Positions 1 through 64,000 of a stretch of DNA of 64,000 nt are shown one piece after another. The translations under genes and the position numbers were made by a program. Positions within the stretch are counted from its first letter, which is position 1. Every line of letters begins with the position of its first letter. The notes beneath the pieces are model-generated. The model was given only the letters and a program-made list of their open reading frames with translations, searched no databases and was not told the DNA's origin. This stretch comes from an uncultured Flammeovirgaceae bacterium (GTDB lineage Bacteria > Bacteroidota > Bacteroidia > Cytophagales > Cyclobacteriaceae): the NCBI GenBank assembly GCA_937883755.1, contig CAKZYA010000061.1:124001-188000 (forward strand). Reading direction: 5' to 3'.

Positions 1-484
1 TCCGCCGAATATCCTGCAATTCTTTGCTAGCGTTGTTACGTATGTGCCCCTTTTCATCAATGATTTTCCTGATACTCCCAAGTAAGCTGGGAGGTACTCC
101 TACATGCTCACTAAGGCGGGCTAAGTACGGATAGGGTTGTTCTTCCTCAGAAGTCTTGAAAAAAGATTGGCAACGAATAATGGTATCCAGTGATAGCTGA
201 ATCTGATGAAATTCTTCTTCAGAGAGAAAGATGCCAGGAGTTTTAGCCTTGGCCAATTGCGGACGTACGTCCAGATAATTTCCCGAAGGAAAAGACTGTT
301 CTTCCTGCAAGATTTGCTGAAACTCTTCGGTTTGGTGCAGTAGCTTACTAATGTGATCGTAGTCGTCCGAAAACTGAATCTTATCTACATAATATGTTCC
401 TAAAGAACTACTGCAATGTTCTTTCAGTAACTGACGAATTTGGTCAAAGCCAATTTTTTCTTCTATGGTATTAGGATAAAGCAA
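1..484 (-). CDS. mutS2: Endonuclease MutS2, N-terminal part (cut by window edge)
   Basis: Reading the minus strand from 484 gives an open frame of about 161 residues that runs off the window. It begins LYPNTIEEKIGFDQIR, followed by a leucine/glutamate-rich helical stretch and a segment reading IDEKGHIRNNASKEL. This is the conserved N-terminal lever/clamp region of MutS2, a ribosome-rescue and anti-recombination ATPase. The ATPase and Smr domains would lie beyond the left edge. The start is inferred: an in-frame TGA lies at 488-490, and the first usable start after it is TTG at 482-484, which places the conserved LYP motif at residue 2, as expected for the family. No ATG fits. lgt ends 82 bp upstream on the same strand. 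Identity is fairly secure; the TTG start is an inference. Confidence 0.82.
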   Translation of the reverse strand, partial: MLYPNTIEEKIGFDQIRQLLKEHCSSSLGTYYVDKIQFSDDYDHISKLLHQTEEFQQILQEEQSFPSGNYLDVRPQLAKAKTPGIFLSEEEFHQIQLSLDTIIRCQSFFKTSEEEQPYPYLARLSEHVGVPPSLLGSIRKIIDEKGHIRNNASKELQDIRR

Positions 485-566
485 AAATCAAATACAGTTT
501 TGAGTACCATTGAAGAACGTCCGAAAAGGGCAAAAGTTCCGAGGGATTGACCGAGAAAAGGAAAGA

Positions 567-1391
567 TCAAGAAATTGCTACTGAAGAAGTGCGGCGGGAG
601 TAGTAGATAATGGTTCCAATGACGATAAAAGGTAGACTGAGTAACTGCCCCATATTCAGTATGAAGTTACTCTCAAAGGCTACTTGATTGATTTTGAAAA
701 ACTCTATTACAAAACGAGCGGAAAATAAACTGATAAGCAAACCACTGAAAATCAGTCCTGACAAAAGTTTGTTGGTACGAGATTTCCAAATGAATAATCC
801 AACGAAAATAAGTAAGTAGCTCATCGCTTCGTAGAGCTGCGCCGGATGCCGGGGTAGTTGATCAACGAGTGGAAACACAAACCCCCAGGGCACGGTGGTA
901 GTATGCCCAATCATCTCAGAGTTGAAAAAATTTCCTAACCGGATGAATGCTCCGACCAACGGAGCTACCAACGCGAGTTGATCCAATATAAACCAAACGG
1001 ATACTTTAGGGTACTTACGGGAAAACAGCCATAGGCTAATCAGAATACCGATAGCCCCGCCGTGACTAGCTAAACCAGCGTAACCCGTAAAATGCAGTTC
1101 GGGAGTAAAACTAAATGGTAGAAGAATCTCGAGCGGACGTTCTAAAAAAGCTTGGGGTTCGTAAAACAAAAAATGACCTAAGCGCATTCCCACAATCATA
1201 CCTACCAACACGTGCATTACCAACGACTCGAACGATTCGTTCGGTAGTTTTGCCTGCCTGAATTGCTTTCGGACAATGTAATAACTGAGTAGAATTCCTG
1301 TAGTGAATAGTAGACTGTACCAACGCAGGGTAAAAAAGCCCAGATCAACAATTTCGGGTGAAACCGTCCATCGTATAAAAGCGAAAGGCAT
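567..1391 (-). CDS. lgt: Prolipoprotein diacylglyceryl transferase Lgt
   Basis: Integral inner-membrane enzyme that transfers diacylglycerol from phosphatidylglycerol to the lipobox cysteine of prolipoproteins. The protein begins MPFAFIRWTVSPEI, then LRWYSLLF, with about seven hydrophobic segments. The signature region GAFIRLGNFFNSEMIG is present, as is the later HPAQLYEA motif; both are typical of Lgt. The frame is open to an ATG at 1442, but I place the start at 1391 because homologues begin just before the W-T-V-S-P-E motif and because the upstream small gene stops at 1396, giving a 4 bp gap. It appears to be the last gene of an operon with the sigma factor. Several lipoproteins in this window would be substrates. 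Confidence 0.95.
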   Translation of the reverse strand: MPFAFIRWTVSPEIVDLGFFTLRWYSLLFTTGILLSYYIVRKQFRQAKLPNESFESLVMHVLVGMIVGMRLGHFLFYEPQAFLERPLEILLPFSFTPELHFTGYAGLASHGGAIGILISLWLFSRKYPKVSVWFILDQLALVAPLVGAFIRLGNFFNSEMIGHTTTVPWGFVFPLVDQLPRHPAQLYEAMSYLLIFVGLFIWKSRTNKLLSGLIFSGLLISLFSARFVIEFFKINQVAFESNFILNMGQLLSLPFIVIGTIIYYSRRTSSVAIS

Positions 1392-1395
1392 AAGG

Positions 1396-1596
1396 TCAGC
1401 AGCCACCGCAGAGAAAAATGATGGATGCGTACATAGCGGCATTTCTCAATAAAGAAGAATAGCTCGTAAACCATTGACTAAAAGTTGACTGCTTCGACGG
1501 AAGCAAAGCATCCAGTTCTTCTAAGCTTCTTTGCTCGCGAGTGCTAGTAACTGAGGCATAGTGCTGCCAATCCGATTTTAATTCATCTAAGTTCAT
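1396..1596 (-). CDS. Short putative anti-sigma-type partner of the ECF sigma factor
   Basis: A 66-residue protein starting MNLDELKSDWQHYAS. This opening resembles the small proteins commonly encoded directly after ECF sigma genes in Bacteroidota, which have a short helical N-terminus and then membrane segments. Here the protein stops soon after one weak hydrophobic stretch (AAMYASIIFLCGG), so it looks truncated relative to the partners I know, which often run to around 100-200 residues. Its ATG overlaps the sigma stop codon in an ATGA arrangement (1593-1596), indicating translational coupling, and its stop lies 4 bp before lgt. Function as an anti-sigma factor is inferred from context and the N-terminal pattern only. 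Confidence 0.55.
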   Translation of the reverse strand: MNLDELKSDWQHYASVTSTREQRSLEELDALLPSKQSTFSQWFTSYSSLLRNAAMYASIIFLCGGC

Positions 1597-2060
1597 ATCA
1601 TCTCCGATTGAAAAAGTGAACGTAATTTTTGCCGAATCCGATTGAGGCGAGTACTTACGTTGGTAACGGTCATTAAATTTATATCAGCGATTTCCTGGTA
1701 CGGGTATCCTTCCAAATAGAGAATGAGCAAAGCCCGGTCTTCGGGACTCAGTGCGCTAAGCGCTATCCGAATGGTTTCAGTATCTTTTGAGTCATTCCCA
1801 CTTGGTTGTTCCGGGAGGGTAGCAAACGTAAATTGGTGTTGTCGCAACAAATTGAAGATTGTCTGAAGAGCCACCCGGTACATCCAGGTGCTGATGGACG
1901 AGTCGCCACGAAACGATGGGTAGGATTTCCAAAGTTGCAGTACAATTTCCTGAAACGCATCTTCCCGATCTTCCGTATTGGCGAAGTAACTACGGCACAG
2001 ACTATGAATTAGCCCCTGATGCTGATGTAGTTGGTCAAGAAATTTCTTCCGATTTGCCAT
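1593..2060 (-). CDS. RNA polymerase ECF-type sigma factor
   Basis: A 155-residue sigma-70 family protein. Region 2 is visible as HSLCRSYFANTEDREDAF followed by QEIVLQLWKSYPSFRG and STWMYRVALQTIFN. Region 4 is visible as ALSALSPEDRALLILYLEG followed by PYQEIADINLMTVTNV and a basic RLNRIRQKLR helix. This is the compact two-domain layout of extracytoplasmic-function sigma factors. I prefer the ATG at 2060 (MANRKKFL) over an upstream in-frame TTG at 2078. The gene is translationally coupled to the small downstream protein, which probably regulates it. The stimulus cannot be read from the sequence. Confidence 0.9.
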   Translation of the reverse strand: MANRKKFLDQLHQHQGLIHSLCRSYFANTEDREDAFQEIVLQLWKSYPSFRGDSSISTWMYRVALQTIFNLLRQHQFTFATLPEQPSGNDSKDTETIRIALSALSPEDRALLILYLEGYPYQEIADINLMTVTNVSTRLNRIRQKLRSLFQSEMI

Positions 2061-2140
2061 TCGTAAAGTAACAATCAACTGTGATTTAGTGAGTTAGTAG
2101 CAATTTCTAGCATTTTGTCACAGGTAGATGAAAATTTATA

Positions 2141-2173
2141 TAAAAAAAGCGATGAAGGCCTAACTCCATCGCT
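2141..2173 (-). terminator. Rho-independent terminator of the YceI gene
   Basis: Arms AGCGATG (2148-2154) and CATCGCT (2167-2173) form a 7 bp stem. On the minus strand the hairpin is followed by a run of seven T. It lies 34 bp past the stop of the YceI gene, in the right orientation to end that transcript. Confidence 0.7.
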
Positions 2174-2206
2174 CTTGCCGAATTGATACGAACGTTGCGA
2201 GAACTA

Positions 2207-2833
2207 TTATTTCATAGCCTTCTTAGCCATTGAGCTGTCGGCAACCAATGATATTTCCAAGTGAAAGTCATCGTAAATTACTTTGTCGCCCAGATTATCG
2301 AAGAAACTGTCCGAACCATAGCGCACATCGTACTCAGAGCGATCTACCGTAATAGAAGCGCTGGCAGTTACTTGGCTTCCTTCGGTAGTAACCGTAGCCG
2401 GAAACTGAATCTGGTTGGTTTTATCCTTGATAGTCAGTTCACCTGTAACTTGATACGTATTGTCATTCTGAGGCTCAACATTGGTAATGGTAAGCACAGC
2501 ATTAGGATAGGTAGCCACTCCGAAAAAGTCATCCGACTTCAGGTGGCCTTCCAGTTTTCCTTTCTGCTCACCTTCCAGATCCGTGTTATTAATCGTGCTC
2601 ATGTCAATGGTGAAATTACCACCAGTTAGTTTTCCGTCTTCCAAGGCTAAACTGCCTTGCTGAAGCTGGATAGTGCCTACATGGTTTCCAGTTACTTTTT
2701 CCCTTTTCCAGGTAACCTGACTTTGCTGAACATCAACAGTATAGGTTACTGCTTCTTTTTCGGGCAGAGTAAATGCTGAGGTTACTATTGCCAAAACAGT
2801 TAGTACGAGTGCGTTTAGAGAAAATACTTTCAT
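2207..2833 (-). CDS. YceI-family periplasmic protein
   Basis: A 208-residue secreted protein. Residues 1-22 form a signal peptide (MKVFSLNALVLTVLAIVTSAF). The mature part matches the YceI fold: an early YTVDVQQSQVTWKREKVTG strand pair, then SLALEDGKLTGGNFTIDMST, HLKSDDFFGVATYPNAVL and ASASITVDRSEYDVRYGS, ending in a C-terminal strand. YceI proteins are lipocalin-like barrels that bind isoprenoid-type lipids such as polyprenols or quinone-like molecules. The precise ligand and role here are unknown. The gene has its own hairpin terminator and sits upstream of the sigma-factor operon on the same strand. Confidence 0.9.
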   Translation of the reverse strand: MKVFSLNALVLTVLAIVTSAFTLPEKEAVTYTVDVQQSQVTWKREKVTGNHVGTIQLQQGSLALEDGKLTGGNFTIDMSTINNTDLEGEQKGKLEGHLKSDDFFGVATYPNAVLTITNVEPQNDNTYQVTGELTIKDKTNQIQFPATVTTEGSQVTASASITVDRSEYDVRYGSDSFFDNLGDKVIYDDFHLEISLVADSSMAKKAMK

Positions 2834-3022
2834 TTTTAGTAAAGATTAAGATAGATAAATATAGCAATTAAATTTTAATATTTGTATATACATTAATTGT
2901 CTATACTTTGTTTCAAAATTTTTACGTTTTTTAAATTTCATAAACATGTGATACTTCTGTGACAAATAAGCGGCTCATAGTCACGTACTTACGATTGAAA
3001 GAAAATTTAATTGATAAGCACC

Positions 3023-3715
3023 ATGACTGATTTACCAGAAGAATTACAAGCCCTAGCCGAGGAGATAGACCAACAAACTGCCCCTAGACTTCGCCAAGTG
3101 CTACGGCAATTTGTAGAAAGTCTCCAACGGCAGCGCGCCTCCCAACGTAGTCTAAAGGTTGGAGACGTAGCCAGCGATTTTGCCCTTAAAGATCAAAACC
3201 AACGAGTTGTTCACCTATATGATCAGTTAAAGAAAGGGCCAGTAGTACTAACTTTCTTCCGAGGCGGCTGGTGTCCGTTTTGTAACCTTACCTTACAAGC
3301 TTGGCGCTATGCTCTACCCGAAATAGAGTTTCAGGGTGCTCAGCTTCTAGCGATTACTCCAGAATCTGGAGAGCATGCCCGGCGCACGGTGCAGAAAAAC
3401 AAATTAGATTTTTCGGTTCTACAAGATCACGGTAGCGAGGTAGCCCGGTCGTTTAAAGTCTCGATAGCTTTGTCGGAATATCTATCTGCGTTTTATCGTA
3501 GTCTGGGTTTGAATTTACTAACCCGTCACCAAGATAAAATAGCCCGATTACCGATGCCCGCTACCTACGTGATTGATACTAATGGAATTATCCGTTATGC
3601 CTTTGTAGCCGAAGATTATACCCAGCGGGCTGATATTTCTGAAGTACTTGAGGTACTAAAGCAATGGACCAATGAAACGAAGCCAATGTATACGCCCGCC
3701 TACGCGGTAGCCTAA
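3023..3715 (+). CDS. Peroxiredoxin-like (AhpC/TSA, redoxin-type) protein
   Basis: A 230-residue cytosolic thioredoxin-fold protein. A helical N-terminus of about 45 residues is followed by VGDVASDFALKDQNQRVVHL and then FFRGGWCPFCNLTL. The two cysteines of that CxxC motif are at residues 84 and 87 counted from the chosen ATG. The FRGGWCPFC motif is typical of the peroxiredoxin-like family that reduces peroxides or disulfides. A cis-proline region, RLPMPATYVIDTNGIIRY, follows. The open frame extends to a TTG at 3011, but the ATG at 3023 gives the natural MTDLPEEL start. It is transcribed towards the two-component pair, but the 98 bp gap leaves co-transcription uncertain. Confidence 0.88.
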   Translation: MTDLPEELQALAEEIDQQTAPRLRQVLRQFVESLQRQRASQRSLKVGDVASDFALKDQNQRVVHLYDQLKKGPVVLTFFRGGWCPFCNLTLQAWRYALPEIEFQGAQLLAITPESGEHARRTVQKNKLDFSVLQDHGSEVARSFKVSIALSEYLSAFYRSLGLNLLTRHQDKIARLPMPATYVIDTNGIIRYAFVAEDYTQRADISEVLEVLKQWTNETKPMYTPAYAVA

Positions 3716-3813
3716 CTTGCCTTTGTCGCTTATTTTTGAGATTTAACGTAACTTACATGGAATATTTAGGAGATGAAGAGAACGAAATATCAATAGACTC
3801 TTTACTGGCAACT

Positions 3814-4518
3814 ATGCACAAGCGAGCCCTTATTATTGAAGACGATCAGGACATTGCCAATCTGATTCAGGTAAATCTGCGGGATATTGACTGCGAAGCT
3901 GAGATTGTTGGCAATGGTATTGACGGTCTGTATCAAGCCATTCATCAATCGTACGATATTATCATTCTGGACATTATGTTGCCGAGTATGGATGGCATGG
4001 AGGTATGTCAGCGTATCCGGCAAGAAAGGATTGATACGCCAATCATTATGCTTACCTCTAAAGCTGAGGAAATAGATAAAGTATTGGGTTTGAACCTGGG
4101 GGCAGATGATTATATGACCAAGCCCTTCAGCGTTCGTGAGCTGGTAGCTCGGGTAAAAGCCCGGATTCGTCGCTACAAGTTTGAGCAAGGGCCGGAGGAA
4201 GTTGCTACTGATCGACTTCAGCAGGGAGGACTTACGCTCGATATTCTCAAGCATAAAGTTCTTCTGAATGGCGAAGTAGTAGAACTGACCGCAAAGGAAT
4301 TTGACTTGCTAAAACTGTTTATGCAGGAGGTAGGACGCACCTTTACTCGTGAAGAACTGCTAAGTAAGGTTTGGGGTTACTCCTACGGTGGGTACGAACA
4401 TACGGTAAACTCTCATATCAATCGTCTTCGATTAAAAATAGAACAAGACCCGGCTAACCCCACCTATATTTTGACGGTGTGGGGAGTTGGTTATAAATTC
4501 AATGATGAACTCATCTAG
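3814..4518 (+). CDS. OmpR/PhoB-family response regulator
   Basis: A 234-residue DNA-binding regulator. The receiver domain (about 1-115) has the acidic pair in LIIEDDQD, the phosphorylation site Asp53 in IIILDIMLPSMDG, the conserved Thr in MLTSKAEE and the Lys in MTKPFS. The winged helix (about 140-230) shows LTAKEFDLLKLFM and a recognition region with TVNSHINRLRLKIE, ending in the usual VWGVGYKF. I chose the ATG at 3814 because receivers normally start immediately before this motif; in-frame starts at 3757 (ATG) and 3736 (TTG) would add 19 or 26 residues. The cognate kinase gene overlaps its 3' end by 17 bp, so the two form a coupled pair. The regulon cannot be deduced. Confidence 0.93.
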   Translation: MHKRALIIEDDQDIANLIQVNLRDIDCEAEIVGNGIDGLYQAIHQSYDIIILDIMLPSMDGMEVCQRIRQERIDTPIIMLTSKAEEIDKVLGLNLGADDYMTKPFSVRELVARVKARIRRYKFEQGPEEVATDRLQQGGLTLDILKHKVLLNGEVVELTAKEFDLLKLFMQEVGRTFTREELLSKVWGYSYGGYEHTVNSHINRLRLKIEQDPANPTYILTVWGVGYKFNDELI

Positions 4519-6094
4519 TAAGCAAAATAGTAAAAAAGAAAATCACCGTAGCGACCATCGTAGTGACGACCGCCATGGTGGCAACCGTCGCAGCGGCGAT
4601 CGTATCCGTTGGGGTAGTCTGCGCTTCCGACTTTCGCTGGTGTTTGCGATACTTTTGATGTCGGTAAGTGCAGTGTACTTCTACTTAATGTCTACTTCTT
4701 CGGCAGATTATCTGGCCGAGATGATGCAGAAGCGTAATATAGATTTGGCGGCATCTATTGCTAAAGAACTTAAGATTGACTCGGCTACCAATGAAATCCC
4801 AGGGGAAGAATTAGAAAACCTTTTTCATGCCGCAATGATTATCAACCCCAATATTAAGCTGTATATGGTTGGGCACGACGGGGAGATTTTAACGGCATCG
4901 GCCAACCCTGGCGAAATAAAGATGCAGGAGATTGATGTAGATCAAATAGAGGCATTTATCCACCAGACGGACTCCATGCCTATCTACGGGGATGATCCAC
5001 GATTTCCAGCAGAGCCTAGAGTGTTTTCAGCTACACAGCTATTGAGCCAAGATGGTTCACTACACTGTTATTTGTACATTACCCTCGGTAGTGAACATGA
5101 AACCGATGCAGCCTCCATCCGGCATAGCTATATTCTCATGGTACTGGGCAGAGCTTTATTGGTAGCACTAGTCGTTACCTTAATTATTGGTCTACTGCTA
5201 GTACTCTGGTTGACGAGGGATTTAAAAAAGGTTGCTGAAGCGGTACGACAGATGGAACAGGGCGACTATAGTGTGCGGGTGCAAGCGAGTTCTTCGGATG
5301 AATTAAATGATTTGGCGGTTGCCTTCAACACCATGGCTAGTGAGATACAGACTGCGATGAATCAACTTAAGCAAAATGATGAACTGCGTCGCGAGTTGAT
5401 TGCTAATGTTTCTCATGACTTACGAACTCCACTAGCTTCGGTAGAAGGCTACGTAGAAACGATTCTGCTCAAGAAACATTTACTGAGTGATGCTGAGCAG
5501 CAGGGTTACTTGGAAACAATCTTAAAGAATACCCGACGACTCACTCGTTTAGTAGCCGATTTATTTGCACTATCTAAGCTAGAGGCGCAGCAAACGCAGC
5601 CTCAACCCGAAACGTTTTCTTTGGTAGAACTCGCGCATGATATTTTACTTCAGCTTACGCCTAAGGCGCAAGAAAACAAAGTCACACTTAAAAGTGATTT
5701 TGCTAAAGATATTCCTTTAGCTTACGCCGACGTGAGTTTAATTGCCCGGGTACTACAAAACTTAATGGAGAACGCCATTCAATATACTCCTGAACAAGGA
5801 AAAGTAACCGTTATCGTAGATAAGCCAGAGGGTAAAGAGGTGAAGGTTTGCATTTCTGATACCGGACAAGGCATTGCTGAGGAAGATCTTCGTCATATTT
5901 TTGATCGCTTTTATCGTAGTAGTAACGTCCGTGCCAAATCGCAGAGCGGTCTAGGATTAGGGTTGGCAATCGCCAAAAAAATCGTAGAATTGCACGGAAG
6001 TGAACTGCAAGTAGAAAGCGAAGTAGGAAAAGGCACTACTTTCTGGTTTTTACTTCCAGTTTCTGAAGAAGTAACCGTTCCCAAACTAGTATAA
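4502..6094 (+). CDS. Membrane sensor histidine kinase (HAMP-HisKA-HATPase)
   Basis: A 530-residue sensor kinase. The extreme N-terminus is a short His/Arg/Asp-rich tract (HRSDHRSDDRHGGNRRSGDR). Then come a membrane helix near residues 42-64, an extracytoplasmic sensor domain of about 145 residues, a second helix near 210-237, a HAMP linker (DLKKVAEAVRQMEQGDYSV), and HisKA with the phospho-accepting His at about 305 in NVSHDLRTPLAS. The HATPase domain has the N box NLMENAIQYTP, DTGQGI and GLGLGLAIAKKIVELHG. The start overlaps the regulator gene; ATGs at 4502 and 4505 are adjacent. The ligand is unknown. The basic tract before helix 1 is unusual and would be cytoplasmic. Confidence 0.93.
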   Translation: MMNSSSKQNSKKENHRSDHRSDDRHGGNRRSGDRIRWGSLRFRLSLVFAILLMSVSAVYFYLMSTSSADYLAEMMQKRNIDLAASIAKELKIDSATNEIPGEELENLFHAAMIINPNIKLYMVGHDGEILTASANPGEIKMQEIDVDQIEAFIHQTDSMPIYGDDPRFPAEPRVFSATQLLSQDGSLHCYLYITLGSEHETDAASIRHSYILMVLGRALLVALVVTLIIGLLLVLWLTRDLKKVAEAVRQMEQGDYSVRVQASSSDELNDLAVAFNTMASEIQTAMNQLKQNDELRRELIANVSHDLRTPLASVEGYVETILLKKHLLSDAEQQGYLETILKNTRRLTRLVADLFALSKLEAQQTQPQPETFSLVELAHDILLQLTPKAQENKVTLKSDFAKDIPLAYADVSLIARVLQNLMENAIQYTPEQGKVTVIVDKPEGKEVKVCISDTGQGIAEEDLRHIFDRFYRSSNVRAKSQSGLGLGLAIAKKIVELHGSELQVESEVGKGTTFWFLLPVSEEVTVPKLV

Positions 6095-6236
6095 TAATGA
6101 GTAATGATTGATGACTAATAAATAATGGCAATCGGTCTCCTGACTCCGGTTTTCCAACTACAAACAAATTTATCAATCATTCTAATGTCGTAGTTCTGAC
6201 AATTCCCTATCCCAAGAGATTCGCCCTCAACTTTTT

Positions 6237-6926
6237 ATGCAGAAGACCAGTAAAGTTATTATTCCGGCTTTTAACGAACAGAATTCGGTGGGGAAAGTGA
6301 TCCGGGATATTCCGAAGGAATGGGTAAGCGAAATTGTAGTAGTTAATAATAACTCCAACGACAATACGGTACGAGTTGCTAAGGAAGCAGGAGCTACCGT
6401 TTTAGAAGAGCCCGAGCAGGGTTACGGCAATGCCTGTTTGAAAGGAATAGCGTATATTAGCCAGCAAATTGAGAAACCCCACATTGTGGTGTTTATGGAC
6501 GCCGACTACTCTGATTATCCCGAAGAATTACCTCAATTGGTTCAGCCAATTATGGATGAAAGAGTGGATATGGTTATTGGTTCTCGGGCACTGGGTCAAC
6601 GAGAGCGGGGTTCAATGACCCCTCAGCAGGTATTTGGCAATTGGTTGGCTACTCGTCTGCTTCGTTGGCTCTACGGCGCATATTTTACCGATTTGGGACC
6701 GTTTCGGGCGATCCGCTACGATTCGCTAATGGCACTGGAGATGAAAGATCGCACCTACGGTTGGACAGTAGAAATGCAAGTAAAGGCTGCTCAACAAAAA
6801 CTAAGGTGGATAGAGGTGCCCGTTCGTTATCGGCAACGGATTGGAGTATCGAAAGTATCAGGAACCGTTAAAGGAACGATTATGGCGGGATATAAGATTA
6901 TTGGGACGATTTTAAAATATTTATAG
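6237..6926 (+). CDS. Family 2 glycosyltransferase, polyprenyl-phosphate mannosyl/glucosyltransferase-like
   Basis: A 229-residue GT2 enzyme of the DPM/DPG-synthase-like group. It shows the nucleotide-binding start VIIPAFNEQNSVGKVI, the VVNNNSNDNT loop, the metal-binding FMDADYSDYPEE, GSRALGQRERGSMTP, and the acceptor loop DLGPFRAIRYDSL with TYGWTVEMQVKA. There is no clear membrane helix apart from a hydrophobic C-terminus. It probably moves a hexose from a nucleotide sugar to a polyprenyl phosphate. Two further glycosyltransferase genes follow on the same strand, the last of GT-C type, which is the kind of enzyme that uses such lipid-linked sugars. Sugar specificity is not readable. Confidence 0.85.
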   Translation: MQKTSKVIIPAFNEQNSVGKVIRDIPKEWVSEIVVVNNNSNDNTVRVAKEAGATVLEEPEQGYGNACLKGIAYISQQIEKPHIVVFMDADYSDYPEELPQLVQPIMDERVDMVIGSRALGQRERGSMTPQQVFGNWLATRLLRWLYGAYFTDLGPFRAIRYDSLMALEMKDRTYGWTVEMQVKAAQQKLRWIEVPVRYRQRIGVSKVSGTVKGTIMAGYKIIGTILKYL

Positions 6927-6929
6927 CAA

Positions 6930-7003
6930 TCAGTCTACGGTCGACAGTCTACAGACTAATATGTTTACTGTGGACTATCGACTATGGACTGTGGACTAAT
7001 TCA
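6930..7003. repeat. Short-word intergenic repeat (GTCTAC / GTGGAC words)
   Basis: The spacer between two glycosyltransferase genes is made almost entirely of variants of one word: GTCTACGGTCGACAGTCTAC, then GTGGACTATCGACTATGGAC and TGTGGAC. The two halves are roughly complementary, so the transcript could fold. It resembles other word-built spacers in this window in style, though not in word. No promoter or gene was seen in it. Confidence 0.5.
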
Positions 7004-7005
7004 CT

Positions 7006-8475
7006 GTGGAGATCATCATCGTTATAGCGTATATTCTTTCGCTGCTTTTCATTTTTATGTTTAGCGTAGCGCAGCTCCATCTTACTTGGCATTATCTACG
7101 AAGCTTGCGAGAGAAATCTCGACCGCCTAAAACCATCGTAGATTGGCCTAAGGTCACGGTTCAGCTACCAATTTATAACGAACGTTATGTGGTTGAACGT
7201 TTGATTGATGCTATTTGTGCTTTTGATTATCCAGCCGATCGATTAGAAATTCAGGTTTTGGATGATTCTACTGACGAAACAGTAGACATTATTGCCAAAA
7301 AGGTAGCTGATTACCACAGTCAGGGAATAAATATTCAGCAGGTGCGCCGAGCTGACCGAAGTGGATTCAAAGCTGGAGCACTCGCCTATGGATTAGAGAT
7401 AGCTGAAGGCGAATATATCGCCATCTTCGATGCTGACTTTTTGCCTGCTCCTGATTTCCTGAAACGAACGCTACCTCACTTTACTCACGAGCAAGTGGGA
7501 GTGGTGCAAACCCGCTGGGGGCATATTAATCAAGACTATTCATTACTTACCCGCTTACAAGCCTTTGGATTGGATGGCCACTTTACCATTGAGCAGGGAG
7601 GACGCAAGCACGCGGGAAGCTTTATTAATTTTAACGGAACTGGTGGCGTCTGGCGAAAGGCTTGTATTGAGGATGCTGGAGGTTGGTCGGATGATACACT
7701 GACTGAGGATCTGGATTTGAGTTATCGGGCTCAAGCCAAAGGCTGGGAGTTCGTCTACCGCGAAGATGTAGAAGCACCCGCTGAGTTACCCATTCTGATG
7801 CCCGCCATTAAATCCCAGCAATTCCGTTGGAACAAAGGCGCCGCCGAATGTGCCCGCAAACACGCCAGCCGATTAGCCTACAAACGCGTCGCTCGTCCGT
7901 TCCGGTGGGTAAATCGTTTACACGCATTTTTTCATCTATTTAATTCTTCGGTATTTCTATCGTTGTTGCTAGCCGCCTTATTGAGTGTTCCTATGCTTTT
8001 TATCAAAGATGCTCATCCTCAGTACCAGTGGATTTTCAATTTGGGTGGTATCTTTATTATTGGCTTCTTCTCAATCGGTCTTTTCTACTGGATTTCTACC
8101 CGACAGCTACACGCTAAGCAGCCTTGGCGGTACTATCTGGTGCATTATCCTCTATTTCTCATTATTACGATGGGGTTATCATTGCACAATGCTGTTGCGG
8201 TAGCCGAAGGGTTGTTAGGTTTTAAGTCACCCTTCTTGCGAACGCCCAAATTTAATGTGACCAACGCCAAAGAAAAATGGAGTAGCAATGTATATATCAA
8301 AGGTAAACTTAGCCCAATGGTGCTACTGGAAGCTGCTTTAGCAGTCTACTTTGCCTACGGTATCTATACCGGAATCCGGTTTGGCGACTTTGGATTGCTT
8401 CTCTTCCACGGAATGCTAGCGACTGGGTTTGCCGCCGTAGCTTACTATTCTTTCCGTCAAGTGAAACATGCTTAA
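7006..8475 (+). CDS. Membrane family 2 glycosyltransferase (processive/ceramide-glucosyltransferase-like)
   Basis: A 489-residue membrane GT2. An N-terminal helix (about 1-30) is followed by the catalytic domain: VTVQLPIYNERYVVERLIDA, VLDDSTDE, the metal-binding IFDADFLPAPDF, the acceptor motif TEDLDLSYRAQAKGW and the QxxRW motif in SQQFRWNKGAAE. Four or five C-terminal membrane helices follow. This layout resembles cellulose-synthase-like and CgtB-like enzymes that build beta-linked glycans or glycolipids at the inner membrane. The best start is a GTG at 7006; the first internal ATG (7057) would remove most of the first membrane helix. The downstream gene overlaps by 8 bp, so the two are translationally linked. 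The product is unknown. Confidence 0.88.
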   Translation: MEIIIVIAYILSLLFIFMFSVAQLHLTWHYLRSLREKSRPPKTIVDWPKVTVQLPIYNERYVVERLIDAICAFDYPADRLEIQVLDDSTDETVDIIAKKVADYHSQGINIQQVRRADRSGFKAGALAYGLEIAEGEYIAIFDADFLPAPDFLKRTLPHFTHEQVGVVQTRWGHINQDYSLLTRLQAFGLDGHFTIEQGGRKHAGSFINFNGTGGVWRKACIEDAGGWSDDTLTEDLDLSYRAQAKGWEFVYREDVEAPAELPILMPAIKSQQFRWNKGAAECARKHASRLAYKRVARPFRWVNRLHAFFHLFNSSVFLSLLLAALLSVPMLFIKDAHPQYQWIFNLGGIFIIGFFSIGLFYWISTRQLHAKQPWRYYLVHYPLFLIITMGLSLHNAVAVAEGLLGFKSPFLRTPKFNVTNAKEKWSSNVYIKGKLSPMVLLEAALAVYFAYGIYTGIRFGDFGLLLFHGMLATGFAAVAYYSFRQVKHA

Positions 8476-9853
8476 GCTGCGCCCGTTAGGCATCGGAATT
8501 AGCTCAGTTATTCTGCTGAGCAGCATTTTCTTCATCACTTACTCTCTTCAACGTTACGAAACAGCGGAATTACTCTCGATTTACACACTAGCTTTTGTAG
8601 CATACGTAGGCTGCGTACTACTTACCGATTCTAAAAAAACAATTTACTTCTTGCTAGGTATCGCTATAATGGGAAGGCTGATTCTACTGCCTGCTCAGCC
8701 CAACTTGTCGGATGACATTTACCGTTTCGTGTGGGATGGCCGATTACTTCAGCAAGATGTGAACCCCTTTGCTTATTTACCCTCGGAATTAATGAATGGC
8801 AAAGCGGACAGTTTAGGAATCGATATTGACCCTGAACTATACGCTGCGCTCAACTCTCCCGATTATTACACTATTTATCCGCCTATTAACCAAGCCGTTT
8901 TCACCTTGGCGGTAAAATTTTTTCCTAACTCACTCGCCGGAAGTACCTGGGTGATTCGATCTATGCTTCTGTTGGCTGAACTGGGTACACTGTGGTTATT
9001 GCTTCAACTGGCTAAACAGTACCATATTCCTCAAAAGCAAGTACTCTGGTACACTCTGAATCCGCTGGTTATTTTGGAGATGACCGGAAACCTGCACTTT
9101 GAAGCCCTAATGATTTTCTTTTTGCTGGCTAGTATCTATTTACTCGAGAAAAAGAAATGGATTACCTCGGCCTTGTTGTTCGCCCTGGCGGTATGTACCA
9201 AGTTGCTCCCGTTGATGTTCCTCCCGCTTTACCTTCGCCGCTTAGGTTGGCAAAAAGTCTTATTGTTCTACACCGTGATTGGGGTAGCAACATTACTGTT
9301 GTTTTTACCTCTACTTTCTTCCGAGCTAATCGCCGGATTACAAGGTAGCATTGGGCTGTATTTTCAAAAGTTTGAATTCAACGCCAGCCTGTATTACATC
9401 GTCCGGGAGATTGGCTATTACCGAAAGGGATACAACATTATTCAAACGGCGGGTTCACAACTGGCTATTACTGCTTTTCTACTAATCATGCTGTATACTG
9501 TTTTGGAGCGGAAGCAGCGTATCATGGATTCTTTTGGTTGGGTTTGGCTGATTTATTTGTTGTTTGCTCTAACAGTTCATCCTTGGTACGTTTTGCCTTT
9601 GCTGGCACTAACCGTGCTTACTCCCTACCGATATGCAATGGTCTGGACGTATTTTATTTTTCTTACCTACGCTGGATATACTATCAATGGTTTCCAGGAA
9701 AATCTTTGGCTAGTATCTTTAGAATATAGTGTAGTAATAGTTTGGCTAGGCTATGAGTTATACCAGCGGCGACACCAGCATTTACAAGCTATAGCTAATA
9801 CTACTGAGCTTTTCCGACTCTTCACCAGGAAAAATAACTCGCCCCAGCAGTAG
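8468..9853 (+). CDS. GT-C-fold polyprenyl-phosphate-dependent (manno)syltransferase-like membrane protein
   Basis: A 461-residue protein with about ten to twelve membrane helices and a large first extracytoplasmic loop. Near residue 80 it carries PNLSDDIYRFVWDGRL, a D-D-x-x-R motif typical of GT-C glycosyltransferases related to alpha-mannosyltransferases, followed by NPFAYLPSE and YTIYPPINQA. The helix pattern and VHPWYVLPLLAL near residue 370 fit that fold. GT-C enzymes use lipid-phosphate sugars at the periplasmic face, which matches the DPM-like GT2 encoded 1.5 kb upstream. The start overlaps the preceding gene. Donor and acceptor sugars cannot be determined. Confidence 0.82.
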   Translation: MLKLRPLGIGISSVILLSSIFFITYSLQRYETAELLSIYTLAFVAYVGCVLLTDSKKTIYFLLGIAIMGRLILLPAQPNLSDDIYRFVWDGRLLQQDVNPFAYLPSELMNGKADSLGIDIDPELYAALNSPDYYTIYPPINQAVFTLAVKFFPNSLAGSTWVIRSMLLLAELGTLWLLLQLAKQYHIPQKQVLWYTLNPLVILEMTGNLHFEALMIFFLLASIYLLEKKKWITSALLFALAVCTKLLPLMFLPLYLRRLGWQKVLLFYTVIGVATLLLFLPLLSSELIAGLQGSIGLYFQKFEFNASLYYIVREIGYYRKGYNIIQTAGSQLAITAFLLIMLYTVLERKQRIMDSFGWVWLIYLLFALTVHPWYVLPLLALTVLTPYRYAMVWTYFIFLTYAGYTINGFQENLWLVSLEYSVVIVWLGYELYQRRHQHLQAIANTTELFRLFTRKNNSPQQ

Positions 9854-9897
9854 TTGTATTGGTGAAGTTATTTTTTAAACCACGCAAATTTTTTGAC

Positions 9898-10341
9898 ATG
9901 AAAGAGCAGGAAGTATCGCAGGCATTGCGAAAGATTACCTATGGATTTTATATTGTTAACCATGCGTAAACCTAGCCAAGAAATGTCTACGCGTGATAGA
10001 GACTACATGACGGCAGGAACAGCGAGTTGGTTAACCAGGCATCTTTTGAGCCACCATTGGTTACCGTAGCGGTTCAGAAACATACTGACCTGCATGAGAC
10101 TATGGAAAAAAGCCGAGTGTTTGCAGTGAATATTGTCGGGAAAGACGATCAGGGTATGCTGAAGCCCTTTGCTGAAAAAAGTATGATTGAAGGAAATACC
10201 ATTAGATGTACCAGCTTATTTTGAATTAAAGTAGTAGAAGACCTGTCTCGGCGCGACAATAGCGTTTACTTAGGCGAAGTAGTAGGCGGTGAAACCCGCA
10301 ATGCGGACGCTGTTCCCCTCGTTGAGTGGGAAACTCATTAA
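9898..10341 (+). pseudogene. Decayed flavin reductase-like (FMN-binding) gene
   Basis: Starting at ATG 9898 the frame reads EVSQALRKITYGFYIVNHA and then stops. Homology continues in other frames: NAGT-like ASWLTQ, then NQASFEPPLVTVAVQKHTDL, RVFAVNIVGKDDQGMLKPFA, and later a shifted VPAYFE and SVYLGEVVGGETRNAD before TAA at 10341. This is the order of motifs in flavin reductase-like, FMN-binding split-barrel proteins, broken by a stop near 9968, at least one frameshift before 10030, and another near 10205. The gene is almost certainly inactive. It sits at the left edge of an island that ends at an IS1-like remnant. Confidence 0.75.
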
Positions 10342-10347
10342 CTGTTG

Positions 10348-10387
10348 AGCCACCCTCGGCTCGTATTGCTTAGAGCCGAGGGTGGCT
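10348..10387. terminator. Strong bidirectional hairpin terminator
   Basis: A perfect 15 bp GC-rich stem: arms AGCCACCCTCGGCTC (10348-10362) and GAGCCGAGGGTGGCT (10373-10387), with a 10 nt loop. It lies between the plus-strand pseudogene and the convergent minus-strand NmrA gene. There is no long T run on either side, so classic intrinsic termination is not certain. Confidence 0.65.
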
Positions 10388-10398
10388 TATGATGTGTC

Positions 10399-11271
10399 CT
10401 ACTGATTCCAACCTGCTTTTAGCAAATAGCTTTCAAAATCAGTGGTTTGCCCGAGCCAACGCTGTAAGAAATAAGGTGACCCGTCCATGCCAATGGTATC
10501 GAAGGAGCGGTACATCAGCATCAGTTCTTCCCCTTGTTCAGCCCGTACTTCGTCCCAGGTGAGTTGCTGGTATTGTATATCACGCCCCAACACTTTGGCT
10601 AGGGTGGCGGTGATTTCTTTCATAGTTGAAATGTCACTGGTGATCGGGGAAGCTTTGTTGGCCCATAACTCGGGCTGCTCAAAGGCTTGCGCTACCATCC
10701 GGCCAATATCATCGCAGGCGATCTGTGCGTAGGGCATTTCCGGATGCATAGGGTAGCGTACTACGCCCGTTTCTATAATACTTTCGCAGTCCCACTCCCA
10801 GTTATCCATGAAGGCAGCGGGGCGAAATACCGTCCAGGCTTTGCCCGAATTCCTCAACGACATTTCAACGTTCCATTTGCTATCCAAATGGGGTACGCCC
10901 GTATTGCGATCCATGGTAGAAGCCCCGGTGTACACCACATGCTCCACGCCAGAATCCGAAAGCGCAGCGGTCAGGTTTAAGCCTTGGCGTTGTTCGGCTT
11001 CCACACCAGCCTCTAAAAAGTCTTGCACCGAATATAGTCCGGCCGCTCCTTTGAGTGCGGCATCGATGGAAGAACGGTCTTCCAAATCTGCCTGAACAAC
11101 TTCTGCACCCGCCTCTTTGAGTGCTTGGGCCGCCGGTTTGTCTGGATTGCGGGTGAGGGCACGCACGCTATGGCCACTGGCTAAGAGGTGTCGGGCAACG
11201 GCTCCGCCCTGTTTTCCGGTAGCTCCGGTGACAACAATCGGACGATCATAGATTTTTTTTGTTTTAGTCAT
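10399..11271 (-). CDS. NmrA-like NAD(P)-binding protein
   Basis: A 290-residue atypical short-chain dehydrogenase. The Rossmann start is IVVTGATGKQGGAVARHLL, followed by VRALTRNPDKPAA, VVQADLEDRSSID and VEHVVYTGAS. There is no YxxxK catalytic pair, as in the NmrA/HSCARG group, which sense NADP(H) redox state or act as reductases such as quinone oxidoreductase-like proteins. It is the most downstream gene of a tight minus-strand set (DoxX, MFS, NmrA) below an AraC regulator. The set resembles a stress- or drug-response operon. Codon use looks richer in G+C than the flanking genes by eye. Confidence 0.87.
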   Translation of the reverse strand: MTKTKKIYDRPIVVTGATGKQGGAVARHLLASGHSVRALTRNPDKPAAQALKEAGAEVVQADLEDRSSIDAALKGAAGLYSVQDFLEAGVEAEQRQGLNLTAALSDSGVEHVVYTGASTMDRNTGVPHLDSKWNVEMSLRNSGKAWTVFRPAAFMDNWEWDCESIIETGVVRYPMHPEMPYAQIACDDIGRMVAQAFEQPELWANKASPITSDISTMKEITATLAKVLGRDIQYQQLTWDEVRAEQGEELMLMYRSFDTIGMDGSPYFLQRWLGQTTDFESYLLKAGWNQ

Positions 11272-11303
11272 GACTTTCTCTTTTAGTTGAATAATAAAAA
11301 TTG

Positions 11304-12500
11304 TTAGGGCGTAGCCAGCTTATGGTCTTTCACCTGCCTCTTGGGTTTCGCTTTGAACATCAGTGCAATCGCAAAGGCAACGACGGCGATCATTGCACTC
11401 ACTCCGCCTACGGCCTCGTAGCCCTGGCGGGCAATCACTACTCCACCCAACGCGGCACCGATTCCTTGCCCCGTGTAGATCATTGAGGTGTTCATAGCCA
11501 AAGTGAGGGCAGCTTGCGGCGGGTCGGCATTGACAAGAGCTTTTTCAATCACGGGGCCAGTGGCAAACAAAATGGCGGATGATCCGATAATGCTCAGGGC
11601 CATCGGTGCGATCATCTGGCTGGTACCCAGCAGTTCGGGAAACAGAAACCAAACAGAGAATAGGACTTGAATCCCAATGAATGCCCCAAAGAGGATCTTG
11701 ATGTTCTGCGTGAAAGGACGACCATCGGCCATCTTACCGCCAAGCACCAGTCCAATGATAGAACCAACCCCAATGGTAGCTTGCATGGCTCCCAGATAGG
11801 CCCCCTCCAGCCCGGTGACTTCCTCGATAAAGGGCCCGATAAAAGCAAAGATGGGGTAGGCCGCAATGAAGGATATGATGCTCAATACCAAGCTGACTTT
11901 CACTACCGGGAGCTTGATTACTTTAAAGTTGCTGAAGGAAGCTTCGGCGGTGCCGGGTGATATTGGCACCAGCTTGGCAACAAACGGCATTGCCATGAGC
12001 GCGACGATTCCGGCAAAGACGAACGTGGCACGCCAGCCAAAAAGGTCACCCATGACGGTTCCCAAGGGTACGCCCAGAATTAGCGCCAGCGTGAGCCCAG
12101 ATAAAATGAGGCCCAGCGCTTGCCCTTGTTTGTTTTTGGGTACGAGCGAAGCAGCGATGGCTCCCGCCGTTGGAATGACCAGAATAGCGCACAAAGCGGC
12201 CAAAATGCGTGCCGCAATAAATAAGTTGAAGCTAGACAAGAAGGCGGTACCCAGGTTGATCAGTCCAACTAAAAACAATGCGCTCACCAGCAGGCGACGC
12301 CGCTCGTATCTGCTGAAGAAGTTCACCACGAAGGGAGCGGCCATACCACTCGTAATGGCAAAGGCGGTAGCTAACTGACCGGCCACCCCCACGCTTACGC
12401 CTAAGTCACGGGCCAGCTCCGATAAAAGCCCCGTAAATACGTAGCTTTGGGTGCCCACTGCAAACGTGGCCAACGCTAAAATGTAGATCGTTGAAGGCAT
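11304..12500 (-). CDS. MFS efflux transporter (AraJ/DHA1-like)
   Basis: A 398-residue major facilitator protein with twelve predicted membrane helices. The N-terminus, IYILALATFAVGTQSYVFTG with LLSELARDLGVSVGVAGQL, and the loop 2-3 motif RYERRRLLVSALF are typical of the AraJ/NepI/DHA12 type exporters. NKQGQALGLILSGLTLALIL followed by GVPLGTVMGDLFGWRATF matches motif C of antiporters. It probably exports small hydrophobic compounds or sugars. It ends 32 bp before the NmrA gene and starts 3 bp after the DoxX stop, so the three are very likely one transcript. Confidence 0.9.
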   Translation of the reverse strand: MPSTIYILALATFAVGTQSYVFTGLLSELARDLGVSVGVAGQLATAFAITSGMAAPFVVNFFSRYERRRLLVSALFLVGLINLGTAFLSSFNLFIAARILAALCAILVIPTAGAIAASLVPKNKQGQALGLILSGLTLALILGVPLGTVMGDLFGWRATFVFAGIVALMAMPFVAKLVPISPGTAEASFSNFKVIKLPVVKVSLVLSIISFIAAYPIFAFIGPFIEEVTGLEGAYLGAMQATIGVGSIIGLVLGGKMADGRPFTQNIKILFGAFIGIQVLFSVWFLFPELLGTSQMIAPMALSIIGSSAILFATGPVIEKALVNADPPQAALTLAMNTSMIYTGQGIGAALGGVVIARQGYEAVGGVSAMIAVVAFAIALMFKAKPKRQVKDHKLATP

Positions 12501-12503
12501 GGA

Positions 12504-12962
12504 CTAAAAGGTTTTTGCGTCGGGCTGAGGGTTGAACAACAGTAGGTCGACCGAGAGCTTCCCTCCTCCTAGTAAAGCCAATGCGCCACTCATGGCGAGC
12601 ACCAAAAGATGATACTCAAACCCTTCCTGTCCTGCTTCCAACTGCCCCCACCAGTTCATAGAAAAGCCGATATCCCAGTGCACGAAGGTGATCATACCCA
12701 CGAAAAGACCAAAGAGCATAATGGCATTGATACGGGTGGCAAAACCAACAATAAGCAGCAGGCTGCCGACCGTCTCAATGGCAATAGTAAGCCAGGCCAA
12801 GATGATGGGCATACGCAGATATTCAGTGAAGAAGTAGATAAATTGGCTGTACCCTTCTCCCTCCAGCTTACCTATCCCGTGAATAAAGATGATGGTGCCT
12901 AACACGATGCGTAGCATGATAGACGCCCAATTCTCAGATGTATTAAAAATGAGGTATTTCAT
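12504..12962 (-). CDS. DoxX-family membrane protein
   Basis: A 152-residue protein with four predicted helices. The pattern LRIVLGTIIFIHGIGKL in helix 1, then ETVGSLLLIVGFATRINAI and VHWDIGFSMNWWG are characteristic of the DoxX/SURF4-like family. These membrane proteins are often found with redox or detoxification genes; their biochemical role is poorly defined. The stop lies 3 bp from the MFS start, so they are co-transcribed. It is part of the higher-GC island. Confidence 0.88.
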   Translation of the reverse strand: MKYLIFNTSENWASIMLRIVLGTIIFIHGIGKLEGEGYSQFIYFFTEYLRMPIILAWLTIAIETVGSLLLIVGFATRINAIMLFGLFVGMITFVHWDIGFSMNWWGQLEAGQEGFEYHLLVLAMSGALALLGGGKLSVDLLLFNPQPDAKTF

Positions 12963-12986
12963 TGTTCTATTTTTTTATGGTTACTC

Positions 12987-13613
12987 TTATTGAAATTCCA
13001 GGCGGAAAAATAGCCCTGGCTGAAGATCATATTCCCAATCGTTTCCGAATTGAAAATTATTGAGGGCAATACCGGTTTGTATTAGCCCAAAGTCGCCCCC
13101 CAGACGAAACTGCTGAAAGCTAAACAGATGGGTGTCAGCGTTAAAATTGAAGGAGAATTGCCCCTGAAAGAATCCCTTCAACTTCTCCGAGAACTTCGGT
13201 CGATATTGCATAATTGAGAAGACCTCGAAGTCAGGGCTACGCTTAATTTCAGAGGTTACGTTGGCCGTGACGAAGAATTCTTCTCGGTAGAAGCTATACT
13301 GAACACCTCCCAAGGCCACCGCCCTATCTGGAAGTAAGCGGGTTCCTACTGCCGGTCCCCAGTTCTTGAACAGATTGTAGTTCAGCAAAGAGTACGACAT
13401 GAAGATACTTTCCTCACTGTCATAATTATACTCCGCCGTATTCAGGCTAAACAGGCTCAGTTTATACTTATTGTCGAAGGGCTTGATCCACCACGTTTCG
13501 ACGATAAAATTTTCGTCCGTTGCAGCAGTTTCAAGTACCGTCTGTCCGTACAGTGGTACGTGTATGATGAGGCCTACCAAAAGAAAAAGTAGCGTACTAT
13601 AGTATGTTTTCAT
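12987..13613 (-). CDS. Secreted small outer-membrane beta-barrel-like protein
   Basis: A 208-residue protein with a signal peptide (about 1-23, ending PLYGQ). The rest is a series of alternating strands rich in aromatic residues, such as NKYKLSLFSLNTAEY, SIFMSYSLLNYNLF and ALGGVQYSFYREEFFVTANV, ending in LFFRLEFQ. This looks like a small outer-membrane barrel of about eight to ten strands. I do not recognise a named family. It is the first gene of the island operon, with AraC upstream on the same strand. Confidence 0.7.
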   Translation of the reverse strand: MKTYYSTLLFLLVGLIIHVPLYGQTVLETAATDENFIVETWWIKPFDNKYKLSLFSLNTAEYNYDSEESIFMSYSLLNYNLFKNWGPAVGTRLLPDRAVALGGVQYSFYREEFFVTANVTSEIKRSPDFEVFSIMQYRPKFSEKLKGFFQGQFSFNFNADTHLFSFQQFRLGGDFGLIQTGIALNNFQFGNDWEYDLQPGLFFRLEFQ

Positions 13614-13708
13614 ATTGACCGTTTTGTCTGTATTGCTTGACTATAAGACAAAGGTCAATAGAAATAAGTCGTGCTTTTATATATAAAAAGCGGTAAAAGT
13701 GGTAAAAA

Positions 13709-14599
13709 TCAAGGTGATTTTCGATATTGGTTAGGAGTCTGTCCGACCTCATTCTTAAAAAACTTGATGAAATTTGAGGTATCGTTGAATCCTAGTCGTT
13801 CAGCTACTACGGCGATGGTGTCTTTGTTTTGTGACAACTCAGCTTTGGCATTGAGCATTAGAAACTCCTTGGCTACGGCCTTGGCCGATTTGCCGGTCGT
13901 TTTCCTCACCGACTCCGACAGGTAGGAAGTACTAATGTTCAGCTCAGCCGCGTAGTCGCTTAAGTGACGTTGGTAGCTGACCTTTTCTTTTAGTAGGCTT
14001 TCGAATAAGAAAGCAATCTCCTCAGCTCGGTTAGAAAAGATGAGCTGAGCATTGGGTTGCTGGTAGAGACCATTGGCTTTCTCGAGGAGGATGGTTAGGT
14101 AGGCACTCAGAATAGTGGAGGAACCATTAGGTGTTCTTTCTTGAAACTCTTGAAGTATCGTTCCCATCAGGCCGGTGATCATCTTGCTCTCTTCTTCAGA
14201 AAGAGCGAGTGCCGGAGAGGTATTAATATTGAAAAACTGAAAATTTCGGTAGAGATCGACTCGATGGTAGGTTTTGTTCAAAATCTCGGGTTTGAATAAA
14301 AGCATATAGCCCAGCGAATCTTCCCGAAATGAATTGATGCGCCACGACGAAATGTTGAACGGCGTAGAAAACGAGAGCATCTTGTCGCTCGGATTGAATG
14401 AGACGTCGCCTACCTGAACATCAACGTCGTGCCCTTGTCCGTAGGAAATCTCAAAGAAGTTATGCCGGTAAGGGCTCATTTCAAATGCCCTATCTCCGAA
14501 GTAATCCTCGATCTTGAATACAAAAAGGTCGCCAACGTCAGAGTCATACGCGATCTCAAGAGAATCTAAATATTCTGCTATAGTATTAAATATTTTCAA
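13709..14599 (-). CDS. AraC-family transcriptional regulator
   Basis: A 296-residue regulator. The N-terminal part (about 1-170) is a cupin-like sensor of the kind found in many Bacteroidota AraC proteins. The C-terminal part has two helix-turn-helix motifs: YQRHLSDYAAELNISTSYLS with KTTGKSAKAV, then DTIAVVAERLGFNDTSNFIK with FFKNEVGQTPNQYR. It probably controls the adjacent operon (barrel protein, DoxX, MFS, NmrA), which starts 96 bp downstream on the same strand. The effector is unknown. Confidence 0.9.
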   Translation of the reverse strand: MKIFNTIAEYLDSLEIAYDSDVGDLFVFKIEDYFGDRAFEMSPYRHNFFEISYGQGHDVDVQVGDVSFNPSDKMLSFSTPFNISSWRINSFREDSLGYMLLFKPEILNKTYHRVDLYRNFQFFNINTSPALALSEEESKMITGLMGTILQEFQERTPNGSSTILSAYLTILLEKANGLYQQPNAQLIFSNRAEEIAFLFESLLKEKVSYQRHLSDYAAELNISTSYLSESVRKTTGKSAKAVAKEFLMLNAKAELSQNKDTIAVVAERLGFNDTSNFIKFFKNEVGQTPNQYRKSP

Positions 14600-14726
14600 T
14601 TTTGATGAGTTATCGAAAGTTGGTAGTGTACTTTAGACAAGGATGGAAAGATTGAGAATTTGGCAATGGAACAGTACTTCGTATTATTGGATTGACCGCT
14701 CAGTGAACCGCCAAAATCTATATAAT

Positions 14727-15083
14727 ATGACTACCTGCCCTCATTGCCAAAGCGGAATACCGCCCAGCCCAAAGATCATAAAAAATGGCTTTATTGCCTA
14801 TGGAAAGCAGAACTCCCGACAGGCAAGTTAGAGATAACCCAGAACTACAACTATACTGTCTGGAAGCTGCGGTTCCCCGCCAGGATGCGATGTGGGTGTT
14901 TATAGGGACTAAAGACTGTCCTGACCGGGTCGCCAGGCGATGGATCTGGCTGCCATGGAATGGTTGGCTGTAGAACGCTGCTTAGGCCTAGTAGTGGGGT
15001 TTCATTTAGGTGTCAGAGGCGAAGAAGGTGTCTTGGGGCTATGTAAGATTCTAAACCTGAGCATGACCTTGAAAAACGCCTAA
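14727..15083 (+). pseudogene. IS1-family transposase remnant
   Basis: The frame at 14727 reads MTTCPHCQSGIPPS then IIKNGFIAYGKQNS, matching the zinc-finger start of IS1-type InsA (CPHC, KNG, GKQN), and then breaks. In another frame follow QDAMWVFIGTK and RRWIW, matching the DEMWSFVG...WIW start of the IS1 catalytic domain, then GLVVGFHLGVRGEE. The middle is missing and the reading frames are broken, so the element is dead. I could not find its terminal inverted repeats. It marks the right edge of the 9.9-15.1 kb island. Confidence 0.6.
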
Positions 15084-15218
15084 AGGAAAAAATAGGGTCA
15101 GCTACCAACGAAGTGACATATATTAGACAAGTCAAGTATAGAAAAGTAAAATACCAGTGTAGTAACGGAATTTTTACGATCGGCTGTGATAAGAACCAGA
15201 TACGTATGTGGTCGTATT

Positions 15219-16085
15219 CTATTGGTCGTACATCGCGTAGAAACGCTGACCATTTAGATAGATTTTATCTTCATCAATGACCAGTCCGATCTGTAGAGGT
15301 TCATGTTTTTTAAAGTTAAGTACCAGTGTAGCTTCTTTACCGCTACCTTCTATGGACCACTCTCCTTTATTATTTCCCCAGTATTCGCTTTTCTTTTGAT
15401 CTACCATACCTCGTTGCTCAATCCGGCTACGAAACTTACCGTCCTTCTTCAGATGTACTTCGTTAATTTCTTTCTGGTTCTTATAATTACGTTGGTTAAT
15501 GGAAGCGAGGTACTTTCCGCTTAAAAACTCCTGCCAGTTAAAATCATCGTAGCGGGTATTCTCACTAGGCTTTTTCAGGGTAGTGTTGTCTACTATTTGG
15601 GTAAGCTGCTCTTTGAGTTCGTCAAAATTATTGGCTTGGGATATCAGAAAAAAAACGACGCATTTGCCATAAGCTCCACATTTGGCCTCTACGTAAGCTT
15701 GATAGTTTCCTGTACTTGTTCCTGCCACTTTCACGTCAGCGTACATTACATCACCCCGATACTGTACCGAGTCGGTAACTACTACCTTCAAATTGTTCGT
15801 AAGTTCTAGGCCTTCCTGCCAGCTCTGTTGAATATTCTCTGAGGTGTTTTCCGAAGCCCGAACAAATATTTGCGTGTCATCGCCCCTATCAGAGGTTAAG
15901 AGAAATAATTCAGTGTCCTGAGGTAGTACTCCGTACCAGCCTTCGAGAATCTGAGCTTCAACCCCGTAGATTGGTGAGTAAATTGTATCGCTGGGTTGGT
16001 ACATTACTCCCGAATGCACTCTTTCCTGTGCCCAAGACAAAGAAATCATACTGATGCAAAGTAGTAGGAATAGGGTGGAGCGCAT
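15219..16085 (-). CDS. Secreted protein of unknown function
   Basis: A 288-residue protein with a signal peptide (MRSTLFLLLCISMISLSWAQ). The first half resembles a PsbP/DUF1795-like stress-tolerance fold: a strand-rich segment with GVEAQILEGWYGVLPQDTEL, and two cysteines in EAKCGAYGKCVVFF. The second half (about 185-288) looks like a lipocalin-type strand set (LSGKYLASINQRNYKNQKEI, GEWSIEGSGKEATLVLNF). I do not recognise a family with confidence. It would act in the periplasm or at the outer membrane. The next gene upstream on the same strand is a Gfo/Idh/MocA protein, 39 bp away. Confidence 0.7.
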   Translation of the reverse strand: MRSTLFLLLCISMISLSWAQERVHSGVMYQPSDTIYSPIYGVEAQILEGWYGVLPQDTELFLLTSDRGDDTQIFVRASENTSENIQQSWQEGLELTNNLKVVVTDSVQYRGDVMYADVKVAGTSTGNYQAYVEAKCGAYGKCVVFFLISQANNFDELKEQLTQIVDNTTLKKPSENTRYDDFNWQEFLSGKYLASINQRNYKNQKEINEVHLKKDGKFRSRIEQRGMVDQKKSEYWGNNKGEWSIEGSGKEATLVLNFKKHEPLQIGLVIDEDKIYLNGQRFYAMYDQ

Positions 16086-16124
16086 AATTAATTTGTTTTA
16101 ACATGTCTGGTTAAGATTGTATGA

Positions 16125-17225
16125 TTAGTTCGTTAGTTCAATTGTTTGCCCACTCTTCGCTGATTGGACAGCCGCATCCAGTATTTCCATTACAATCAAA
16201 TTATTTTCTAGAGCCGAAAGATCGGTAGGTTTTACTTCAATGGTTCCACGCACTACTCCCGCTAGGTAGGCAAATGGGTCGTCTCGGGGAGTTTTTCTCG
16301 GCTGGGCTTTTAGAATCTGTTCACTTTCTTTTTCGCTGGGGCGAAAGCGCATATCTAGTGCATTCTCCGTGTGCACATAGCCGATCTGTCCGTAGACTTC
16401 CATATCTTTTCTGCTTACCGGCCAGTTCCACGAGGCTTGAATTATTCCCTGGGTTTTAGGGTAGGTTACAATAATTGTCGCTTCATCATCTACCTTGGGA
16501 TAAATATCTGGCTTAATTTGCTGGGTTACTGCTGTTACTGAAGTAGGTCGCTCGCCCTGCATCAGCCAGGTAATCAGGTTGGCACCGTAGCAGCCAAAGT
16601 CAGTTAATGCTCCTGCCCCGTTCCACTTGGGGTCGGTGAGCCACTCCAGAAACTCTTCATTCACTCCAATTTCTTTTGGGCCCGGATGCCCATCATGCAC
16701 GACGATCTTTCGCAAATCACCAATCGCATTTTCTTCATGTACCAGTCGGTAGGCTTCGTGGTTGCTGCCGTACCAGGTAGTTTCGTAATTGGTAAGCAAA
16801 TGGATATTATGTTGCCGAGCGAGCTTTGCCATTTGCTGGGCGTGATCCAGACTTACCGCCAGTGGCTTTTCTACCATTACATGAACGCCGCGAGGGGCGC
16901 AAATTTCCACCACACTCAAGTGATCATAGATGGTGTTGAAAGCCGTTACCGCTTCGGGCTGAATTTCATCCAGCATAGCTACCAGATCGTCGTACACTAA
17001 ATCCATAGAGTAGCCGTGCTGGTTGGCGTACCGCTGGGCTAACTCACGGTTAGGCTCTACAATCCCGACGATCTCTATGTCGCCGCGATCCTCTCGCCCT
17101 AGTATCCAATGAACGTGAGAATGTACTAGCCCTACTACCGCCACTCGGAGTGGTTTGGGTGATGGAGCCTGAGCATTAACCTTTAGTGTGCTCATTACGA
17201 TGATTAGAATCCATAGCCATTTCAT
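16125..17225 (-). CDS. Periplasmic Gfo/Idh/MocA-family oxidoreductase
   Basis: A 366-residue protein with a signal peptide (MKWLWILIIVMSTLKVNAQ). The NAD(P)-binding domain starts LRVAVVGLVHSHVHWILG, with EIVGIVEPNRELAQRYA, and contains the family EKP motif (VMVEKPLAVSLDHAQQMA) with its conserved lysine. The C-terminal alpha/beta domain includes GALTDFGCYGANLITWLM. Members oxidise or reduce sugars and inositols. The export signal is notable because the family needs a nicotinamide cofactor; some Bacteroidota homologues carry tightly bound cofactor. The glycine motif is GLVHSH rather than the usual GxGxxG form. Substrate unknown; the gene is divergent from the SBBP protein. Confidence 0.85.
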   Translation of the reverse strand: MKWLWILIIVMSTLKVNAQAPSPKPLRVAVVGLVHSHVHWILGREDRGDIEIVGIVEPNRELAQRYANQHGYSMDLVYDDLVAMLDEIQPEAVTAFNTIYDHLSVVEICAPRGVHVMVEKPLAVSLDHAQQMAKLARQHNIHLLTNYETTWYGSNHEAYRLVHEENAIGDLRKIVVHDGHPGPKEIGVNEEFLEWLTDPKWNGAGALTDFGCYGANLITWLMQGERPTSVTAVTQQIKPDIYPKVDDEATIIVTYPKTQGIIQASWNWPVSRKDMEVYGQIGYVHTENALDMRFRPSEKESEQILKAQPRKTPRDDPFAYLAGVVRGTIEVKPTDLSALENNLIVMEILDAAVQSAKSGQTIELTN

Positions 17226-17331
17226 AGACCAAGTTTACAAAGAATATTTCAGAAAAATCTTCTTTTTTGATTACAAAAAAAGCATGGATAGATACTAATA
17301 TCAACAAGCAACTATTAAACTCTCTACAGCC

Positions 17332-19539
17332 ATGAAAACGTTTCCTCACCCTCAGCTACTCTTAAGTTTATTATTAGGCTTATCATTTATCAGAGTAACC
17401 ACCACTACGGTGATGGCTCAGTCTTACCCCTGGTTCCGCTACGGAGGTAACCATATCAGCAGTGCCGTAGCTGCTGACGGCTCAGGAAATACCTATGTGT
17501 TAGCGACCTTTAAAGGCACCACCACGTACGGCAGCTATACTTTTAATAGTTTTGGTAGTCCGCACAAGACCGATTTAGCCTTTGTGAAGTACGACAAAGA
17601 TGGCAATGTAAAGTGGGCTCGTCAGATCGGCAGTACCAGCGATGATTATTTAGGCGATGTAGCCATCAGCAAATACGGAAGTAACCTGTTCATTACGGGT
17701 TCATTTAAGAACACAGTAAGTTTTGGCAGCTACCATGGTTATATGACTGGGGCATTAAGTAGTGCGGGAAGTACCGATGCTTTTGTGGCTCGCTATAATG
17801 CGGGAACAGGCACACTGCAATGGTCACGTAAAGCCGGAGGTACTTCCACTGATAGAGGCAATGGAATTTTCACTGATATTTGGGGTGATGATGTATACAT
17901 TGCGGGCTCGTTCCAAGGAACAGCCAACTTTTCCGGAACTAACATCAGTAGCTACGGTGGTACTAGCGATGCTTTTTATGCCAAATATGACGAAAATGGC
18001 AACTTTTCACTAGTAAAGAAATACGGCGGATCGGGTTATGACTTCGCTACTTCTATTGCGGTAGGTAAGTATTATGATAACGTATACATCACTGGCGGAA
18101 ATTCACCGTCCTCTAATCCATACGTGGCTAACTTCTTTTTGGCTAAATATAACTCGTTAGGAACGTACCAATGGGGTAAAACCTACGGTAGCTCCGCCTA
18201 TATTGATGCCGGAGAAGATATTGTACTGAATAGTTCAGAACATTATGTATACGTGGTTGGAACGTTCTATACACCAAACTTTAATATGGGCGGACAGACG
18301 CTCACGAACCAAGGTGGCGCTGACGCATTTGTAGCTCGCTATTCAGAAAATGGCAACTTGCTCTGGGCTGAAGGCATAGGGGGCACGAGTACTGATAATG
18401 GGCAAAGCATTGCGGAAGATGGTTCTAAGCTGTACATCTCCGGTACATTTAAAAACACCGTTGATTTTGGTCATCAGTCGTTTACTAGCTATGGATCTAC
18501 CGATATGTTCGTGTCCCAGCTAGATTCTGATGACGGAGAGTTTCGCTGGACAAGCCGCTTAGGAAGCTCACACACCGACTACGGGAAAGGAAATATTACA
18601 GTATCTAAGTATAATCTGCTGTATTTCAGTGGGCACCGGGGCAAGACGGGCTTTGTGTATTATCCGGTTGGCTTTAGTGGCAAGGAAGCTGCAAACGCAC
18701 GTACTGAGTCCTCCGGTTCACCTCAGACTAGCGAGTCCCAGACAAATGCTCCTCAGGCTGGTGAGTCCCAAACTGATTTTACATTTATCCCTTTGTACTC
18801 TCCTGCAAGTTCGTACGTGTGGAAGCTAGTTCCCCCCACGATTCCGTCTATTGCTGAGTTCCGATTGATTAATGCTGACACGGATGTAGATTTAGAAAAG
18901 ATTTACGGGTTTGAGCAGATTAATTATAGTGAAGTAGGTACGGATAATATTAATATTAAGGCAAACACAAATCCATCTACGGTAGGCAGTGTGGTATTTC
19001 AACTAGGAACTGATCCTGAGAGAACAGAAAATAAGGCACCCTACGCCTTCGCTGGAGACAATAATGGTGACTATGCTGCTTGGAGTCCGCCTTCTGGTTC
19101 GTATAAACTAACTGCTACGCCCTACTCTGGTTCGAATGGAACTGGGGTGAAGGGTTACACCAAAATCTTATTCTTCTCTATTAATGATGATCTTTCTAGT
19201 GCTCGTACCGAAGAAATTGCAAAAACCACTAAGCAAAACTCATCAGGATTGACGGATGAAAACGGGTTAGCGCCAGGAACATTGAGTTTGGCAGCTTATC
19301 CCAATCCATTCACCGAACAGACTACGCTTAGTTTTACTGCCCCGCAAGACGGAACTGTGCACTTGGCTATTTACGATATTACCGGAGCGATTGTGAAAGA
19401 AGTATTTCAGGGTGCAGTACAAGCTGGGCAACCCTACCAATTTGCTGCCGACGCCTCTGAGCTTACGGGAGCATTCTACATCAGTCGGCTAACCATGGGT
19501 AATAAGTCGAGTCATCAGAAGCTGCTGCTTAATCGGTAA
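17332..19539 (+). CDS. SBBP beta-propeller-repeat protein with T9SS sorting domain
   Basis: A 735-residue exported protein. A signal peptide (to about residue 30) is followed by six or seven repeats of about 50-60 residues carrying DAFVARYnnGnLxWArxxGGtstD and VYIaGsF motifs, the SBBP beta-propeller pattern. A Ser/Thr/Gln-rich linker (about 450-480) contains two copies of a TSESQTnAPQ-like unit. A strand-rich domain (about 500-620) follows. The last 80 residues begin LAAYPNPFTEQTTLSFTA and end SSHQKLLLNR, a type A T9SS C-terminal sorting domain. It is therefore expected at the cell surface or secreted. The binding target is unknown. It has its own terminator. Confidence 0.88.
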   Translation: MKTFPHPQLLLSLLLGLSFIRVTTTTVMAQSYPWFRYGGNHISSAVAADGSGNTYVLATFKGTTTYGSYTFNSFGSPHKTDLAFVKYDKDGNVKWARQIGSTSDDYLGDVAISKYGSNLFITGSFKNTVSFGSYHGYMTGALSSAGSTDAFVARYNAGTGTLQWSRKAGGTSTDRGNGIFTDIWGDDVYIAGSFQGTANFSGTNISSYGGTSDAFYAKYDENGNFSLVKKYGGSGYDFATSIAVGKYYDNVYITGGNSPSSNPYVANFFLAKYNSLGTYQWGKTYGSSAYIDAGEDIVLNSSEHYVYVVGTFYTPNFNMGGQTLTNQGGADAFVARYSENGNLLWAEGIGGTSTDNGQSIAEDGSKLYISGTFKNTVDFGHQSFTSYGSTDMFVSQLDSDDGEFRWTSRLGSSHTDYGKGNITVSKYNLLYFSGHRGKTGFVYYPVGFSGKEAANARTESSGSPQTSESQTNAPQAGESQTDFTFIPLYSPASSYVWKLVPPTIPSIAEFRLINADTDVDLEKIYGFEQINYSEVGTDNINIKANTNPSTVGSVVFQLGTDPERTENKAPYAFAGDNNGDYAAWSPPSGSYKLTATPYSGSNGTGVKGYTKILFFSINDDLSSARTEEIAKTTKQNSSGLTDENGLAPGTLSLAAYPNPFTEQTTLSFTAPQDGTVHLAIYDITGAIVKEVFQGAVQAGQPYQFAADASELTGAFYISRLTMGNKSSHQKLLLNR

Positions 19540-19557
19540 ACGATAAAGCTACAACAG

Positions 19558-19590
19558 AAAGGTGTGGTGTTATACTACACCTTTTCTTTT
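19558..19590 (+). terminator. Rho-independent terminator after the SBBP gene
   Basis: Arms AAAGGTGTGGT (19558-19568) and ACTACACCTTT (19574-19584) pair over 11 bp with one G-T wobble and a 5 nt loop. A T-rich tail, CTTTTCTTTT, ends at 19590. The tail overlaps the stop of the convergent gene, so it may serve both strands. Confidence 0.75.
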
Positions 19591-20122
19591 ACCAGCGCAT
19601 TCGGGTTTTTAGGTTTTGAATATGGGCTACGTGATGTTTTCCGTGCCAAGCGTATAAAGCTAACATGGTATCTAGCCGAATTGTCTTATTGGTCTCCGGG
19701 TGGACGAAACTACGCGCATAATCTTCGTCACTCATAGCTCGCAGTAATAGTAACCAGCGTTGGTGAATAGCCTCCAAAAGTTGCAGTGAAGGCTCAACTG
19801 GGGCTGATGCTGCATCAGGTAGTTCACCCCAGCGATCTTCGTAGTAAGCTTTAATAGTTGGTTGGTTTTCGGTGAGTGTCCAGCGGTAGCGGATATAACT
19901 GTTAACGTGGCTATCGGGTACGTGGTGTACTACCTGCCGGATGGTCCAACCACCCTCTCGGTAAGGAATATCTAGTTGCTCATCGCTTAATCCCGCAACT
20001 ACATTTCGCATCTCAGATGGTAATCGTTCAATTTCAGTTAGATATTTTTCCCGGTCAGTGGGAGTAACTTCAACTGGAGGCGAAAACCGCCCAATGGGGT
20101 AGCGTAGTGATTCGTCAGTCAT
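19589..20122 (-). CDS. DinB/YfiT-family metal-dependent hydrolase or thiol transferase
   Basis: A 177-residue cytosolic four-helix-bundle protein. It opens with YPIGRFSPPVEVTPTDREKY, a hallmark of YfiT/BstA-type proteins. The metal-binding histidines appear as VVHHVPDSHVNSYIRYRW (one on the first helix) and WHGKHHVAHI near the C-terminus. Characterised relatives are bacillithiol S-transferases or metal-dependent hydrolases that detoxify electrophiles. Bacteroidota often make bacillithiol, which would fit, but the substrate here is inferred. It converges with the SBBP gene. Confidence 0.85.
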   Translation of the reverse strand: MTDESLRYPIGRFSPPVEVTPTDREKYLTEIERLPSEMRNVVAGLSDEQLDIPYREGGWTIRQVVHHVPDSHVNSYIRYRWTLTENQPTIKAYYEDRWGELPDAASAPVEPSLQLLEAIHQRWLLLLRAMSDEDYARSFVHPETNKTIRLDTMLALYAWHGKHHVAHIQNLKTRMRW

Positions 20123-20340
20123 AATTGTGTTCAGGTGTTTATGTATTCAGATATTATAGTGTTCGTGTTTTTAAATCTGGAGTCTAGCCAAATTGTGTCT
20201 GTGAAGCGTTAAAAAAACGCACTAGCCTGAGCATATAAGCTCGGACATTGTTTCACAACAATGTAAGCGAGAACATGAATGCCCGACCCGAACAAATTAG
20301 CGCTAGACCTTATATTTACTTTGGGACTAACACCACATGA

Positions 20341-20877
20341 TTACAACACTTTCTCGTTTCCGGCAAAGGCAAACTCATTGATTTCCTTTCGAGGTTTCTC
20401 GGGTCGTTCTTCCTCGCCCAAATAACCAAGAGCCATCATGACAACAGGTTCATATTCATCCGAAATGTTGAAAGCTTCTCGCGCCTTATCTGGGTAAAAT
20501 CCCGCCATTTGGTGAGCGTACAAGTCTAACTCGGTAGCTTTGAGCAGAAGAAAACCTACGGCTGTGCCGGTATCGTGCCAAGCGTGGCGGTTGGGTTTGC
20601 CGTTTTGGCTAAAGTGTTTCTTGGCTAAGCTGAGCATCAGTATAGGTGCGCCCGTTGCCCATGATTGGTTATATTCGTTAATACAGGAGAGTAGTTTCTG
20701 GTAGGTTTCAGACTGCTCTCGAGTAGCGTAGATAAACCGCCAGGGTTGTTCATTGTAGCTAGAGGGGGCATGCCGAGCTGCTTCAAATACCTGCCTTATA
20801 CTTTCATCACTCACCGAACGGTCGGCAAAATTGCGAGGGCTATATCGCTGGGCAATAATTGTATCTAATGACTTCAT
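20341..20877 (-). CDS. Nitroreductase-family flavoprotein
   Basis: A 178-residue FMN-dependent oxidoreductase. The start SLDTIIAQRYSPRNFADR and the FMN-binding RHAPSSYNEQPWRFIYATRE are diagnostic. HDTGTAVGFLLLKATELDLY and the terminal GYLGEEERPEKPRK motif follow. It is shorter than classic NfsB enzymes (about 217 residues) but normal for the MdaA/YdjA-like subgroup. It reduces nitro compounds or quinones with NAD(P)H. It stands alone, with 218 bp of spacer downstream and 105 bp upstream. Confidence 0.9.
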   Translation of the reverse strand: MKSLDTIIAQRYSPRNFADRSVSDESIRQVFEAARHAPSSYNEQPWRFIYATREQSETYQKLLSCINEYNQSWATGAPILMLSLAKKHFSQNGKPNRHAWHDTGTAVGFLLLKATELDLYAHQMAGFYPDKAREAFNISDEYEPVVMMALGYLGEEERPEKPRKEINEFAFAGNEKVL

Positions 20878-20982
20878 AAAAAATTGGTGTCGTGATATAG
20901 AACTACAATCACTGCTAACGGAAAAGGTAAGACGAAAGGTTACGATTTTTGGCTATTGCTGAAAAGTCTGAATAGGCGCCTT

Positions 20983-22338
20983 TTAACTCCCCACTACATT
21001 CTCATCTCCCGGAGGCGGATAGTCGTAGCTGGCATCATCAATTACCAGTACCCAATCCTTGGTGCCGCTAGGAGTACGGAGGGTGTACGCGCTACGCTTG
21101 AACTTTCCAATATTAATACTATCGCCCGAACGAGGATCAAACCACCAGGCCTGAAACCTCTTACCTTCCATCTGACTTAGGTCAATATCAACGGTAGGGT
21201 TTTGGGGCAAATACACCATTACAAAGCCATCACCTCGAGCAGATCGGATTCCGGTCTCATCTGAAATTACTACCGATGAATCTGGTAACAACGTGGTAAA
21301 TGGCCGGGATTCAAACAGTGCCCGCAAATATCCCATCTGAAACGCACCCGGATGATCCATTGCTTCGTGCCAAGGAGTGCCAGCTTTTAGGATAGGTTTC
21401 CGACCGGGTTGCCACATCTGCCAGATATTATTATTTCCGTAAGTATGCCCCAAGCCACCCGAAAGTATATTCCAGTAGGCTGCCTGTCGAGCATCAACAT
21501 CGTCAAATCTGCCGTTTTCCAATTTAAAGTTGATAGGAATATCTTCGTAATTTGGCTCACTATCCATCGTAGGTTTGAGCGGAGTGCGCTGCAAATTAGC
21601 TAGATTTACTTGATAGTTGGGAAAGTTCTCTTTTCCGTGCCCCGACTGAAACATATTAAAATCCAACCATTCGTCGTCGTGAAAAAACGTTGCGGAGTTC
21701 TGTTCACCCATCGGGTGATAGGTCGTTAAATGAGCACCGCCATCGCCTTCATTCAACCCTTTTGCCATTTGCCGAATAATGTCAAAATCCTCTTCTTCTT
21801 CAGGAATACGGTCGCCTCCTAGAATCCAGATAATTGGTTTATCACGGTAGCGTTCGCTCAGAAATTTACCGAAGGCGTAGGCATTCTGAGGAGTGAATAC
21901 TTCCGGACCTATTCCCCAGCGTTTATTAAACTTATCGCCCCAGGTGGGTAGCATTCCAATGTATAATCCTAACTCCTCCGCCTTATCGACGATAAAATCA
22001 ACGTGGGTGAAGTACTCTTCGTTGGGTTGGGCTGGATCATCGTTTATCAATGGAGTATGACCGTAGGGGTTAGGGTCGTGTAAACCATCCTGTTCAGCCA
22101 ACACTACGGCCTGAATAACAGTAAACCCCTTATCGGCTCTATTTTTTAGATAATTAGTAGCCTCTTCTCGGTTAAGGCGGTGAAAAAGCTCCCAGGCCGT
22201 ATCGCCTAGCCAGAAAAAAGGAGTGCCACCTTCCTGAACCAGATAACGCTGATTTTCGCTCACCTTCAATGATTGTCCATTAGCAATGAGTGAGAATAAG
22301 AGAAGTAATGCAGTAAAATAATAGCTAGTGTGCGACAT
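20983..22338 (-). CDS. Secreted glycoside hydrolase, DUF4038/GH140-like
   Basis: A 451-residue secreted protein with a signal peptide to about residue 22 (IANGQ). The TIM barrel carries WLGDTAWELFHRLNREEA, GMLPTWGDKFNKRWG, WILGGDRIPE (Asp176) and PTMDSEPNYED (Glu261). Asp and Glu at these places match the catalytic pair expected for GH140, whose characterised member is an apiosidase acting on rhamnogalacturonan II. The C-terminal 90 residues (FQAWWFDPRSGDSINIG) are the putative collagen-binding/DUF5060-linked beta domain. The related gene upstream on the same strand encodes a longer relative. Substrate is a family-level inference. Confidence 0.82.
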   Translation of the reverse strand: MSHTSYYFTALLLLFSLIANGQSLKVSENQRYLVQEGGTPFFWLGDTAWELFHRLNREEATNYLKNRADKGFTVIQAVVLAEQDGLHDPNPYGHTPLINDDPAQPNEEYFTHVDFIVDKAEELGLYIGMLPTWGDKFNKRWGIGPEVFTPQNAYAFGKFLSERYRDKPIIWILGGDRIPEEEEDFDIIRQMAKGLNEGDGGAHLTTYHPMGEQNSATFFHDDEWLDFNMFQSGHGKENFPNYQVNLANLQRTPLKPTMDSEPNYEDIPINFKLENGRFDDVDARQAAYWNILSGGLGHTYGNNNIWQMWQPGRKPILKAGTPWHEAMDHPGAFQMGYLRALFESRPFTTLLPDSSVVISDETGIRSARGDGFVMVYLPQNPTVDIDLSQMEGKRFQAWWFDPRSGDSINIGKFKRSAYTLRTPSGTKDWVLVIDDASYDYPPPGDENVVGS

Positions 22339-22423
22339 AGTGGAAGGATTAAGGTTGTTAACGATTGTTCCATAAGTTAAAATTTCTCGCTAACTTTTTC
22401 CAGTGTTTTTTGTCGCAACCTAT

Positions 22424-24094
22424 TCATTTACGAGATAGCCAAAGCACCCAGTCGCCTTCAGCGGGAGCCGTAAGCTTGGTAACTTCTGTACCCAGTATAT
22501 TAGAATCATAAACCCAGGTACCAGTATCCGGATCGAACCAGCGTACTGAGAAAGTATACTTGGGTAGCTTTAGCGTTATCGTTGGTACTTTATCTTTTGG
22601 GTAATCACTTTTAGGAGTAGTTCCACTGGGATTCGCTAGATATACCAAATACTCAGTGTCATTATGAATACACTTGTACCGAAGAGCATCTCCACCAACT
22701 AAGCGATCGTCCGGTTGCATGCCTACCAAAGTCAACCCTGACTGTTGGAAAAACTGATGAATGTGCCGAAAATCGTGTCCGCCCTGAAATAGAATTCCGG
22801 CTCGGTTAGCATCAAAATAGCCAGAAATACCTTTATCTCTACCTTCGTGAGGTTGGTAGCTTAGAATGACTTTTTTATTCGGTCCTTGGAATTCAGAACC
22901 TAAGTAAGGGTCGTAGGTTTTTAAGCCACCATAAGTAGCGTGCCCACCTGAGAATAGCGAAGCCCACATGAGCCGCCGAAAAAAGTAACGGGGATGTGCG
23001 GGCGGACGATAAAGTTCGTAGCGATCTTCATCCAGTACCGCGGGCTGCTCAGCTTTTTCTCGGTATTCTAGAATAAGTTTCCCAGCTACTTCATCTAGAC
23101 TCTCTAAAGTTACAATATCCGACCAGGGTTCTTCGGCAAAATCGTAACCAGTAAAGCGGGCTTGGTGATTAGTGATAAGTGTGCCCCAGGGTTCCTGATC
23201 GTGATAATCTTGTCCCATTTGCCGAATCGTTTGATGATAGACCTCTCGTCCAGAGATAGAGGCAACTGTATCGGCCTGAATCTTACGGTCGTTGGTCATC
23301 GCCCACTGAATGTTGGGAAAAGACGACCAACGGGCTTGGGCGTAACGAGCAATCATTTGGGAAGCTTCGTCACCTTCGCCATAGCGGCGTATCATTTCAG
23401 TGTCTTCGGCATGAGGCATGAGTTGTAAAATAATCTGCGGATATTTTTCCAGTGCATATAGTAAGCGATGCTCAATTTCTTTCCAGACAAACAGTGATAA
23501 ATCTCGACCGTTAGGCATTAAAAGCTCGTCTACCTCACCTCGTGACATGGCAAACCAGGTTCGGATTTTAGTAGTACCCATTTCGGCAGCCTGGTCAATG
23601 TATACCTTCCAATGTGGCTCAGTAGGTACTACGTAGCGATAACCTGTATCGCCAATATGTAAAAACCACTCACCATTATCGTAAACAAACTGGTACGGAT
23701 CATCGGGATGTATCCGCAGCTTACCACGAAAATCAGATGGAAGTACTTCAAAAGTACCTTGTTGATTATCTAGCCCGGGATTATTAGAAGTCGATCGCCA
23801 CTGCCACTCTCCCACCAAATTGCAGTAAGCCCGGGCTCGGTAACGAGTTCCTCCATCGTAAAAACCGTCAACTGTAGCTCTCGAGCCATCAGATCGAGTA
23901 AATGTAACTTTTAAACTGATGTCGTAGTAAGGGTTTTGTTCCGTAGGTGTAGCATTGAGCTCGATTTCGTAGACACCTCGATGGTAGGCAGTTTTTGCAC
24001 TACTAATTTGCTGGTTGTTTTCGTTTTGTGCGACGATAAGACTCGCCTTCAGAAAAAATACCGCTACAATTAAAAAGTTACGTAACATATACAT
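22424..24094 (-). CDS. Secreted DUF5060/DUF4038 glycosidase-like protein
   Basis: A 556-residue secreted protein (signal peptide to about residue 23). The N-terminal beta domain (about 30-120), with YEIELNATP, YDGGTRYRARAYCNLVGEW and STSNNPGLDNQQGTFEV, is DUF5060. A TIM-barrel glycosidase domain follows: FLHIGDTGYRYVVPTE, FPNIQWAMTNDRKI and SDIVTLESLDEVAG as likely acid/base and nucleophile regions. The C-terminus (FSVRWFDPDTGTWVYDSNI) matches the terminal beta domain of its neighbour. The two genes are 85 bp apart on one strand and are probably co-transcribed. The pair faces a rhamnulose-phosphate aldolase gene across a 115 bp divergent promoter region. Confidence 0.82.
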   Translation of the reverse strand: MYMLRNFLIVAVFFLKASLIVAQNENNQQISSAKTAYHRGVYEIELNATPTEQNPYYDISLKVTFTRSDGSRATVDGFYDGGTRYRARAYCNLVGEWQWRSTSNNPGLDNQQGTFEVLPSDFRGKLRIHPDDPYQFVYDNGEWFLHIGDTGYRYVVPTEPHWKVYIDQAAEMGTTKIRTWFAMSRGEVDELLMPNGRDLSLFVWKEIEHRLLYALEKYPQIILQLMPHAEDTEMIRRYGEGDEASQMIARYAQARWSSFPNIQWAMTNDRKIQADTVASISGREVYHQTIRQMGQDYHDQEPWGTLITNHQARFTGYDFAEEPWSDIVTLESLDEVAGKLILEYREKAEQPAVLDEDRYELYRPPAHPRYFFRRLMWASLFSGGHATYGGLKTYDPYLGSEFQGPNKKVILSYQPHEGRDKGISGYFDANRAGILFQGGHDFRHIHQFFQQSGLTLVGMQPDDRLVGGDALRYKCIHNDTEYLVYLANPSGTTPKSDYPKDKVPTITLKLPKYTFSVRWFDPDTGTWVYDSNILGTEVTKLTAPAEGDWVLWLSRK

Positions 24095-24209
24095 TTTTAA
24101 GGTGGTTGATTAAGAGTTAAAGCAAGATGGTACAGGACGGCAAACTTGACTGCTTTTTCGTACTTTTACTATTATAAACTAAATTTTCCTACACAAAATC
24201 TACCTTTCT

Positions 24210-26333
24210 ATGGAAAGCCTGTCTACATCTTTTAAGCATGTAAATTACCTGTGGAATGAAGATAAAGCCAAGTCGTTGGAAGGCGATGAGGTAGCATTAT
24301 TACTATACCGATCTAATATTCTTGGGACTGATCTCAGGATTACTAATTATGGGGGTGGGAATACAAGTTGTAAGACAATTGAAAAAGATCCGCTCACCGG
24401 CGAAGATACAGAAGTAATGTGGATTAAAGGCTCAGGGGGCGATATTGGATCGCTGACCCGAAATGGCCTAGCCGGACTGTTCAACGAACGTTTGCATGCT
24501 CTTAAAAATCGCTACCGAGGGTTGGAGCACGAGGATGAAATGGTAGGGCTATTTTATCATTGTCTCTATGATCTAGATTCGCGGGCACCTAGCATCGATA
24601 CTCCGCTACACGCATTTTTGCCTTACAAACATATTGACCACCTGCATCCGGATGCTTTAATTGCCATTGCCGCTGCCAAGAACGGGAAGCAGATTAACGA
24701 AGAGTTATTTGAGGGACAACTTGGTTGGGTAGACTGGCAACGACCTGGCTTCGACTTAGGGTTACAGCTAGAAAAGTGCATCCAAGAAAACCCAGGTATT
24801 CGGGGAATTACACTGGGCAGTCACGGGGTATTCACCTGGGGCGACACAGCTTACGAATGCTACATGAATAGCCTGGAGGTGATCGAGAAAGCATCACGCT
24901 ACATTGAAGAGCATACGGGTAAAGACCGTCCAGTATTTGGTGGGGCTAAGGTGAATTCATTACCTGAAACAGATCGTAAAAAACAAGCAGCAGAGTTAGC
25001 CCCCACACTAAGGGGATTATGCTCTAGCCATAAGCCGATGGTAGGTCACTTTACCGATGATGAGCGGGTGTTACAATTCATCAACAGTGAGGATTTGTCC
25101 AAACTAGCTCCTATGGGGACATCTTGTCCCGATCACTTTCTTAGAACCAAAATTCGCCCACTAGTCCTGGATTTTCTTCCGGCTGATGCGGATATATCGG
25201 ATGCTAAGGCTGTTCGTGACCAAATGTCGGGGGCGTTTCAGGAGTACCGTAAAGATTATGCGGAGTACTACGAAAACCACAAGCATGACAATAGTCCCGC
25301 TATGCGAGACCCTAATCCGGTGGTAATTCTGTGGCCAGGCGTGGGTATGTTTACGTTTGCTAAGAACAAGCAAACAGCTCGAGTAGCCAGTGAGTTTTAT
25401 GTAAACGCTATTAACGTAATGCGAGGTTCGGAAGCAATCTCAGAATACACGTCTCTTCCGCTGCAAGAAGCCTTTGATATTGAGTATTGGCTACTGGAGG
25501 AAGCCAAGCTAAAACGAATGCCGGCTGAAAAACCGCTTTCCCGAAAAGTAGCGCTGATCACGGGTAGTGGGGGGGGCATCGGAAAAGCCATTGCTGAGAA
25601 GTTTGTGCAGCAAGGAGCCTGCGTTATCCTCTCAGATATGAATAAAGAGCGGGTAGAAGAAGCCCGCAGCGAATTTGTGAAGAAATACGGAAAAGATTCA
25701 ACCATTGCGGCCTCTCTTAATGTAACCGAAACAGCGGATATTACCCAGACGTTCAGAGATGCTTGTTTAGCTTTTGGGGGGGTGGATATTTTAGTAAATA
25801 ATGCAGGACTTTCTATCTCTAAAACACTAGAAGACACGCAGGAAGGTGACTGGGATTTACAGCATAATGTTATGGTAAAAGGGCAGTTCCTGATGACCCA
25901 ATCTGCCGTAAATATTATGCGGAAGCAGCGCTTGGGTGGCGATATTGTGAATATCGTAAGTAAAAATGCGCTGGTTTCCGGGCCAAACAATGCTGCCTAC
26001 GGAACTGCCAAAGCGGCTCAGTTACACTTGTCGCGCTTACTGGCGGCTGAATTAGGAAAAGATAAGATTCGAGTGAATGTCGTGAACCCAGATGCGGTGA
26101 TTCAGGGAAGTAATATTTGGGCTGGTGGCTGGGCCAAAGGAAGGGCTGAAGCCTACGGAGTTTCCGAAGAGGATTTGCCTAATCACTATGCTAAACGTAC
26201 CCTACTGAATGAAACGATACTTCCTGAAGATATTGCTAATGGAGTATTTGCTTTGGTTGGGGGTCTGATGAATAAAAGTACTGGCAACGTACTAAATGTC
26301 GACGGCGGACTTGCTCCCGCTTTCGTTCGCTAG
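24210..26333 (+). CDS. Bifunctional rhamnulose-1-phosphate aldolase / short-chain dehydrogenase
   Basis: A 707-residue cytosolic fusion. Residues about 1-430 are a class II aldolase: TNYGGGNTSCK, MWIKGSGGDIGSL, the HIDHLHPDALIAIAAA metal-site region and TLGSHGVFTWGDT. Residues about 440-707 are an SDR: ALITGSGGGIGKAIAEKF, VDILVNNAGLS, and the catalytic Tyr/Lys in AAYGTAKAAQLHLSRLLA. In characterised relatives the aldolase splits L-rhamnulose 1-phosphate to DHAP and lactaldehyde, and the second domain oxidises or reduces lactaldehyde. The other rhamnose genes are not in this window. The gene is divergent from the two secreted glycosidases, suggesting joint control. Confidence 0.9.
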   Translation: MESLSTSFKHVNYLWNEDKAKSLEGDEVALLLYRSNILGTDLRITNYGGGNTSCKTIEKDPLTGEDTEVMWIKGSGGDIGSLTRNGLAGLFNERLHALKNRYRGLEHEDEMVGLFYHCLYDLDSRAPSIDTPLHAFLPYKHIDHLHPDALIAIAAAKNGKQINEELFEGQLGWVDWQRPGFDLGLQLEKCIQENPGIRGITLGSHGVFTWGDTAYECYMNSLEVIEKASRYIEEHTGKDRPVFGGAKVNSLPETDRKKQAAELAPTLRGLCSSHKPMVGHFTDDERVLQFINSEDLSKLAPMGTSCPDHFLRTKIRPLVLDFLPADADISDAKAVRDQMSGAFQEYRKDYAEYYENHKHDNSPAMRDPNPVVILWPGVGMFTFAKNKQTARVASEFYVNAINVMRGSEAISEYTSLPLQEAFDIEYWLLEEAKLKRMPAEKPLSRKVALITGSGGGIGKAIAEKFVQQGACVILSDMNKERVEEARSEFVKKYGKDSTIAASLNVTETADITQTFRDACLAFGGVDILVNNAGLSISKTLEDTQEGDWDLQHNVMVKGQFLMTQSAVNIMRKQRLGGDIVNIVSKNALVSGPNNAAYGTAKAAQLHLSRLLAAELGKDKIRVNVVNPDAVIQGSNIWAGGWAKGRAEAYGVSEEDLPNHYAKRTLLNETILPEDIANGVFALVGGLMNKSTGNVLNVDGGLAPAFVR

Positions 26334-26337
26334 AAAA

Positions 26338-26562
26338 TCAGTTACGAGAGAGGGCGCACTGGTTTATCTCCTCATAGGTAATAAAGTCCATAGTGGGCAT
26401 CCAATCTTTAACAGATGCCCAGTATTCCTCTCGCAGAAGTTGGTTGCGGCATACTTTCACCGCAATGACGCTTACCTCTTGTTGACGAACTATTTCGCGC
26501 TCTGAAATTAATAAAGTGCAGGCTAGTGCTAAAGAATTTAGCTTGTCAACAATGATGGGCAT
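26338..26562 (-). CDS. Small hypothetical ORF, uncertain
   Basis: A 74-residue frame starting MPIIVDKLNSLALACTLL, with ISEREIVRQQEVSVIAVKVC and REEYWASVKDWMPTMDF. The composition looks protein-like rather than random, but I recognise no family, and a plus-strand frame overlaps most of it. It lies convergent to the aldolase/SDR gene with a 4 bp gap. It may be a real small gene or a remnant. The rest of this spacer (26563-26691) shows nothing I can name. Confidence 0.25.
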   Translation of the reverse strand: MPIIVDKLNSLALACTLLISEREIVRQQEVSVIAVKVCRNQLLREEYWASVKDWMPTMDFITYEEINQCALSRN

Positions 26563-26691
26563 AACGTGAATATTTCTCTATCTTGCAATATAGGTTTCGT
26601 TTGAAATGACCTGCCCCTGATTTCGCTCAATAAGGGAGATTCCTCGTTTATTAGTGAGGTTATCGCGATTAGTGATAAGAGGCAGTCAAAC

Positions 26692-27507
26692 TTAATTATC
26701 CCAAACGGGGGCAAAGTGCGGGTTAATTAACCGACGATTCTGGTGCAGTGCGTGTATATTAGCGATCTCTTCATCAGTTAATGAGAAGTCAAAAATATCA
26801 AAATTACTTGCCCGGCGTTTGGAGCTACCAGACTTTGGAATAGCTGCTATATTCTCCTGCTGCACCAGCCAGCGCAGCGTAATTTGAGTAGGTGATTTTC
26901 CGTATTTCTTTCCTAGATTAATAAGGTACTGATCCTCCAGAACCTCTCCTTTGGCGATAGGGCAGTAAGCCGTTAGCATCATCTGGTGTTCACTAAGTAC
27001 ATTGAGTACAGCACTTTGACCCAGGTAAGGGTGATATTCTACCTGATTACACACAATCGGTGCTAATGCTTTGGCTTCCTTTAGCAAAGAAGACGGGAAG
27101 TTACTCACTCCAATGAGGCGGGTTTTTCCAGCTTGCTGTAGTTCCATCAGTGTATCCAGACATTCCCGCAGATCCATATCGCTGGAAGGCCAATGAATTA
27201 GCGTAAGATTGACATAATCCATCTGTAGTTTTTGTAGGCTATCTTCTAGTCCGGCGGTAATACCCGCATGGCTAAGATCAGTATGCCAGATTTTAGTGGT
27301 CACAAATAGATCGTTACGATCTACTGAAGCATCTTGAATACCAGAGCCTACATCTTGCTCATTTTCGTACATTTTGGCAGTATCAATGTGGCGATACCCC
27401 AAACTAATAGCATCAGCCACTGAAGTACGGCAGTCTTGCCCAGTAAGGCCAAAGGTACCTAGTCCTAAGGCTGGTATTTGTTCCTGATTGATATCAATAA
27501 AAATCAT
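26692..27507 (-). CDS. Aldo/keto reductase
   Basis: A 271-residue NADPH-dependent reductase. It starts MIFIDINQEQIPALGLGTFG. The catalytic tetrad is visible: Asp in GYRHIDTAKMYENE with the Tyr five residues later, Lys in FVTTKIWH, and His in LTLIHWPSSD. Later motifs include VNQVEYHPYLGQ and IPKSGSSKRRASNFDIFDFSL, typical of the AKR5/2,5-diketogluconate reductase-like group. The open frame extends to 27534, but the ATG at 27507 fits the family start. It has no obvious operon partner. Confidence 0.92.
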   Translation of the reverse strand: MIFIDINQEQIPALGLGTFGLTGQDCRTSVADAISLGYRHIDTAKMYENEQDVGSGIQDASVDRNDLFVTTKIWHTDLSHAGITAGLEDSLQKLQMDYVNLTLIHWPSSDMDLRECLDTLMELQQAGKTRLIGVSNFPSSLLKEAKALAPIVCNQVEYHPYLGQSAVLNVLSEHQMMLTAYCPIAKGEVLEDQYLINLGKKYGKSPTQITLRWLVQQENIAAIPKSGSSKRRASNFDIFDFSLTDEEIANIHALHQNRRLINPHFAPVWDN

Positions 27508-27683
27508 AAGAGAGAGGAGTGCATTTACAGTCAATAAAAAAATTACGAATACTTAACCTGAAAGTGGGCAACAGGTTTGAATAGTACGATAAAATATTAC
27601 TGCTTTTATTCCGTAAAATTGCAGTCCTTTTTTAATTCTGATAAGGTGTAAGGGGTTACGAATCACTCAGAAAGGTTAGACTA

Positions 27684-28982
27684 TTATCTTTTCTCTTTCT
27701 TGAGTAATTCCCCCTGCTCGTCGTAGAATTTCCAGGTACCCGAAGGCTGGTCACCATTGTATTGGCCTTCCTCCTTCAGTTGACCGCTTTCGTGATATAA
27801 GTGATAATTGCCCTGGCGCACTCCAGCATAGTATTCGGTTTCGCTTTCTAGCTGACCTGAAGTATAGTAGGTCTTAGTAGTTTGGGCACGGCGACCATTT
27901 TTGTATACTTCAACTTTCTGTAAATTGCCGTTCTCATGATAGTAGCGAGCTGTATCATTGAGCTGACCAGCGCGATAGAAAAGAACTTCCTGTAGTTGGC
28001 CACTCGGAAAGTAGTTTTGCCAGCGTCCGGCGGGCTTTCCGTCGACCTGGCTCTGACGGCTTTTCAGTTGCTCATCGCGGTAATACGTCTCAATAAGCGT
28101 GGTATCTCGTTGATAATCGGTGCGTTGTTGGAGGATACCATTAGAAAAATATTCCTGGTGTTCGCCTTTGGGTTTTCCGTTTTGGTATAACCCTTCGGCT
28201 TTCAGAGTGCCATCAGGGTAGAGGTAGCGGACTTTGCCTTCCAAGAAACCGTTTTCGTAAGTTTCTTCTATCACCAACTGGCCATCAACCGTGTAGGAAC
28301 GAGAAACTCCATGGCGTTGCCCTTGCTGAAAGGTAGTCTCGCTGGCTGGCTTTCCATTGGGATAATACTCAGTATACGGCCCTTCCAAACTAGAGTTAAT
28401 GTAGGTGCCCTCATTACGAAGTGTGCCATCTTCGTAAAACTGACGGACGGGCCCTTGCTGTTTACCTTGCTCATAGGTAAGCTGCTCCCGCAGATTTCCG
28501 TTAGGGTAATAAGACTCAATTAGACCGTCGGGTTTATCGTTGATAAAGCTGGTTTTATTCTTGAGCGAACCGTCTTCATGATACACTCGTAGTTCGCCTT
28601 CCATTTTATTATCAGCAAAATGCGCCGTTTGTAGCGTATCTCCACTTGGCGTGAGTACTATTACCGCTCCCTCTTTTTTTCCATCCTGATACGGAATTAC
28701 CCGTTGTATTGCTCCATTGGGATAAAATTCCCGAAAGGTGCCAATCATTTTACCGTTGTCAAACACTCCTCGGGCCGAGATACTGCCGTCGGGAAAGTAG
28801 CGTACATAGTCGCCGTGGGCTCGGGTACTATCATTATCTAGAATGAAATATTTTGCCTTCGGAATAGTCTGAGCCGAATCATAATAGGTAATTACCTGAG
28901 TGGTATCTAGCAGGTTTTGGGCTGCTAAGTGACCGCTTGTAGCCATCCCAATCAGCATCAGTATAATACTTTGCATAAGCAC
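27684..28982 (-). CDS. Secreted MORN-variant repeat protein (YwqK-like)
   Basis: A 432-residue protein with a signal peptide (to about residue 21, GHLAAQ). The rest is a run of about fourteen repeats of 22-24 residues with the pattern YypnGxLxxextYxnGkxxGxxxxY, for example FYPNGAIQRVIPYQDGKKEG and YYPNGNLREQLTYEQGKQQG. This is the MORN_2 variant seen in proteins annotated as YwqK-family antitoxins in Bacteroidota, though that label is by similarity and no toxin gene is adjacent. It probably forms an elongated beta structure in the periplasm or outer membrane. Upstream lies a 167 bp palindromic element. Confidence 0.85.
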   Translation of the reverse strand: MLMQSIILMLIGMATSGHLAAQNLLDTTQVITYYDSAQTIPKAKYFILDNDSTRAHGDYVRYFPDGSISARGVFDNGKMIGTFREFYPNGAIQRVIPYQDGKKEGAVIVLTPSGDTLQTAHFADNKMEGELRVYHEDGSLKNKTSFINDKPDGLIESYYPNGNLREQLTYEQGKQQGPVRQFYEDGTLRNEGTYINSSLEGPYTEYYPNGKPASETTFQQGQRHGVSRSYTVDGQLVIEETYENGFLEGKVRYLYPDGTLKAEGLYQNGKPKGEHQEYFSNGILQQRTDYQRDTTLIETYYRDEQLKSRQSQVDGKPAGRWQNYFPSGQLQEVLFYRAGQLNDTARYYHENGNLQKVEVYKNGRRAQTTKTYYTSGQLESETEYYAGVRQGNYHLYHESGQLKEEGQYNGDQPSGTWKFYDEQGELLKKEKR

Positions 28983-29001
28983 AATAGTTTATTCTTTAGC
29001 T

Positions 29002-29168
29002 TTAGTAATGGTAAAACAATAATTTTATCATTTTATGCGCGCTTCCTTTGCCCGGCTACTTCGTTGAAAAGCCTCGTCATAGCTTAGGCTATGCCTATGT
29101 TTTTCGCCTCGTAACCAGGCAAAATAATCAGCGCAAAACCGACAATTTATTATTTCACCATTACTTAA
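29002..29168. repeat. Long imperfect inverted repeat (MITE-like or structured element)
   Basis: The 167 bp spacer is one large imperfect palindrome. The outer arms are TTAGTAATGGTAAAACAATA on the left and the complement of TTAAGTAATGGTGAAATAAT on the right. The inner arms pair TGCGCGC..TTTGCC.GG.TAC with the complementary GTA.CC.GGCAAA..GCGC stretch, meeting at CATAGCTTAGGCTATG. There is no open frame. It could be a miniature transposable element, a REP-like hairpin or a structured RNA. Copy number elsewhere cannot be seen here. Confidence 0.65.
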
Positions 29169-29180
29169 CGCAGAATTAGG

Positions 29181-30146
29181 CTATTTAATACGGACGCGGG
29201 TAGCTCCGTAGCCAAATTTTTCGCGCATAGCATCCTGGAAGTAGTTGATGTTTTTCATTGTAGACAACCGCTTATGGATTGCATCACGTAATACCCCACT
29301 CCCTACACCATGGATAAAGGTGATTTCATCCATCCCCGTAGCAATGGCCTGATCTAGTTTCTCCTCAAAGGTCGTAAGCTGAAGCTCAAGCATTTCAGGG
29401 TTACTTAGATCGTCGTAATTGGGGGTAAGTTCTTCAATATGTAAGTCTACTTCACGAGGGGGACGATCCAGGTGGAGTATATTTTTGGTAGCCACATCGT
29501 CTTCTTTAGGAGCAAACATGTGCTCCTTTAGTTTTTCTGGATCAAGAGGAGTACCCATTTGCTCATCTACCCGAACTACAAATGCTGGTTTGTTGAGTAC
29601 CGGAGCCGTTGATTTACTTTTAAAAAAAGAATTGGCCTTGAAATGAATGCGCCGTTGTAACGGCTCGCGTAACGTGAAGTAGCCCGCCCGATGAAAGATG
29701 AGTTGTATAATCAGAGTGGGCCAATTATCGAATTCGGCTACTTTCACATTTTTCAGTTTGGCTGTGCTTTGGGGGGAAAGTAATCCGGCACTAATTCCTT
29801 TATAATTACCTTGAGAATCTTCCCCTACTGAAAATGGTAGTTCAAAGTCGGTAGCGTTTACTAGATGAAGCGAGAGTTGTTGGTCGTTGATGGCTACGTG
29901 AGCTAAGTAAATGCCTTGCTGCTTGGTTTTGGGTGTATTTTCATCAGCCATAGAGCGAGCCGGAGTACGCTCAGATTTCTCGAAGTAGTTTCCTTCTTCC
30001 TGAGCTACTACTACTAACTCACTACGCAGTACGGGAATCCCAAAGCCATCTTCTATTTCAATTTCAACTAGGTTTTTCTCCAGAAAGCGTGTAATTACCC
30101 CTTCCTCATTGCCTCGTAAAGTGCGAACCTTATCGCCTATCCTCAT
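29181..30146 (-). CDS. DUF2027 and Smr-domain protein
   Basis: A 321-residue cytosolic protein. It starts with a small KOW/SH3-like domain, MRIGDKVRTLRGNEEGVITR. The DUF2027 beta domain covers about residues 70-205 (GIYLAHVAINDQQLSLHLVN). A C-terminal Smr domain (about 230-321) shows REVDLHIEEL and the catalytic-type loop FIHGVGSGVLRDAIHKRL. Smr domains nick or bind nucleic acids and are found in MutS2. This stand-alone architecture is common in Bacteroidota. Its biological role is not established. Confidence 0.9.
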   Translation of the reverse strand: MRIGDKVRTLRGNEEGVITRFLEKNLVEIEIEDGFGIPVLRSELVVVAQEEGNYFEKSERTPARSMADENTPKTKQQGIYLAHVAINDQQLSLHLVNATDFELPFSVGEDSQGNYKGISAGLLSPQSTAKLKNVKVAEFDNWPTLIIQLIFHRAGYFTLREPLQRRIHFKANSFFKSKSTAPVLNKPAFVVRVDEQMGTPLDPEKLKEHMFAPKEDDVATKNILHLDRPPREVDLHIEELTPNYDDLSNPEMLELQLTTFEEKLDQAIATGMDEITFIHGVGSGVLRDAIHKRLSTMKNINYFQDAMREKFGYGATRVRIK

Positions 30147-30217
30147 AAATTATAGTATTACAGTGTTATGGTTTTACAGTACTATATTATAGTTGTAGTG
30201 CTGATTCGGACAAATTT

Positions 30218-31081
30218 CTACTTTGCTTCACGATATACCAACACCGGATAAGTAGCAAAGTAAGAAATATCTTTCACCGTACTACCCTCTAATACACGTT
30301 CAAAAAAATTACGTCGCTGGTGCAACAATGCTACAATGTCCATGCTTTGGTCAATTGCGTGCTGATCTATGCTACGCACAACATCATCTTTGTATGCTCT
30401 CTTCTCAAATTGTAGTTGAGCTTGAGGAAGAGCATCTTTCACTTGTTTCTGAAAATCCTGGTAGGCAGCTTGCTCCCGTAAGTTTTCACTGTGGTACATG
30501 TGTACCACGTGAAGCCGAGCTCTGAAGGGCTCAGCAAATAACGTCAAGCGAGTTAATACGTTAATGTCCTCCTGCTGATAATCTGTGGCGTACATAATCT
30601 TCTGGGGAATGTGATAATTAGCCGCAGTAGGTACGCACAGTACCGGACAGGGAGCCTGCTTAATGGTTTTTGCAGTATTACTACCAATGTATTCTTCAAA
30701 AATATCTTTTACCCCCGTGGTGCCCATTACAATCATAGAATACCGATATTCTTGGGCATAGTCAATAATCTGCTCATTAAGTGGGCCATAGGTAAATTGA
30801 TAGTTACAGTCAGCTAATCCATGCTTACCTTCCATGCGTAGGATCTCCTCTGACAATTGCCGGAGGGTATCTTCAGCGTGTTTTGTTAAGTCATCAATAG
30901 TGGGTTGCTTGTACCGGTCGGGGGTTTTCTTACTAGAAAGTGTCTTCCCGAATTCTTCTTCAGTAAAAACGTGGATTAGTGTAAGTGAGGCCTGATGGGC
31001 TGCTCCTATCTTAGCAGCAAACTCCACAGCATTGAGCGAACATTCGGAAAAGTCAACTGGACAGAGAATACGGTTCATCAT
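30218..31081 (-). CDS. Universal stress protein (tandem UspA domains)
   Basis: A 287-residue protein with two Usp domains. Domain 1 (about 1-150) starts RILCPVDFSECSLNAVEFAA and has the ATP-binding-type loop MVMGTTGVKDIFEEYIGSNT with CPVLCVP. Domain 2 (about 160-287) starts KIMYATDYQQEDINVLTRL but lacks the G-x-x-G-x-x-x-x-G-S/T loop, having ALLHQRRNFFERVLEGSTVK instead. Usp proteins modulate responses to starvation and oxidative stress. No operon partner is evident. Confidence 0.9.
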   Translation of the reverse strand: MMNRILCPVDFSECSLNAVEFAAKIGAAHQASLTLIHVFTEEEFGKTLSSKKTPDRYKQPTIDDLTKHAEDTLRQLSEEILRMEGKHGLADCNYQFTYGPLNEQIIDYAQEYRYSMIVMGTTGVKDIFEEYIGSNTAKTIKQAPCPVLCVPTAANYHIPQKIMYATDYQQEDINVLTRLTLFAEPFRARLHVVHMYHSENLREQAAYQDFQKQVKDALPQAQLQFEKRAYKDDVVRSIDQHAIDQSMDIVALLHQRRNFFERVLEGSTVKDISYFATYPVLVYREAK

Positions 31082-31168
31082 GATGAGGTGATTTGGTAGG
31101 TAATGATACGAAGTTCACAAATGAATAGTTTGATCAGAACGATGCTTACTTGGCAATCAAAGGGGAAC

Positions 31169-31768
31169 CTACTTAGCCTTACTGACCCAAGCGTTGTTTT
31201 TAATGCGAAAACGCCACGGTAACTTGGCATCGTCTCCAGCATAGTCGATTCCTACCCGTGGACTAGTAATAATTTTGTCTTCTTCTACCACTTCGTTTTT
31301 ATCTTCTAACCAAATGAGCTCACCTGTGAGTGAGATACCGTAGTGCTCCCGATGGATATTCAGGGCTTGGGTAAGCATACCTGGGCCAGCGGTTAATCGT
31401 TTCACATCCGTTAATACTCTTCGCTGTTTCATTACTTCTAGCCCTACGCTGGGCTCAACAGCTCGGATCAAAACCGCGTCCGGCTTTCCTTCTTGGTTGG
31501 TGATGATATTAAACATCCGATGAATTCGATACACCGTGTACACATACGCTACGCCCCCGGGCTGAAACATTATCTCAGTGCGGGTGTTCCGTCGGTTTAA
31601 GTGCATCTGAGTAGCTTGATCATCCCGGTGAGCGTAAGCTTCCGTTTCTACAATTTTTCCTCCCGTTACCTGTCCATCAATATTAGTAAATAAGTATTTC
31701 CCCAGCAGTTCCCGACTGATTTGCAGCACATCAGAGCGTTGGTAGAAGCCAGTATCTAAAATACTCAT
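31169..31768 (-). CDS. DNA-3-methyladenine glycosylase (AAG/MPG family)
   Basis: A 199-residue base-excision repair enzyme. It starts with FYQRSDVLQISRELLGKYLF, then has the active-site KIVETEAYAHRDDQATQ (catalytic Glu), MFQPGGVAYVYTVYRIHRMF and the RAVEPSVGLEVM, LTAGPGMLTQAL motifs. The family removes alkylated purines such as 3-methyladenine and hypoxanthine. In YTVYRIHRMF the usual Y-G-M-H-x-x-x-N core is altered (YRIHRMFNI), an unusual but conservative change. It stands alone. Confidence 0.92.
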   Translation of the reverse strand: MSILDTGFYQRSDVLQISRELLGKYLFTNIDGQVTGGKIVETEAYAHRDDQATQMHLNRRNTRTEIMFQPGGVAYVYTVYRIHRMFNIITNQEGKPDAVLIRAVEPSVGLEVMKQRRVLTDVKRLTAGPGMLTQALNIHREHYGISLTGELIWLEDKNEVVEEDKIITSPRVGIDYAGDDAKLPWRFRIKNNAWVSKAK

Positions 31769-31784
31769 AGCGTCAATTAGTGTT

Positions 31785-31898
31785 AAGGTGTTTTAGTGTC
31801 ACAGTGTTCAGGTTCTAGACTCAGAACCCTGAACCCTTGAGCTTTAAAATTCAGAACACAAAAACACATGAATATGTAAACACTATAACACTTCAAAA
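31785..31898. repeat. GTGTT-word intergenic inverted repeat
   Basis: This spacer is built of variants of GTGTTnnAGTGTT (GTGTTAAGGTGTTTTAGTGT, CACAGTGTTCAGG) on the left and of the complementary ACACTATAACACTT on the right, separated by TTCTAGACTCAGAACCCTGA. The two sides can pair imperfectly. Similar GTGTT words occur near 20128-20172 and 30160-30200. No gene is visible. Confidence 0.5.
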
Positions 31899-31964
31899 TG
31901 TGGAGCTTGTTTTCAATGACCTAAGCGTTAAATTTGCGCTCATAACTTTTAAACTACATTAACT

Positions 31965-32819
31965 ATGAAACGAAGATTGTATCTTATGGTAATTGCCCTG
32001 CTAATTGTTTGGCAGGTAGAAGCTCAAATCACGACTCCTCAACCAAGTCCGTTGGGTGAAGTTTCCCAGACCGTAGGACTTGCGGAAGTAACTATTAACT
32101 ACTCTCGCCCTGGCGTAAAAGGTCGTAAAATTTTTGGTGGACTGGAAGCCTACGATAAACTGTGGCGTACTGGAGCTAATCAGGCTACCCGACTTACTGT
32201 AAGCGATGAAGTAATGATTGAAGGCAACTCTTTACCCGAAGGCGAATATGCTCTGTTTAGCATCCCTGGTGAGGAAGAGTGGACAATTATTGTTAACAAA
32301 AATGTAAACCAAGGAGGAATTGGAAATTACGACGAGGCCGAGGATGTATTCCGCTTTACGGTTCCGGCTAAGAAGACCGACATGCCCTTTGAGACATTAA
32401 CATTTATGTTCTCAGATATGACTGATACTGGAGCCGATGTGCATCTGGTTTGGGAAAATACTATGGTGACCTTCGGCGTGGAAGACCCTAATGTGGATAA
32501 AAAAGTAATGGCGCAGATTAATGAGCAAATGGCTGACCCAGGCGACGATCCTAATCTGTACTACGCAGCGGCTAATTATTACTACAATACCGAGAAGGAT
32601 ATGACGCAGGCTCAAGAGTGGATCGATAAAGCGGTAGAACTTAATAACGAGCGCTACTGGGTAATGCACCTCCAAGCTAAAATTCATGAGAAAAACGGTA
32701 AATACGAGACTGCGATGGAGGCCGCTAAAAAATCGAAGGAGCTAGCAGAAGCCAACGGCAACCAAGCTTACGTAAAAATGAACGACGAACTAATGGCTAC
32801 GATTAGCGAAGAAATGTAG
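31965..32819 (+). CDS. Secreted DUF2911 protein with TPR-like C-terminus
   Basis: A 284-residue protein with a signal peptide (MKRRLYLMVIALLIVWQVEAQ). DUF2911 covers about residues 22-165: PSPLGEVSQTVGLAEVTINY with SRPGVKGRKIFGGL, KLWRTGANQATRLTVSDEV and LPEGEYALFSIPGEEEWTII. The last 110 residues are helical with TPR-like spacing (LYYAAANYYYNTEKDMTQAQ, AAKKSKELAEANGNQAY). The family is common in Bacteroidota and of unknown function. It is expected in the periplasm. Confidence 0.9.
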   Translation: MKRRLYLMVIALLIVWQVEAQITTPQPSPLGEVSQTVGLAEVTINYSRPGVKGRKIFGGLEAYDKLWRTGANQATRLTVSDEVMIEGNSLPEGEYALFSIPGEEEWTIIVNKNVNQGGIGNYDEAEDVFRFTVPAKKTDMPFETLTFMFSDMTDTGADVHLVWENTMVTFGVEDPNVDKKVMAQINEQMADPGDDPNLYYAAANYYYNTEKDMTQAQEWIDKAVELNNERYWVMHLQAKIHEKNGKYETAMEAAKKSKELAEANGNQAYVKMNDELMATISEEM

Positions 32820-32830
32820 TTCTTTGGCAT

Positions 32831-32985
32831 TGGGAATTAGGCGGCCGCGCGATATTAGGAGTTGGGTAGCAAGGCGTAATTATAGTAGCATAGCTACGTG
32901 CATTGTTAGCCAATAAACATTAAGCAAAGCTTATAGTTTTCTAATCGATAGTCTTCTAAAATCGCGCGGCCACCGCCCAATTTCT
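32831..32985. repeat. Second long imperfect inverted repeat
   Basis: A 155 bp spacer whose ends are complementary: GGCGGCCGCGCGAT with flanking TGGGAATTA and ATTAGGAG on the left (32831-32861), and ATCGCGCGGCCACCGCC with flanking CTTCTAAA and CAATTTC on the right (32952-32985). The very GC-rich CCGCGCGAT core stands out against AT-rich surroundings. The inner 90 bp has no open frame. It is a different sequence from the element at 29002-29168. Confidence 0.55.
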
Positions 32986-32996
32986 AAAACCTAAAA

Positions 32997-33272
32997 ATGC
33001 CCCAACTCAGTGAGCGTGATATTGACCGAATTATAGAGATGGCCTGGGAAGACCGAACTCCCTTTGATGCTATTGAAGCCCAGTTTGGCGTATCCGAGAA
33101 AGAAGTAATTAAACTAATGCGCCGAGAAATGAAACCTAGCTCGTGGCGTATGTGGCGCGAAAGGGTTCAAGGCCGTAGTACCAAACATCAAAAAAGGCGT
33201 AACTTCGAAGAAGGGACGTTTAAGAGTACTCGCCAGAAAAACATCTCCTTTAACAAAATTAGCAAGCGGTAG
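32997..33272 (+). CDS. DUF2805/TIGR03643-family small protein
   Basis: A 91-residue cytosolic protein. MPQLSERDIDRIIEMAWEDR followed by PFDAIEAQFGVSEKEVIKLM and REMKPSSWRMWRERVQGR is the pattern of TIGR03643 (DUF2805), a small helix-turn-helix-like family widespread in marine bacteria. The basic tail, rich in Lys and Arg, fits nucleic-acid binding. Function is not established. It begins 11 bp after the palindromic element. Confidence 0.85.
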   Translation: MPQLSERDIDRIIEMAWEDRTPFDAIEAQFGVSEKEVIKLMRREMKPSSWRMWRERVQGRSTKHQKRRNFEEGTFKSTRQKNISFNKISKR

Positions 33273-33396
33273 TATCTGGTTACGCTAAAGTCCATCTATT
33301 CACAGAAATTGGCTAGAAAGCAGTCTTCTGATTGGATAGAAAATATAGTATAACACTACTGCTCAAATCAAATCACCCTAATCAAACTCCTTTCCT

Positions 33397-34557
33397 ATGG
33401 CTTATCATTACCTACTGACTTTTTATTTGTTAACCAGTAGTATAACCTTTTCGTGGGCACAAACCAAACCATACTTTCCTACCGCTCAAATCTGGGAAAC
33501 CCGATCTCCGCAACAGATGGGCTTAAATGCTGAGCAATTACAACAAGCTGTAGATTTTGCTCAGGCCAATGAGTATGAAGGTGACTATGATCTAAAAGTT
33601 GCTATTCTGAAGGGGTTCGTCCGAGAACCTTATCATGAAATCAAGGGACCGACTAAAGATCGGGGTAAACCCGCTGGGGTTGTTCTAAAAAATGGCTACA
33701 TCGTGACTCAGTGGGGTGACGTAGACCGGGTAGATATGACGTTTAGCGTTACGAAAAGCTATCTTTCTACTATAGCAGGTTTAGCCATAGATGAAGGATT
33801 AATCAAAAGTGTCGACGATTCAGTGGGGCAATACGTGTGGGATGGCACGTTTGCGGGCGATCATAACTCCCAAATTACCTGGGAGCACCTGCTAAATCAA
33901 TCTTCCGATTGGTCAGGTAGTTTATTCGGCATTAGTGATTGGGCAGATCGCCCGCCGAGCGAAGGTGGAGTAGACGACTGGAAATATCGTGAATTACTCA
34001 CCCCCGGAACCAACTTTGAATACAACGATGTGCGGGTTAACCTACTCGCTTATTCACTGTTACAAGTCTGGCGAAAGCCTTTACCGATGATCTTGAAAGA
34101 GAAAATCATGGATCCGATTGGAGCTTCTAGTACCTGGCGGTGGTATGGCTACGAAAGTTCCTTTGTAAACGTAGATGGTATCATGATGCAGTCAGTGAGT
34201 GGTGGTGGTCATTCCGGTGGCGGAGTATTCATCTCTACACTTGATCACGCTCGGTTTGGCCTGTTATTTCTGAGGCGAGGTTTATGGAATGGGCAGCGAC
34301 TTATTTCTGAAGATTGGATCAATCAGGCAACTACCTCATCGCCTGCCAACGAGAGTTACGGCTATATGTGGTGGCTGAACCGGGGCAATCGGGCTTGGGG
34401 TGGTGGTACATCGCCTTCCATTTATTATGCTGCTGGCTTTGGTGGGAACTTCATTATAATTGATAATGAACACGATCTGGTAATCGTGACCCGCTGGCTA
34501 CAGCCTTCTCAGATCGGTGAAATGGTTCGTTTAGTACTAGCTTCAGTAGAAGATTAG
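33397..34557 (+). CDS. Secreted serine hydrolase (beta-lactamase/class C family)
   Basis: A 386-residue protein with a signal peptide ending SWAQ (residue 22). The class C penicillin-binding fold is shown by the SxxK motif SVTK (Ser117, Lys120), the YxN-like EYND (Tyr209-Asn210) and a glycine-rich GGGHSGGG segment near 270, with AAGFGGNFIIIDNEHDLVIV near the end where the KTG motif would lie. Members are esterases, D-aminopeptidases or 6-aminohexanoate-dimer-hydrolase-like enzymes. It probably acts in the periplasm on an unknown ester or amide. It converges with psd with only 3 bp between stops. Confidence 0.88.
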   Translation: MAYHYLLTFYLLTSSITFSWAQTKPYFPTAQIWETRSPQQMGLNAEQLQQAVDFAQANEYEGDYDLKVAILKGFVREPYHEIKGPTKDRGKPAGVVLKNGYIVTQWGDVDRVDMTFSVTKSYLSTIAGLAIDEGLIKSVDDSVGQYVWDGTFAGDHNSQITWEHLLNQSSDWSGSLFGISDWADRPPSEGGVDDWKYRELLTPGTNFEYNDVRVNLLAYSLLQVWRKPLPMILKEKIMDPIGASSTWRWYGYESSFVNVDGIMMQSVSGGGHSGGGVFISTLDHARFGLLFLRRGLWNGQRLISEDWINQATTSSPANESYGYMWWLNRGNRAWGGGTSPSIYYAAGFGGNFIIIDNEHDLVIVTRWLQPSQIGEMVRLVLASVED

Positions 34558-34560
34558 TAG

Positions 34561-35226
34561 TTAGGCTTTGGGCAATTCTGCCAGAATGGTTCGGCCGGCT
34601 TTGGTTTTATCGCCAATGCTAACCTTTACCTGAGCGTCTAACGGTAAAAATACGTCAACGCGGGATCCAAACTTGATGAAGCCGAATTCTTCGCCCTGTT
34701 GTACTTTATCGCCCTCACCCACGTACCATTTGATGCGCCGAGCCATGGCTCCGGCAATCTGCCGAACCAGTATTTCCAAACCATTTTGTAGTTGAAGCAC
34801 CATCGTGGTGCGCTCGTTATCAGTACTGGATTTGGGATGCCAAGCCACCAGATATTTACCGGCGTGGTATTTAAAGTACTTCACCAGCCCTGAAGCCGGA
34901 TTACGGTTCACGTGAACATTGATAGGCGACATAAAGATAGAAACCTGCATCCGGCGCTGATGAAAGTACTCGGCTTCTTCGGCTTCCTCAATCACTACTA
35001 CTTTACCATCCGCCGGAGCTAAAATTTGTTGCTCATCGCGTTTTACTACAATTTTTGGGTTACGAAAAAACTGTAGTAGTAGTAAGTAAATAACCGCACT
35101 ACCAATAAGAACAATTGTTTGTAAAATCGCTTGCGTCGGAAAAAAATAGGCAATCGCTACATTGATTATGACCAGAATAATCAACGAAACCATTAACAGT
35201 GATCGCCCTTCTTGGTGGATAGTCAT
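34561..35226 (-). CDS. psd: Phosphatidylserine decarboxylase proenzyme (short form)
   Basis: A 221-residue membrane-associated enzyme that makes phosphatidylethanolamine. Two hydrophobic helices (about 10-52) precede the catalytic core: PADGKVVVIEE, IFMSPINVHVNRNPASGLVK and the autocleavage region FGFIKFGSRVDVFLP with Gly187-Ser188. Cleavage there would create the pyruvoyl group on Ser188. The length of about 220 residues is that of the archaetidylserine-decarboxylase-like short form common in Bacteroidota. cdsA, the upstream enzyme of the same lipid route, lies 1.5 kb away on the same strand, with a dehydrogenase between them. Confidence 0.92.
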   Translation of the reverse strand: MTIHQEGRSLLMVSLIILVIINVAIAYFFPTQAILQTIVLIGSAVIYLLLLQFFRNPKIVVKRDEQQILAPADGKVVVIEEAEEAEYFHQRRMQVSIFMSPINVHVNRNPASGLVKYFKYHAGKYLVAWHPKSSTDNERTTMVLQLQNGLEILVRQIAGAMARRIKWYVGEGDKVQQGEEFGFIKFGSRVDVFLPLDAQVKVSIGDKTKAGRTILAELPKA

Positions 35227-35357
35227 AGATAATCAGCGTTGTTGTAACTATACGACAAAGATAAGCGGCTTTTGTTACCGAGAGAAGGTTTGGAGGAGTG
35301 ATTGAGTAAATGATAGAATATTTGTACGGAAAATTATCCCACCATTTACTCATTCTA

Positions 35358-36632
35358 TTAAAATCCTCCCCGGAACTTATAAGTGTTGGCTACTTTGTCA
35401 ATGGCGACAATATAAGCGGCAATTCGCATAGACACGCCGTACTTAAGAGCGGTTTTGTATACTCGCTCAAAGGATTCTCGCATAATTCGGTCGGAACGGC
35501 GGTTTACCCGGTCGCGCGTCCATTTATAGCCCAAGCGGTTTTGTACCCACTCAAAGTAAGAAACGGTTACTCCTCCAGCATTGGCCAGAATATCGGGTAC
35601 TACTAATGTTCCTTTACTATTGATAACATCATCGGCCCGGGCGGAAGTAGGGCCATTGGCACCTTCCACAATCATGCGGGCATTAATCTGTTCGGCATTT
35701 TTCACCGTAATTACATCTTCCATCGCCGCTGGAATCAGAATATCTACTTCTAGAGTGAGTAGTTCATCGCCCTCGATTTTTTCACCTCCGGCAAACCCCG
35801 CCAAGGTACCACCGTTAGCTGAGCGAAATTCTACTGCCTGCTGAATACTAATTCCATCGGGATTATAATACGCTCCTGAAATATCGCTGATGGCCACTAC
35901 CTTACTACCTCGCTCTTCCATCAGCAAAGCAGCGTAAGAACCAACATTACCGAAGCCTTGAACAGCTACGGTAGAATGATAAGGGTTGATTTTTAGCTTT
36001 TCCATAGCAGCAAAAGCCGAGACCATTACGCCCCTTCCGGTAGCTTCTGTTCGCCCCAAAGATCCGCCGAGTACCAGGGGCTTGCCAGTAACTACGGCAT
36101 TAATGGTCATTCCATTGGCTCGGGAATATTCGTCCATAATCCAGGCCATTTCCTTGGGACCAGTGCCCATGTCAGGAGCAGGAATATCACGGTCGGGGCC
36201 GAAAATGCTGAACATTTCCTGGGTATACGTTCGGGTAAGCCGCTCGATCTCACCGGAAGACATCTTCCTGGGATCACAACGAATTCCACCTTTGGCTCCG
36301 CCGTAGGGAATATCTACTACCGCGCATTTCCAGGTCATCCAGGCAGCTAAGGCTTTTACTTCGTCAATATTCACACCCATATCATAGCGGATACCGCCTT
36401 TGGATGGGCCTAAAATATTGGAGTGAATAACCCGGTAGCCCTCAAATACCCGAATGGAGCCGTCGTCCATAGTAACGGGTAAGGAAACAATTACCTGTTT
36501 GACAGGATTCTTTAGAACATTATATATTTCGTCGTTCAAACCCAGTGCTTGAGAAGCAATGTGAAAGCGCGACATCATGGATTCAAACGGATTCTCACGA
36601 TCTTTGATCGGAGCTGGTTCTACGTATGACAT
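35358..36632 (-). CDS. Glu/Leu/Phe/Val dehydrogenase family (glutamate dehydrogenase-like)
   Basis: A 424-residue cytosolic enzyme. The substrate domain has GPSKGGIRYDMGVNIDEVKA and the catalytic-lysine motif VDIPYGGAKGGIRCDP; next DRDIPAPDMGTGPKEMAWIM. The NAD-binding domain has VAVQGFGNVGSYAALLMEER, and later EGANGPTSARADDV and VPDILANAGGVTVSYFEW. Length and motifs fit hexameric glutamate dehydrogenases (oxidative deamination of glutamate to 2-oxoglutarate). Cofactor preference is not certain from sequence alone. Confidence 0.93.
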   Translation of the reverse strand: MSYVEPAPIKDRENPFESMMSRFHIASQALGLNDEIYNVLKNPVKQVIVSLPVTMDDGSIRVFEGYRVIHSNILGPSKGGIRYDMGVNIDEVKALAAWMTWKCAVVDIPYGGAKGGIRCDPRKMSSGEIERLTRTYTQEMFSIFGPDRDIPAPDMGTGPKEMAWIMDEYSRANGMTINAVVTGKPLVLGGSLGRTEATGRGVMVSAFAAMEKLKINPYHSTVAVQGFGNVGSYAALLMEERGSKVVAISDISGAYYNPDGISIQQAVEFRSANGGTLAGFAGGEKIEGDELLTLEVDILIPAAMEDVITVKNAEQINARMIVEGANGPTSARADDVINSKGTLVVPDILANAGGVTVSYFEWVQNRLGYKWTRDRVNRRSDRIMRESFERVYKTALKYGVSMRIAAYIVAIDKVANTYKFRGGF

Positions 36633-36714
36633 GTGGTTAACTTATTATAGATTTCCTAAAATGTGGTGTAAAATTAGTAATCTGGTTTTACTAAACGTAA
36701 CCAACGTAGGGTTT

Positions 36715-37545
36715 TTAAAAAAATTTCAAAAAAATAATGATAAAATGGGAAGCTAGTAGCAAGCCATCGAATCGATCTAAGAATCCTCCGTGCCCAGGTA
36801 GTCCTTTTCCTGAGTCTTTAATGTCAATGCTACGCTTGAAGAGTGATTCAACTAAGTCGCCGTAGGTACCTGTAACCACAATGATGGCGCCTACAACGAT
36901 CCACTCCCAGGCAGGTAAGTCAGTGTAAAAGTACGATAGCAGCACCGCAGTAACCAGGGCAGTAACCGCGCCCCCAATGCTTCCTTCCCAGGATTTCTTG
37001 GGTGATACTCGGGCAAATAGCTGCCGTTTGCCAAAGCGGACTCCGGCAAAGTAAGCACCAGTATCACTTGCCCAGAAGAGAGAGAGAATGCCTAGAACAA
37101 TCTGGAAACTATACGTTGTGCCCGAAAAAGCAATGAGGTTGAGTAAGGCAAAAGGTACGGCTACATAGATAATACCACAGAGTGTGAAAGCAATATTTGT
37201 AAAAGGTTTTTTGTCGGACTTCTTGTACAGCTTAATAAAAAATATACTCGCCATTGCCGGAAAAATCAGCAGATAATAATCGGGAGTGAGTGTGCCTCGC
37301 TCTACCATAAAACTGATAGTGTATACCAAAAGTCCAGTAGCAGTACCGACCGATTTGAGGGGCAGCATCCCATCTAGTCCGGTGAGTTTATAAAATTCTA
37401 GTTGGGTGAGTCCGCAGATACCGAAAAAGAGTACAAAATACGTCCACTCGCCGAGATACACCGCAAATACGATAGCCACAATACCAAGGGTGGCGGTGAT
37501 AATTCGCTGGGTAAGGTTATTATATCTACTTAAAGCGGATATCAT
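36715..37545 (-). CDS. cdsA: Phosphatidate cytidylyltransferase CdsA
   Basis: A 276-residue inner-membrane enzyme with about seven or eight helices that makes CDP-diacylglycerol from phosphatidate and CTP. The signature is at the C-terminus: SVGRF-equivalent FAGVRFGKRQLFARVSPKKS, WEGSIGGAVT, and GDLVESLFKRSIDIKDSGK then LPGHGGFLDRFDGLLLA. The start overlaps the DUF2007 gene by 20 bp, so translation is probably coupled. Together with psd it provides phospholipid synthesis. Confidence 0.95.
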   Translation of the reverse strand: MISALSRYNNLTQRIITATLGIVAIVFAVYLGEWTYFVLFFGICGLTQLEFYKLTGLDGMLPLKSVGTATGLLVYTISFMVERGTLTPDYYLLIFPAMASIFFIKLYKKSDKKPFTNIAFTLCGIIYVAVPFALLNLIAFSGTTYSFQIVLGILSLFWASDTGAYFAGVRFGKRQLFARVSPKKSWEGSIGGAVTALVTAVLLSYFYTDLPAWEWIVVGAIIVVTGTYGDLVESLFKRSIDIKDSGKGLPGHGGFLDRFDGLLLASHFIIIFLKFF

Positions 37546-37735
37546 CGTGAATAATTTTCAGGGCACTGATTACGCAGTCAGGTGCCACGTAAATTTCAAT
37601 CGGGCCGAAATGGTACGCCCGATCTTGCTTATCAATCAGTACTGGATTCAAACTATGGTCGTCTAGCACGGCTTTTACAATCTCCGCCTGATAGCGTTGC
37701 TGAGTAGAAAATACTTTTTGCCACTTACTATCCAT
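37526..37735 (-). CDS. DUF2007 small protein
   Basis: A 69-residue protein: WQKVFSTQQRYQAEIVKAVL and DDHSLNPVLIDKQDRAYHFG followed by EIYVAPDCVISALKII. This is the ferredoxin-like DUF2007 fold, proposed to be a small signal-transducing or ligand-binding protein. It overlaps both neighbours: 8 bp with the CPBP gene upstream and 20 bp with cdsA downstream. A role linked to membrane-lipid synthesis is inferred from this nested position only. Confidence 0.85.
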   Translation of the reverse strand: MDSKWQKVFSTQQRYQAEIVKAVLDDHSLNPVLIDKQDRAYHFGPIEIYVAPDCVISALKIIHDDIRFK

Positions 37736-38675
37736 ACGATTGCTTAGGCTTAGTCATTTGCCGAAACTGATATAACAAAAACGCCCCCGCCACGGTAGCC
37801 CCTAGAGCTATTGGCCAGGCTACCACTTCGGTGGCTTCCATATCAATATCCGTAATTTCTTGCTGATACAGATAAAGCATGAGAAGCGTAAAGCCATTGT
37901 TTACAAAGTGAGCAAAAATAGCGTACCATAAATTGCCCGACCAGTAAAATAAATAACCAAATAATGCTCCTAGCAGAAGTCGGGGAAAGAATCCGTAAAA
38001 CTGTAAATGAATCGCGCTGAAGCAAATGGCTGATAGCCAGATGGCCACGTGAGCATTACCGAATAATTGTTGTAATTTGGGTTGTACCAACCCTCGAAAT
38101 AATAATTCTTCACCTACGGCGGGTAGCACCGCAATCACTACTAGACCGATGAGTAAGCCTGCAATACTATCGAATCGGGTTAAATATTCAGTCAACTCTT
38201 TCAATTCTTCCTCTTTTCCTCGTGCCCAGTTTTCGAATGCCGGAGAAAGCTGACTAAAGTCCAGATTCATATTCCACTCAATAACGACTGAGTTGGCAAA
38301 CATAAAAGCAATCATAAGTAAGAACACTAGTCCTAAAATAATGAGCGAGGTTTCGTAACGGGCAGTTAGAGCCGACGGTCGTTTTTGGTCAATCAGTTGC
38401 TGGTGCAGCAACGGGGCAATAATAAATCCGAAAATAGAAGTAGCAGCTTGGATAATCAATAGTATTGTTTTGGCTTGCGGTGAACCTGTAGGATCGGCTA
38501 ACACCTGCTGGAAATTCTGAAAATTATAATCAACTAAGGGGAGTATGCCGATAATAGCAGCAAATTGACCTAAGAACAGCCCCAAAAGTACGAACCCTAC
38601 CAAAATTAATAAGGAAGAAATAGTGCTGGTTTTTCGCACGAGCGACGGTTCAGTCTCTTCAAGTAAATCCATCAA
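37728..38675 (-). CDS. CPBP-family intramembrane metalloprotease (CAAX-like)
   Basis: A 315-residue membrane protein with about eight helices. The abortive-infection/CAAX protease motifs are intact: EELLFRGLVQPKL (EExxxR, metal and catalytic Glu), FSAIHLQFYGFFPRL (FxxxH) and FAHFVNNGFTL (HxxxN-like). Members cleave prenylated proteins or process peptides; in Bacteroidota the substrates are unknown. It is the first gene of the overlapping trio CPBP-DUF2007-cdsA. Confidence 0.9.
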   Translation of the reverse strand: MMDLLEETEPSLVRKTSTISSLLILVGFVLLGLFLGQFAAIIGILPLVDYNFQNFQQVLADPTGSPQAKTILLIIQAATSIFGFIIAPLLHQQLIDQKRPSALTARYETSLIILGLVFLLMIAFMFANSVVIEWNMNLDFSQLSPAFENWARGKEEELKELTEYLTRFDSIAGLLIGLVVIAVLPAVGEELLFRGLVQPKLQQLFGNAHVAIWLSAICFSAIHLQFYGFFPRLLLGALFGYLFYWSGNLWYAIFAHFVNNGFTLLMLYLYQQEITDIDMEATEVVAWPIALGATVAGAFLLYQFRQMTKPKQSYG

Positions 38676-38868
38676 ACCACAAACTTAAATATGTATCAGT
38701 TAAACTTACTGCCCCGGCTTCTGTTACTAAATGGATAAAAAAACCGGATAGGGCAAAGTTAAAGAAACTTCTGACTTTCTTTGATGTGTTCAGTTATTCG
38801 CGTGTCCGGCACCCAGTATTCCAGTTTTCATGTTTATGTAATAACTTTGAACACTAATCAAAAATGTT

Positions 38869-39873
38869 GTGGTAAAAATTGGTACGATAGATTTAGGTGA
38901 GTTTCCGCTATTGCTGGCGCCAATGGAAGATGTGAGTGACCCTCCGTTTCGAGCGGTTTGCAAAAAGAATGGTGCGGATATTATGTATACTGAGTTCATT
39001 TCTTCGGAAGGGCTTATTCGTGATGCTGTCAAAAGCGTAGAGAAGCTGGATATTTACGACTACGAGCGTCCGATTGGTATCCAGATTTTTGGTGATAAGA
39101 TTGATTCTATGCGGGAAGCGGCCGCTATCGCCGAAGCGGCTCAGCCGGAATTGGTGGATATCAACTACGGTTGCCCGGTCAAGAAAGTTGCTTGCAAGGG
39201 AGCGGGAGCGGGTATACTACAGGATTTACCCAAAATGCAGGAAATGACCCGAGAGATTGTCAATCGGGTACAACTGCCAGTAACGGTAAAAACCCGTTTG
39301 GGCTGGGATGAGAAAACCATTAAGATCGTAGAAGTAGCCCAACGGCTGCAAGATGTGGGTATCCAGGCACTGACCATCCATGGGCGTACTCGTAAGCAGA
39401 TGTACAAGGGCGTGGCTGACTGGAATCCGATTGCTGAAGTAAAAAATCACTCTGATATTCATATTCCAATTTTTGGTAATGGCGATATCGACTCACCGGA
39501 AAAAGCCTTAGAGTATCGTCGCCGCTACGGAGTAGACGGTATTATGATTGGGCGAGCTGCCATTGGCTATCCTTGGATATTTCGAGAGATTAAGCACTAC
39601 TTTAAAACTGGGGAAAAATTAGCTCCTCCCACACTGGAAGAACGAGTGCAAGTCGCCCGGGAGCACTTAGAGTTTTCGGTACAATGGAAGGGTGAACGCA
39701 AGGGTATCTACGAAATGCGTCGCCACTACACCAACTACTTCCGAGGTATTCCCCACTTCAAACCTTATCGGCAGCGGTTGGTTGAGTTACCTACTTTCTC
39801 CGAAGTATCCGAGACATTAGACGAGGTTGCGGAGAAGTTTGCTGGACACTACGAGGCAGTCCCAGCGGAATGA
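38869..39873 (+). CDS. dusB: tRNA-dihydrouridine synthase
   Basis: A 334-residue FMN enzyme that reduces uridines in tRNA D-loops. Motifs: LLAPMEDVSDPPFRAVCKKN near the start, QIFGDKIDSMREAAAIAE, the catalytic-cysteine loop VDINYGCPVKKVACKGAGAG, VTVKTRLGWDEK, TIHGRTRKQMYKGVADW and GNGDIDSPEKA. The GTG at 38869 is chosen because it yields the normal MVKIGTIDLGEFPLL start; the nearby ATG is out of frame and stops at once. It shares an ATGA overlap with the EamA gene downstream. The DusB subgroup is my best assignment. Confidence 0.93.
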   Translation: MVKIGTIDLGEFPLLLAPMEDVSDPPFRAVCKKNGADIMYTEFISSEGLIRDAVKSVEKLDIYDYERPIGIQIFGDKIDSMREAAAIAEAAQPELVDINYGCPVKKVACKGAGAGILQDLPKMQEMTREIVNRVQLPVTVKTRLGWDEKTIKIVEVAQRLQDVGIQALTIHGRTRKQMYKGVADWNPIAEVKNHSDIHIPIFGNGDIDSPEKALEYRRRYGVDGIMIGRAAIGYPWIFREIKHYFKTGEKLAPPTLEERVQVAREHLEFSVQWKGERKGIYEMRRHYTNYFRGIPHFKPYRQRLVELPTFSEVSETLDEVAEKFAGHYEAVPAE

Positions 39874-40757
39874 AATCACGCTTGACCCAAAATGCTGATG
39901 TGATCGCTTGGGGAGCCTTAATTTTACTTTCTTTAATCTGGGGAAGTTCCTTCATCTTGATAAAACGAGGGCTGACTGCCTTTTCTGGTAGTGAAGTTGG
40001 CGCACTACGCATTGTAGCCGCGGGCGCATTTTTACTTCCGGTAGCAATTACGGGCTTCCCTAAACTGAATCGCCGTCACTGGATCGTATTGATGGTTATC
40101 GGCTTTTTGGGCAGCCTGATTCCGGCGTTTTTATTTGCCTGGGCGCAAACTCAGCTCAGTAGTTCGGCCACCGGAATCATTAATGCGGTGACTCCTTTGA
40201 ATGTATTAGTAGTAGGAGCAGTATTTTTTCATCAGTCTATCGTTCGCAAGCAGATTCTTGGCTTATTAATGGGATTGATTGGAACAGTTCTGCTCATTCT
40301 AGCGGGTTCGGCAGAATCATCCACGGGATTTAATGCCTATTCTTTACTAGTGGTAGGAGCTACGGTGTGTTATGGTTTTAGCTCCAATATCATCAAGCAT
40401 TATACTTATGATCTTACCCCTCAAACCATTACGGCGGTTTCTTTGGTGCTGATGTTACCCATTGCTGCGGGGTACTTGTTTGGCTATTCTTCCTTTCTTC
40501 CTACCCTAGAGCAACAACAGGCTTGGTGGCCGTTTTTGGCAATTGTTACGCTAGGAGTGGTGGGTACAGCGCTAGCACTGATTATCTTCAACAAACTAGT
40601 GCAGTTACGCTCCCCAGTATTTGCAGCCTCGGTAACTTACCTAGTGCCGATAGTCGCTATTTTGTGGGGCTTTATTGATGGGGAATCCCTTAACTATCAA
40701 CATTTTCTGGGAATGCTGGCAATTTTGGGTGGTGTGTTTATTGCTAATCGATTGTAG
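39870..40757 (+). CDS. EamA/DMT-family transporter
   Basis: A 295-residue inner-membrane protein of ten helices in two EamA repeats. Repeat 1 begins ILLSLIWGSSFILIKRGL and ends FLFAWAQTQLSSSATGIINA with VTPLNVLVVGAVFF; repeat 2 includes YSLLVVGATVCYGFSSNIIK and SPVFAASVTYLVPIVAILWG. Such carriers export amino acids or metabolites; the substrate is not predictable. The start codon overlaps the stop of the Dus gene, so both are co-translated. It converges with the next gene (3 bp between stops). Confidence 0.9.
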   Translation: MKSRLTQNADVIAWGALILLSLIWGSSFILIKRGLTAFSGSEVGALRIVAAGAFLLPVAITGFPKLNRRHWIVLMVIGFLGSLIPAFLFAWAQTQLSSSATGIINAVTPLNVLVVGAVFFHQSIVRKQILGLLMGLIGTVLLILAGSAESSTGFNAYSLLVVGATVCYGFSSNIIKHYTYDLTPQTITAVSLVLMLPIAAGYLFGYSSFLPTLEQQQAWWPFLAIVTLGVVGTALALIIFNKLVQLRSPVFAASVTYLVPIVAILWGFIDGESLNYQHFLGMLAILGGVFIANRL

Positions 40758-40760
40758 TAA

Positions 40761-41492
40761 CTAATTTTCAACTCCTTCTGTCCAAACTTCGTGCATGGGT
40801 TTGCCCTTACTGTTAAGTCCTTTGTGGTACCAGTCGTCGCCAGTGCGGCGGTACTCAAAAGATAAGGAAGCACCCGTTCGGCTATCGTCGCGGGAGAAAA
40901 ATTCAATGTTCTCAGTATACTCACCGCCTTCGGTAGCTTGGTAAGTGCCACCACCAGTACCCATAAATTCCTTAGTGGCGTAGTTGAATGCAGCCCACTG
41001 AAAACGGCTGCCCGAAAGGATTTTGACGGTGATCCGAGGGCCAGCTCGTCGTCGCTCACCTTCATTTCCTTCTTCATCTACTCGGGTAGCAAACCGCCAA
41101 ACTCCAGTGAGAGGAGTAGTTTCTTCGCTTAGACGTTCCCACACCTGAGTTCCGTTGGGGGTATTTTTCAGTGTAAGGTGACTATCGGTTAATTGGGCTG
41201 AGTAAGTAATAGGTTCACGTACCTGAGAGGCATCATCGGTAAAAAAGTCGTAGAGAAGGTTTAGTTTACCATCTCCTAATTCGTAGCCACCACCACCAGC
41301 ACTGATAAAGCTTCCGTCGGATTGATACTGCCCGAACATAAAATAACCGTTTTGACAAATGGCGATCATTTCTATTCCAGATAGCGGCTGTCCACCAGCA
41401 CTTTTGAGCTTCCAGCCGCCCTCCATAGTTTGTGCCAAGGCACCGCCAGCCGTAATGACAATAAAAATTAATAGGGAAAGTAGTGGTTTCAT
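40761..41492 (-). CDS. Secreted protein with two lipocalin-like half repeats
   Basis: A 243-residue protein with a signal peptide (to about residue 20, GGALAQ). Two similar halves follow. Half 1 has EGGWKLKSAGG, then YFMFGQYQSDGSFISAGGGG. Half 2 has TGVWRFATRVDEEG, then FQWAAFNYATKEFMGTGGGT. Both end in a strand-rich segment (ITYSAQLTDSHLTLKNT and ENIEFFSRDDSRTGASLSFE). The pattern resembles DUF4488/lipocalin-like secreted domains in Bacteroidota, duplicated in tandem. The ligand is unknown. Confidence 0.75.
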   Translation of the reverse strand: MKPLLSLLIFIVITAGGALAQTMEGGWKLKSAGGQPLSGIEMIAICQNGYFMFGQYQSDGSFISAGGGGYELGDGKLNLLYDFFTDDASQVREPITYSAQLTDSHLTLKNTPNGTQVWERLSEETTPLTGVWRFATRVDEEGNEGERRRAGPRITVKILSGSRFQWAAFNYATKEFMGTGGGTYQATEGGEYTENIEFFSRDDSRTGASLSFEYRRTGDDWYHKGLNSKGKPMHEVWTEGVEN

Positions 41493-41574
41493 AGGATTAT
41501 AGGTTGCTTAACCATAAAACTACGGAATCCTTACAAAGTTACAAGAGAGGATAAGCTAATTGACTAGCCGCTCA

Positions 41575-41955
41575 TTAGCGGCAGTGGTGAATAACGTGCG
41601 TGATTACTCCCCACACCCGCACGGACTGAGACTGAATGATATTTGCCAACTCGTAATCTAAAGAATACTGTTGAGCATTATACGCTGAAGCCTGCATCAA
41701 TCTAAATTCTTCGTTTTCCGTGGCAATCACTAAATCTTTATCTTTAGGTGAAAGGCTACGATCCACTACTAGTAAATCACCATCATGAATATTCAGCGGC
41801 TCCATACTTTCACCCTTTACTTTAATAAAGTAGCAGGAAGAAGAGTGAGTAAGTACATATTCATTCAGATCAGGGCGGTCAGTAAAAACATCACCCGACA
41901 GCTGGGGTAACTTTTGTAATCTAATCCCCAACTCAGAAGATGATTCAAGTGTCAT
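41575..41955 (-). CDS. UmuD-like S24 protein lacking the catalytic lysine
   Basis: A 126-residue S24/LexA-fold protein. IKVKGESMEPLNIHDGDLLV contains the nucleophile Ser50, then VDRSLSPKDKDLVIATENEE and FRLMQ, ending SVRVWGVITHVIHHCR as in UmuD. In E. coli UmuD the catalytic pair Ser60/Lys97 is 37 residues apart. Counting 37 from Ser50 lands on Met87 without gaps, so the general-base lysine is missing. I prefer the ATG at 41955, although the frame opens at 41985. No umuC gene is adjacent. A palindrome lies 43 bp upstream of the start. It may be a non-cleaving paralogue or may use another base. Confidence 0.82.
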   Translation of the reverse strand: MTLESSSELGIRLQKLPQLSGDVFTDRPDLNEYVLTHSSSCYFIKVKGESMEPLNIHDGDLLVVDRSLSPKDKDLVIATENEEFRLMQASAYNAQQYSLDYELANIIQSQSVRVWGVITHVIHHCR

Positions 41956-41997
41956 AGTGGTGAAGCGGTTGGTAGTTCGGAACAAATATATATTTTT

Positions 41998-42029
41998 AAA
42001 AAGTAATAAATACTTTTTTTAAGAATATT
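41998..42029 (-). promoter_or_regulatory. Palindromic putative operator upstream of the S24 gene
   Basis: Arms AAAAAGTA (41998-42005) and TACTTTTT (42011-42018) flank ATAAA. An overlapping copy of the word AATACTT-TTTTT-AAG(A)ATATT occupies 42009-42029. It resembles the perfect palindrome at 44106-44124 in front of the radical SAM gene. A LexA-type or other damage-responsive repressor site is an inference; the AT-rich background weakens it. Confidence 0.45.
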
Positions 42030-42051
42030 TTTTAAAAAATAGTTATCGCGC

Positions 42052-42834
42052 TTAAGTGATCTGCTTCTCAACTAAGTACTTCCAGTAGCGGCGGGGCACG
42101 TGCTGAAGATGTAGTTTATCGTTGCGCCGTTCAGGAATATTCACACTATGAAAGTAGGTCTGCCAGAGGTTCTGATAGTCTTGCTCAGCATCAGTAAGTA
42201 GTTGGGGCGATAAATGTTGAGGTGATGATGAATCTAAGGTGATAAAATGAGTAGATGGCGACCGGTTTTCCTCAGTATCAGATGTTGGTTCATGGTAAAG
42301 GCCATAATTTCGATTCGTATCGTAAATAAGCCAGCGGAAGGCAGGATAACGTTCGGTGAAGTGAGGAGGAAGTAGCGGCAATACGTTGAAATCAGGATTA
42401 ATTAAAGCCGTGTACAAATCATCCTGGGTTTGCTGAAAGCGAACGAAGGCCTGCATCCGGTGTACCTCACGGTAAATCTGCTTCTGAATACGGTGAATTT
42501 GCAGCACAACAGGTTCTCGGAAGTTATTCATCACATTTTCCACACTTGCTATTGCCAGGCGAACGAAGCGATAAATCAGCATCTCTACCTGAGGTTGTTC
42601 CGAAAGAAAAACGTGGTACAGGGTTTCCACGGCTTGTTCTTCGCATCGTTTTTTCACACCTTTCTTCACCCGTTCACTGTATGCCTGGTTGGTAGAAACA
42701 AAGGTGGGGTTACCGAATAACCCGGGTTGAAATTGGCTCTCCTCAACTATTTCTTCAGCTGGAGTTTTTAAGCGATAGCTTTCAAAAATGGCGGATAGTA
42801 GCCCATCGAACGATCCGTCGTAGGTATACACCAT
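42052..42834 (-). CDS. DUF4130 / TIGR03915 putative DNA-metabolism protein
   Basis: A 260-residue protein: MVYTYDGSFDGLLSAIFESY, then ERVKKGVKKRCEEQAVETLY, YRFVRLAIASVENVMNNFRE, IYREVHRMQAFVRFQQTQDD and HFTERYPAFRWLIYDTNRNY, ending RNDKLHLQHVPRRYWKYLVE. This is TIGR03915 (DUF4130), always found beside a radical SAM partner and thought to act in DNA modification or repair. In many bacteria this protein is fused to a uracil-DNA-glycosylase-like domain; here that domain is absent. The ATG at 42834 gives the family start and leaves 4 bp after the radical SAM stop, so the two are co-transcribed. Confidence 0.88.
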   Translation of the reverse strand: MVYTYDGSFDGLLSAIFESYRLKTPAEEIVEESQFQPGLFGNPTFVSTNQAYSERVKKGVKKRCEEQAVETLYHVFLSEQPQVEMLIYRFVRLAIASVENVMNNFREPVVLQIHRIQKQIYREVHRMQAFVRFQQTQDDLYTALINPDFNVLPLLPPHFTERYPAFRWLIYDTNRNYGLYHEPTSDTEENRSPSTHFITLDSSSPQHLSPQLLTDAEQDYQNLWQTYFHSVNIPERRNDKLHLQHVPRRYWKYLVEKQIT

Positions 42835-42838
42835 TACT

Positions 42839-44086
42839 TTAGCTAAATAAGTTAAGTTGAGGCGAGAATTTCGGGCGGGTCTGCTCACTCAAGATTCGTT
42901 CCCTCAAATGTTCAGGATGGAAGCCGAGCCAGCGAAAATCAGGGTCGGCAGCAGTCAGAAAGTAGCGGGCCCGTTTCCAGACGATACCGATTTTCTGAAG
43001 GTGTGCGCTTCGTAGCTTACCGAACCTCCGTGCCTGCACAATTTTCTGGGCTGATTTTACTCCAATGCCGGGAATGCGAAGAATCAGTTCATAGGGAGCG
43101 GTGTTTACATCTACTGGAAACTGATCAGGGTTCCGCAATGCATAACCCAACTTAGGATCTACTTCTTGATCGAGGTCAGGGTATTTGGTATCAACCAGTT
43201 CGTTTACGTTGAATCCGTAGCTGCGGAGTAGCCAGTCGGCCTGATACAAGCGGTTTTCGCGAATTAGCGGCGGACTATGCAGTACAGGCAACCGTTGGTC
43301 GTTACTAATAGGCACATAACCTGAATAATATACCCGGCGCAATTGCTGCTGCTGGTACAAACTATTGGCTAGGTGCAGAATATGATAGTCCTTTTCAGGA
43401 GTAGCTCCCACTACTAGTTGAGTGCTTTGTCCGCCGGGGGCAAAGGTAGGAGTAGATCGTAGTGTCTTTTTTTCTTCGCGATAGCCCGTGATAGATTCGG
43501 CTAAGAAATTCATTGGCCGATAGGCGGAAGGATAGTCTTTCTCGGGAGCAACTTTTTTCAAACCCTTCTCTGAAGGAATTTCTAGATTGACACTTAGACG
43601 ATCGGCATACAAACCTGCTTCATGGATTAATTCATCGCTCGCTCCAGGAATTGCTTTCAGGTGAATATAGCCGTTAAACTTATGCTCAGTACGCAGCTTT
43701 TTGGCAATGCGAACTAGTCGCTCCATCGTATAATCCGCATTTTTAAAGATCCCCGAACTAAGAAATAAGCCTTCAATGTAGTTTCGCTTGTAAAAATTAA
43801 TAGTCAGATCAACGACTTCCTGGACGGTGAAAGCGGCTCGTTTTACGTCATTAGACCGACGACTCACACAGTAAGCACAGTCAAAGAAGCAGTAGTTGGT
43901 CAGCAAAATCTTGAGTAATGAAACGCAGCGACCATCTTGGGTGTAGGTATGGCAAATGCCCATTCCCTGTGAATTTCCTAACCCATCTTTGGTATTTTTC
44001 CGGTAGCTACCGCTAGAGGCACAACTCACGTCATATTTGGCAGCGTCGGCTAGTACAGCTAGCTTCTCACTAATTCGTTGATTCAT
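42839..44086 (-). CDS. Putative DNA modification/repair radical SAM protein (TIGR03916)
   Basis: A 415-residue protein. The radical SAM cluster is CFFDCAYC (Cys66, Cys70, Cys73) in LLTNYCFFDCAYCVSRRSND. Extra cysteines at 22, 45 and 54 lie in the conserved leader (SCASSGSYRK, GMGICHTYTQDGRC). SAM-binding segments include EGLFLSSGIFKNADYT, and the C-terminus has a helix-hairpin-helix DNA-binding motif, YELILRIPGIGVKSAQKIVQ. It is the known partner of the DUF4130 protein encoded directly downstream. The chemistry is unproven; context suggests radical-based repair or modification of damaged bases. Confidence 0.9.
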   Translation of the reverse strand: MNQRISEKLAVLADAAKYDVSCASSGSYRKNTKDGLGNSQGMGICHTYTQDGRCVSLLKILLTNYCFFDCAYCVSRRSNDVKRAAFTVQEVVDLTINFYKRNYIEGLFLSSGIFKNADYTMERLVRIAKKLRTEHKFNGYIHLKAIPGASDELIHEAGLYADRLSVNLEIPSEKGLKKVAPEKDYPSAYRPMNFLAESITGYREEKKTLRSTPTFAPGGQSTQLVVGATPEKDYHILHLANSLYQQQQLRRVYYSGYVPISNDQRLPVLHSPPLIRENRLYQADWLLRSYGFNVNELVDTKYPDLDQEVDPKLGYALRNPDQFPVDVNTAPYELILRIPGIGVKSAQKIVQARRFGKLRSAHLQKIGIVWKRARYFLTAADPDFRWLGFHPEHLRERILSEQTRPKFSPQLNLFS

Positions 44087-44105
44087 AATCCTAAAATAGG
44101 TATAA

Positions 44106-44124
44106 AATACTTATTTAAAGTATT
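44106..44124 (-). promoter_or_regulatory. Perfect palindrome AATACTTATTTAAAGTATT before the radical SAM gene
   Basis: A 19 bp sequence with perfect 7 bp arms AATACTT and AAGTATT around ATTTA, 19 bp upstream of the radical SAM start. A close variant precedes the S24 gene, so a shared repressor is plausible. It is not identified with any published operator here. Confidence 0.5.
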
Positions 44125-44264
44125 TAATCTAAAATATTTTTCAAGCGAGTTTTTCCTACTGGGTAAGTGGCGAAACGAGAAGAACCACTCTGATTACTGT
44201 TCTAGTTGGATGTCATTTTACCCTGGGTTATATTCACTGGTACGAGATTATCTACTAGCCTACT

Positions 44265-45764
44265 ATGCCAGCCATAATAAAGTCAAGAATCTGTAATCTA
44301 TTAATCATACTTCTGGGCGGCTTGAGTCTATCAGGAGTGCCTAATTCGGTTTCACCTCCTAACATTATTATTATTCTGGCGGACGATTTAGGCTACGGCG
44401 ATCTGCAATCGTATAATCCGGCCTCGTTAGTCCCTACTCCTAATCTAAATCGGCTAGCCTCGGAGGGTATTCGTCTGATCAACGCCTACTGCCCAGTGGC
44501 AGTTTGTTCCCCTACGCGCTACTCGCTAATGACCGGACGTTACTCTTTCCGCAGTTGGAAGCCTAATGGTGTGATGGCCAACTACGAACCATCGCTGATT
44601 GAAGACGAAATACTCACCCTACCCGAAATGCTGAAGGAGGCAGGCTACACTACTGCCGGGTTCGGTAAGTGGCATTTGGGTACTACATTTCCGACGCTAG
44701 ACGGAGAAAAACCCGCTGGCTACGGAAAATTTCGGGCTGATGACAACGGAGCAAATTTAGATTTAAGTAAACCAGTGAGCGACGGTCCGCTGGATCATGG
44801 CTTTGATCATTGGTTAGGATTCAGTTGTGCCAGTGAGTGCTGGATACTGGAAAACAATCAAATTGCCGCCATTATTGATCATGACCTTTATACTACCGAA
44901 GCCACACCCGGTGCCGAAAGACTACCTAAGTACAAACTGGAAGAATATCTGCCTTATATTACGGATCAGACTCTGGATTTTCTGAAAACTCAGCCATCGG
45001 CCAATCAGCCTTTCTTCTTGTACTACGCACCCTATGTACCGCACATCCCATTAGCAGTAAATGAACGCTTCCGAGGTACTACCAAAGCCGGACTGTACGG
45101 TGACTACGTGTATGAGCTGGATTATTACGTCGGACAAATATTAGCCGCACTAGATAGCCTGGAGTTATCAAATAATACCATTGTGCTTTTTGCCAGCGAT
45201 AATGGGTCTCAGTTTGAAATGATAGCTCAGGGAATGAATCTGGAAAACGCTCAAAACACTCCTGCCAGTAGTGTGGAAGGGACGCTAACTGACAAAGTAC
45301 ATCACCCTAATGGTAAACTGCGAGGTACTAAATGGAGTGTATGGGAAGGTGGAGTCAGAACACCCTTTATTGCTCGTTGGCCCAATCATTTTCCGGCTAA
45401 AGCGACCAGCGAAGATATTTTCGCGCTGAACGATGTACTAGCTACCTTAGCAGCAGTAGTAGATTATGAGTTACTCGAGAACTCAGCACACGACAGTCAT
45501 AACCTACTTCCTTTGCTATTGGGAAAAGAAAAAGGTGCTCGGGAGTCAGTCGTTGTAAAGGCTAGTAATAATATCTACGGATTGCGACAGGGCAAGTGGA
45601 AATATGTCGAGGAGGGGAATGATAAGCCGCCTCAATTATACGATCTTTCATTAGATGAGGAAGAGACTAATGATGTATCACTTCAACATCCGACGATAGC
45701 TCAGAAAATGGCGCAGAAACTGGCTGAGATATTGAATAGTGACCGGACGGTAATGAATTACTAA
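44265..45764 (+). CDS. Secreted sulfatase (formylglycine-dependent)
   Basis: A 499-residue secreted enzyme; a hydrophobic leader precedes residue 30. The metal site starts IIIILADDLGYGDLQSY. The modification motif is CSPTRYSLMTGRY, where Cys81 would be converted to formylglycine by an anaerobic or FGE-type maturase. Further motifs: GFGKWHLG, GFDHWLGF, YAPYVPHIPLAV, LFASDNGSQF and GVRTPFIARWP. This is the S1 arylsulfatase family, which desulfates polysaccharides or steroids. An isolated sulfatase without other carbohydrate genes beside it is noted. Ends with a normal LYDLSLDEEETNDV segment. Confidence 0.92.
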   Translation: MPAIIKSRICNLLIILLGGLSLSGVPNSVSPPNIIIILADDLGYGDLQSYNPASLVPTPNLNRLASEGIRLINAYCPVAVCSPTRYSLMTGRYSFRSWKPNGVMANYEPSLIEDEILTLPEMLKEAGYTTAGFGKWHLGTTFPTLDGEKPAGYGKFRADDNGANLDLSKPVSDGPLDHGFDHWLGFSCASECWILENNQIAAIIDHDLYTTEATPGAERLPKYKLEEYLPYITDQTLDFLKTQPSANQPFFLYYAPYVPHIPLAVNERFRGTTKAGLYGDYVYELDYYVGQILAALDSLELSNNTIVLFASDNGSQFEMIAQGMNLENAQNTPASSVEGTLTDKVHHPNGKLRGTKWSVWEGGVRTPFIARWPNHFPAKATSEDIFALNDVLATLAAVVDYELLENSAHDSHNLLPLLLGKEKGARESVVVKASNNIYGLRQGKWKYVEEGNDKPPQLYDLSLDEEETNDVSLQHPTIAQKMAQKLAEILNSDRTVMNY

Positions 45765-45804
45765 ATTTTTACCTACCGGAGCTGGAGGTGATAGAGAAGA
45801 TGGA

Positions 45805-45835
45805 GAGCAAAGAAAATATAACTATTTCTCTGCTC
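45805..45835 (+). terminator. Possible hairpin after the sulfatase gene
   Basis: GAGCA (45805-45809) pairs with TGCTC (45831-45835), with extra AGAAAATA/TATTTCT pairing inside, one mismatch. No T run follows, so termination is uncertain. Confidence 0.3.
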
Positions 45836-45900
45836 ATTAACCGACAAACAATAAGCCTGATTCGGTAGTAGTATTACTATCATTAAACAATCATTAATCT

Positions 45901-46374
45901 ATGAACACATCAATAACTGAGGTTCCTAACTATCCTCGAGAGATGCAACAGAAGCCTTTCTTCGACCTGACCTTAGAGATGCTAAACTGCGTACGAGATC
46001 ACCACTTTGATCGCTTAGCTCAAATTTGTGACGATGACTACGGTATTGTAGATATTAATACCGAGGGTGGTTCAGAAATTATTCGTGACCGCGCTGGTTG
46101 GGAAAAGTGGTTTGCCGGACTGTTTAAGACTCTAGACCAGATACAGGCACAGACTTGGTCAGAGATTACCAATTATGAAGCTGAGCAGACTAGCGAAATG
46201 GGCTACAGTGTAGTTGATTTTGATCAGATGTTTATTGCGGGAGACAAGCGAATGCGATTTTCAGTGATTGCCACAATTATCTGGAAAAAGGTGGGTGAAA
46301 TATGGAAAGAAGCCCGGTATCATAGCTCACTTATTAAAGTAGAAGAACTGACAGGTTTGTCAGGAAGTATTTAA
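45901..46374 (+). CDS. SnoaL/NTF2-like protein
   Basis: A 157-residue cytosolic protein with the alpha+beta cone pattern of SnoaL/NTF2-like folds: FDLTLEMLNCVRDHHFDRLA, YGIVDINTEGGSEIIRDRAG, WEKWFAGLF, then strands MGYSVVDFDQMFIAGDKRMR and FSVIATIIWKKVGEIWKEAR. Such folds bind or transform small hydrophobic substrates; no catalytic residue can be assigned. It lies convergent to the rhodopsin gene, separated by a strong hairpin. Confidence 0.78.
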   Translation: MNTSITEVPNYPREMQQKPFFDLTLEMLNCVRDHHFDRLAQICDDDYGIVDINTEGGSEIIRDRAGWEKWFAGLFKTLDQIQAQTWSEITNYEAEQTSEMGYSVVDFDQMFIAGDKRMRFSVIATIIWKKVGEIWKEARYHSSLIKVEELTGLSGSI

Positions 46375-46408
46375 ACAAAAAACGCACTGTGTGTAGATAC
46401 AGTGCGTT
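46375..46408 (-). terminator. Terminator of the rhodopsin transcript
   Basis: A perfect 10 bp stem, AACGCACTGT (46381-46390) with ACAGTGCGTT (46399-46408), 8 nt loop. Read on the minus strand, the hairpin runs directly into TTTTTTGTTT, a good intrinsic terminator for the rhodopsin gene. It may also stop plus-strand transcription. Confidence 0.8.
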
Positions 46409-46441
46409 CTCCAAGTTAGCTGTTAGCTAACGAGTTTGTAC

Positions 46442-47215
46442 TTAAGCATTAACGGTAGCTCGCTCGTCGTAAACAGAAGCATCAGTTTTGCTAGAGCTTA
46501 TTGCAGTAGCATACACTACCAACCCAAAGCCAATCTTATTTACCGCATCACCGATATTGTAGATCAAATCCATATTAGCAGTATCTATACCAGTGAAAGA
46601 TAATAAGTTACCAGGAAGCAGCATGTAACCGATAGGATAGATACCCCAACCAATGAAAGCGAACAAAGCCAGATTCTTAAACCCTTTCTTCACTATAGGG
46701 CTAGCAGACTTGTCAGCTAGTGCTTTAGCTGAACCAAACCATACTTCATAGATAATAACTGCCCAACCTACGGTAGATATGAATCCCCAAATGATGTTCA
46801 TAGTACCGTTATCGCGGTAGAAACCTTCACCAATGTAGCCTGCTACTAGCATCAGTACTGCGGCAGCAATAAATCTCCACATCAATCCGATTTTAGCTCC
46901 TGCTGGGCGAAGCAATAAGTAGAACTCAACGCACATTAAAGGAACAGTTAGTGTCCAATCGATATAGCGAAGGACGGTGGGGTTTTCTCCGGTAATGGTG
47001 TAGTAGTCTCTCATATAGTAATAATGTACGGCAGCAATTCCAGTAATCAGTCCTGAGATTAGTAATGATAGTTTCCACTTACCATCTACACGACTTCTTT
47101 CAAAAAAGAAAAAAATGGAAGCCGCAAACATAGCCATGTAACCTGTAAAAAAGGTAAACGCTACGGGGTCGTCGACGGGTATCTCGACGATGTCTGCAAG
47201 AAGTAAAGTTTTCAT
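46442..47215 (-). CDS. Proton-pumping rhodopsin (proteorhodopsin/xanthorhodopsin-like)
   Basis: A 257-residue seven-helix light-driven pump. Helix 3 reads RYIDWTLTVPLMCVEFYLLL with the D-T-E triad of outward proton pumps: Asp86 (counterion), Thr90, Glu97 (proton donor), equivalent to proteorhodopsin 97/101/108. Met94 at the spectral-tuning site suggests green absorption. His64 matches the proteorhodopsin His75, Arg83 the conserved Arg. Helix 7 has NIGDAVNKIGFG with Asp223 and the retinal Lys227. Helix 5 has IIWGFISTVGW with Gly144 where many proteorhodopsins have a bulky residue; xanthorhodopsin has a matching WGF-S-T, which suggests an antenna fenestration. No blh retinal-forming gene is adjacent. 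Confidence 0.95.
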   Translation of the reverse strand: MKTLLLADIVEIPVDDPVAFTFFTGYMAMFAASIFFFFERSRVDGKWKLSLLISGLITGIAAVHYYYMRDYYTITGENPTVLRYIDWTLTVPLMCVEFYLLLRPAGAKIGLMWRFIAAAVLMLVAGYIGEGFYRDNGTMNIIWGFISTVGWAVIIYEVWFGSAKALADKSASPIVKKGFKNLALFAFIGWGIYPIGYMLLPGNLLSFTGIDTANMDLIYNIGDAVNKIGFGLVVYATAISSSKTDASVYDERATVNA

Positions 47216-47553
47216 ACTGTTTATTATATTGGTTTATATAATAAACATATTAGAATATTTTTGTTTGGCACTTTTTACTGAGAATATAAGCTAAAATTTT
47301 TATTTCAACATTGATGTACGATAATTTACAATTAAAAATGCTTTTTACATAATGAAAACAAGTATTTTACTTAAATTATTTAAATAAGTATTAATTTTCT
47401 GAACTTCATAATGTTTATTTTTTTTAATTAAAAATTAAACATTATGGAATATTTACTGAAGTGCGCTGAGATAAGGGTTAGATAATACATTTGTTTACTC
47501 TATTTTTATAGAGTAATTGAATGCTAATTAAACAACCTATCACCTAACTACTC
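47216..47553. promoter_or_regulatory. AT-rich divergent regulatory region (rhodopsin / FAD lipoprotein)
   Basis: 338 bp without a gene. An inverted repeat with perfect 11 bp arms, CATAATGTTTA (47407-47417) and TAAACATTATG (47436-47446), lies in it. On the minus strand at 47379-47392 the word AATACTTATTTAAA matches the first 14 bases of the palindrome before the radical SAM gene. Both transcripts must start here. No clear Bacteroidota minus-7 box could be fixed. Confidence 0.45.
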
Positions 47554-49191
47554 ATGAAAATCTCGCTCATACTCTCGCTCGTAGTACTTCTGACGGCCTG
47601 TGCTACTTCACCCTCAGAGCCACCAGAAAACAAATATGATATTGTAATTTATGGTGGAACGTCCGGCGGTATTGCGGCGGCTATTCAAGCCTCCCGTATG
47701 GGTAAGTCCGTAGTGCTAATTGAACCATCGGACCGAATTGGTGGGCTGACGACAGGAGGGCTAGGTCAGACAGATATTGGTAATAAGCAAGCTATCGGCG
47801 GAATTTCCCGGGAGTTTTATCAAAACATTCGAGCATACTATAGTAACCCTGAGCATTGGCAATGGCAGGCAAGGGAAGACTACATGGATGGAGGGCAGAC
47901 TCGCACCGAAGAGGGTGAAGATGCCATGTGGACGTTTGAACCTTCAGTTGCCTTACAAGTATATCAGAATATGCTTGCTGACGCTGGTATAGAGGTAATA
48001 ACCAAAGAACAGTTAAACCGGAAAAGTGGAGTTACTAAAGAAGGTAGTCAGATTACCCAAATCACCACCGAAAGCGGTAATACCTACGCCGGAAAGGTGT
48101 TTATTGATGCTACTTACGAAGGCGACCTAATGGCTACGGCAGGAGTAGACTACTTTGTAGGGCGTGAAGCTAATAGCGTATATGATGAAACCTATAATGG
48201 TGTACAGCTTCTGGAAGGGCATCAATTTCCGGATGGAGTTGATCCGTATGTAGTGCCCGGCGATAGTAGCAGCGATTTGCTTTGGGGCATTAGTGCGGCC
48301 AATCTGGCACCGCAAGGTAGCGGTGATACGCTCGTGCAAGCGTACAACTTTCGTATCTGCTTGACCGATGTCGATGAAAATAAAGTACCGATAACTCGCC
48401 CTGCTAACTATGACTCGGCTCATTATGAGTTACTAGCTCGGCTGTTCGAGGCTCAGCCGGATAAGCGTGGGATTAATCAGTACTTTATCTGGAGTCGGAT
48501 GCCTAACGCTAAAACGGATATTAATAACCGGGGAGGCTTCTCTACCGACATGATTAACTGGAGCCATAATTACCCCGAAGCTAGCTATGCACAGCGAGCC
48601 GAAATCATCAAAGCGCACCGAGACTACACACAAGGCTTACTATATTTCTACACTTCTGATCCGCGTGTACCAACCGAGTTGCAGGAAGAAATGAAGCGGT
48701 GGGGCTATCCGAAAGACGAATATACCAGTAACGGAAATTGGTCGCCTCAGCTTTACGTGCGCGAAGCCCGTCGGCTGATTGGAGAGTATGTAATGACCCA
48801 AGCTAACTGTCAGGGGCGAGAAGTGGTGGAAGACCCTATCGGTATGGCAGCTTACACGATGGATTCTCACAACTGCCAACGCCTTGTGGTGAATGGACAA
48901 GTAAAAAATGAGGGTAATGTAGAAATTGGTGGCTTTCCGCCCTATCCCATCGCGTACCGATCCATTATTCCCAAACAAGTACAAGCAGACAATCTACTAG
49001 TACCAGTATGTTTATCCGCTAGCCATATTGCTTTTGGCTCTATTCGTATGGAACCCGTATTTATGGTATTAGGACAATCGGCAGCGACAGCAGCAGTGCT
49101 AGCGATTGATCAAAAAACAACTGTAAAAGAAGTGGAATATAGTGACCTACGAACTCAGCTGTTAGCTGACCAGCAGGTTTTGGAAAATTAG
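47554..49191 (+). CDS. FAD-dependent oxidoreductase lipoprotein
   Basis: A 545-residue exported flavoprotein. A lipoprotein signal with lipobox LTAC (Cys at residue 16) precedes the FAD motif YDIVIYGGTSGGIAAAIQAS and VVLIEPSDRIGGLTTGGLGQ. FIDATYEGDLMATAGVDYFV and the C-terminal YPIAYRSIIPKQVQADNLLV match the FAD_oxidored family (PF12831-type), often found with carbohydrate genes in Bacteroidota. It would sit in the periplasm as a lipoprotein. Substrate unknown. It is divergent from the rhodopsin gene but no functional link is shown. Confidence 0.88.
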   Translation: MKISLILSLVVLLTACATSPSEPPENKYDIVIYGGTSGGIAAAIQASRMGKSVVLIEPSDRIGGLTTGGLGQTDIGNKQAIGGISREFYQNIRAYYSNPEHWQWQAREDYMDGGQTRTEEGEDAMWTFEPSVALQVYQNMLADAGIEVITKEQLNRKSGVTKEGSQITQITTESGNTYAGKVFIDATYEGDLMATAGVDYFVGREANSVYDETYNGVQLLEGHQFPDGVDPYVVPGDSSSDLLWGISAANLAPQGSGDTLVQAYNFRICLTDVDENKVPITRPANYDSAHYELLARLFEAQPDKRGINQYFIWSRMPNAKTDINNRGGFSTDMINWSHNYPEASYAQRAEIIKAHRDYTQGLLYFYTSDPRVPTELQEEMKRWGYPKDEYTSNGNWSPQLYVREARRLIGEYVMTQANCQGREVVEDPIGMAAYTMDSHNCQRLVVNGQVKNEGNVEIGGFPPYPIAYRSIIPKQVQADNLLVPVCLSASHIAFGSIRMEPVFMVLGQSAATAAVLAIDQKTTVKEVEYSDLRTQLLADQQVLEN

Positions 49192-49832
49192 CACTAGCGG
49201 ATACCTAGCGGTACAGTACCTGATTATGCCAACGCATTTGATATGACTCCAGCAGCCAATGCTGTAATATCTGCTTTAGATAAATAAGAGTTCGCCGCCT
49301 GATATTTTTCATGTAGTAAATATACCCAGACTAAAGATGAGCATAAATCAGATACTAGTCTAAAACTTACCTATGTGGGTTATGCATAAATTATTATCTC
49401 TTTTGGCTATGGTCTAAATTAGGGTGCTACGATAAGAATAAAAGTCTTCAAAAGAACATGTAATAATCTGATTATCAGGAATTTGATATTTTTAAGAATA
49501 ATATAATATTTATTAAGAGACGCTATTTGATTCTCAATCATGCTCTGAGTACTGACAATCTGATTTGATCATTTAGAGCTCGTAGTCAAGAACGGAGCAA
49601 ACCTTTTCATAAAATCTAACCATAACCACATTATGTCCTTATTTTGTAATAAGGGTTTACTTATTAACGTTTAATTAGTATCTTGATACAGGCGAAGGTG
49701 ACAGTGATGTATGTAAGAAAACCCTAAAGATAGGAGAGTTGTGGGTATCTATTTCACTGAAATTTACCCTACATTTGTGGGGTGTCGCCAATGACTATCA
49801 AACCCAGAAACATCGCTTACCAATTATAGGTC
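49192..49832. other. Gene-poor spacer with a possible C-terminal remnant
   Basis: 641 bp with no full gene. Directly after the FAD gene, a short frame reads PSGTVPDYANAFDMTPAANA then VISALDK and a stop at about 49287; it looks like the tail of a lost gene, but I cannot name the family. The remainder (49290-49832) is AT-rich with no convincing frame on either strand. Confidence 0.35.
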
Positions 49833-50573
49833 ATGGAAAATCTTCTAGCGCTCTTCAGACAAATTCTATTTTACGGAACCTTCGTATGCATTGGAGTAGG
49901 GATACTGGTGATCTTGTATCTATTTTTCAAGTTAGCTACTACCAGTAACTACAAGGCCAAGTATGACTTTATCAATCAGCAGGAGAAAAAATTGCTTTGG
50001 TACAGTAGCATCTCCTTTATTGCTGGAGGATCTTGTTACGTCACTTCTATTCTCTCTACCGAATGGATGTTCGTATTCGTAGGCCTATTTGTCTCTATCA
50101 TGTTTGGGCTGATTGTTGGGGTAGTTATTTACAATTATCTAGAATACTATTATCCTACTTTTATTGAAGGGCGGCTTCACGCATTGCGGTACAAGCCTCG
50201 CCGCTCTAAAGCTGGTAATGAGATGAAACTACTGAGTGAATCTGAGGAGGATGTTTACCTGGATGAAGGGCAACAGGCCGAAGAAAATATTTTCTCAGTA
50301 GATTACGATGTATGGATTGATGAGGCCTCTGGAGAAACCCAAATCGAGAAGTACAAAGGACATCTCCACGCTGAGAAATCTCCTACTTGTGGTTATTACA
50401 CGCTGCGGGTAGTGCGGGAAGAAATTATCGAGTCGCCTACTGAGGAAAAAGAGGGTACACTCATTAAGCACTATGAATGCAGCTACACGAAGTATAAGAC
50501 CCAAAAGGTCTTCAATATCGCTAAGCTGAAGAAAAATCCTAAAGAAGCCGGAAAAACGCTTGTCTCAGTTTAG
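49833..50573 (+). CDS. Membrane protein of unknown function
   Basis: A 246-residue protein. Three hydrophobic segments cover about 10-35, 55-75 and 78-105 (FVCIGVGILVILYLFF, FVFVGLFVSIMFGLIVGVVI). The remaining 140 residues are a soluble, charged domain with strands: VDYDVWIDEASGETQIEKYK, CGYYTLRVVREEIIE, HYECSYTKYKTQKVF. I recognise no family. The soluble part would be cytoplasmic if the N-terminus is outside. Its start ATG at 49833 follows the long spacer. Confidence 0.7.
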   Translation: MENLLALFRQILFYGTFVCIGVGILVILYLFFKLATTSNYKAKYDFINQQEKKLLWYSSISFIAGGSCYVTSILSTEWMFVFVGLFVSIMFGLIVGVVIYNYLEYYYPTFIEGRLHALRYKPRRSKAGNEMKLLSESEEDVYLDEGQQAEENIFSVDYDVWIDEASGETQIEKYKGHLHAEKSPTCGYYTLRVVREEIIESPTEEKEGTLIKHYECSYTKYKTQKVFNIAKLKKNPKEAGKTLVSV

Positions 50574-50591
50574 ATCAGTGGATAATGGATA

Positions 50592-50636
50592 GTTGATAAT
50601 TAGTTTTTTGCTAATTGTCCATTTTCAATTATCAAC
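50592..50636. terminator. Hairpin between convergent genes
   Basis: GTTGATAATT (50592-50601) pairs perfectly with AATTATCAAC (50627-50636); an inner ATTAG/CTAAT pair brackets TTTTTTG. It lies between convergent stops at 50573 and 50646 and belongs to the AATTATCAAC word-type repeats. It is probably a bidirectional terminator. Confidence 0.55.
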
Positions 50637-50645
50637 TTTCCAATA

Positions 50646-51437
50646 TTAAGCGCATCCCATTTTCCCTCCGTCGACAGTAAGATGCACACCTGAGATATAT
50701 GCAGCCGAAGGCGAAGCCAGGAATGCTACTGCGTAAGCAACTTCAGCAGGTTCAGCAAATCGCCCCACCGGAATCTGTGCTTTCATACTTTGTTCAATCT
50801 CTTCTAGAGTCTTACTCTGATTAGTTGCCCGATTCTTTATCAAATCCCGAATGCGTCCAGTTTCCGTGGATCCAGGTAAGATATTGTTTACCGTAATTCC
50901 GTATTGACCAAGTTCTTTAGATAGTGTTTTCGCCCAGTTACCTACTGCTCCCCGAATGGTATTAGAAACTCCTAGTCCGGGTATTGGCTCTTTTACTGAA
51001 GTAGAAATAATATTGATAATCCGTCCGTAACCCGCTTTCTTCATACTAGGCAATAAAGCTTGTACTAGGATCTGATTGCCGATGACGTGCATCTCAAACC
51101 CTTTTCGGAAGGCATTGAGATCCGCCTCATGGGCTAGACCCGCTGGAGGTCCCCCAGTATTGTTTACCAAAATATGAATTTCATTTTGATTACTAGCGTA
51201 ATCTTGCAGAACTGATTTCAAATAATCTGGTTGCTGAAAGTCAGCGCGTAGATAATCATGTCTTTGTCCCTCAGAAGTTGAGAGTTCAGCTAAGGCTTCT
51301 TCGAGTTTTTCTTCGTCACGGGCTATCAAGGTAATGCTGGCACCTAAATCGGCGAGCTCCACGGCACAAGCCTTTCCGATACCGTCTGTACTACCACACA
51401 CTACGGCTTTTTTGTTGGTTAGATTAAGATTAATCAT
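50646..51437 (-). CDS. Short-chain dehydrogenase/reductase
   Basis: A 263-residue SDR. NLTNKKAVVCGSTDGIGKAC holds the cofactor motif, then HILVNNTGGPPAGLAHEADL, and the active-site region GRIINIISTSVKEPIPGLGV with SNTIRGAVGNWAKTLSKELG. The usual YxxxK tyrosine position is not obvious: the sequence at that site is NTIRGAVGNWAKT, lacking Tyr, though the lysine is present. The C-terminus AYAVAFLASPSAAYISGVHL is standard. It starts 40 bp from kynU, divergently, which suggests shared control. Confidence 0.87.
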   Translation of the reverse strand: MINLNLTNKKAVVCGSTDGIGKACAVELADLGASITLIARDEEKLEEALAELSTSEGQRHDYLRADFQQPDYLKSVLQDYASNQNEIHILVNNTGGPPAGLAHEADLNAFRKGFEMHVIGNQILVQALLPSMKKAGYGRIINIISTSVKEPIPGLGVSNTIRGAVGNWAKTLSKELGQYGITVNNILPGSTETGRIRDLIKNRATNQSKTLEEIEQSMKAQIPVGRFAEPAEVAYAVAFLASPSAAYISGVHLTVDGGKMGCA

Positions 51438-51477
51438 GTTTTCTCTATCTTTTTACTGTGGATGAAGTTATAAAAAT

Positions 51478-52743
51478 ATGGAAGAAATACATAAGCAAGC
51501 ATTGACCCACGATCAGAACGATCCACTCAGGGAGTTTCGCGATCGTTTTCATATTCCTCACGATCATCAGGGTAATGAAAAAATCTATTTTTGTGGTAAC
51601 TCGCTAGGGCTTCAACCTAAAACAGTCTCTGGCGCAATAGACAATGAGCTAGAAGCATGGCGTACCTTAGGAGTGGACGGACACTTTACCGAGCCAAACC
51701 CTTGGTGGACCTATCATAAGCGTCTTAAAAAGCCGCTAGCTCATTTAATTGGTGCCCAAGAAGATGAAGTGGTAGCGATGAACAATCTAACCACTAACCT
51801 TCATCTGTTAATGGCTTCATTTTATCGCCCCACGGCTCATCGTTACCGAATTATGATTGAGGGTGGGGCATTTCCTTCCGACCACTATGCCGTAGAAAGT
51901 CAGATTCGCTGGCACGGGTTTAACCCGCAAGATGCACTCATCGAGCTTCGCCCCCGCCCAGAAGAAGAGACCTTACGGATGGAAGATATTATTGATGCTA
52001 TTGAACAGCAGCAAGATTCATTGGCGTTACTGTTGCTACCGGGTATTCAGTACTATACGGGGCAGTTTTTCAACTTGAAAACCATCACCGAGGTAGCCCA
52101 TGGTGCTGGAGCTAAAGTTGGTTATGACTTGGCTCACGCTATTGGGAATGTCCCTATGCAATTGCACGATTGGAATGTTGATTTCGCAGTGTGGTGCAGC
52201 TATAAGTATTTGAACTCTGGTCCAGGCAATACAGGTGGCGCATTTGTTCACGAACGGTATGCCAATGATTTGGAAATTCCCCGGCTAGCCGGTTGGTGGG
52301 GGCATCAGGAGGAAGATCGCTTTCAGATGAAACCGGGGTTCAAACCCATGTATGGTGCCGATGGTTGGCAACTAAGTAATGCTAATATTTTGCCTCTTGC
52401 TGCTCAACGAGCCTCACTGCAAATTGTAGCTGAAGCAGGTATTAATCAGATTCGCGAAAAGAGCCTGCAACTGACGGGTTTTCTGGAAGAATGTATTCAA
52501 TCTATTGATCCAGAACAAAAGTACATTACTGTTATCACCCCTCGGAACCCAGCAGAGCGGGGTGCTCAATTATCATTAGTATTTACTGATCGCGGAAAAG
52601 AGGTCTTTGAAAAACTCACTCAATCCGGTATTATTGTCGATTGGCGGGAACCCAGCGTCATCCGGGTAGCCCCAGCACCACTATACAATACTTTTACTGA
52701 AGTTTATCGCTTCAGCGAGATTCTTCGCGAAACTTTATCCTAA
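51478..52743 (+). CDS. kynU: Kynureninase
   Basis: A 421-residue PLP enzyme cleaving kynurenine or 3-hydroxykynurenine to (hydroxy)anthranilate and alanine. Motifs: IYFCGNSLGLQPKTV, WWTYHKRLKKPLAHLIGA, AMNNLTTNLHLLMASFYRPT, IEGGAFPSDHYAVESQI, GYDLAHAIGNVPMQLHDWNV and the PLP lysine in WCSYKYLNSGPG (Lys243). RLAGWWGHQEEDRFQM follows. Length is normal. The stop overlaps the kmo start (TAATG), so both are translated together. Confidence 0.95.
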   Translation: MEEIHKQALTHDQNDPLREFRDRFHIPHDHQGNEKIYFCGNSLGLQPKTVSGAIDNELEAWRTLGVDGHFTEPNPWWTYHKRLKKPLAHLIGAQEDEVVAMNNLTTNLHLLMASFYRPTAHRYRIMIEGGAFPSDHYAVESQIRWHGFNPQDALIELRPRPEEETLRMEDIIDAIEQQQDSLALLLLPGIQYYTGQFFNLKTITEVAHGAGAKVGYDLAHAIGNVPMQLHDWNVDFAVWCSYKYLNSGPGNTGGAFVHERYANDLEIPRLAGWWGHQEEDRFQMKPGFKPMYGADGWQLSNANILPLAAQRASLQIVAEAGINQIREKSLQLTGFLEECIQSIDPEQKYITVITPRNPAERGAQLSLVFTDRGKEVFEKLTQSGIIVDWREPSVIRVAPAPLYNTFTEVYRFSEILRETLS

Positions 52744-54086
52744 TGAGCAAAGGTAACATGACAATCTTAGGAGCAGGCCTCTCAGGATCACTGCTAAGTA
52801 CACTATTGTCGCAAGGTGATTACCGGGTACAACTTTTTGAGAAAAGGTCTGACCCTAGAAAATCTGAATTGGAAGAGGGACGATCGATCAATCTGGCGCT
52901 AAGTTATCGCGGGTGGAGTGCATTAGCGCGAGCAGGGTTAAAGGAGAGAGTACGTTCTCGGGCTATTGCTATGTGGGGTCGTATGATGCACGATGAGCGA
53001 GGGAATCTATCCTTTCAGCCTTACGGCACCGATGACCAAGCGATTTATTCCGTATCTCGCCTAGGGTTGAACCAATTGCTGATAGATGAAGCGGAAAAGG
53101 CGGGTGCTGAGCTATTTTTTGAACATCGGTGTGAGGAAATCTACTTGAAGCAAGGTAAAGCCATCATCCATGATTTAAATGAGAAAGAAAGCTTTCTCAC
53201 CGAACCTGATCTGCTAATTGGAGCTGATGGAGCATTTTCTACGTTACGAACGGCCATGCAGAAAACGCCTCGTTATAATTACAGTCAATCGTTCATTGAA
53301 CACGGATACAAAGAACTAAGTATTCCAGCTAAAAATGGAGAATTTGCCCTGGAACCTCACGCTTTGCATATCTGGCCTCGGGGAGGGTACATGCTTATTG
53401 CCCTGCCCAATGCAGATAAAAGTTTTACATGTACCCTGTTTCTAGCCTACGAAGGAAAAGAGTCCTTCGCGCAACTAACGAGTCCTACTGCGGTTACTCA
53501 TTTTTTTGAGAAACGTTTTCCGGATGCGCTAGCAGTGATGCCTGGGATTACCGAAGAGTTCTTTCAGAACCCAACTTCTGATTTGGTGACCATCAAGTGC
53601 TACCCCTGGTCGCGCTATGGTAAAAATGTGCTGGTTGGCGATGCGGCTCACGCTATTGTCCCTTTCTACGGACAAGGGATGAATGCAGGTTTTGAGGATT
53701 GCCGTATTTTTATGGATTTATTGCAAGAGCATGGTGGTGACTATGAGCAAATGATATATCGTTTTCAGGACTTGCGTAAGCCGGATGCGGATGCAGTGGC
53801 TGAGTTAGCTCTGCACAATTTCATTGAAATGCGGGATTTGGTGGCCGATCGGGAATTTCTGGAACGTAAGAAGGTTGAAGCTGAGCTACACCATCGTTTC
53901 CCTGACCGTTGGATACCTTTGTATACGATGGTCACTTTTACTAACATTCGCTATTCAGAAGCCTTGCGGATAGGACAGCAGCAAGACCGTATTATGCGCC
54001 AAGTAATGAAGCACTATGATTACGCATCCGAATTAACGGATCAGGATTACGAACGAATTGTAGCCTTGCTGGATAATGGCGAATAA
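52743..54086 (+). CDS. kmo: Kynurenine 3-monooxygenase
   Basis: A 447-residue FAD monooxygenase hydroxylating kynurenine. The FAD site is ILGAGLSGSLLSTLLSQ, with SINLALSYRGWSALARAGL and the second motif DLLIGADGAFSTLRTAM; later NVLVGDAAHAIVPFYGQGMN is diagnostic of the aromatic hydroxylase family. The overlap with kynU gives a two-gene kynurenine pathway operon feeding 3-hydroxyanthranilate towards quinolinate and NAD. Tryptophan dioxygenase and 3-hydroxyanthranilate dioxygenase are not in this window. Confidence 0.94.
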   Translation: MSKGNMTILGAGLSGSLLSTLLSQGDYRVQLFEKRSDPRKSELEEGRSINLALSYRGWSALARAGLKERVRSRAIAMWGRMMHDERGNLSFQPYGTDDQAIYSVSRLGLNQLLIDEAEKAGAELFFEHRCEEIYLKQGKAIIHDLNEKESFLTEPDLLIGADGAFSTLRTAMQKTPRYNYSQSFIEHGYKELSIPAKNGEFALEPHALHIWPRGGYMLIALPNADKSFTCTLFLAYEGKESFAQLTSPTAVTHFFEKRFPDALAVMPGITEEFFQNPTSDLVTIKCYPWSRYGKNVLVGDAAHAIVPFYGQGMNAGFEDCRIFMDLLQEHGGDYEQMIYRFQDLRKPDADAVAELALHNFIEMRDLVADREFLERKKVEAELHHRFPDRWIPLYTMVTFTNIRYSEALRIGQQQDRIMRQVMKHYDYASELTDQDYERIVALLDNGE

Positions 54087-54130
54087 TGAGTAATTGATGG
54101 TTCGACATTCATCATTACTCATTACTCATT
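54085..54130. repeat. AATGAGTAAT word palindrome overlapping the ends of two genes
   Basis: AATGAGTAAT (54085-54094) is complementary to ATTACTCATT at 54114-54123, and a second tandem copy lies at 54121-54130. It overlaps the kmo stop on one side. On the other it encodes the last codons and stop of the convergent gene. A similar but looser TAATGAGTAATGATTGATGA string follows the kinase stop at 6094. Confidence 0.55.
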
Positions 54131-55869
54131 GCTAAGGTTGAGGTATCTTTACAATCGACCACTTTATACAATGTTCCGTTACTCTTCGTGAAGATATATA
54201 ACTCGCCCGCACTATCAGTGCCAAAGCGAAGATCAACTCGACGACTCTCAGTGAGTGTTTCCAGATCGGTGGGTTGACCATCAAACTCAATACTTAGCTG
54301 GTAAACTGGGGCTTGCTGACCAAGCTCCATTTTATCTGCTTCAGAGTAGAATATCTTACCACGAGGTATGTCCCCAAACACATACTTGCCTTCTAAAAGT
54401 GGTACTTCGGTGCCGGTGTACACGAACCCACCAGATATGGCATTACCTTCGTCGTGATCGTACTGAGCCACTGGGTAGACGTAACCAGAGTCATTTTCAG
54501 GAAGCGGATACACCAGCTCAGGATTTGCCAGTGGGTCAAACAATAGCATTCCTTCCCGGTTAGGCCAACCGTAGTCGCCTCCGGCTACTCCTAAATTCAC
54601 TTCCTCTACGCTATGCTGACCAATATTGGTGATGAACATTTTACCTGACGTTTCATCCCACGAAATACGGTGAGGGTTGCGGAACCCTCGTGCCCAGACT
54701 TCAGAAACAGTACTAGGGTCATCAGCAAATGGATTATCTTCAGGAATTCCGTACTGACCATTAGCACTGTTAGTTCCGGAAGGGTTAATGCGAATGACGC
54801 TGCCCCAAATAAGATCGCGATTAGCACTCAAGAAAGGATAGCGAAGCCCGGAGCCACCGTCGCCTACACTTAGGTATAACATCCCATAGTCAGCATTGCC
54901 CAGTTGAGCCAGTGGATTGAAGGTAACTTCCTGAAATCCGTGAGAGCTACCGGTCATATCTACCCGTAATAGTTCCCGTTTGCTACCAGAGAATTGTTCA
55001 GCCTGTGGATCATTTGTTTTCCACTCTACAAGTACCCATTGCAGTTTGGCTTTAATACTATCGGGTAAGGGAAAATCGGCTGGAGCGGCATTGGCAGGTT
55101 CTGTATGAGTGGTATACAGTAACCCATTTTCTTTAAACTTAGGATGGAATGCAAAGCTACCAAACCCGGTACCGTAGCCTGGGACGTGAATAAAATCGGG
55201 TGACTCAGCATTCATATCTAAGTATACCTTAGAGGTGCGGTCGGTAATTTCGTAAAGTTGTCCGCGCAGATCATGTAGAAATAAACGTTCCTGCTCACCA
55301 TTTCCTAATGCTAATAGCTTATTAATACGAGCAACTGGTGGAACAGTATCAGTAGGAGGGGCAGTAAGCACTTCTTCTAAAACCAACCGCAAGTTTGCCA
55401 TTGGAATTTTCTCAGGTACCGGATTGAGTATACCGCCCGGACGATTGTTTTGACTCCTTTTTTCCCCTTGAGAGAACTTATGAATAAAGCCCAAAATATG
55501 CTCAATCTGCTGATCATCCAGCATCGTAAAGGCCGGCATATACTGGTTATATTTTTTGAACAATTCCTGTGCCCGTTCATCGCCTCCATCTATCATTTCA
55601 GGGGCATTGCTAATAAAAGAAACTAACCACTCTTTTTCTACTTGGGAGGTAACTCCGCTTAGGTTAGGGCCAATGACGGTTTCCTGAAAGTTATGACAAG
55701 CGGCACAGTATTGATTAAACAACTCTTGCCCATGCTGCACGGATAGTTCATCCCGCACAAAGTTAGCTTCAGCTACAGGTTGTGTTTCGGATGATGGGGA
55801 AGTGCAAGCTATAAGATAAAGAAAAGGTGCGAAGGTGGGCACTAGCAAGCGTAAGATACGATTTGGCAT
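54115..55869 (-). CDS. Cytochrome c / soluble sugar dehydrogenase fusion lipoprotein
   Basis: A 584-residue exported lipoprotein (lipobox LIAC, Cys22). Residues about 45-135 are a class I cytochrome c with the haem site CAACH and a later methionine ligand candidate (YMPAFTMLDD). Residues about 165-570 are a glucose/sorbosone-dehydrogenase-type six-blade propeller: FGSFAFHPKFKENGLLYTTH, LYLSVGDGGSG, RGFRNPHRISWDETSGKMFI and GDYGWPNREGMLLF. These enzymes oxidise sugars with PQQ or related quinones, passing electrons to the haem. Its C-terminal residues and stop come from an intergenic repeat word, so the tail has been altered. Confidence 0.85.
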   Translation of the reverse strand: MPNRILRLLVPTFAPFLYLIACTSPSSETQPVAEANFVRDELSVQHGQELFNQYCAACHNFQETVIGPNLSGVTSQVEKEWLVSFISNAPEMIDGGDERAQELFKKYNQYMPAFTMLDDQQIEHILGFIHKFSQGEKRSQNNRPGGILNPVPEKIPMANLRLVLEEVLTAPPTDTVPPVARINKLLALGNGEQERLFLHDLRGQLYEITDRTSKVYLDMNAESPDFIHVPGYGTGFGSFAFHPKFKENGLLYTTHTEPANAAPADFPLPDSIKAKLQWVLVEWKTNDPQAEQFSGSKRELLRVDMTGSSHGFQEVTFNPLAQLGNADYGMLYLSVGDGGSGLRYPFLSANRDLIWGSVIRINPSGTNSANGQYGIPEDNPFADDPSTVSEVWARGFRNPHRISWDETSGKMFITNIGQHSVEEVNLGVAGGDYGWPNREGMLLFDPLANPELVYPLPENDSGYVYPVAQYDHDEGNAISGGFVYTGTEVPLLEGKYVFGDIPRGKIFYSEADKMELGQQAPVYQLSIEFDGQPTDLETLTESRRVDLRFGTDSAGELYIFTKSNGTLYKVVDCKDTSTLAMSNE

Positions 55870-55970
55870 AATTTATCAGGTGTTGAACATCTAAAGATAC
55901 AACAGAATCAGCTATATCCGTAGTTCGTTACGGACTTTAGCAATTTTCTAGGTGGCTTGGGTATAAAGGC

Positions 55971-55998
55971 AAAAAGGTAATCTATCAAAGATCACCTT
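55971..55998 (-). terminator. Terminator of the small secreted protein gene
   Basis: AAGGT-ATCT (55974 onward) pairs with AGAT-ACCTT ending at 55998, one internal mismatch. On the minus strand five T follow the stem. It lies 46 bp after the stop of the 130-residue secreted protein gene. Confidence 0.6.
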
Positions 55999-56044
55999 CT
56001 TTCTGTTTTGTGAAGAATCGCGACAAGCCAGAGCGAAATAGTAC

Positions 56045-56437
56045 TTACTTGGTAGCAGTTATCGTCTTGTGATAAATCACAGTACCATCTTCTTGGTAAG
56101 TAACCAATCGGTAAAACCATATTCCAGATTGAGGCTGTTTATCTTCAAATTGACCATCTTGAGTATCCTGAACTTGACGGACCGTCTCAAATTGCATATC
56201 TATTCCGGCCCGTTGTATATATGTTTTGCCCGCTGAAGCTTTACTCAAATCCCACGAAAGATTGATTTGTCCAGCTTGGGTTTTAGCACTGAAAGAAACT
56301 ACTGTCTCAATAGAAGTAGAAAGTGATCCAGCGAAAACATTACTAGTGACTCCAACACTTAATAAGATTACTAGAAATGCGATTTTAGTAGAGTTAACAA
56401 CAGTATTCATACAAGTAATAGTTTTCTTGTTCTTCAT
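56045..56437 (-). CDS. Small secreted protein, fibronectin-III-like
   Basis: A 130-residue exported protein. The leader is at about residues 17-37 (KIAFLVILLSVGVTSNVFAG). The mature part of about 90 residues shows GQINLSWDLSKASAGKTYIQ, FETVRQVQDTQDGQFEDKQP and SGIWFYRLVTYQEDGTVIYH, a single beta-sandwich domain like those that end Bacteroidota surface proteins. No sorting domain follows. Function unknown. A second start (MNTVVNSTK) lies nine codons in. Confidence 0.65.
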   Translation of the reverse strand: MKNKKTITCMNTVVNSTKIAFLVILLSVGVTSNVFAGSLSTSIETVVSFSAKTQAGQINLSWDLSKASAGKTYIQRAGIDMQFETVRQVQDTQDGQFEDKQPQSGIWFYRLVTYQEDGTVIYHKTITATK

Positions 56438-56751
56438 TTACTTTGTATGCTGCACTATTAATGCTATAATTATATCTAATAAAAAAATAATTATATAATT
56501 CTGATGATCAGCTTGTTATGGAAAAGTACAAAAAGTCTTATTTAGAGAAACTGTCTCTGGATGAGACCGTATATGAATAACTTTCCCATAATGGGAAAAT
56601 CTAGATGAGCATTTTTGAGAAATACTAGATAAATTACAGTCAGAGAAAAGGTAGATTGTATCTACTTACAGAAGTTGATTTACTAGTTTGGTAGTACAAG
56701 GGAGATGGGTATGGTACCTAGTTCTGTAAACTACAGAATAATAAAAGCAGA
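56438..56751. other. AT-rich spacer, nothing recognised
   Basis: 314 bp between two minus-strand genes. Apart from the upstream region needed by the small secreted protein gene, I see no gene, hairpin with a T run or repeat of note. Confidence 0.4.
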
Positions 56752-57888
56752 TCAATCTGTAAAGTAATCAGGCAAATACACCGATATTAAACTCCCTTTA
56801 TTGATTCGGCTATTGGTATTTACCCGACCATGATAGTAATCAACCAGAGTTTTAACAATATACAGCCCTGCACCATCTCCTGATCGAGCATCGCGGTCAT
56901 GTTCCTGATAAAAGAGTTGGAAAATCTTTCCCTTGTCGTATTGAAGGTCAATGCCCTGTCCATTATCTAATACTGTCAGCTTCAGGTAACCATTAGGCAA
57001 TTTCTTGATCCGGATCTGAAGTTGAAGCTGCCGACGATTAGATCGGAATTTGATAGCATTAGAAACGAGTTGGTACAAAATCTCGCAAAAAACATCAGAC
57101 GAACCGTACCACTGGTGGCATAGAATTTTTAATTGGATTTTGGCCTTAAGGAAATCAAGGGTGGATGCGAAGCTTCGCATTACTGAGTCAACGGCTAAAG
57201 GTAATGCAAATGACTGAACGGATTTATCCAGCGACTTCAAGCTTTGCTGCACGTGAAAAAAACGGATGTATTTCTTCTCCAGATTTTCTTTGGATCGCTT
57301 TAGTAAGGGAAGATAAGAGTCAGTATTAGAAGGCGTATTCTTATTTGGTTGATTAAGCTGATCAATAGCTAACCCCAACTCATGTACTGAAGGGCGAAGG
57401 GTCGCCATAAGATCAGAAATTAGGATTTCAGTTTGTTGTACTTTACTAGGTTGGTTCTCTGGAACAGCCAAGTTGGTATGATATGATTGTAGTAGCCGTT
57501 TACGCTCTATGGCACACACTATACTCCGATATAGTTGAGGGCCCTCAAATTGCCCTTCAACAAGAAAATCCTGAAAGCCCAGTTTCACTACGCGTTGCTC
57601 AATGAGAGGAGATTCTACACTGGACAAAATGACAACAGGCAACTTAGCAAATAAATATAAAGCCCGACTTAGTAATTTGCTATTGACTGGATCTAGTAAA
57701 TCAACGCTGATGATCACCCCATCGTAAGTACGACGAGCAGCAGACAGGGCTGCTTGCTCAAAGTCCTCAAATACATCAACTTGAAATTGATCTTTCTGTG
57801 ACAACTCATGGGCAGCCCAACCAGGTTTCTTTGGAGAACTGGCTTCAATCACTAACAGCTTGTAAGGGCTACCTTTCATCATACACAA
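56752..57888 (-). CDS. Degenerate REC-kinase protein (pseudo-sensor) with intact ATP-binding boxes
   Basis: A 378-residue soluble protein with the same layout as its neighbour at 61525-62664. The receiver-like domain (about 8-135) keeps Asp63 in IISVDLLDP but has lost one residue of the acidic pair (VIEASS) and has Glu111 where the conserved lysine belongs (DFLVEG versus DYLVKG in the neighbour). The dimerisation region has no H-box: the position aligned to the histidine is Met161 in SDLMATLRPSVHELGL. The ATPase domain is intact: QLVSNAIKF (Asn277), LDNGQGID (Asp308) and GDGAGLYIVKTLV. It is probably a pseudokinase or regulator of the adjacent kinases. Confidence 0.8.
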   Translation of the reverse strand: MCMMKGSPYKLLVIEASSPKKPGWAAHELSQKDQFQVDVFEDFEQAALSAARRTYDGVIISVDLLDPVNSKLLSRALYLFAKLPVVILSSVESPLIEQRVVKLGFQDFLVEGQFEGPQLYRSIVCAIERKRLLQSYHTNLAVPENQPSKVQQTEILISDLMATLRPSVHELGLAIDQLNQPNKNTPSNTDSYLPLLKRSKENLEKKYIRFFHVQQSLKSLDKSVQSFALPLAVDSVMRSFASTLDFLKAKIQLKILCHQWYGSSDVFCEILYQLVSNAIKFRSNRRQLQLQIRIKKLPNGYLKLTVLDNGQGIDLQYDKGKIFQLFYQEHDRDARSGDGAGLYIVKTLVDYYHGRVNTNSRINKGSLISVYLPDYFTD

Positions 57889-57940
57889 TCATTCAGAGGG
57901 TTGAGGTACTTGAGCTTGAGTTAGTAACTTCGGTAGCCCG

Positions 57941-58378
57941 TCAGTTGAGACGGGTAGGACTTATCACACAAGAACCTAACCAGTAACGTTGGATATCATG
58001 AACGATATTTGTGAATTGAGTGAAATCCAACGGTTTGGCAATGTATGAGTTAGCGTGAGCATCGTAGGCATCGTTAATATCAGTTTCAGACTCAGAAGTA
58101 GAGAGCACTACCACAGGTATCCTTTTCAGCTTAGGGTCACTTTTAATTGTTTTAAGAACATCTCGCCCATCTATTTTTGGTAAATTTAAATCAAGTAGAA
58201 TAATATCAGGACGTAGGGTATTAAGCATATCAAGAGCTTCTTGTCCATCGCTAGCGATGGACAAATCGAGAGGCTCTTTGCTGCCTTTGAGGGCTTCACG
58301 CACTAAACGAGCATCGCCAGGATTATCTTCCACTAGCAATACTGATTTCGTTCTGACGGTTAGATTCATGGTCTTCAT
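57941..58378 (-). CDS. Single-domain response regulator, Rcp1-like
   Basis: A 145-residue receiver-only protein of the Rcp1 type (phytochrome-associated): SVLLVEDNPGDARLVREAL, then IILLDLNLPKIDG with the phosphorylation Asp63, VVVLSTSESETDINDAYDAH and YIAKPLDFTQF. The ATG at 58378 is preferred; the frame opens further upstream, but that would overlap the kinase gene by 143 bp rather than 56 bp. Rcp1 proteins receive phosphate from PAS/GAF kinases with a matching HisKA domain, as encoded immediately upstream. It lacks a DNA-binding output, so it acts by protein contact. Confidence 0.9.
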   Translation of the reverse strand: MKTMNLTVRTKSVLLVEDNPGDARLVREALKGSKEPLDLSIASDGQEALDMLNTLRPDIILLDLNLPKIDGRDVLKTIKSDPKLKRIPVVVLSTSESETDINDAYDAHANSYIAKPLDFTQFTNIVHDIQRYWLGSCVISPTRLN

Positions 58379-61300
58379 AGCTTCGGGCTTTTGATAGGGT
58401 AAAAAATATGGTAGTTCCCTGTTCTGGTGCTGATTCAATCCAAACCTCTCCTTGGTGTAGCTCAACTACTTTTTTTACAACCGCGAGTCCAATGCCAGTG
58501 CCGCTAATGTGAGGGTTTAGCTTTTTAAATATAGTAAAAATTTTGGTTTGATACTTCTTTTCTATACCAATACCATCATCTTTTACTGAAAACTGCCAGA
58601 AATCTGGCTTTTCCTGAACATCAATGAATATTTTTACGCCGTCTGATGATTTAAACTTTATACTATTACTGATTAAATTTTGGAAGAGTTGAATCATGAG
58701 AGTATCATTTCCTTGAACAACCGGAAGGTTACCACAGCAAAGCCGCACATTGTGTTCTTGAAAGCTCACCGCTAAATTCTGCTGTACTACTTGAATTACT
58801 TGGTTTAGTTCAACGGCATTGCATTGTTCAAAGCGATGTTCCACACGAGAGTATTCTAGTAGGGCATTAATAAGCCGTTTCATGCGTTCAGCCCCATCTA
58901 CTGAATAGTCAATAAAATCCCGGGCATCTTGATCTAATTTATCTTTGTAGCGATATTCTAGTAATTGTAAATAGCTACTGATCATTCGCAGAGGCTCTTG
59001 CAGGTCGTGCGAGGCGATATAAGCAAAGTTTTTGAGTTCATCGTTGGAGCGTTGCAATTGCTTCTGATAACGCATTGATGTCCTTTCGGCTACTTTTTTA
59101 GCAGTAATATCACGTGAAGCAGTAGTAAGTGCCATTATTTCACCATCAACTACCACTGCGGTGGAGGTAGTGTGAAACCAAATGTAAGCGCCACTTTTTT
59201 TACGAAACCGGAACTCGAACTCCTGCACAGTAGACTGTTCAGATAAATTATCCGATATTGGAGGAAATGAATCTTGCTTAAGAATGGGAATATCGTTGGG
59301 GTGAAAGTAGTGATAGAAATTATGTTGCATAAGCTCGTCGGGAGTATATCCGGTAATACGATAAGCTGAAGGGCTTACGTAGAGATAATTGCCATTAGGC
59401 TTATGCAGACATACCATATCGGTCATGTTGTCGGTTACCAGCTTAAGGTAGCGTTCTTTTTCAATCAGCAGATGATCCATCTCAGCCATTTGCCGAACAA
59501 TTTCCTTTTCAGTAGTAATATCGCGAGTGGTAGATGTGAGAGCAATTACTTGGTCATTCTCTACAACCATAGTTGATTGACTACGCACCCACCGATAGCT
59601 TCCATCTTTATTACGGATGCGATACTCAATCTCTTGAGTATTAGTTTGGTCAGAGGAGCTATCTGAAAGAGGCTGATGGAACGTACTGCGGACAGTAGAG
59701 ACATCATCGAGATGGATGAGACTATAAAGACTTAGAGGCATTAGCTCTTCAACGGTGTAGCCTATTACTCGTTCGCAAGAAGGACTTATGTATAAGTATG
59801 TGCTATCGGGGTTATGCAAACATACCAAGTCAGTCATGTTGGTGGTCATCAGCTCCAGATGGCGGGTTTTTTCAGCCAACTTTTTGTTAAGAGCTGCCTT
59901 TTGTTTTTTAACCTTTTTCTCGAGCGTAATATCACGACCAATTACAAAAAATAGCTCCTGGTAGGTATCAGGGGTGATACGCCACTCAATCACCCGACCT
60001 GAAGTAAGGCGAGCCTCGAACTTTAGAAACTGGCTATTTTCAGTAGCAGGCAATAAATGAGTAAACACTTTAGTATGATCGCTGGGGGCGATGAGTGATA
60101 CAAACTCTCGCCCGGCGAGTTTTTGATTGTCAGCGCCAAGTAAAGTAACAAAACAAGGATTAATGTCCAGAATGACACCTTCTTCATTTAGTACAGCCAT
60201 TAAATCGCCCGATTGTTTGAAGAACCGCTTAAAGACTTTGAACTCCTCCTGGGCTTTCACCTGTTGATCAATATTCTGAAAAGTACCGTACAACCGAACA
60301 CACTGGTCGTTATGAAATTCAGCCTTTCCAATGGCTCGTACCCAGCGTTCGTTACCCCGAGCCGTGATAATTTGTAGCACCTCATCGTAAGATGTACCAT
60401 GCTCTATGGCTTGCTTTACCACTCTCTGAATAGTATCTCGGCTACGCCCTGGTTTGTAGAAGTTGGTAGCAGTAGCTAAACTAGGGGTAAAACCTGGATC
60501 GGCCTCATGGATATTAAGAGTTGTTTTAGTCCAAGTTATTTTCTCCGTAGCTAAATCAAATTCCCAACCACCCAGCTGAGCCATGCTACCCATTTCTTCT
60601 AGTAGGTGTTTGGTCTTCTCCAGTTCCTTTTCCTTTTCTTTTAGAGAGGTTACGTCGGTATGAGCACCTAACATTCGGGTGGCTTTACCCTCTTTATTGC
60701 GGATGGCTAACCCTCGGCAGCGAATCCAGACGGTGTGGCCGTCCTGATGGCGGTAGCGAACAATCTGGTCGTAGGGATGTAGAGGATCCGCTAGATGCTG
60801 AGATAGATTCTCCATGGCTACCTTTAGGTCTTCAGGGAAAATGATATCTTGCCAAGCTGAGGGGGCGTGGGGCATATTGGCCGGATCGTAGCCCAGAGTT
60901 GTCCATAGTTTAGGGCTCATCCACTCGTGTTCTTGTTTTTCCAGATCCCAGTACCAGATTCCGTCTAGTGATGATTCCTGAACGAAGTCAAAAATTTTAT
61001 GATCAGAAGCAATCAGCTCGTAGAGTTCTTTTTTGAGATAGTGTCCAGATTGCAGTAACTCAGCCTGGCAATTTCCGGTATGATTAGACCTACGCAGTTT
61101 ATTGCCTATTTTTACGTTTTGATCAATCTCTTGAGTAAGGCCAAGTACCCAGAGAGCCTGTCCTTGAGGGGTACGTTTAATGATCTTTTCGCGAGAATAG
61201 AACCACTTGTATGAACCAGACTTGTGCAGCATGCGGTAGGCAAACTCTGAGATTTTGCCATCGGGTAACTCAAGCAGCTCAGGATTATGCTCTTTCAGAT

Positions 61301-61499
61301 AGCGAATAAAATCTTCAGGATGGCACAGGGCAGGTAGTAACTGATCTCCCATCGCCTGGATTTCTTCTACAGTGTACCCGAGGAAGTTGCCAATTTCTTG
61401 GTTGAGATATACATTCTTTTTAGTGGTGAGGTCAAAAACATAAACTAGGTCGGGGGCGTTGGACAATATCTGATCCAGAAATTCGGCAGAATAAGCCAT
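58323..61499 (-). CDS. Six-PAS-domain soluble histidine kinase
   Basis: A 1058-residue cytosolic sensor without membrane helices. Six PAS domains follow each other at about 5-125, 170-290, 300-420, 425-540, 550-680 and 685-815. Domains 5 and 6 are near duplicates (MTDLVCLHNPDSTYLYISPS and MTDMVCLHKPNGNYLYVSPS). A phytochrome-type HisKA follows with His831 in YIASHDLQEPLRM, then HATPase boxes LISNSIKFKS, DDGIGIEK and GTGIGLAVVKKVVELH. PAS ligands are unknown; the domains may sense redox, small molecules or light-derived signals. The Rcp1-like regulator gene overlaps its end, so they are a pair. Confidence 0.92.
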   Translation of the reverse strand: MAYSAEFLDQILSNAPDLVYVFDLTTKKNVYLNQEIGNFLGYTVEEIQAMGDQLLPALCHPEDFIRYLKEHNPELLELPDGKISEFAYRMLHKSGSYKWFYSREKIIKRTPQGQALWVLGLTQEIDQNVKIGNKLRRSNHTGNCQAELLQSGHYLKKELYELIASDHKIFDFVQESSLDGIWYWDLEKQEHEWMSPKLWTTLGYDPANMPHAPSAWQDIIFPEDLKVAMENLSQHLADPLHPYDQIVRYRHQDGHTVWIRCRGLAIRNKEGKATRMLGAHTDVTSLKEKEKELEKTKHLLEEMGSMAQLGGWEFDLATEKITWTKTTLNIHEADPGFTPSLATATNFYKPGRSRDTIQRVVKQAIEHGTSYDEVLQIITARGNERWVRAIGKAEFHNDQCVRLYGTFQNIDQQVKAQEEFKVFKRFFKQSGDLMAVLNEEGVILDINPCFVTLLGADNQKLAGREFVSLIAPSDHTKVFTHLLPATENSQFLKFEARLTSGRVIEWRITPDTYQELFFVIGRDITLEKKVKKQKAALNKKLAEKTRHLELMTTNMTDLVCLHNPDSTYLYISPSCERVIGYTVEELMPLSLYSLIHLDDVSTVRSTFHQPLSDSSSDQTNTQEIEYRIRNKDGSYRWVRSQSTMVVENDQVIALTSTTRDITTEKEIVRQMAEMDHLLIEKERYLKLVTDNMTDMVCLHKPNGNYLYVSPSAYRITGYTPDELMQHNFYHYFHPNDIPILKQDSFPPISDNLSEQSTVQEFEFRFRKKSGAYIWFHTTSTAVVVDGEIMALTTASRDITAKKVAERTSMRYQKQLQRSNDELKNFAYIASHDLQEPLRMISSYLQLLEYRYKDKLDQDARDFIDYSVDGAERMKRLINALLEYSRVEHRFEQCNAVELNQVIQVVQQNLAVSFQEHNVRLCCGNLPVVQGNDTLMIQLFQNLISNSIKFKSSDGVKIFIDVQEKPDFWQFSVKDDGIGIEKKYQTKIFTIFKKLNPHISGTGIGLAVVKKVVELHQGEVWIESAPEQGTTIFFTLSKARSYEDHESNRQNEISIASGR

Positions 61500-61524
61500 A
61501 GTTGTAGTGTTAGGACATGAGAAA

Positions 61525-62664
61525 TCAGGTAGGGGCTTCGTCAGTGGTTACTTTAGGTAAGATAAAAGTAAATGTAGTGCCCACGTTTACTTCACTTTCT
61601 ACCGAAACCTGACCACCCAAGTCTTCCACGATCTTGCGGATAAGGTACAAACCTACTCCTTTCCCTTCAACTTCAGGGTGAAACCTTCGGAAGGGCATAA
61701 AAAGTTTTGTCCGGTATTTTTTCAAGTCAATGCCTAACCCGTTGTCAATGATCGAGAGGGTGCAAACCCCTTCATTTATTTCGCTGGTTGTAACATGAAC
61801 CTGGAGAGGGCGCTCAGGTGAACGGTACTTGATGCTATTACTGAGCAGATTCATTAAAATACTCTTGAGTACTGAAGGGGGGTAGAAAATTTCAGGGGCG
61901 GAAAAATCAGTTGTAATGCTTGCTCCTGACGTCTGAATCTTTTCATCCAGAAGTACAGTCGTTTCTTGAAATAACGCTTCCCAGCTTTGTAGTGAAGATT
62001 GAATTACCCAAGAGTTTTGTTCCTGAAGTAGGGATAATATATCATTTAAGTGGCGGTCGAGAGTGGTAGCTGTAGTTTTAATCCGATCCATCAACTCAAC
62101 ATCCGGGGTCAACGTTATTTGGCGGGTTTGCTGCATCTCATTCAGTTGTACCAGCCCCAAAATATTAGCGATAGGCCCTCGAATATCATGAGATAGCATA
62201 TGGGTGAATTGCTCTAGCCGATCATTAGTCTGCTGAAGTTGCTCGTTCCGTTGGATCAACGTCTGTTGTTCGCGCTGATTTTCTTGCAATAGTTTATGGC
62301 GGGCAATGGCGTGTTGTAGTGCTCTTCGTAACGAAGTCTGGTTGATTTCGCCTTTCACTAAGTAATCTTGTACTCCGTTCATCACCGACTTCTTAGCCAG
62401 GTCTAAATCATCTAACCCAGTTAAGATAATGATAGGTTTATCTCGGAAATACTGAGTGGCCAACGTCACTGTTTCTTCACCCGCTGTATCGGGCAAGGTT
62501 AAATCCACTACAATTACTTCTGAAGCAAGGGACTGATCGAGATGCCAAGCTTTCTTGAGACTATCGGTATTGGAAATGGAAAAACTAGGTTTCTGGTCAC
62601 GTAAATACTCCTGAAAGAGCCGTACATCGGCTTTATTATCCTCTACGAGTAATACATTTTGCAT
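61525..62664 (-). CDS. Receiver-HisKA-HATPase hybrid kinase
   Basis: A 379-residue soluble protein. The receiver (about 1-125) has VLLVEDNKAD, the phosphorylation Asp54 in VIVVDLTLPD and Lys104 in DYLVKG. A coiled-coil linker (about 125-155) leads to the HisKA domain with His159 in MLSHDIRGPIANILGL. The HATPase domain has LLSNSIKYRS, IDNGLGID and GKGVGLYLIRKIVE. This N-terminal-receiver architecture suggests that phosphorylation of the receiver modulates the kinase. It is 25 bp upstream of the six-PAS kinase on the same strand, so the locus is an operon. Confidence 0.92.
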   Translation of the reverse strand: MQNVLLVEDNKADVRLFQEYLRDQKPSFSISNTDSLKKAWHLDQSLASEVIVVDLTLPDTAGEETVTLATQYFRDKPIIILTGLDDLDLAKKSVMNGVQDYLVKGEINQTSLRRALQHAIARHKLLQENQREQQTLIQRNEQLQQTNDRLEQFTHMLSHDIRGPIANILGLVQLNEMQQTRQITLTPDVELMDRIKTTATTLDRHLNDILSLLQEQNSWVIQSSLQSWEALFQETTVLLDEKIQTSGASITTDFSAPEIFYPPSVLKSILMNLLSNSIKYRSPERPLQVHVTTSEINEGVCTLSIIDNGLGIDLKKYRTKLFMPFRRFHPEVEGKGVGLYLIRKIVEDLGGQVSVESEVNVGTTFTFILPKVTTDEAPT

Positions 62665-63100
62665 AGGGCTTTACCACATTTGATTTAAAAAGATGAGAGT
62701 ACTTAATATTATGCATATTTAGCTCTTAAAAGTAGTAAGTACTATCCTTAAGCTGAAAAGAGGATGTACCATTTCGTGAGTTAGGTGTAGAAAAATATCC
62801 CCACCAAGGTATGAAAGAGATGTAACTTAAAAAAAGATTTTTTAGTAATATGGATAAAAAAAGATGTGATTATCTTTTTGTAATGACTGTATCGGTTTAT
62901 AATAAGAAATTATTGACTATGATAAATATATGAAATAAAAGTCGGGGTTTGTATTGATTTCTAACATGTATAAAAAAGTCTGGCTTTTACATTTAATTAC
63001 ATGGTGCCAAATGGGAGGATCTGACAAATAGGCGATGGAGTGTATGGGTTACAAAGCCAAAAAAATAAAGGTGAAAAGGTTGTCAGTAAGTATATGTCAA
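62665..63100. other. AT-rich spacer, nothing recognised
   Basis: 436 bp with no open frame of interest and no hairpin with a clear T run. It includes the upstream region of the signalling operon; several A/T runs are present. No repeat word seen elsewhere in the window was found here. Confidence 0.4.
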
Positions 63101-63820
63101 CTACTGTCTGATATCTTCACTTGCCTTTATCGGAACGGTAACCATAAAGAATGTAACTCCGCCTAACTGGTCTACCGTGACAATGCCAGCATTATAAATA
63201 TTGGGTACTAGTAGCTTGAGGTCGGCTATTACAATCTTACCATCAGGGGTTAGCTGAGTGCCTGGGGGAAGACTACCCATAATGCACTTGGCAACTTTAA
63301 TGGTACCATCTTGGTCTATAGGTCGGGCTAGTACTTCACCTTCAGCTAATCCTCCAATTATTGGTTTGCTTTCTAGCCTGTAAATAGCCTCCTGGTCGAC
63401 CTGATTATTAGCTTCAGTAATTTCTAGGGTTAGCATCGTAGTAGTTTGATTATCTTGTTGGTCTTGAGTAGTAATGGTTAGTGGATAGTGGCCGACTTCT
63501 ATAGTCTCATTCTGACTCACTACAATCAGACCGTTAGGAAACAGAGATGCACCCTCGGGCAGCTTCCCATCTGTAAGTTGAGCAGATATGATATTAGATT
63601 TTGGCAAGTATGGAGCTGCCAAAATATCTCCTACATTAAGATGATTAATTGAGATGGGAGGGGTGCGGTAGTAAAAACCGTTAGCACTGAATAAAACAGT
63701 ATCTATTGGCCTTTTTTGCGCTGCCACTCCGGAGAGTAGAGTAACAAGCAAGATAAGGTATACCTTGGGTAGCCGCGAGTTGCGGATGATAGTTTTGAGA
63801 TATTGCATAAGGTTGGACAT
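63101..63820 (-). CDS. Secreted protein with two putative Ig/cadherin-like domains
   Basis: A 239-residue exported protein. A leader lies at about 20-35 (VYLILLVTLLSGVAAQ). The mature part holds two similar units of the putative-Ig type: LTDGKLPEGASLFPNGLIVV followed by GHYPLTITTQDQQDNQTT, and MGSLPPGTQLTPDGKIVIAD followed by YNAGIVTVDQLGGVTFFMVT. The G-x-L-P-x-G-x-x-L-x-x-x-G pattern is typical of such adhesin-like domains. No sorting domain is visible. The protein may be a surface or periplasmic binding module; the role is unknown. Confidence 0.72.
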   Translation of the reverse strand: MSNLMQYLKTIIRNSRLPKVYLILLVTLLSGVAAQKRPIDTVLFSANGFYYRTPPISINHLNVGDILAAPYLPKSNIISAQLTDGKLPEGASLFPNGLIVVSQNETIEVGHYPLTITTQDQQDNQTTTMLTLEITEANNQVDQEAIYRLESKPIIGGLAEGEVLARPIDQDGTIKVAKCIMGSLPPGTQLTPDGKIVIADLKLLVPNIYNAGIVTVDQLGGVTFFMVTVPIKASEDIRQ

Positions 63821-64000
63821 TTATATCACTTAACGCTTAGAGGGGGGTTGGTAGTGATAGTTTGGTCCTTTTGTAAAGGCTAGCAAATATAATACTAGAT
63901 GCTCAACTTCAACTCTTTTGCTTTGCTTTTATTACTGTAATTATACACTAGTAGAAAGATTTTTTGTAAAAAAATGATTCTATAAGCCCTGGGATGAAAG

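Follow-up and report, generated by a model that had tools for sequence, protein, structure and literature searches.

Carotenoid antennas widen the range of light usable by a rhodopsin, and according to published work many rhodopsins from aquatic environments carry the glycine that permits one. The G178W substitution at this position in Gloeobacter rhodopsin (GR) blocks carotenoid binding, according to the available part of PMC9151804, and a fenestration glycine has been reported for Bacteroidota proteorhodopsins (PMC13043013). Two members of the proteorhodopsin family, Dokdonia eikasta KR1 and EinA29G6, form complexes with lutein and zeaxanthin, and KR1 did not bind canthaxanthin (PMC12308411, available sections). 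In Table 2 of the same partial source, the zeaxanthin ring in Kin4B8 meets Ser208 and Tyr209, KR1 carries Thr and Asp at these two positions, and Salinibacter ruber xanthorhodopsin (XR) and GR combine hydrophobic residues there with keto pigments. The S208A mutation in Kin4B8 cut zeaxanthin binding to 2% (PMC12308411, available sections).

We analysed a rhodopsin gene within a 64,000-nucleotide stretch of DNA (the window, meaning that whole stretch) from an uncultured Flammeovirgaceae bacterium. The original prediction had read its product as a proton pump with a carotenoid antenna. Our analysis points to a proton pump that likely binds a carotenoid and is ordinary in doing so, a carotenoid site having already been reported for its group; the window protein is one more likely case of an antenna-bearing rhodopsin.

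The window gene is closest to proteorhodopsins

The gene occupies 46442..47215 on the minus strand, where an open reading frame with an ATG start encodes 257 amino acids of the seven-helix, light-driven proton pump type. The product matched Bac_rhodopsin (PF01036, E 7.9e-43), and a genome-wide family search of the 7.6-Mb genome returned this gene as the sole match; NCBIfam gave zero matches for it and for the SnoaL-like neighbour described below. Alignment placed the retinal Schiff base lysine in helix 7 (Lys227, 46535..46537, minus strand, as are all codons of this gene given here). It also confirmed the predicted D-T-E triad in full, with Asp86 at 46958..46960, Thr90 at 46946-46948 and Glu97 at 46925..46927, together with Met94 (46934..46936) at the spectral tuning position 105 of proteorhodopsin. 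Asp86 is at the position of the Schiff-base proton acceptor and Glu97 at that of the proton donor, and Met94 presumably indicates a green-absorbing protein.

A sequence search of solved structures returned 9jov (E 7e-71) and 9jou (E 7.6e-71) as the closest. The bit score fell from 241.8 for 9jov (Proteorhodopsin) to 113.1 for GR, 80.8 for Kin4B8 (PDB 8i2z) and 79.8 for XR (PDB 3ddl). For an AlphaFold2 model of the protein (18-row alignment, mean pLDDT 85.8), the best structural match was zeaxanthin-bound NM-R1 (9jou; Z 30.7, 51% identity, 230 residues superposed at rmsd 1.6), with Kin4B8 (Z 25.4) and XR (Z 25.2) lower down. The structure ranks agree with the scores that the window protein is nearer to proteorhodopsins than to xanthorhodopsins, a placement based on these two measures, as both trees that we made consist of proteorhodopsin rows. 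By sequence the protein fell outside the xanthorhodopsin subfamily (the XR/GR group); XR belongs to that other subfamily and is far more distant (80 bits versus 242 for the NM-R1 type chain).

Judged from its residues and relatives, the gene product is a proteorhodopsin of the Bacteroidota clade that would pump protons outward. That it encodes a light sensor or a pump for some other ion appears very improbable to us, given the full D-T-E triad, the retinal lysine and the close kinship with the proton pump NM-R1; no transducer was seen among the neighbour genes examined. The one feature that might favour such a role is gene location, since the rhodopsin gene lies on a different contig from both blh and crtY and many relatives have one of the two adjoining. 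Over 153 rhodopsin loci (a collection in which some loci are repeated, some are short and some hold rhodopsins of other types, with each neighbour group named by one member), blh adjoined the rhodopsin gene in 78 and crtY in 28. Both were absent within the 1.5-kb flanks of the four loci of the window's genus (L001 and L003-L005).

Two congeners (L026 and L027) had an additional N-D-Q rhodopsin of sodium-pump type, compared with the single rhodopsin match in the window's genome. A search of plasmids with the rhodopsin returned eight records, all of them distant matches below 60% identity. Alignment of the rhodopsin upstream DNA from the window and three congeners showed nothing clear apart from one short block of conservation close to the start.

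The helix-5 glycine is common to the clade

The helix 5 segment IIWGFISTVGW (residues 141-151, 46763..46795) contains Gly144 (46784..46786). The original prediction had matched this segment to XR. In a MAFFT alignment with XR (the L059 sequence, identical to PDB 3ddl over residues 1-273), Kin4B8 and GR, Gly144 fell on XR Gly156, Kin4B8 Gly153 and GR Gly178, that is, on their fenestration glycine and not away from it. By alignment, the match to these three glycines is homology and Gly144 is the fenestration position.

The same residue had been proposed to set the protein apart from many proteorhodopsins, and this did not hold. Gly occupied the fenestration column in 113/113 distinct D-T-E proteorhodopsins, 10/10 distinct D-T-E xanthorhodopsin-type rows and 15/15 distinct N-D-Q rows of sodium-pump type. 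Because all 113 distinct D-T-E proteorhodopsins have it, Gly144 does not discriminate within Bacteroidota proteorhodopsins, and we rejected it as the mark of an unusual one. Six rows of other rhodopsin types had Phe (3), Tyr (1), Trp (1) and Gly (1) in this column. The blue proteorhodopsin 4knf had Phe in our alignment, unlike the available part of PMC9151804, which gives Phe for the green type and Trp for the blue. The proposed contrast with the Dokdonia pump, thought to carry Phe, also looks wrong, given that Dokdonia eikasta KR1 forms complexes with xanthophylls (PMC12308411, available sections); we dropped it on these published data and not on an alignment of the Dokdonia sequence.

Carotenoid-site residues are partly kept

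Two further residues of the site are Thr148 (46772..46774; XR Thr160, Kin4B8 Thr157) and Tyr197 (46625..46627; XR Tyr207, Kin4B8 Tyr204), the latter being the conserved site tyrosine as defined in the available sections of PMC12308411. For the twelve residues of the XR chromophore site, PMC3587595 names, in its available part, the seven that are common to GR. Five of these seven are kept in the window protein, as Gly144, Thr148, Asn181, Ile195 and Tyr197 (XR Gly156, Thr160, Asn191, Ile205 and Tyr207), as is XR Met208; the remaining two are changed, XR Leu197 to Phe187 and XR Met211 to Pro201. Asn181 (46673..46675; Kin4B8 Asn188) occurred in four of the 113 distinct proteorhodopsins, namely the window protein and three congeners, and Kin4B8, GR and every one of the ten xanthorhodopsin-type rows likewise have Asn at this column.

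NM-R1 (PDB 9jou; residues read from the identical stretch of 9jov) is of the same clade as the window protein and has the D-T-E triad, the fenestration glycine, an equivalent of Tyr197 and Met at the tuning site in common with it. It differs in having Thr at Pro201, Pro at Gly202, Gly at Thr148, Thr at Asn181 and Trp at Leu184. With Kin4B8, a member of the xanthorhodopsin family, the window protein shares Gly153, Thr157, Asn188 and Tyr204, whereas Ser208, Tyr209 and Tyr191 of Kin4B8 are replaced by Pro201, Gly202 and Leu184. KR1 is likewise a proteorhodopsin with a carotenoid site and has Tyr-Met at 204/205, but carries Thr and Asp at 208/209 where the window protein has Pro and Gly (PMC12308411 Table 2, available sections). 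In place of polar residues at Kin4B8 positions 208/209, the window protein thus has Pro201 and Gly202, followed by Asn203, and in these residues it departs from the 3-hydroxy-xanthophyll site of the Kin4B8/KR1 type. As the ring contacts Ser208 and Tyr209 of Kin4B8 are Pro201 and Gly202 here, the bound pigment may be something other than a plain hydroxy-xanthophyll.

We also considered that the rhodopsin works without a carotenoid, the glycine being an ancestral residue kept clade-wide for other reasons. The glycine may reflect history or packing, because it is invariant in the 15 N-D-Q sodium-pump rows as well as in the 113 D-T-E proteorhodopsins, and the Thr148 column is more variable (Thr in 98/113). 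Yet Tyr197 has its equivalent in 113/113, clade members bind zeaxanthin, as seen from the title of 9jou for NM-R1 and from the available sections of PMC12308411 for KR1, and xanthophyll genes are present in the genome. A pigment-free protein is to our minds quite improbable, and binding of a carotenoid by the window protein is likely.

Retinal and carotenoid genes of the genome

Xanthophyll genes in the same genome had been suggested as a check on the antenna, and both crtY and a CrtZ-like gene were found. One Blh gene, for retinal, lay at C5:219234 and scored over the TIGR03753 cut-off; crtY (lycopene cyclase) lay at C4:134272, and PF18916, the other cyclase type, had zero matches in this genome. 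A carotenoid cluster was present on contig C58 (locus L094, G000:C58:262000-281900). Its CrtI/CrtD-type desaturase was over the cut-off (NF058655), and its CrtW-like gene (NF045690, 230.6 bits against a curated cut-off of 350), its CruF-type protein and its MerR/B12-binding regulator, nearest to CarH, were below the NCBIfam curated cut-offs. A phytoene/squalene synthase family gene (PF00494) had HpnD as its best NCBIfam match, again below the cut-off, and a 149-aa CrtZ-like hydroxylase (PF04116) was without an NCBIfam match; IspH and an ECF sigma factor completed the set. The names of the CrtW-like, CruF-type, CarH-like and CrtZ-like genes and of the synthase come only from Pfam families and cluster context. 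The gene set would suit a flexixanthin-like product, presumably a monocyclic carotenoid with a 3-hydroxy-4-keto ring. The CarH-like regulator and the ECF sigma factor (12177-13076 and 11240-11752 of L094, minus strand) suggest light-controlled carotenoid synthesis.

Proposed working of the protein

We consider it probable, with some reserve, that the protein is a proton pump with a xanthophyll in the Gly144 gap that passes light energy partly to retinal. Retinal would be bound to Lys227, and the proton would be accepted by Asp86 and donated by Glu97. With Gly at residue 144, the helix 5 wall beside the retinal ring would be open. A xanthophyll of the cell's own making would place one of its rings in the gap, close to Thr148, Tyr197 and the helix 6 end, as zeaxanthin does in Kin4B8 and, as we infer, in NM-R1, and retinal would receive at least some of the light energy that the carotenoid absorbs. 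The antenna prediction draws support from the site residues, from the zeaxanthin-bound nearest structure and from the genes for retinal and xanthophylls; what it has lost are the distinctiveness of the glycine and the Dokdonia contrast. Counting against it are Pro201 and Gly202 in place of Kin4B8 Ser208 and Tyr209, together with the drop in zeaxanthin binding of the Kin4B8 S208A mutant.

A carotenoid in the same gap might instead act as a photocycle accelerator or a stabiliser and hand little energy to retinal. KR1 argues for energy transfer: apart from canthaxanthin, the carotenoids tested gave the same behaviour in this Bacteroidota proteorhodopsin as in Kin4B8, and KR1 receives energy from astaxanthin (PMC12308411, available sections). 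Salinixanthin, however, binds Kin4B8 without energy transfer (PMC13093654, available part), carotenoid binding raised the stability of GR (PMC9151804, available part), and photocycle acceleration figures in the title of Fujiwara et al. 2025, Nature Microbiology, as cited in the available part of PMC13043013. We regard a purely accelerating or stabilising role as unlikely, if worth serious attention, and retain energy transfer to retinal as the preferred reading.

A helix-6 variant that tracks CrtW-like genes

At the end of helix 6, beside the carotenoid-ring site, the window protein has Leu200-Pro201-Gly202-Asn203 (46607..46618), a variant (PGN) that tracked CrtW-like genes. A CrtW-like gene was present in 32/35 PGN rows versus 10/80 other rows among 115 proteorhodopsin rows, which came from 39 of the 49 genomes of a first set, 50 of a second and 26 of the 30 of a third; the motif was spotted in the first set, before the other two. 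The count leaves out genomes with other rhodopsin types, and G227. Ten xanthorhodopsin-bearing genomes were dropped from the first set, one of which (G330) had a CrtW-like gene, and four entries that repeat earlier genomes (L118, L150, L164 and L166) were dropped from the third, in which L108 and L152 are two rows of one genome. CrtW-positive denotes a match of at least 181 bits, none of which reached the 350 bits that NCBIfam sets as its curated cut-off; genomes whose best match was weak (about 22-34 bits) were scored negative, and the count covers CrtW and not the other ketolase, CrtO. LPGN without CrtW was seen in L005 and L145, MPGN without CrtW in L046, and CrtW without PGN in L007, L048, L057 and seven Hymenobacter rows. 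As a comparison gene, CrtZ-like gave a strong match in 33/39 proteorhodopsin genomes.

Over 407 column-residue splits spanning the whole protein (89 rows), the strongest associations with CrtW were those of Asn203 and Leu200 (phi 0.66 each). Columns 140 and 204 came next; fifth was column 8, an N-terminal position distant from the site, and columns 184, 199 and 159 followed. Column 184 corresponds to Kin4B8 Tyr191, a residue able to meet ring B (PMC12308411 Table 2, available sections). Five independent pairs differed in PGN, and on average CrtW agreed in 3.4, disagreed in 0.0 and showed no difference in 1.6 of them, which was not significant in a sign test (median p 0.25). Starting from CrtW gave eight pairs, with 2.6 agreeing, 0.0 disagreeing and 5.4 showing no difference. 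The tree for these pairs was built by a quick method with the helix 6 end left out and has several long branches; the pairs lie on supported branches. In simulations of traits on the 89-row tree, Asn203 showed an association as strong as the observed one in 0.3 to 2.3% of draws. Taking the best split at any place in the protein, this strength was attained in 9 to 39%, and residues 197-204 contained the top split in 8 to 9%, the fastest simulated rate having only 386 accepted draws. With five independent pairs and no significance after correction for the whole protein, the PGN-CrtW link is suggestive, a lead only. It may be new: titles and abstracts listed in our literature search, for papers that were mostly left unopened, held no helix-6/ketolase link, and we do not claim that it is unpublished.

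A broader idea, which we hold tentatively and think doubtful, is that the site in Bacteroidota proteorhodopsins is tuned to the cell's own pigment. PGN lines, the window's included, would take CrtW-made 4-keto rings, for example 3-hydroxy-4-keto rings of the flexixanthin type, lines with polar Thr/Ser would take plain 3-hydroxy rings, and the gain of Asn181 would have moved the genus towards the xanthorhodopsin site. The point to pursue is whether the variant at the end of helix 6 and the ketolase correspond. If the link is true, pigment type could be predicted from rhodopsin sequence, and matching each rhodopsin to the pigments of its genome would make it possible to test which carotenoid is bound in vivo. 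One PGN-type proteorhodopsin (L149) comes from a contig whose title, Candidatus Caenarcanales bacterium, is not that of a Bacteroidota organism, a hint of either gene transfer or faulty binning.

The SnoaL-like neighbour

The convergent neighbour of the rhodopsin gene (45901..46374, plus strand) encodes a SnoaL/NTF2-like protein, as judged from a domain match and a model. Relatives (42-87% identity by tblastn) lay beside rhodopsin in six further loci of the 153, these being congeners L003 (966-1433) and L005 (957-1412), together with L008, L009 (1025-1480), L099 (2735-3184) and L134 (1623-2033), and not in congener L004. The copy in L008 (about 1019-1423) is cut by a stop. In L099 the SnoaL-like start codon overlaps the rhodopsin stop, and in L009 the SnoaL-like gene starts at the rhodopsin end. 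None of the relatives was matched on plasmids, and none was confirmed in viral contigs. The best model (mean pLDDT 83.3, with 42-61 for the other four) has an NTF2-like fold, with 3cnx as the best match (Z 15.9, 122 residues superposed at rmsd 1.7); the 50 rows of this comparison did not include orange carotenoid protein, which is not thereby excluded. NTF2-like folds often have a hydrophobic pocket, and our guess is that the protein could be a partner that handles retinal or carotenoid. Between the two convergent genes, at 46375-46441, lies a hairpin with a T run that resembles a terminator.
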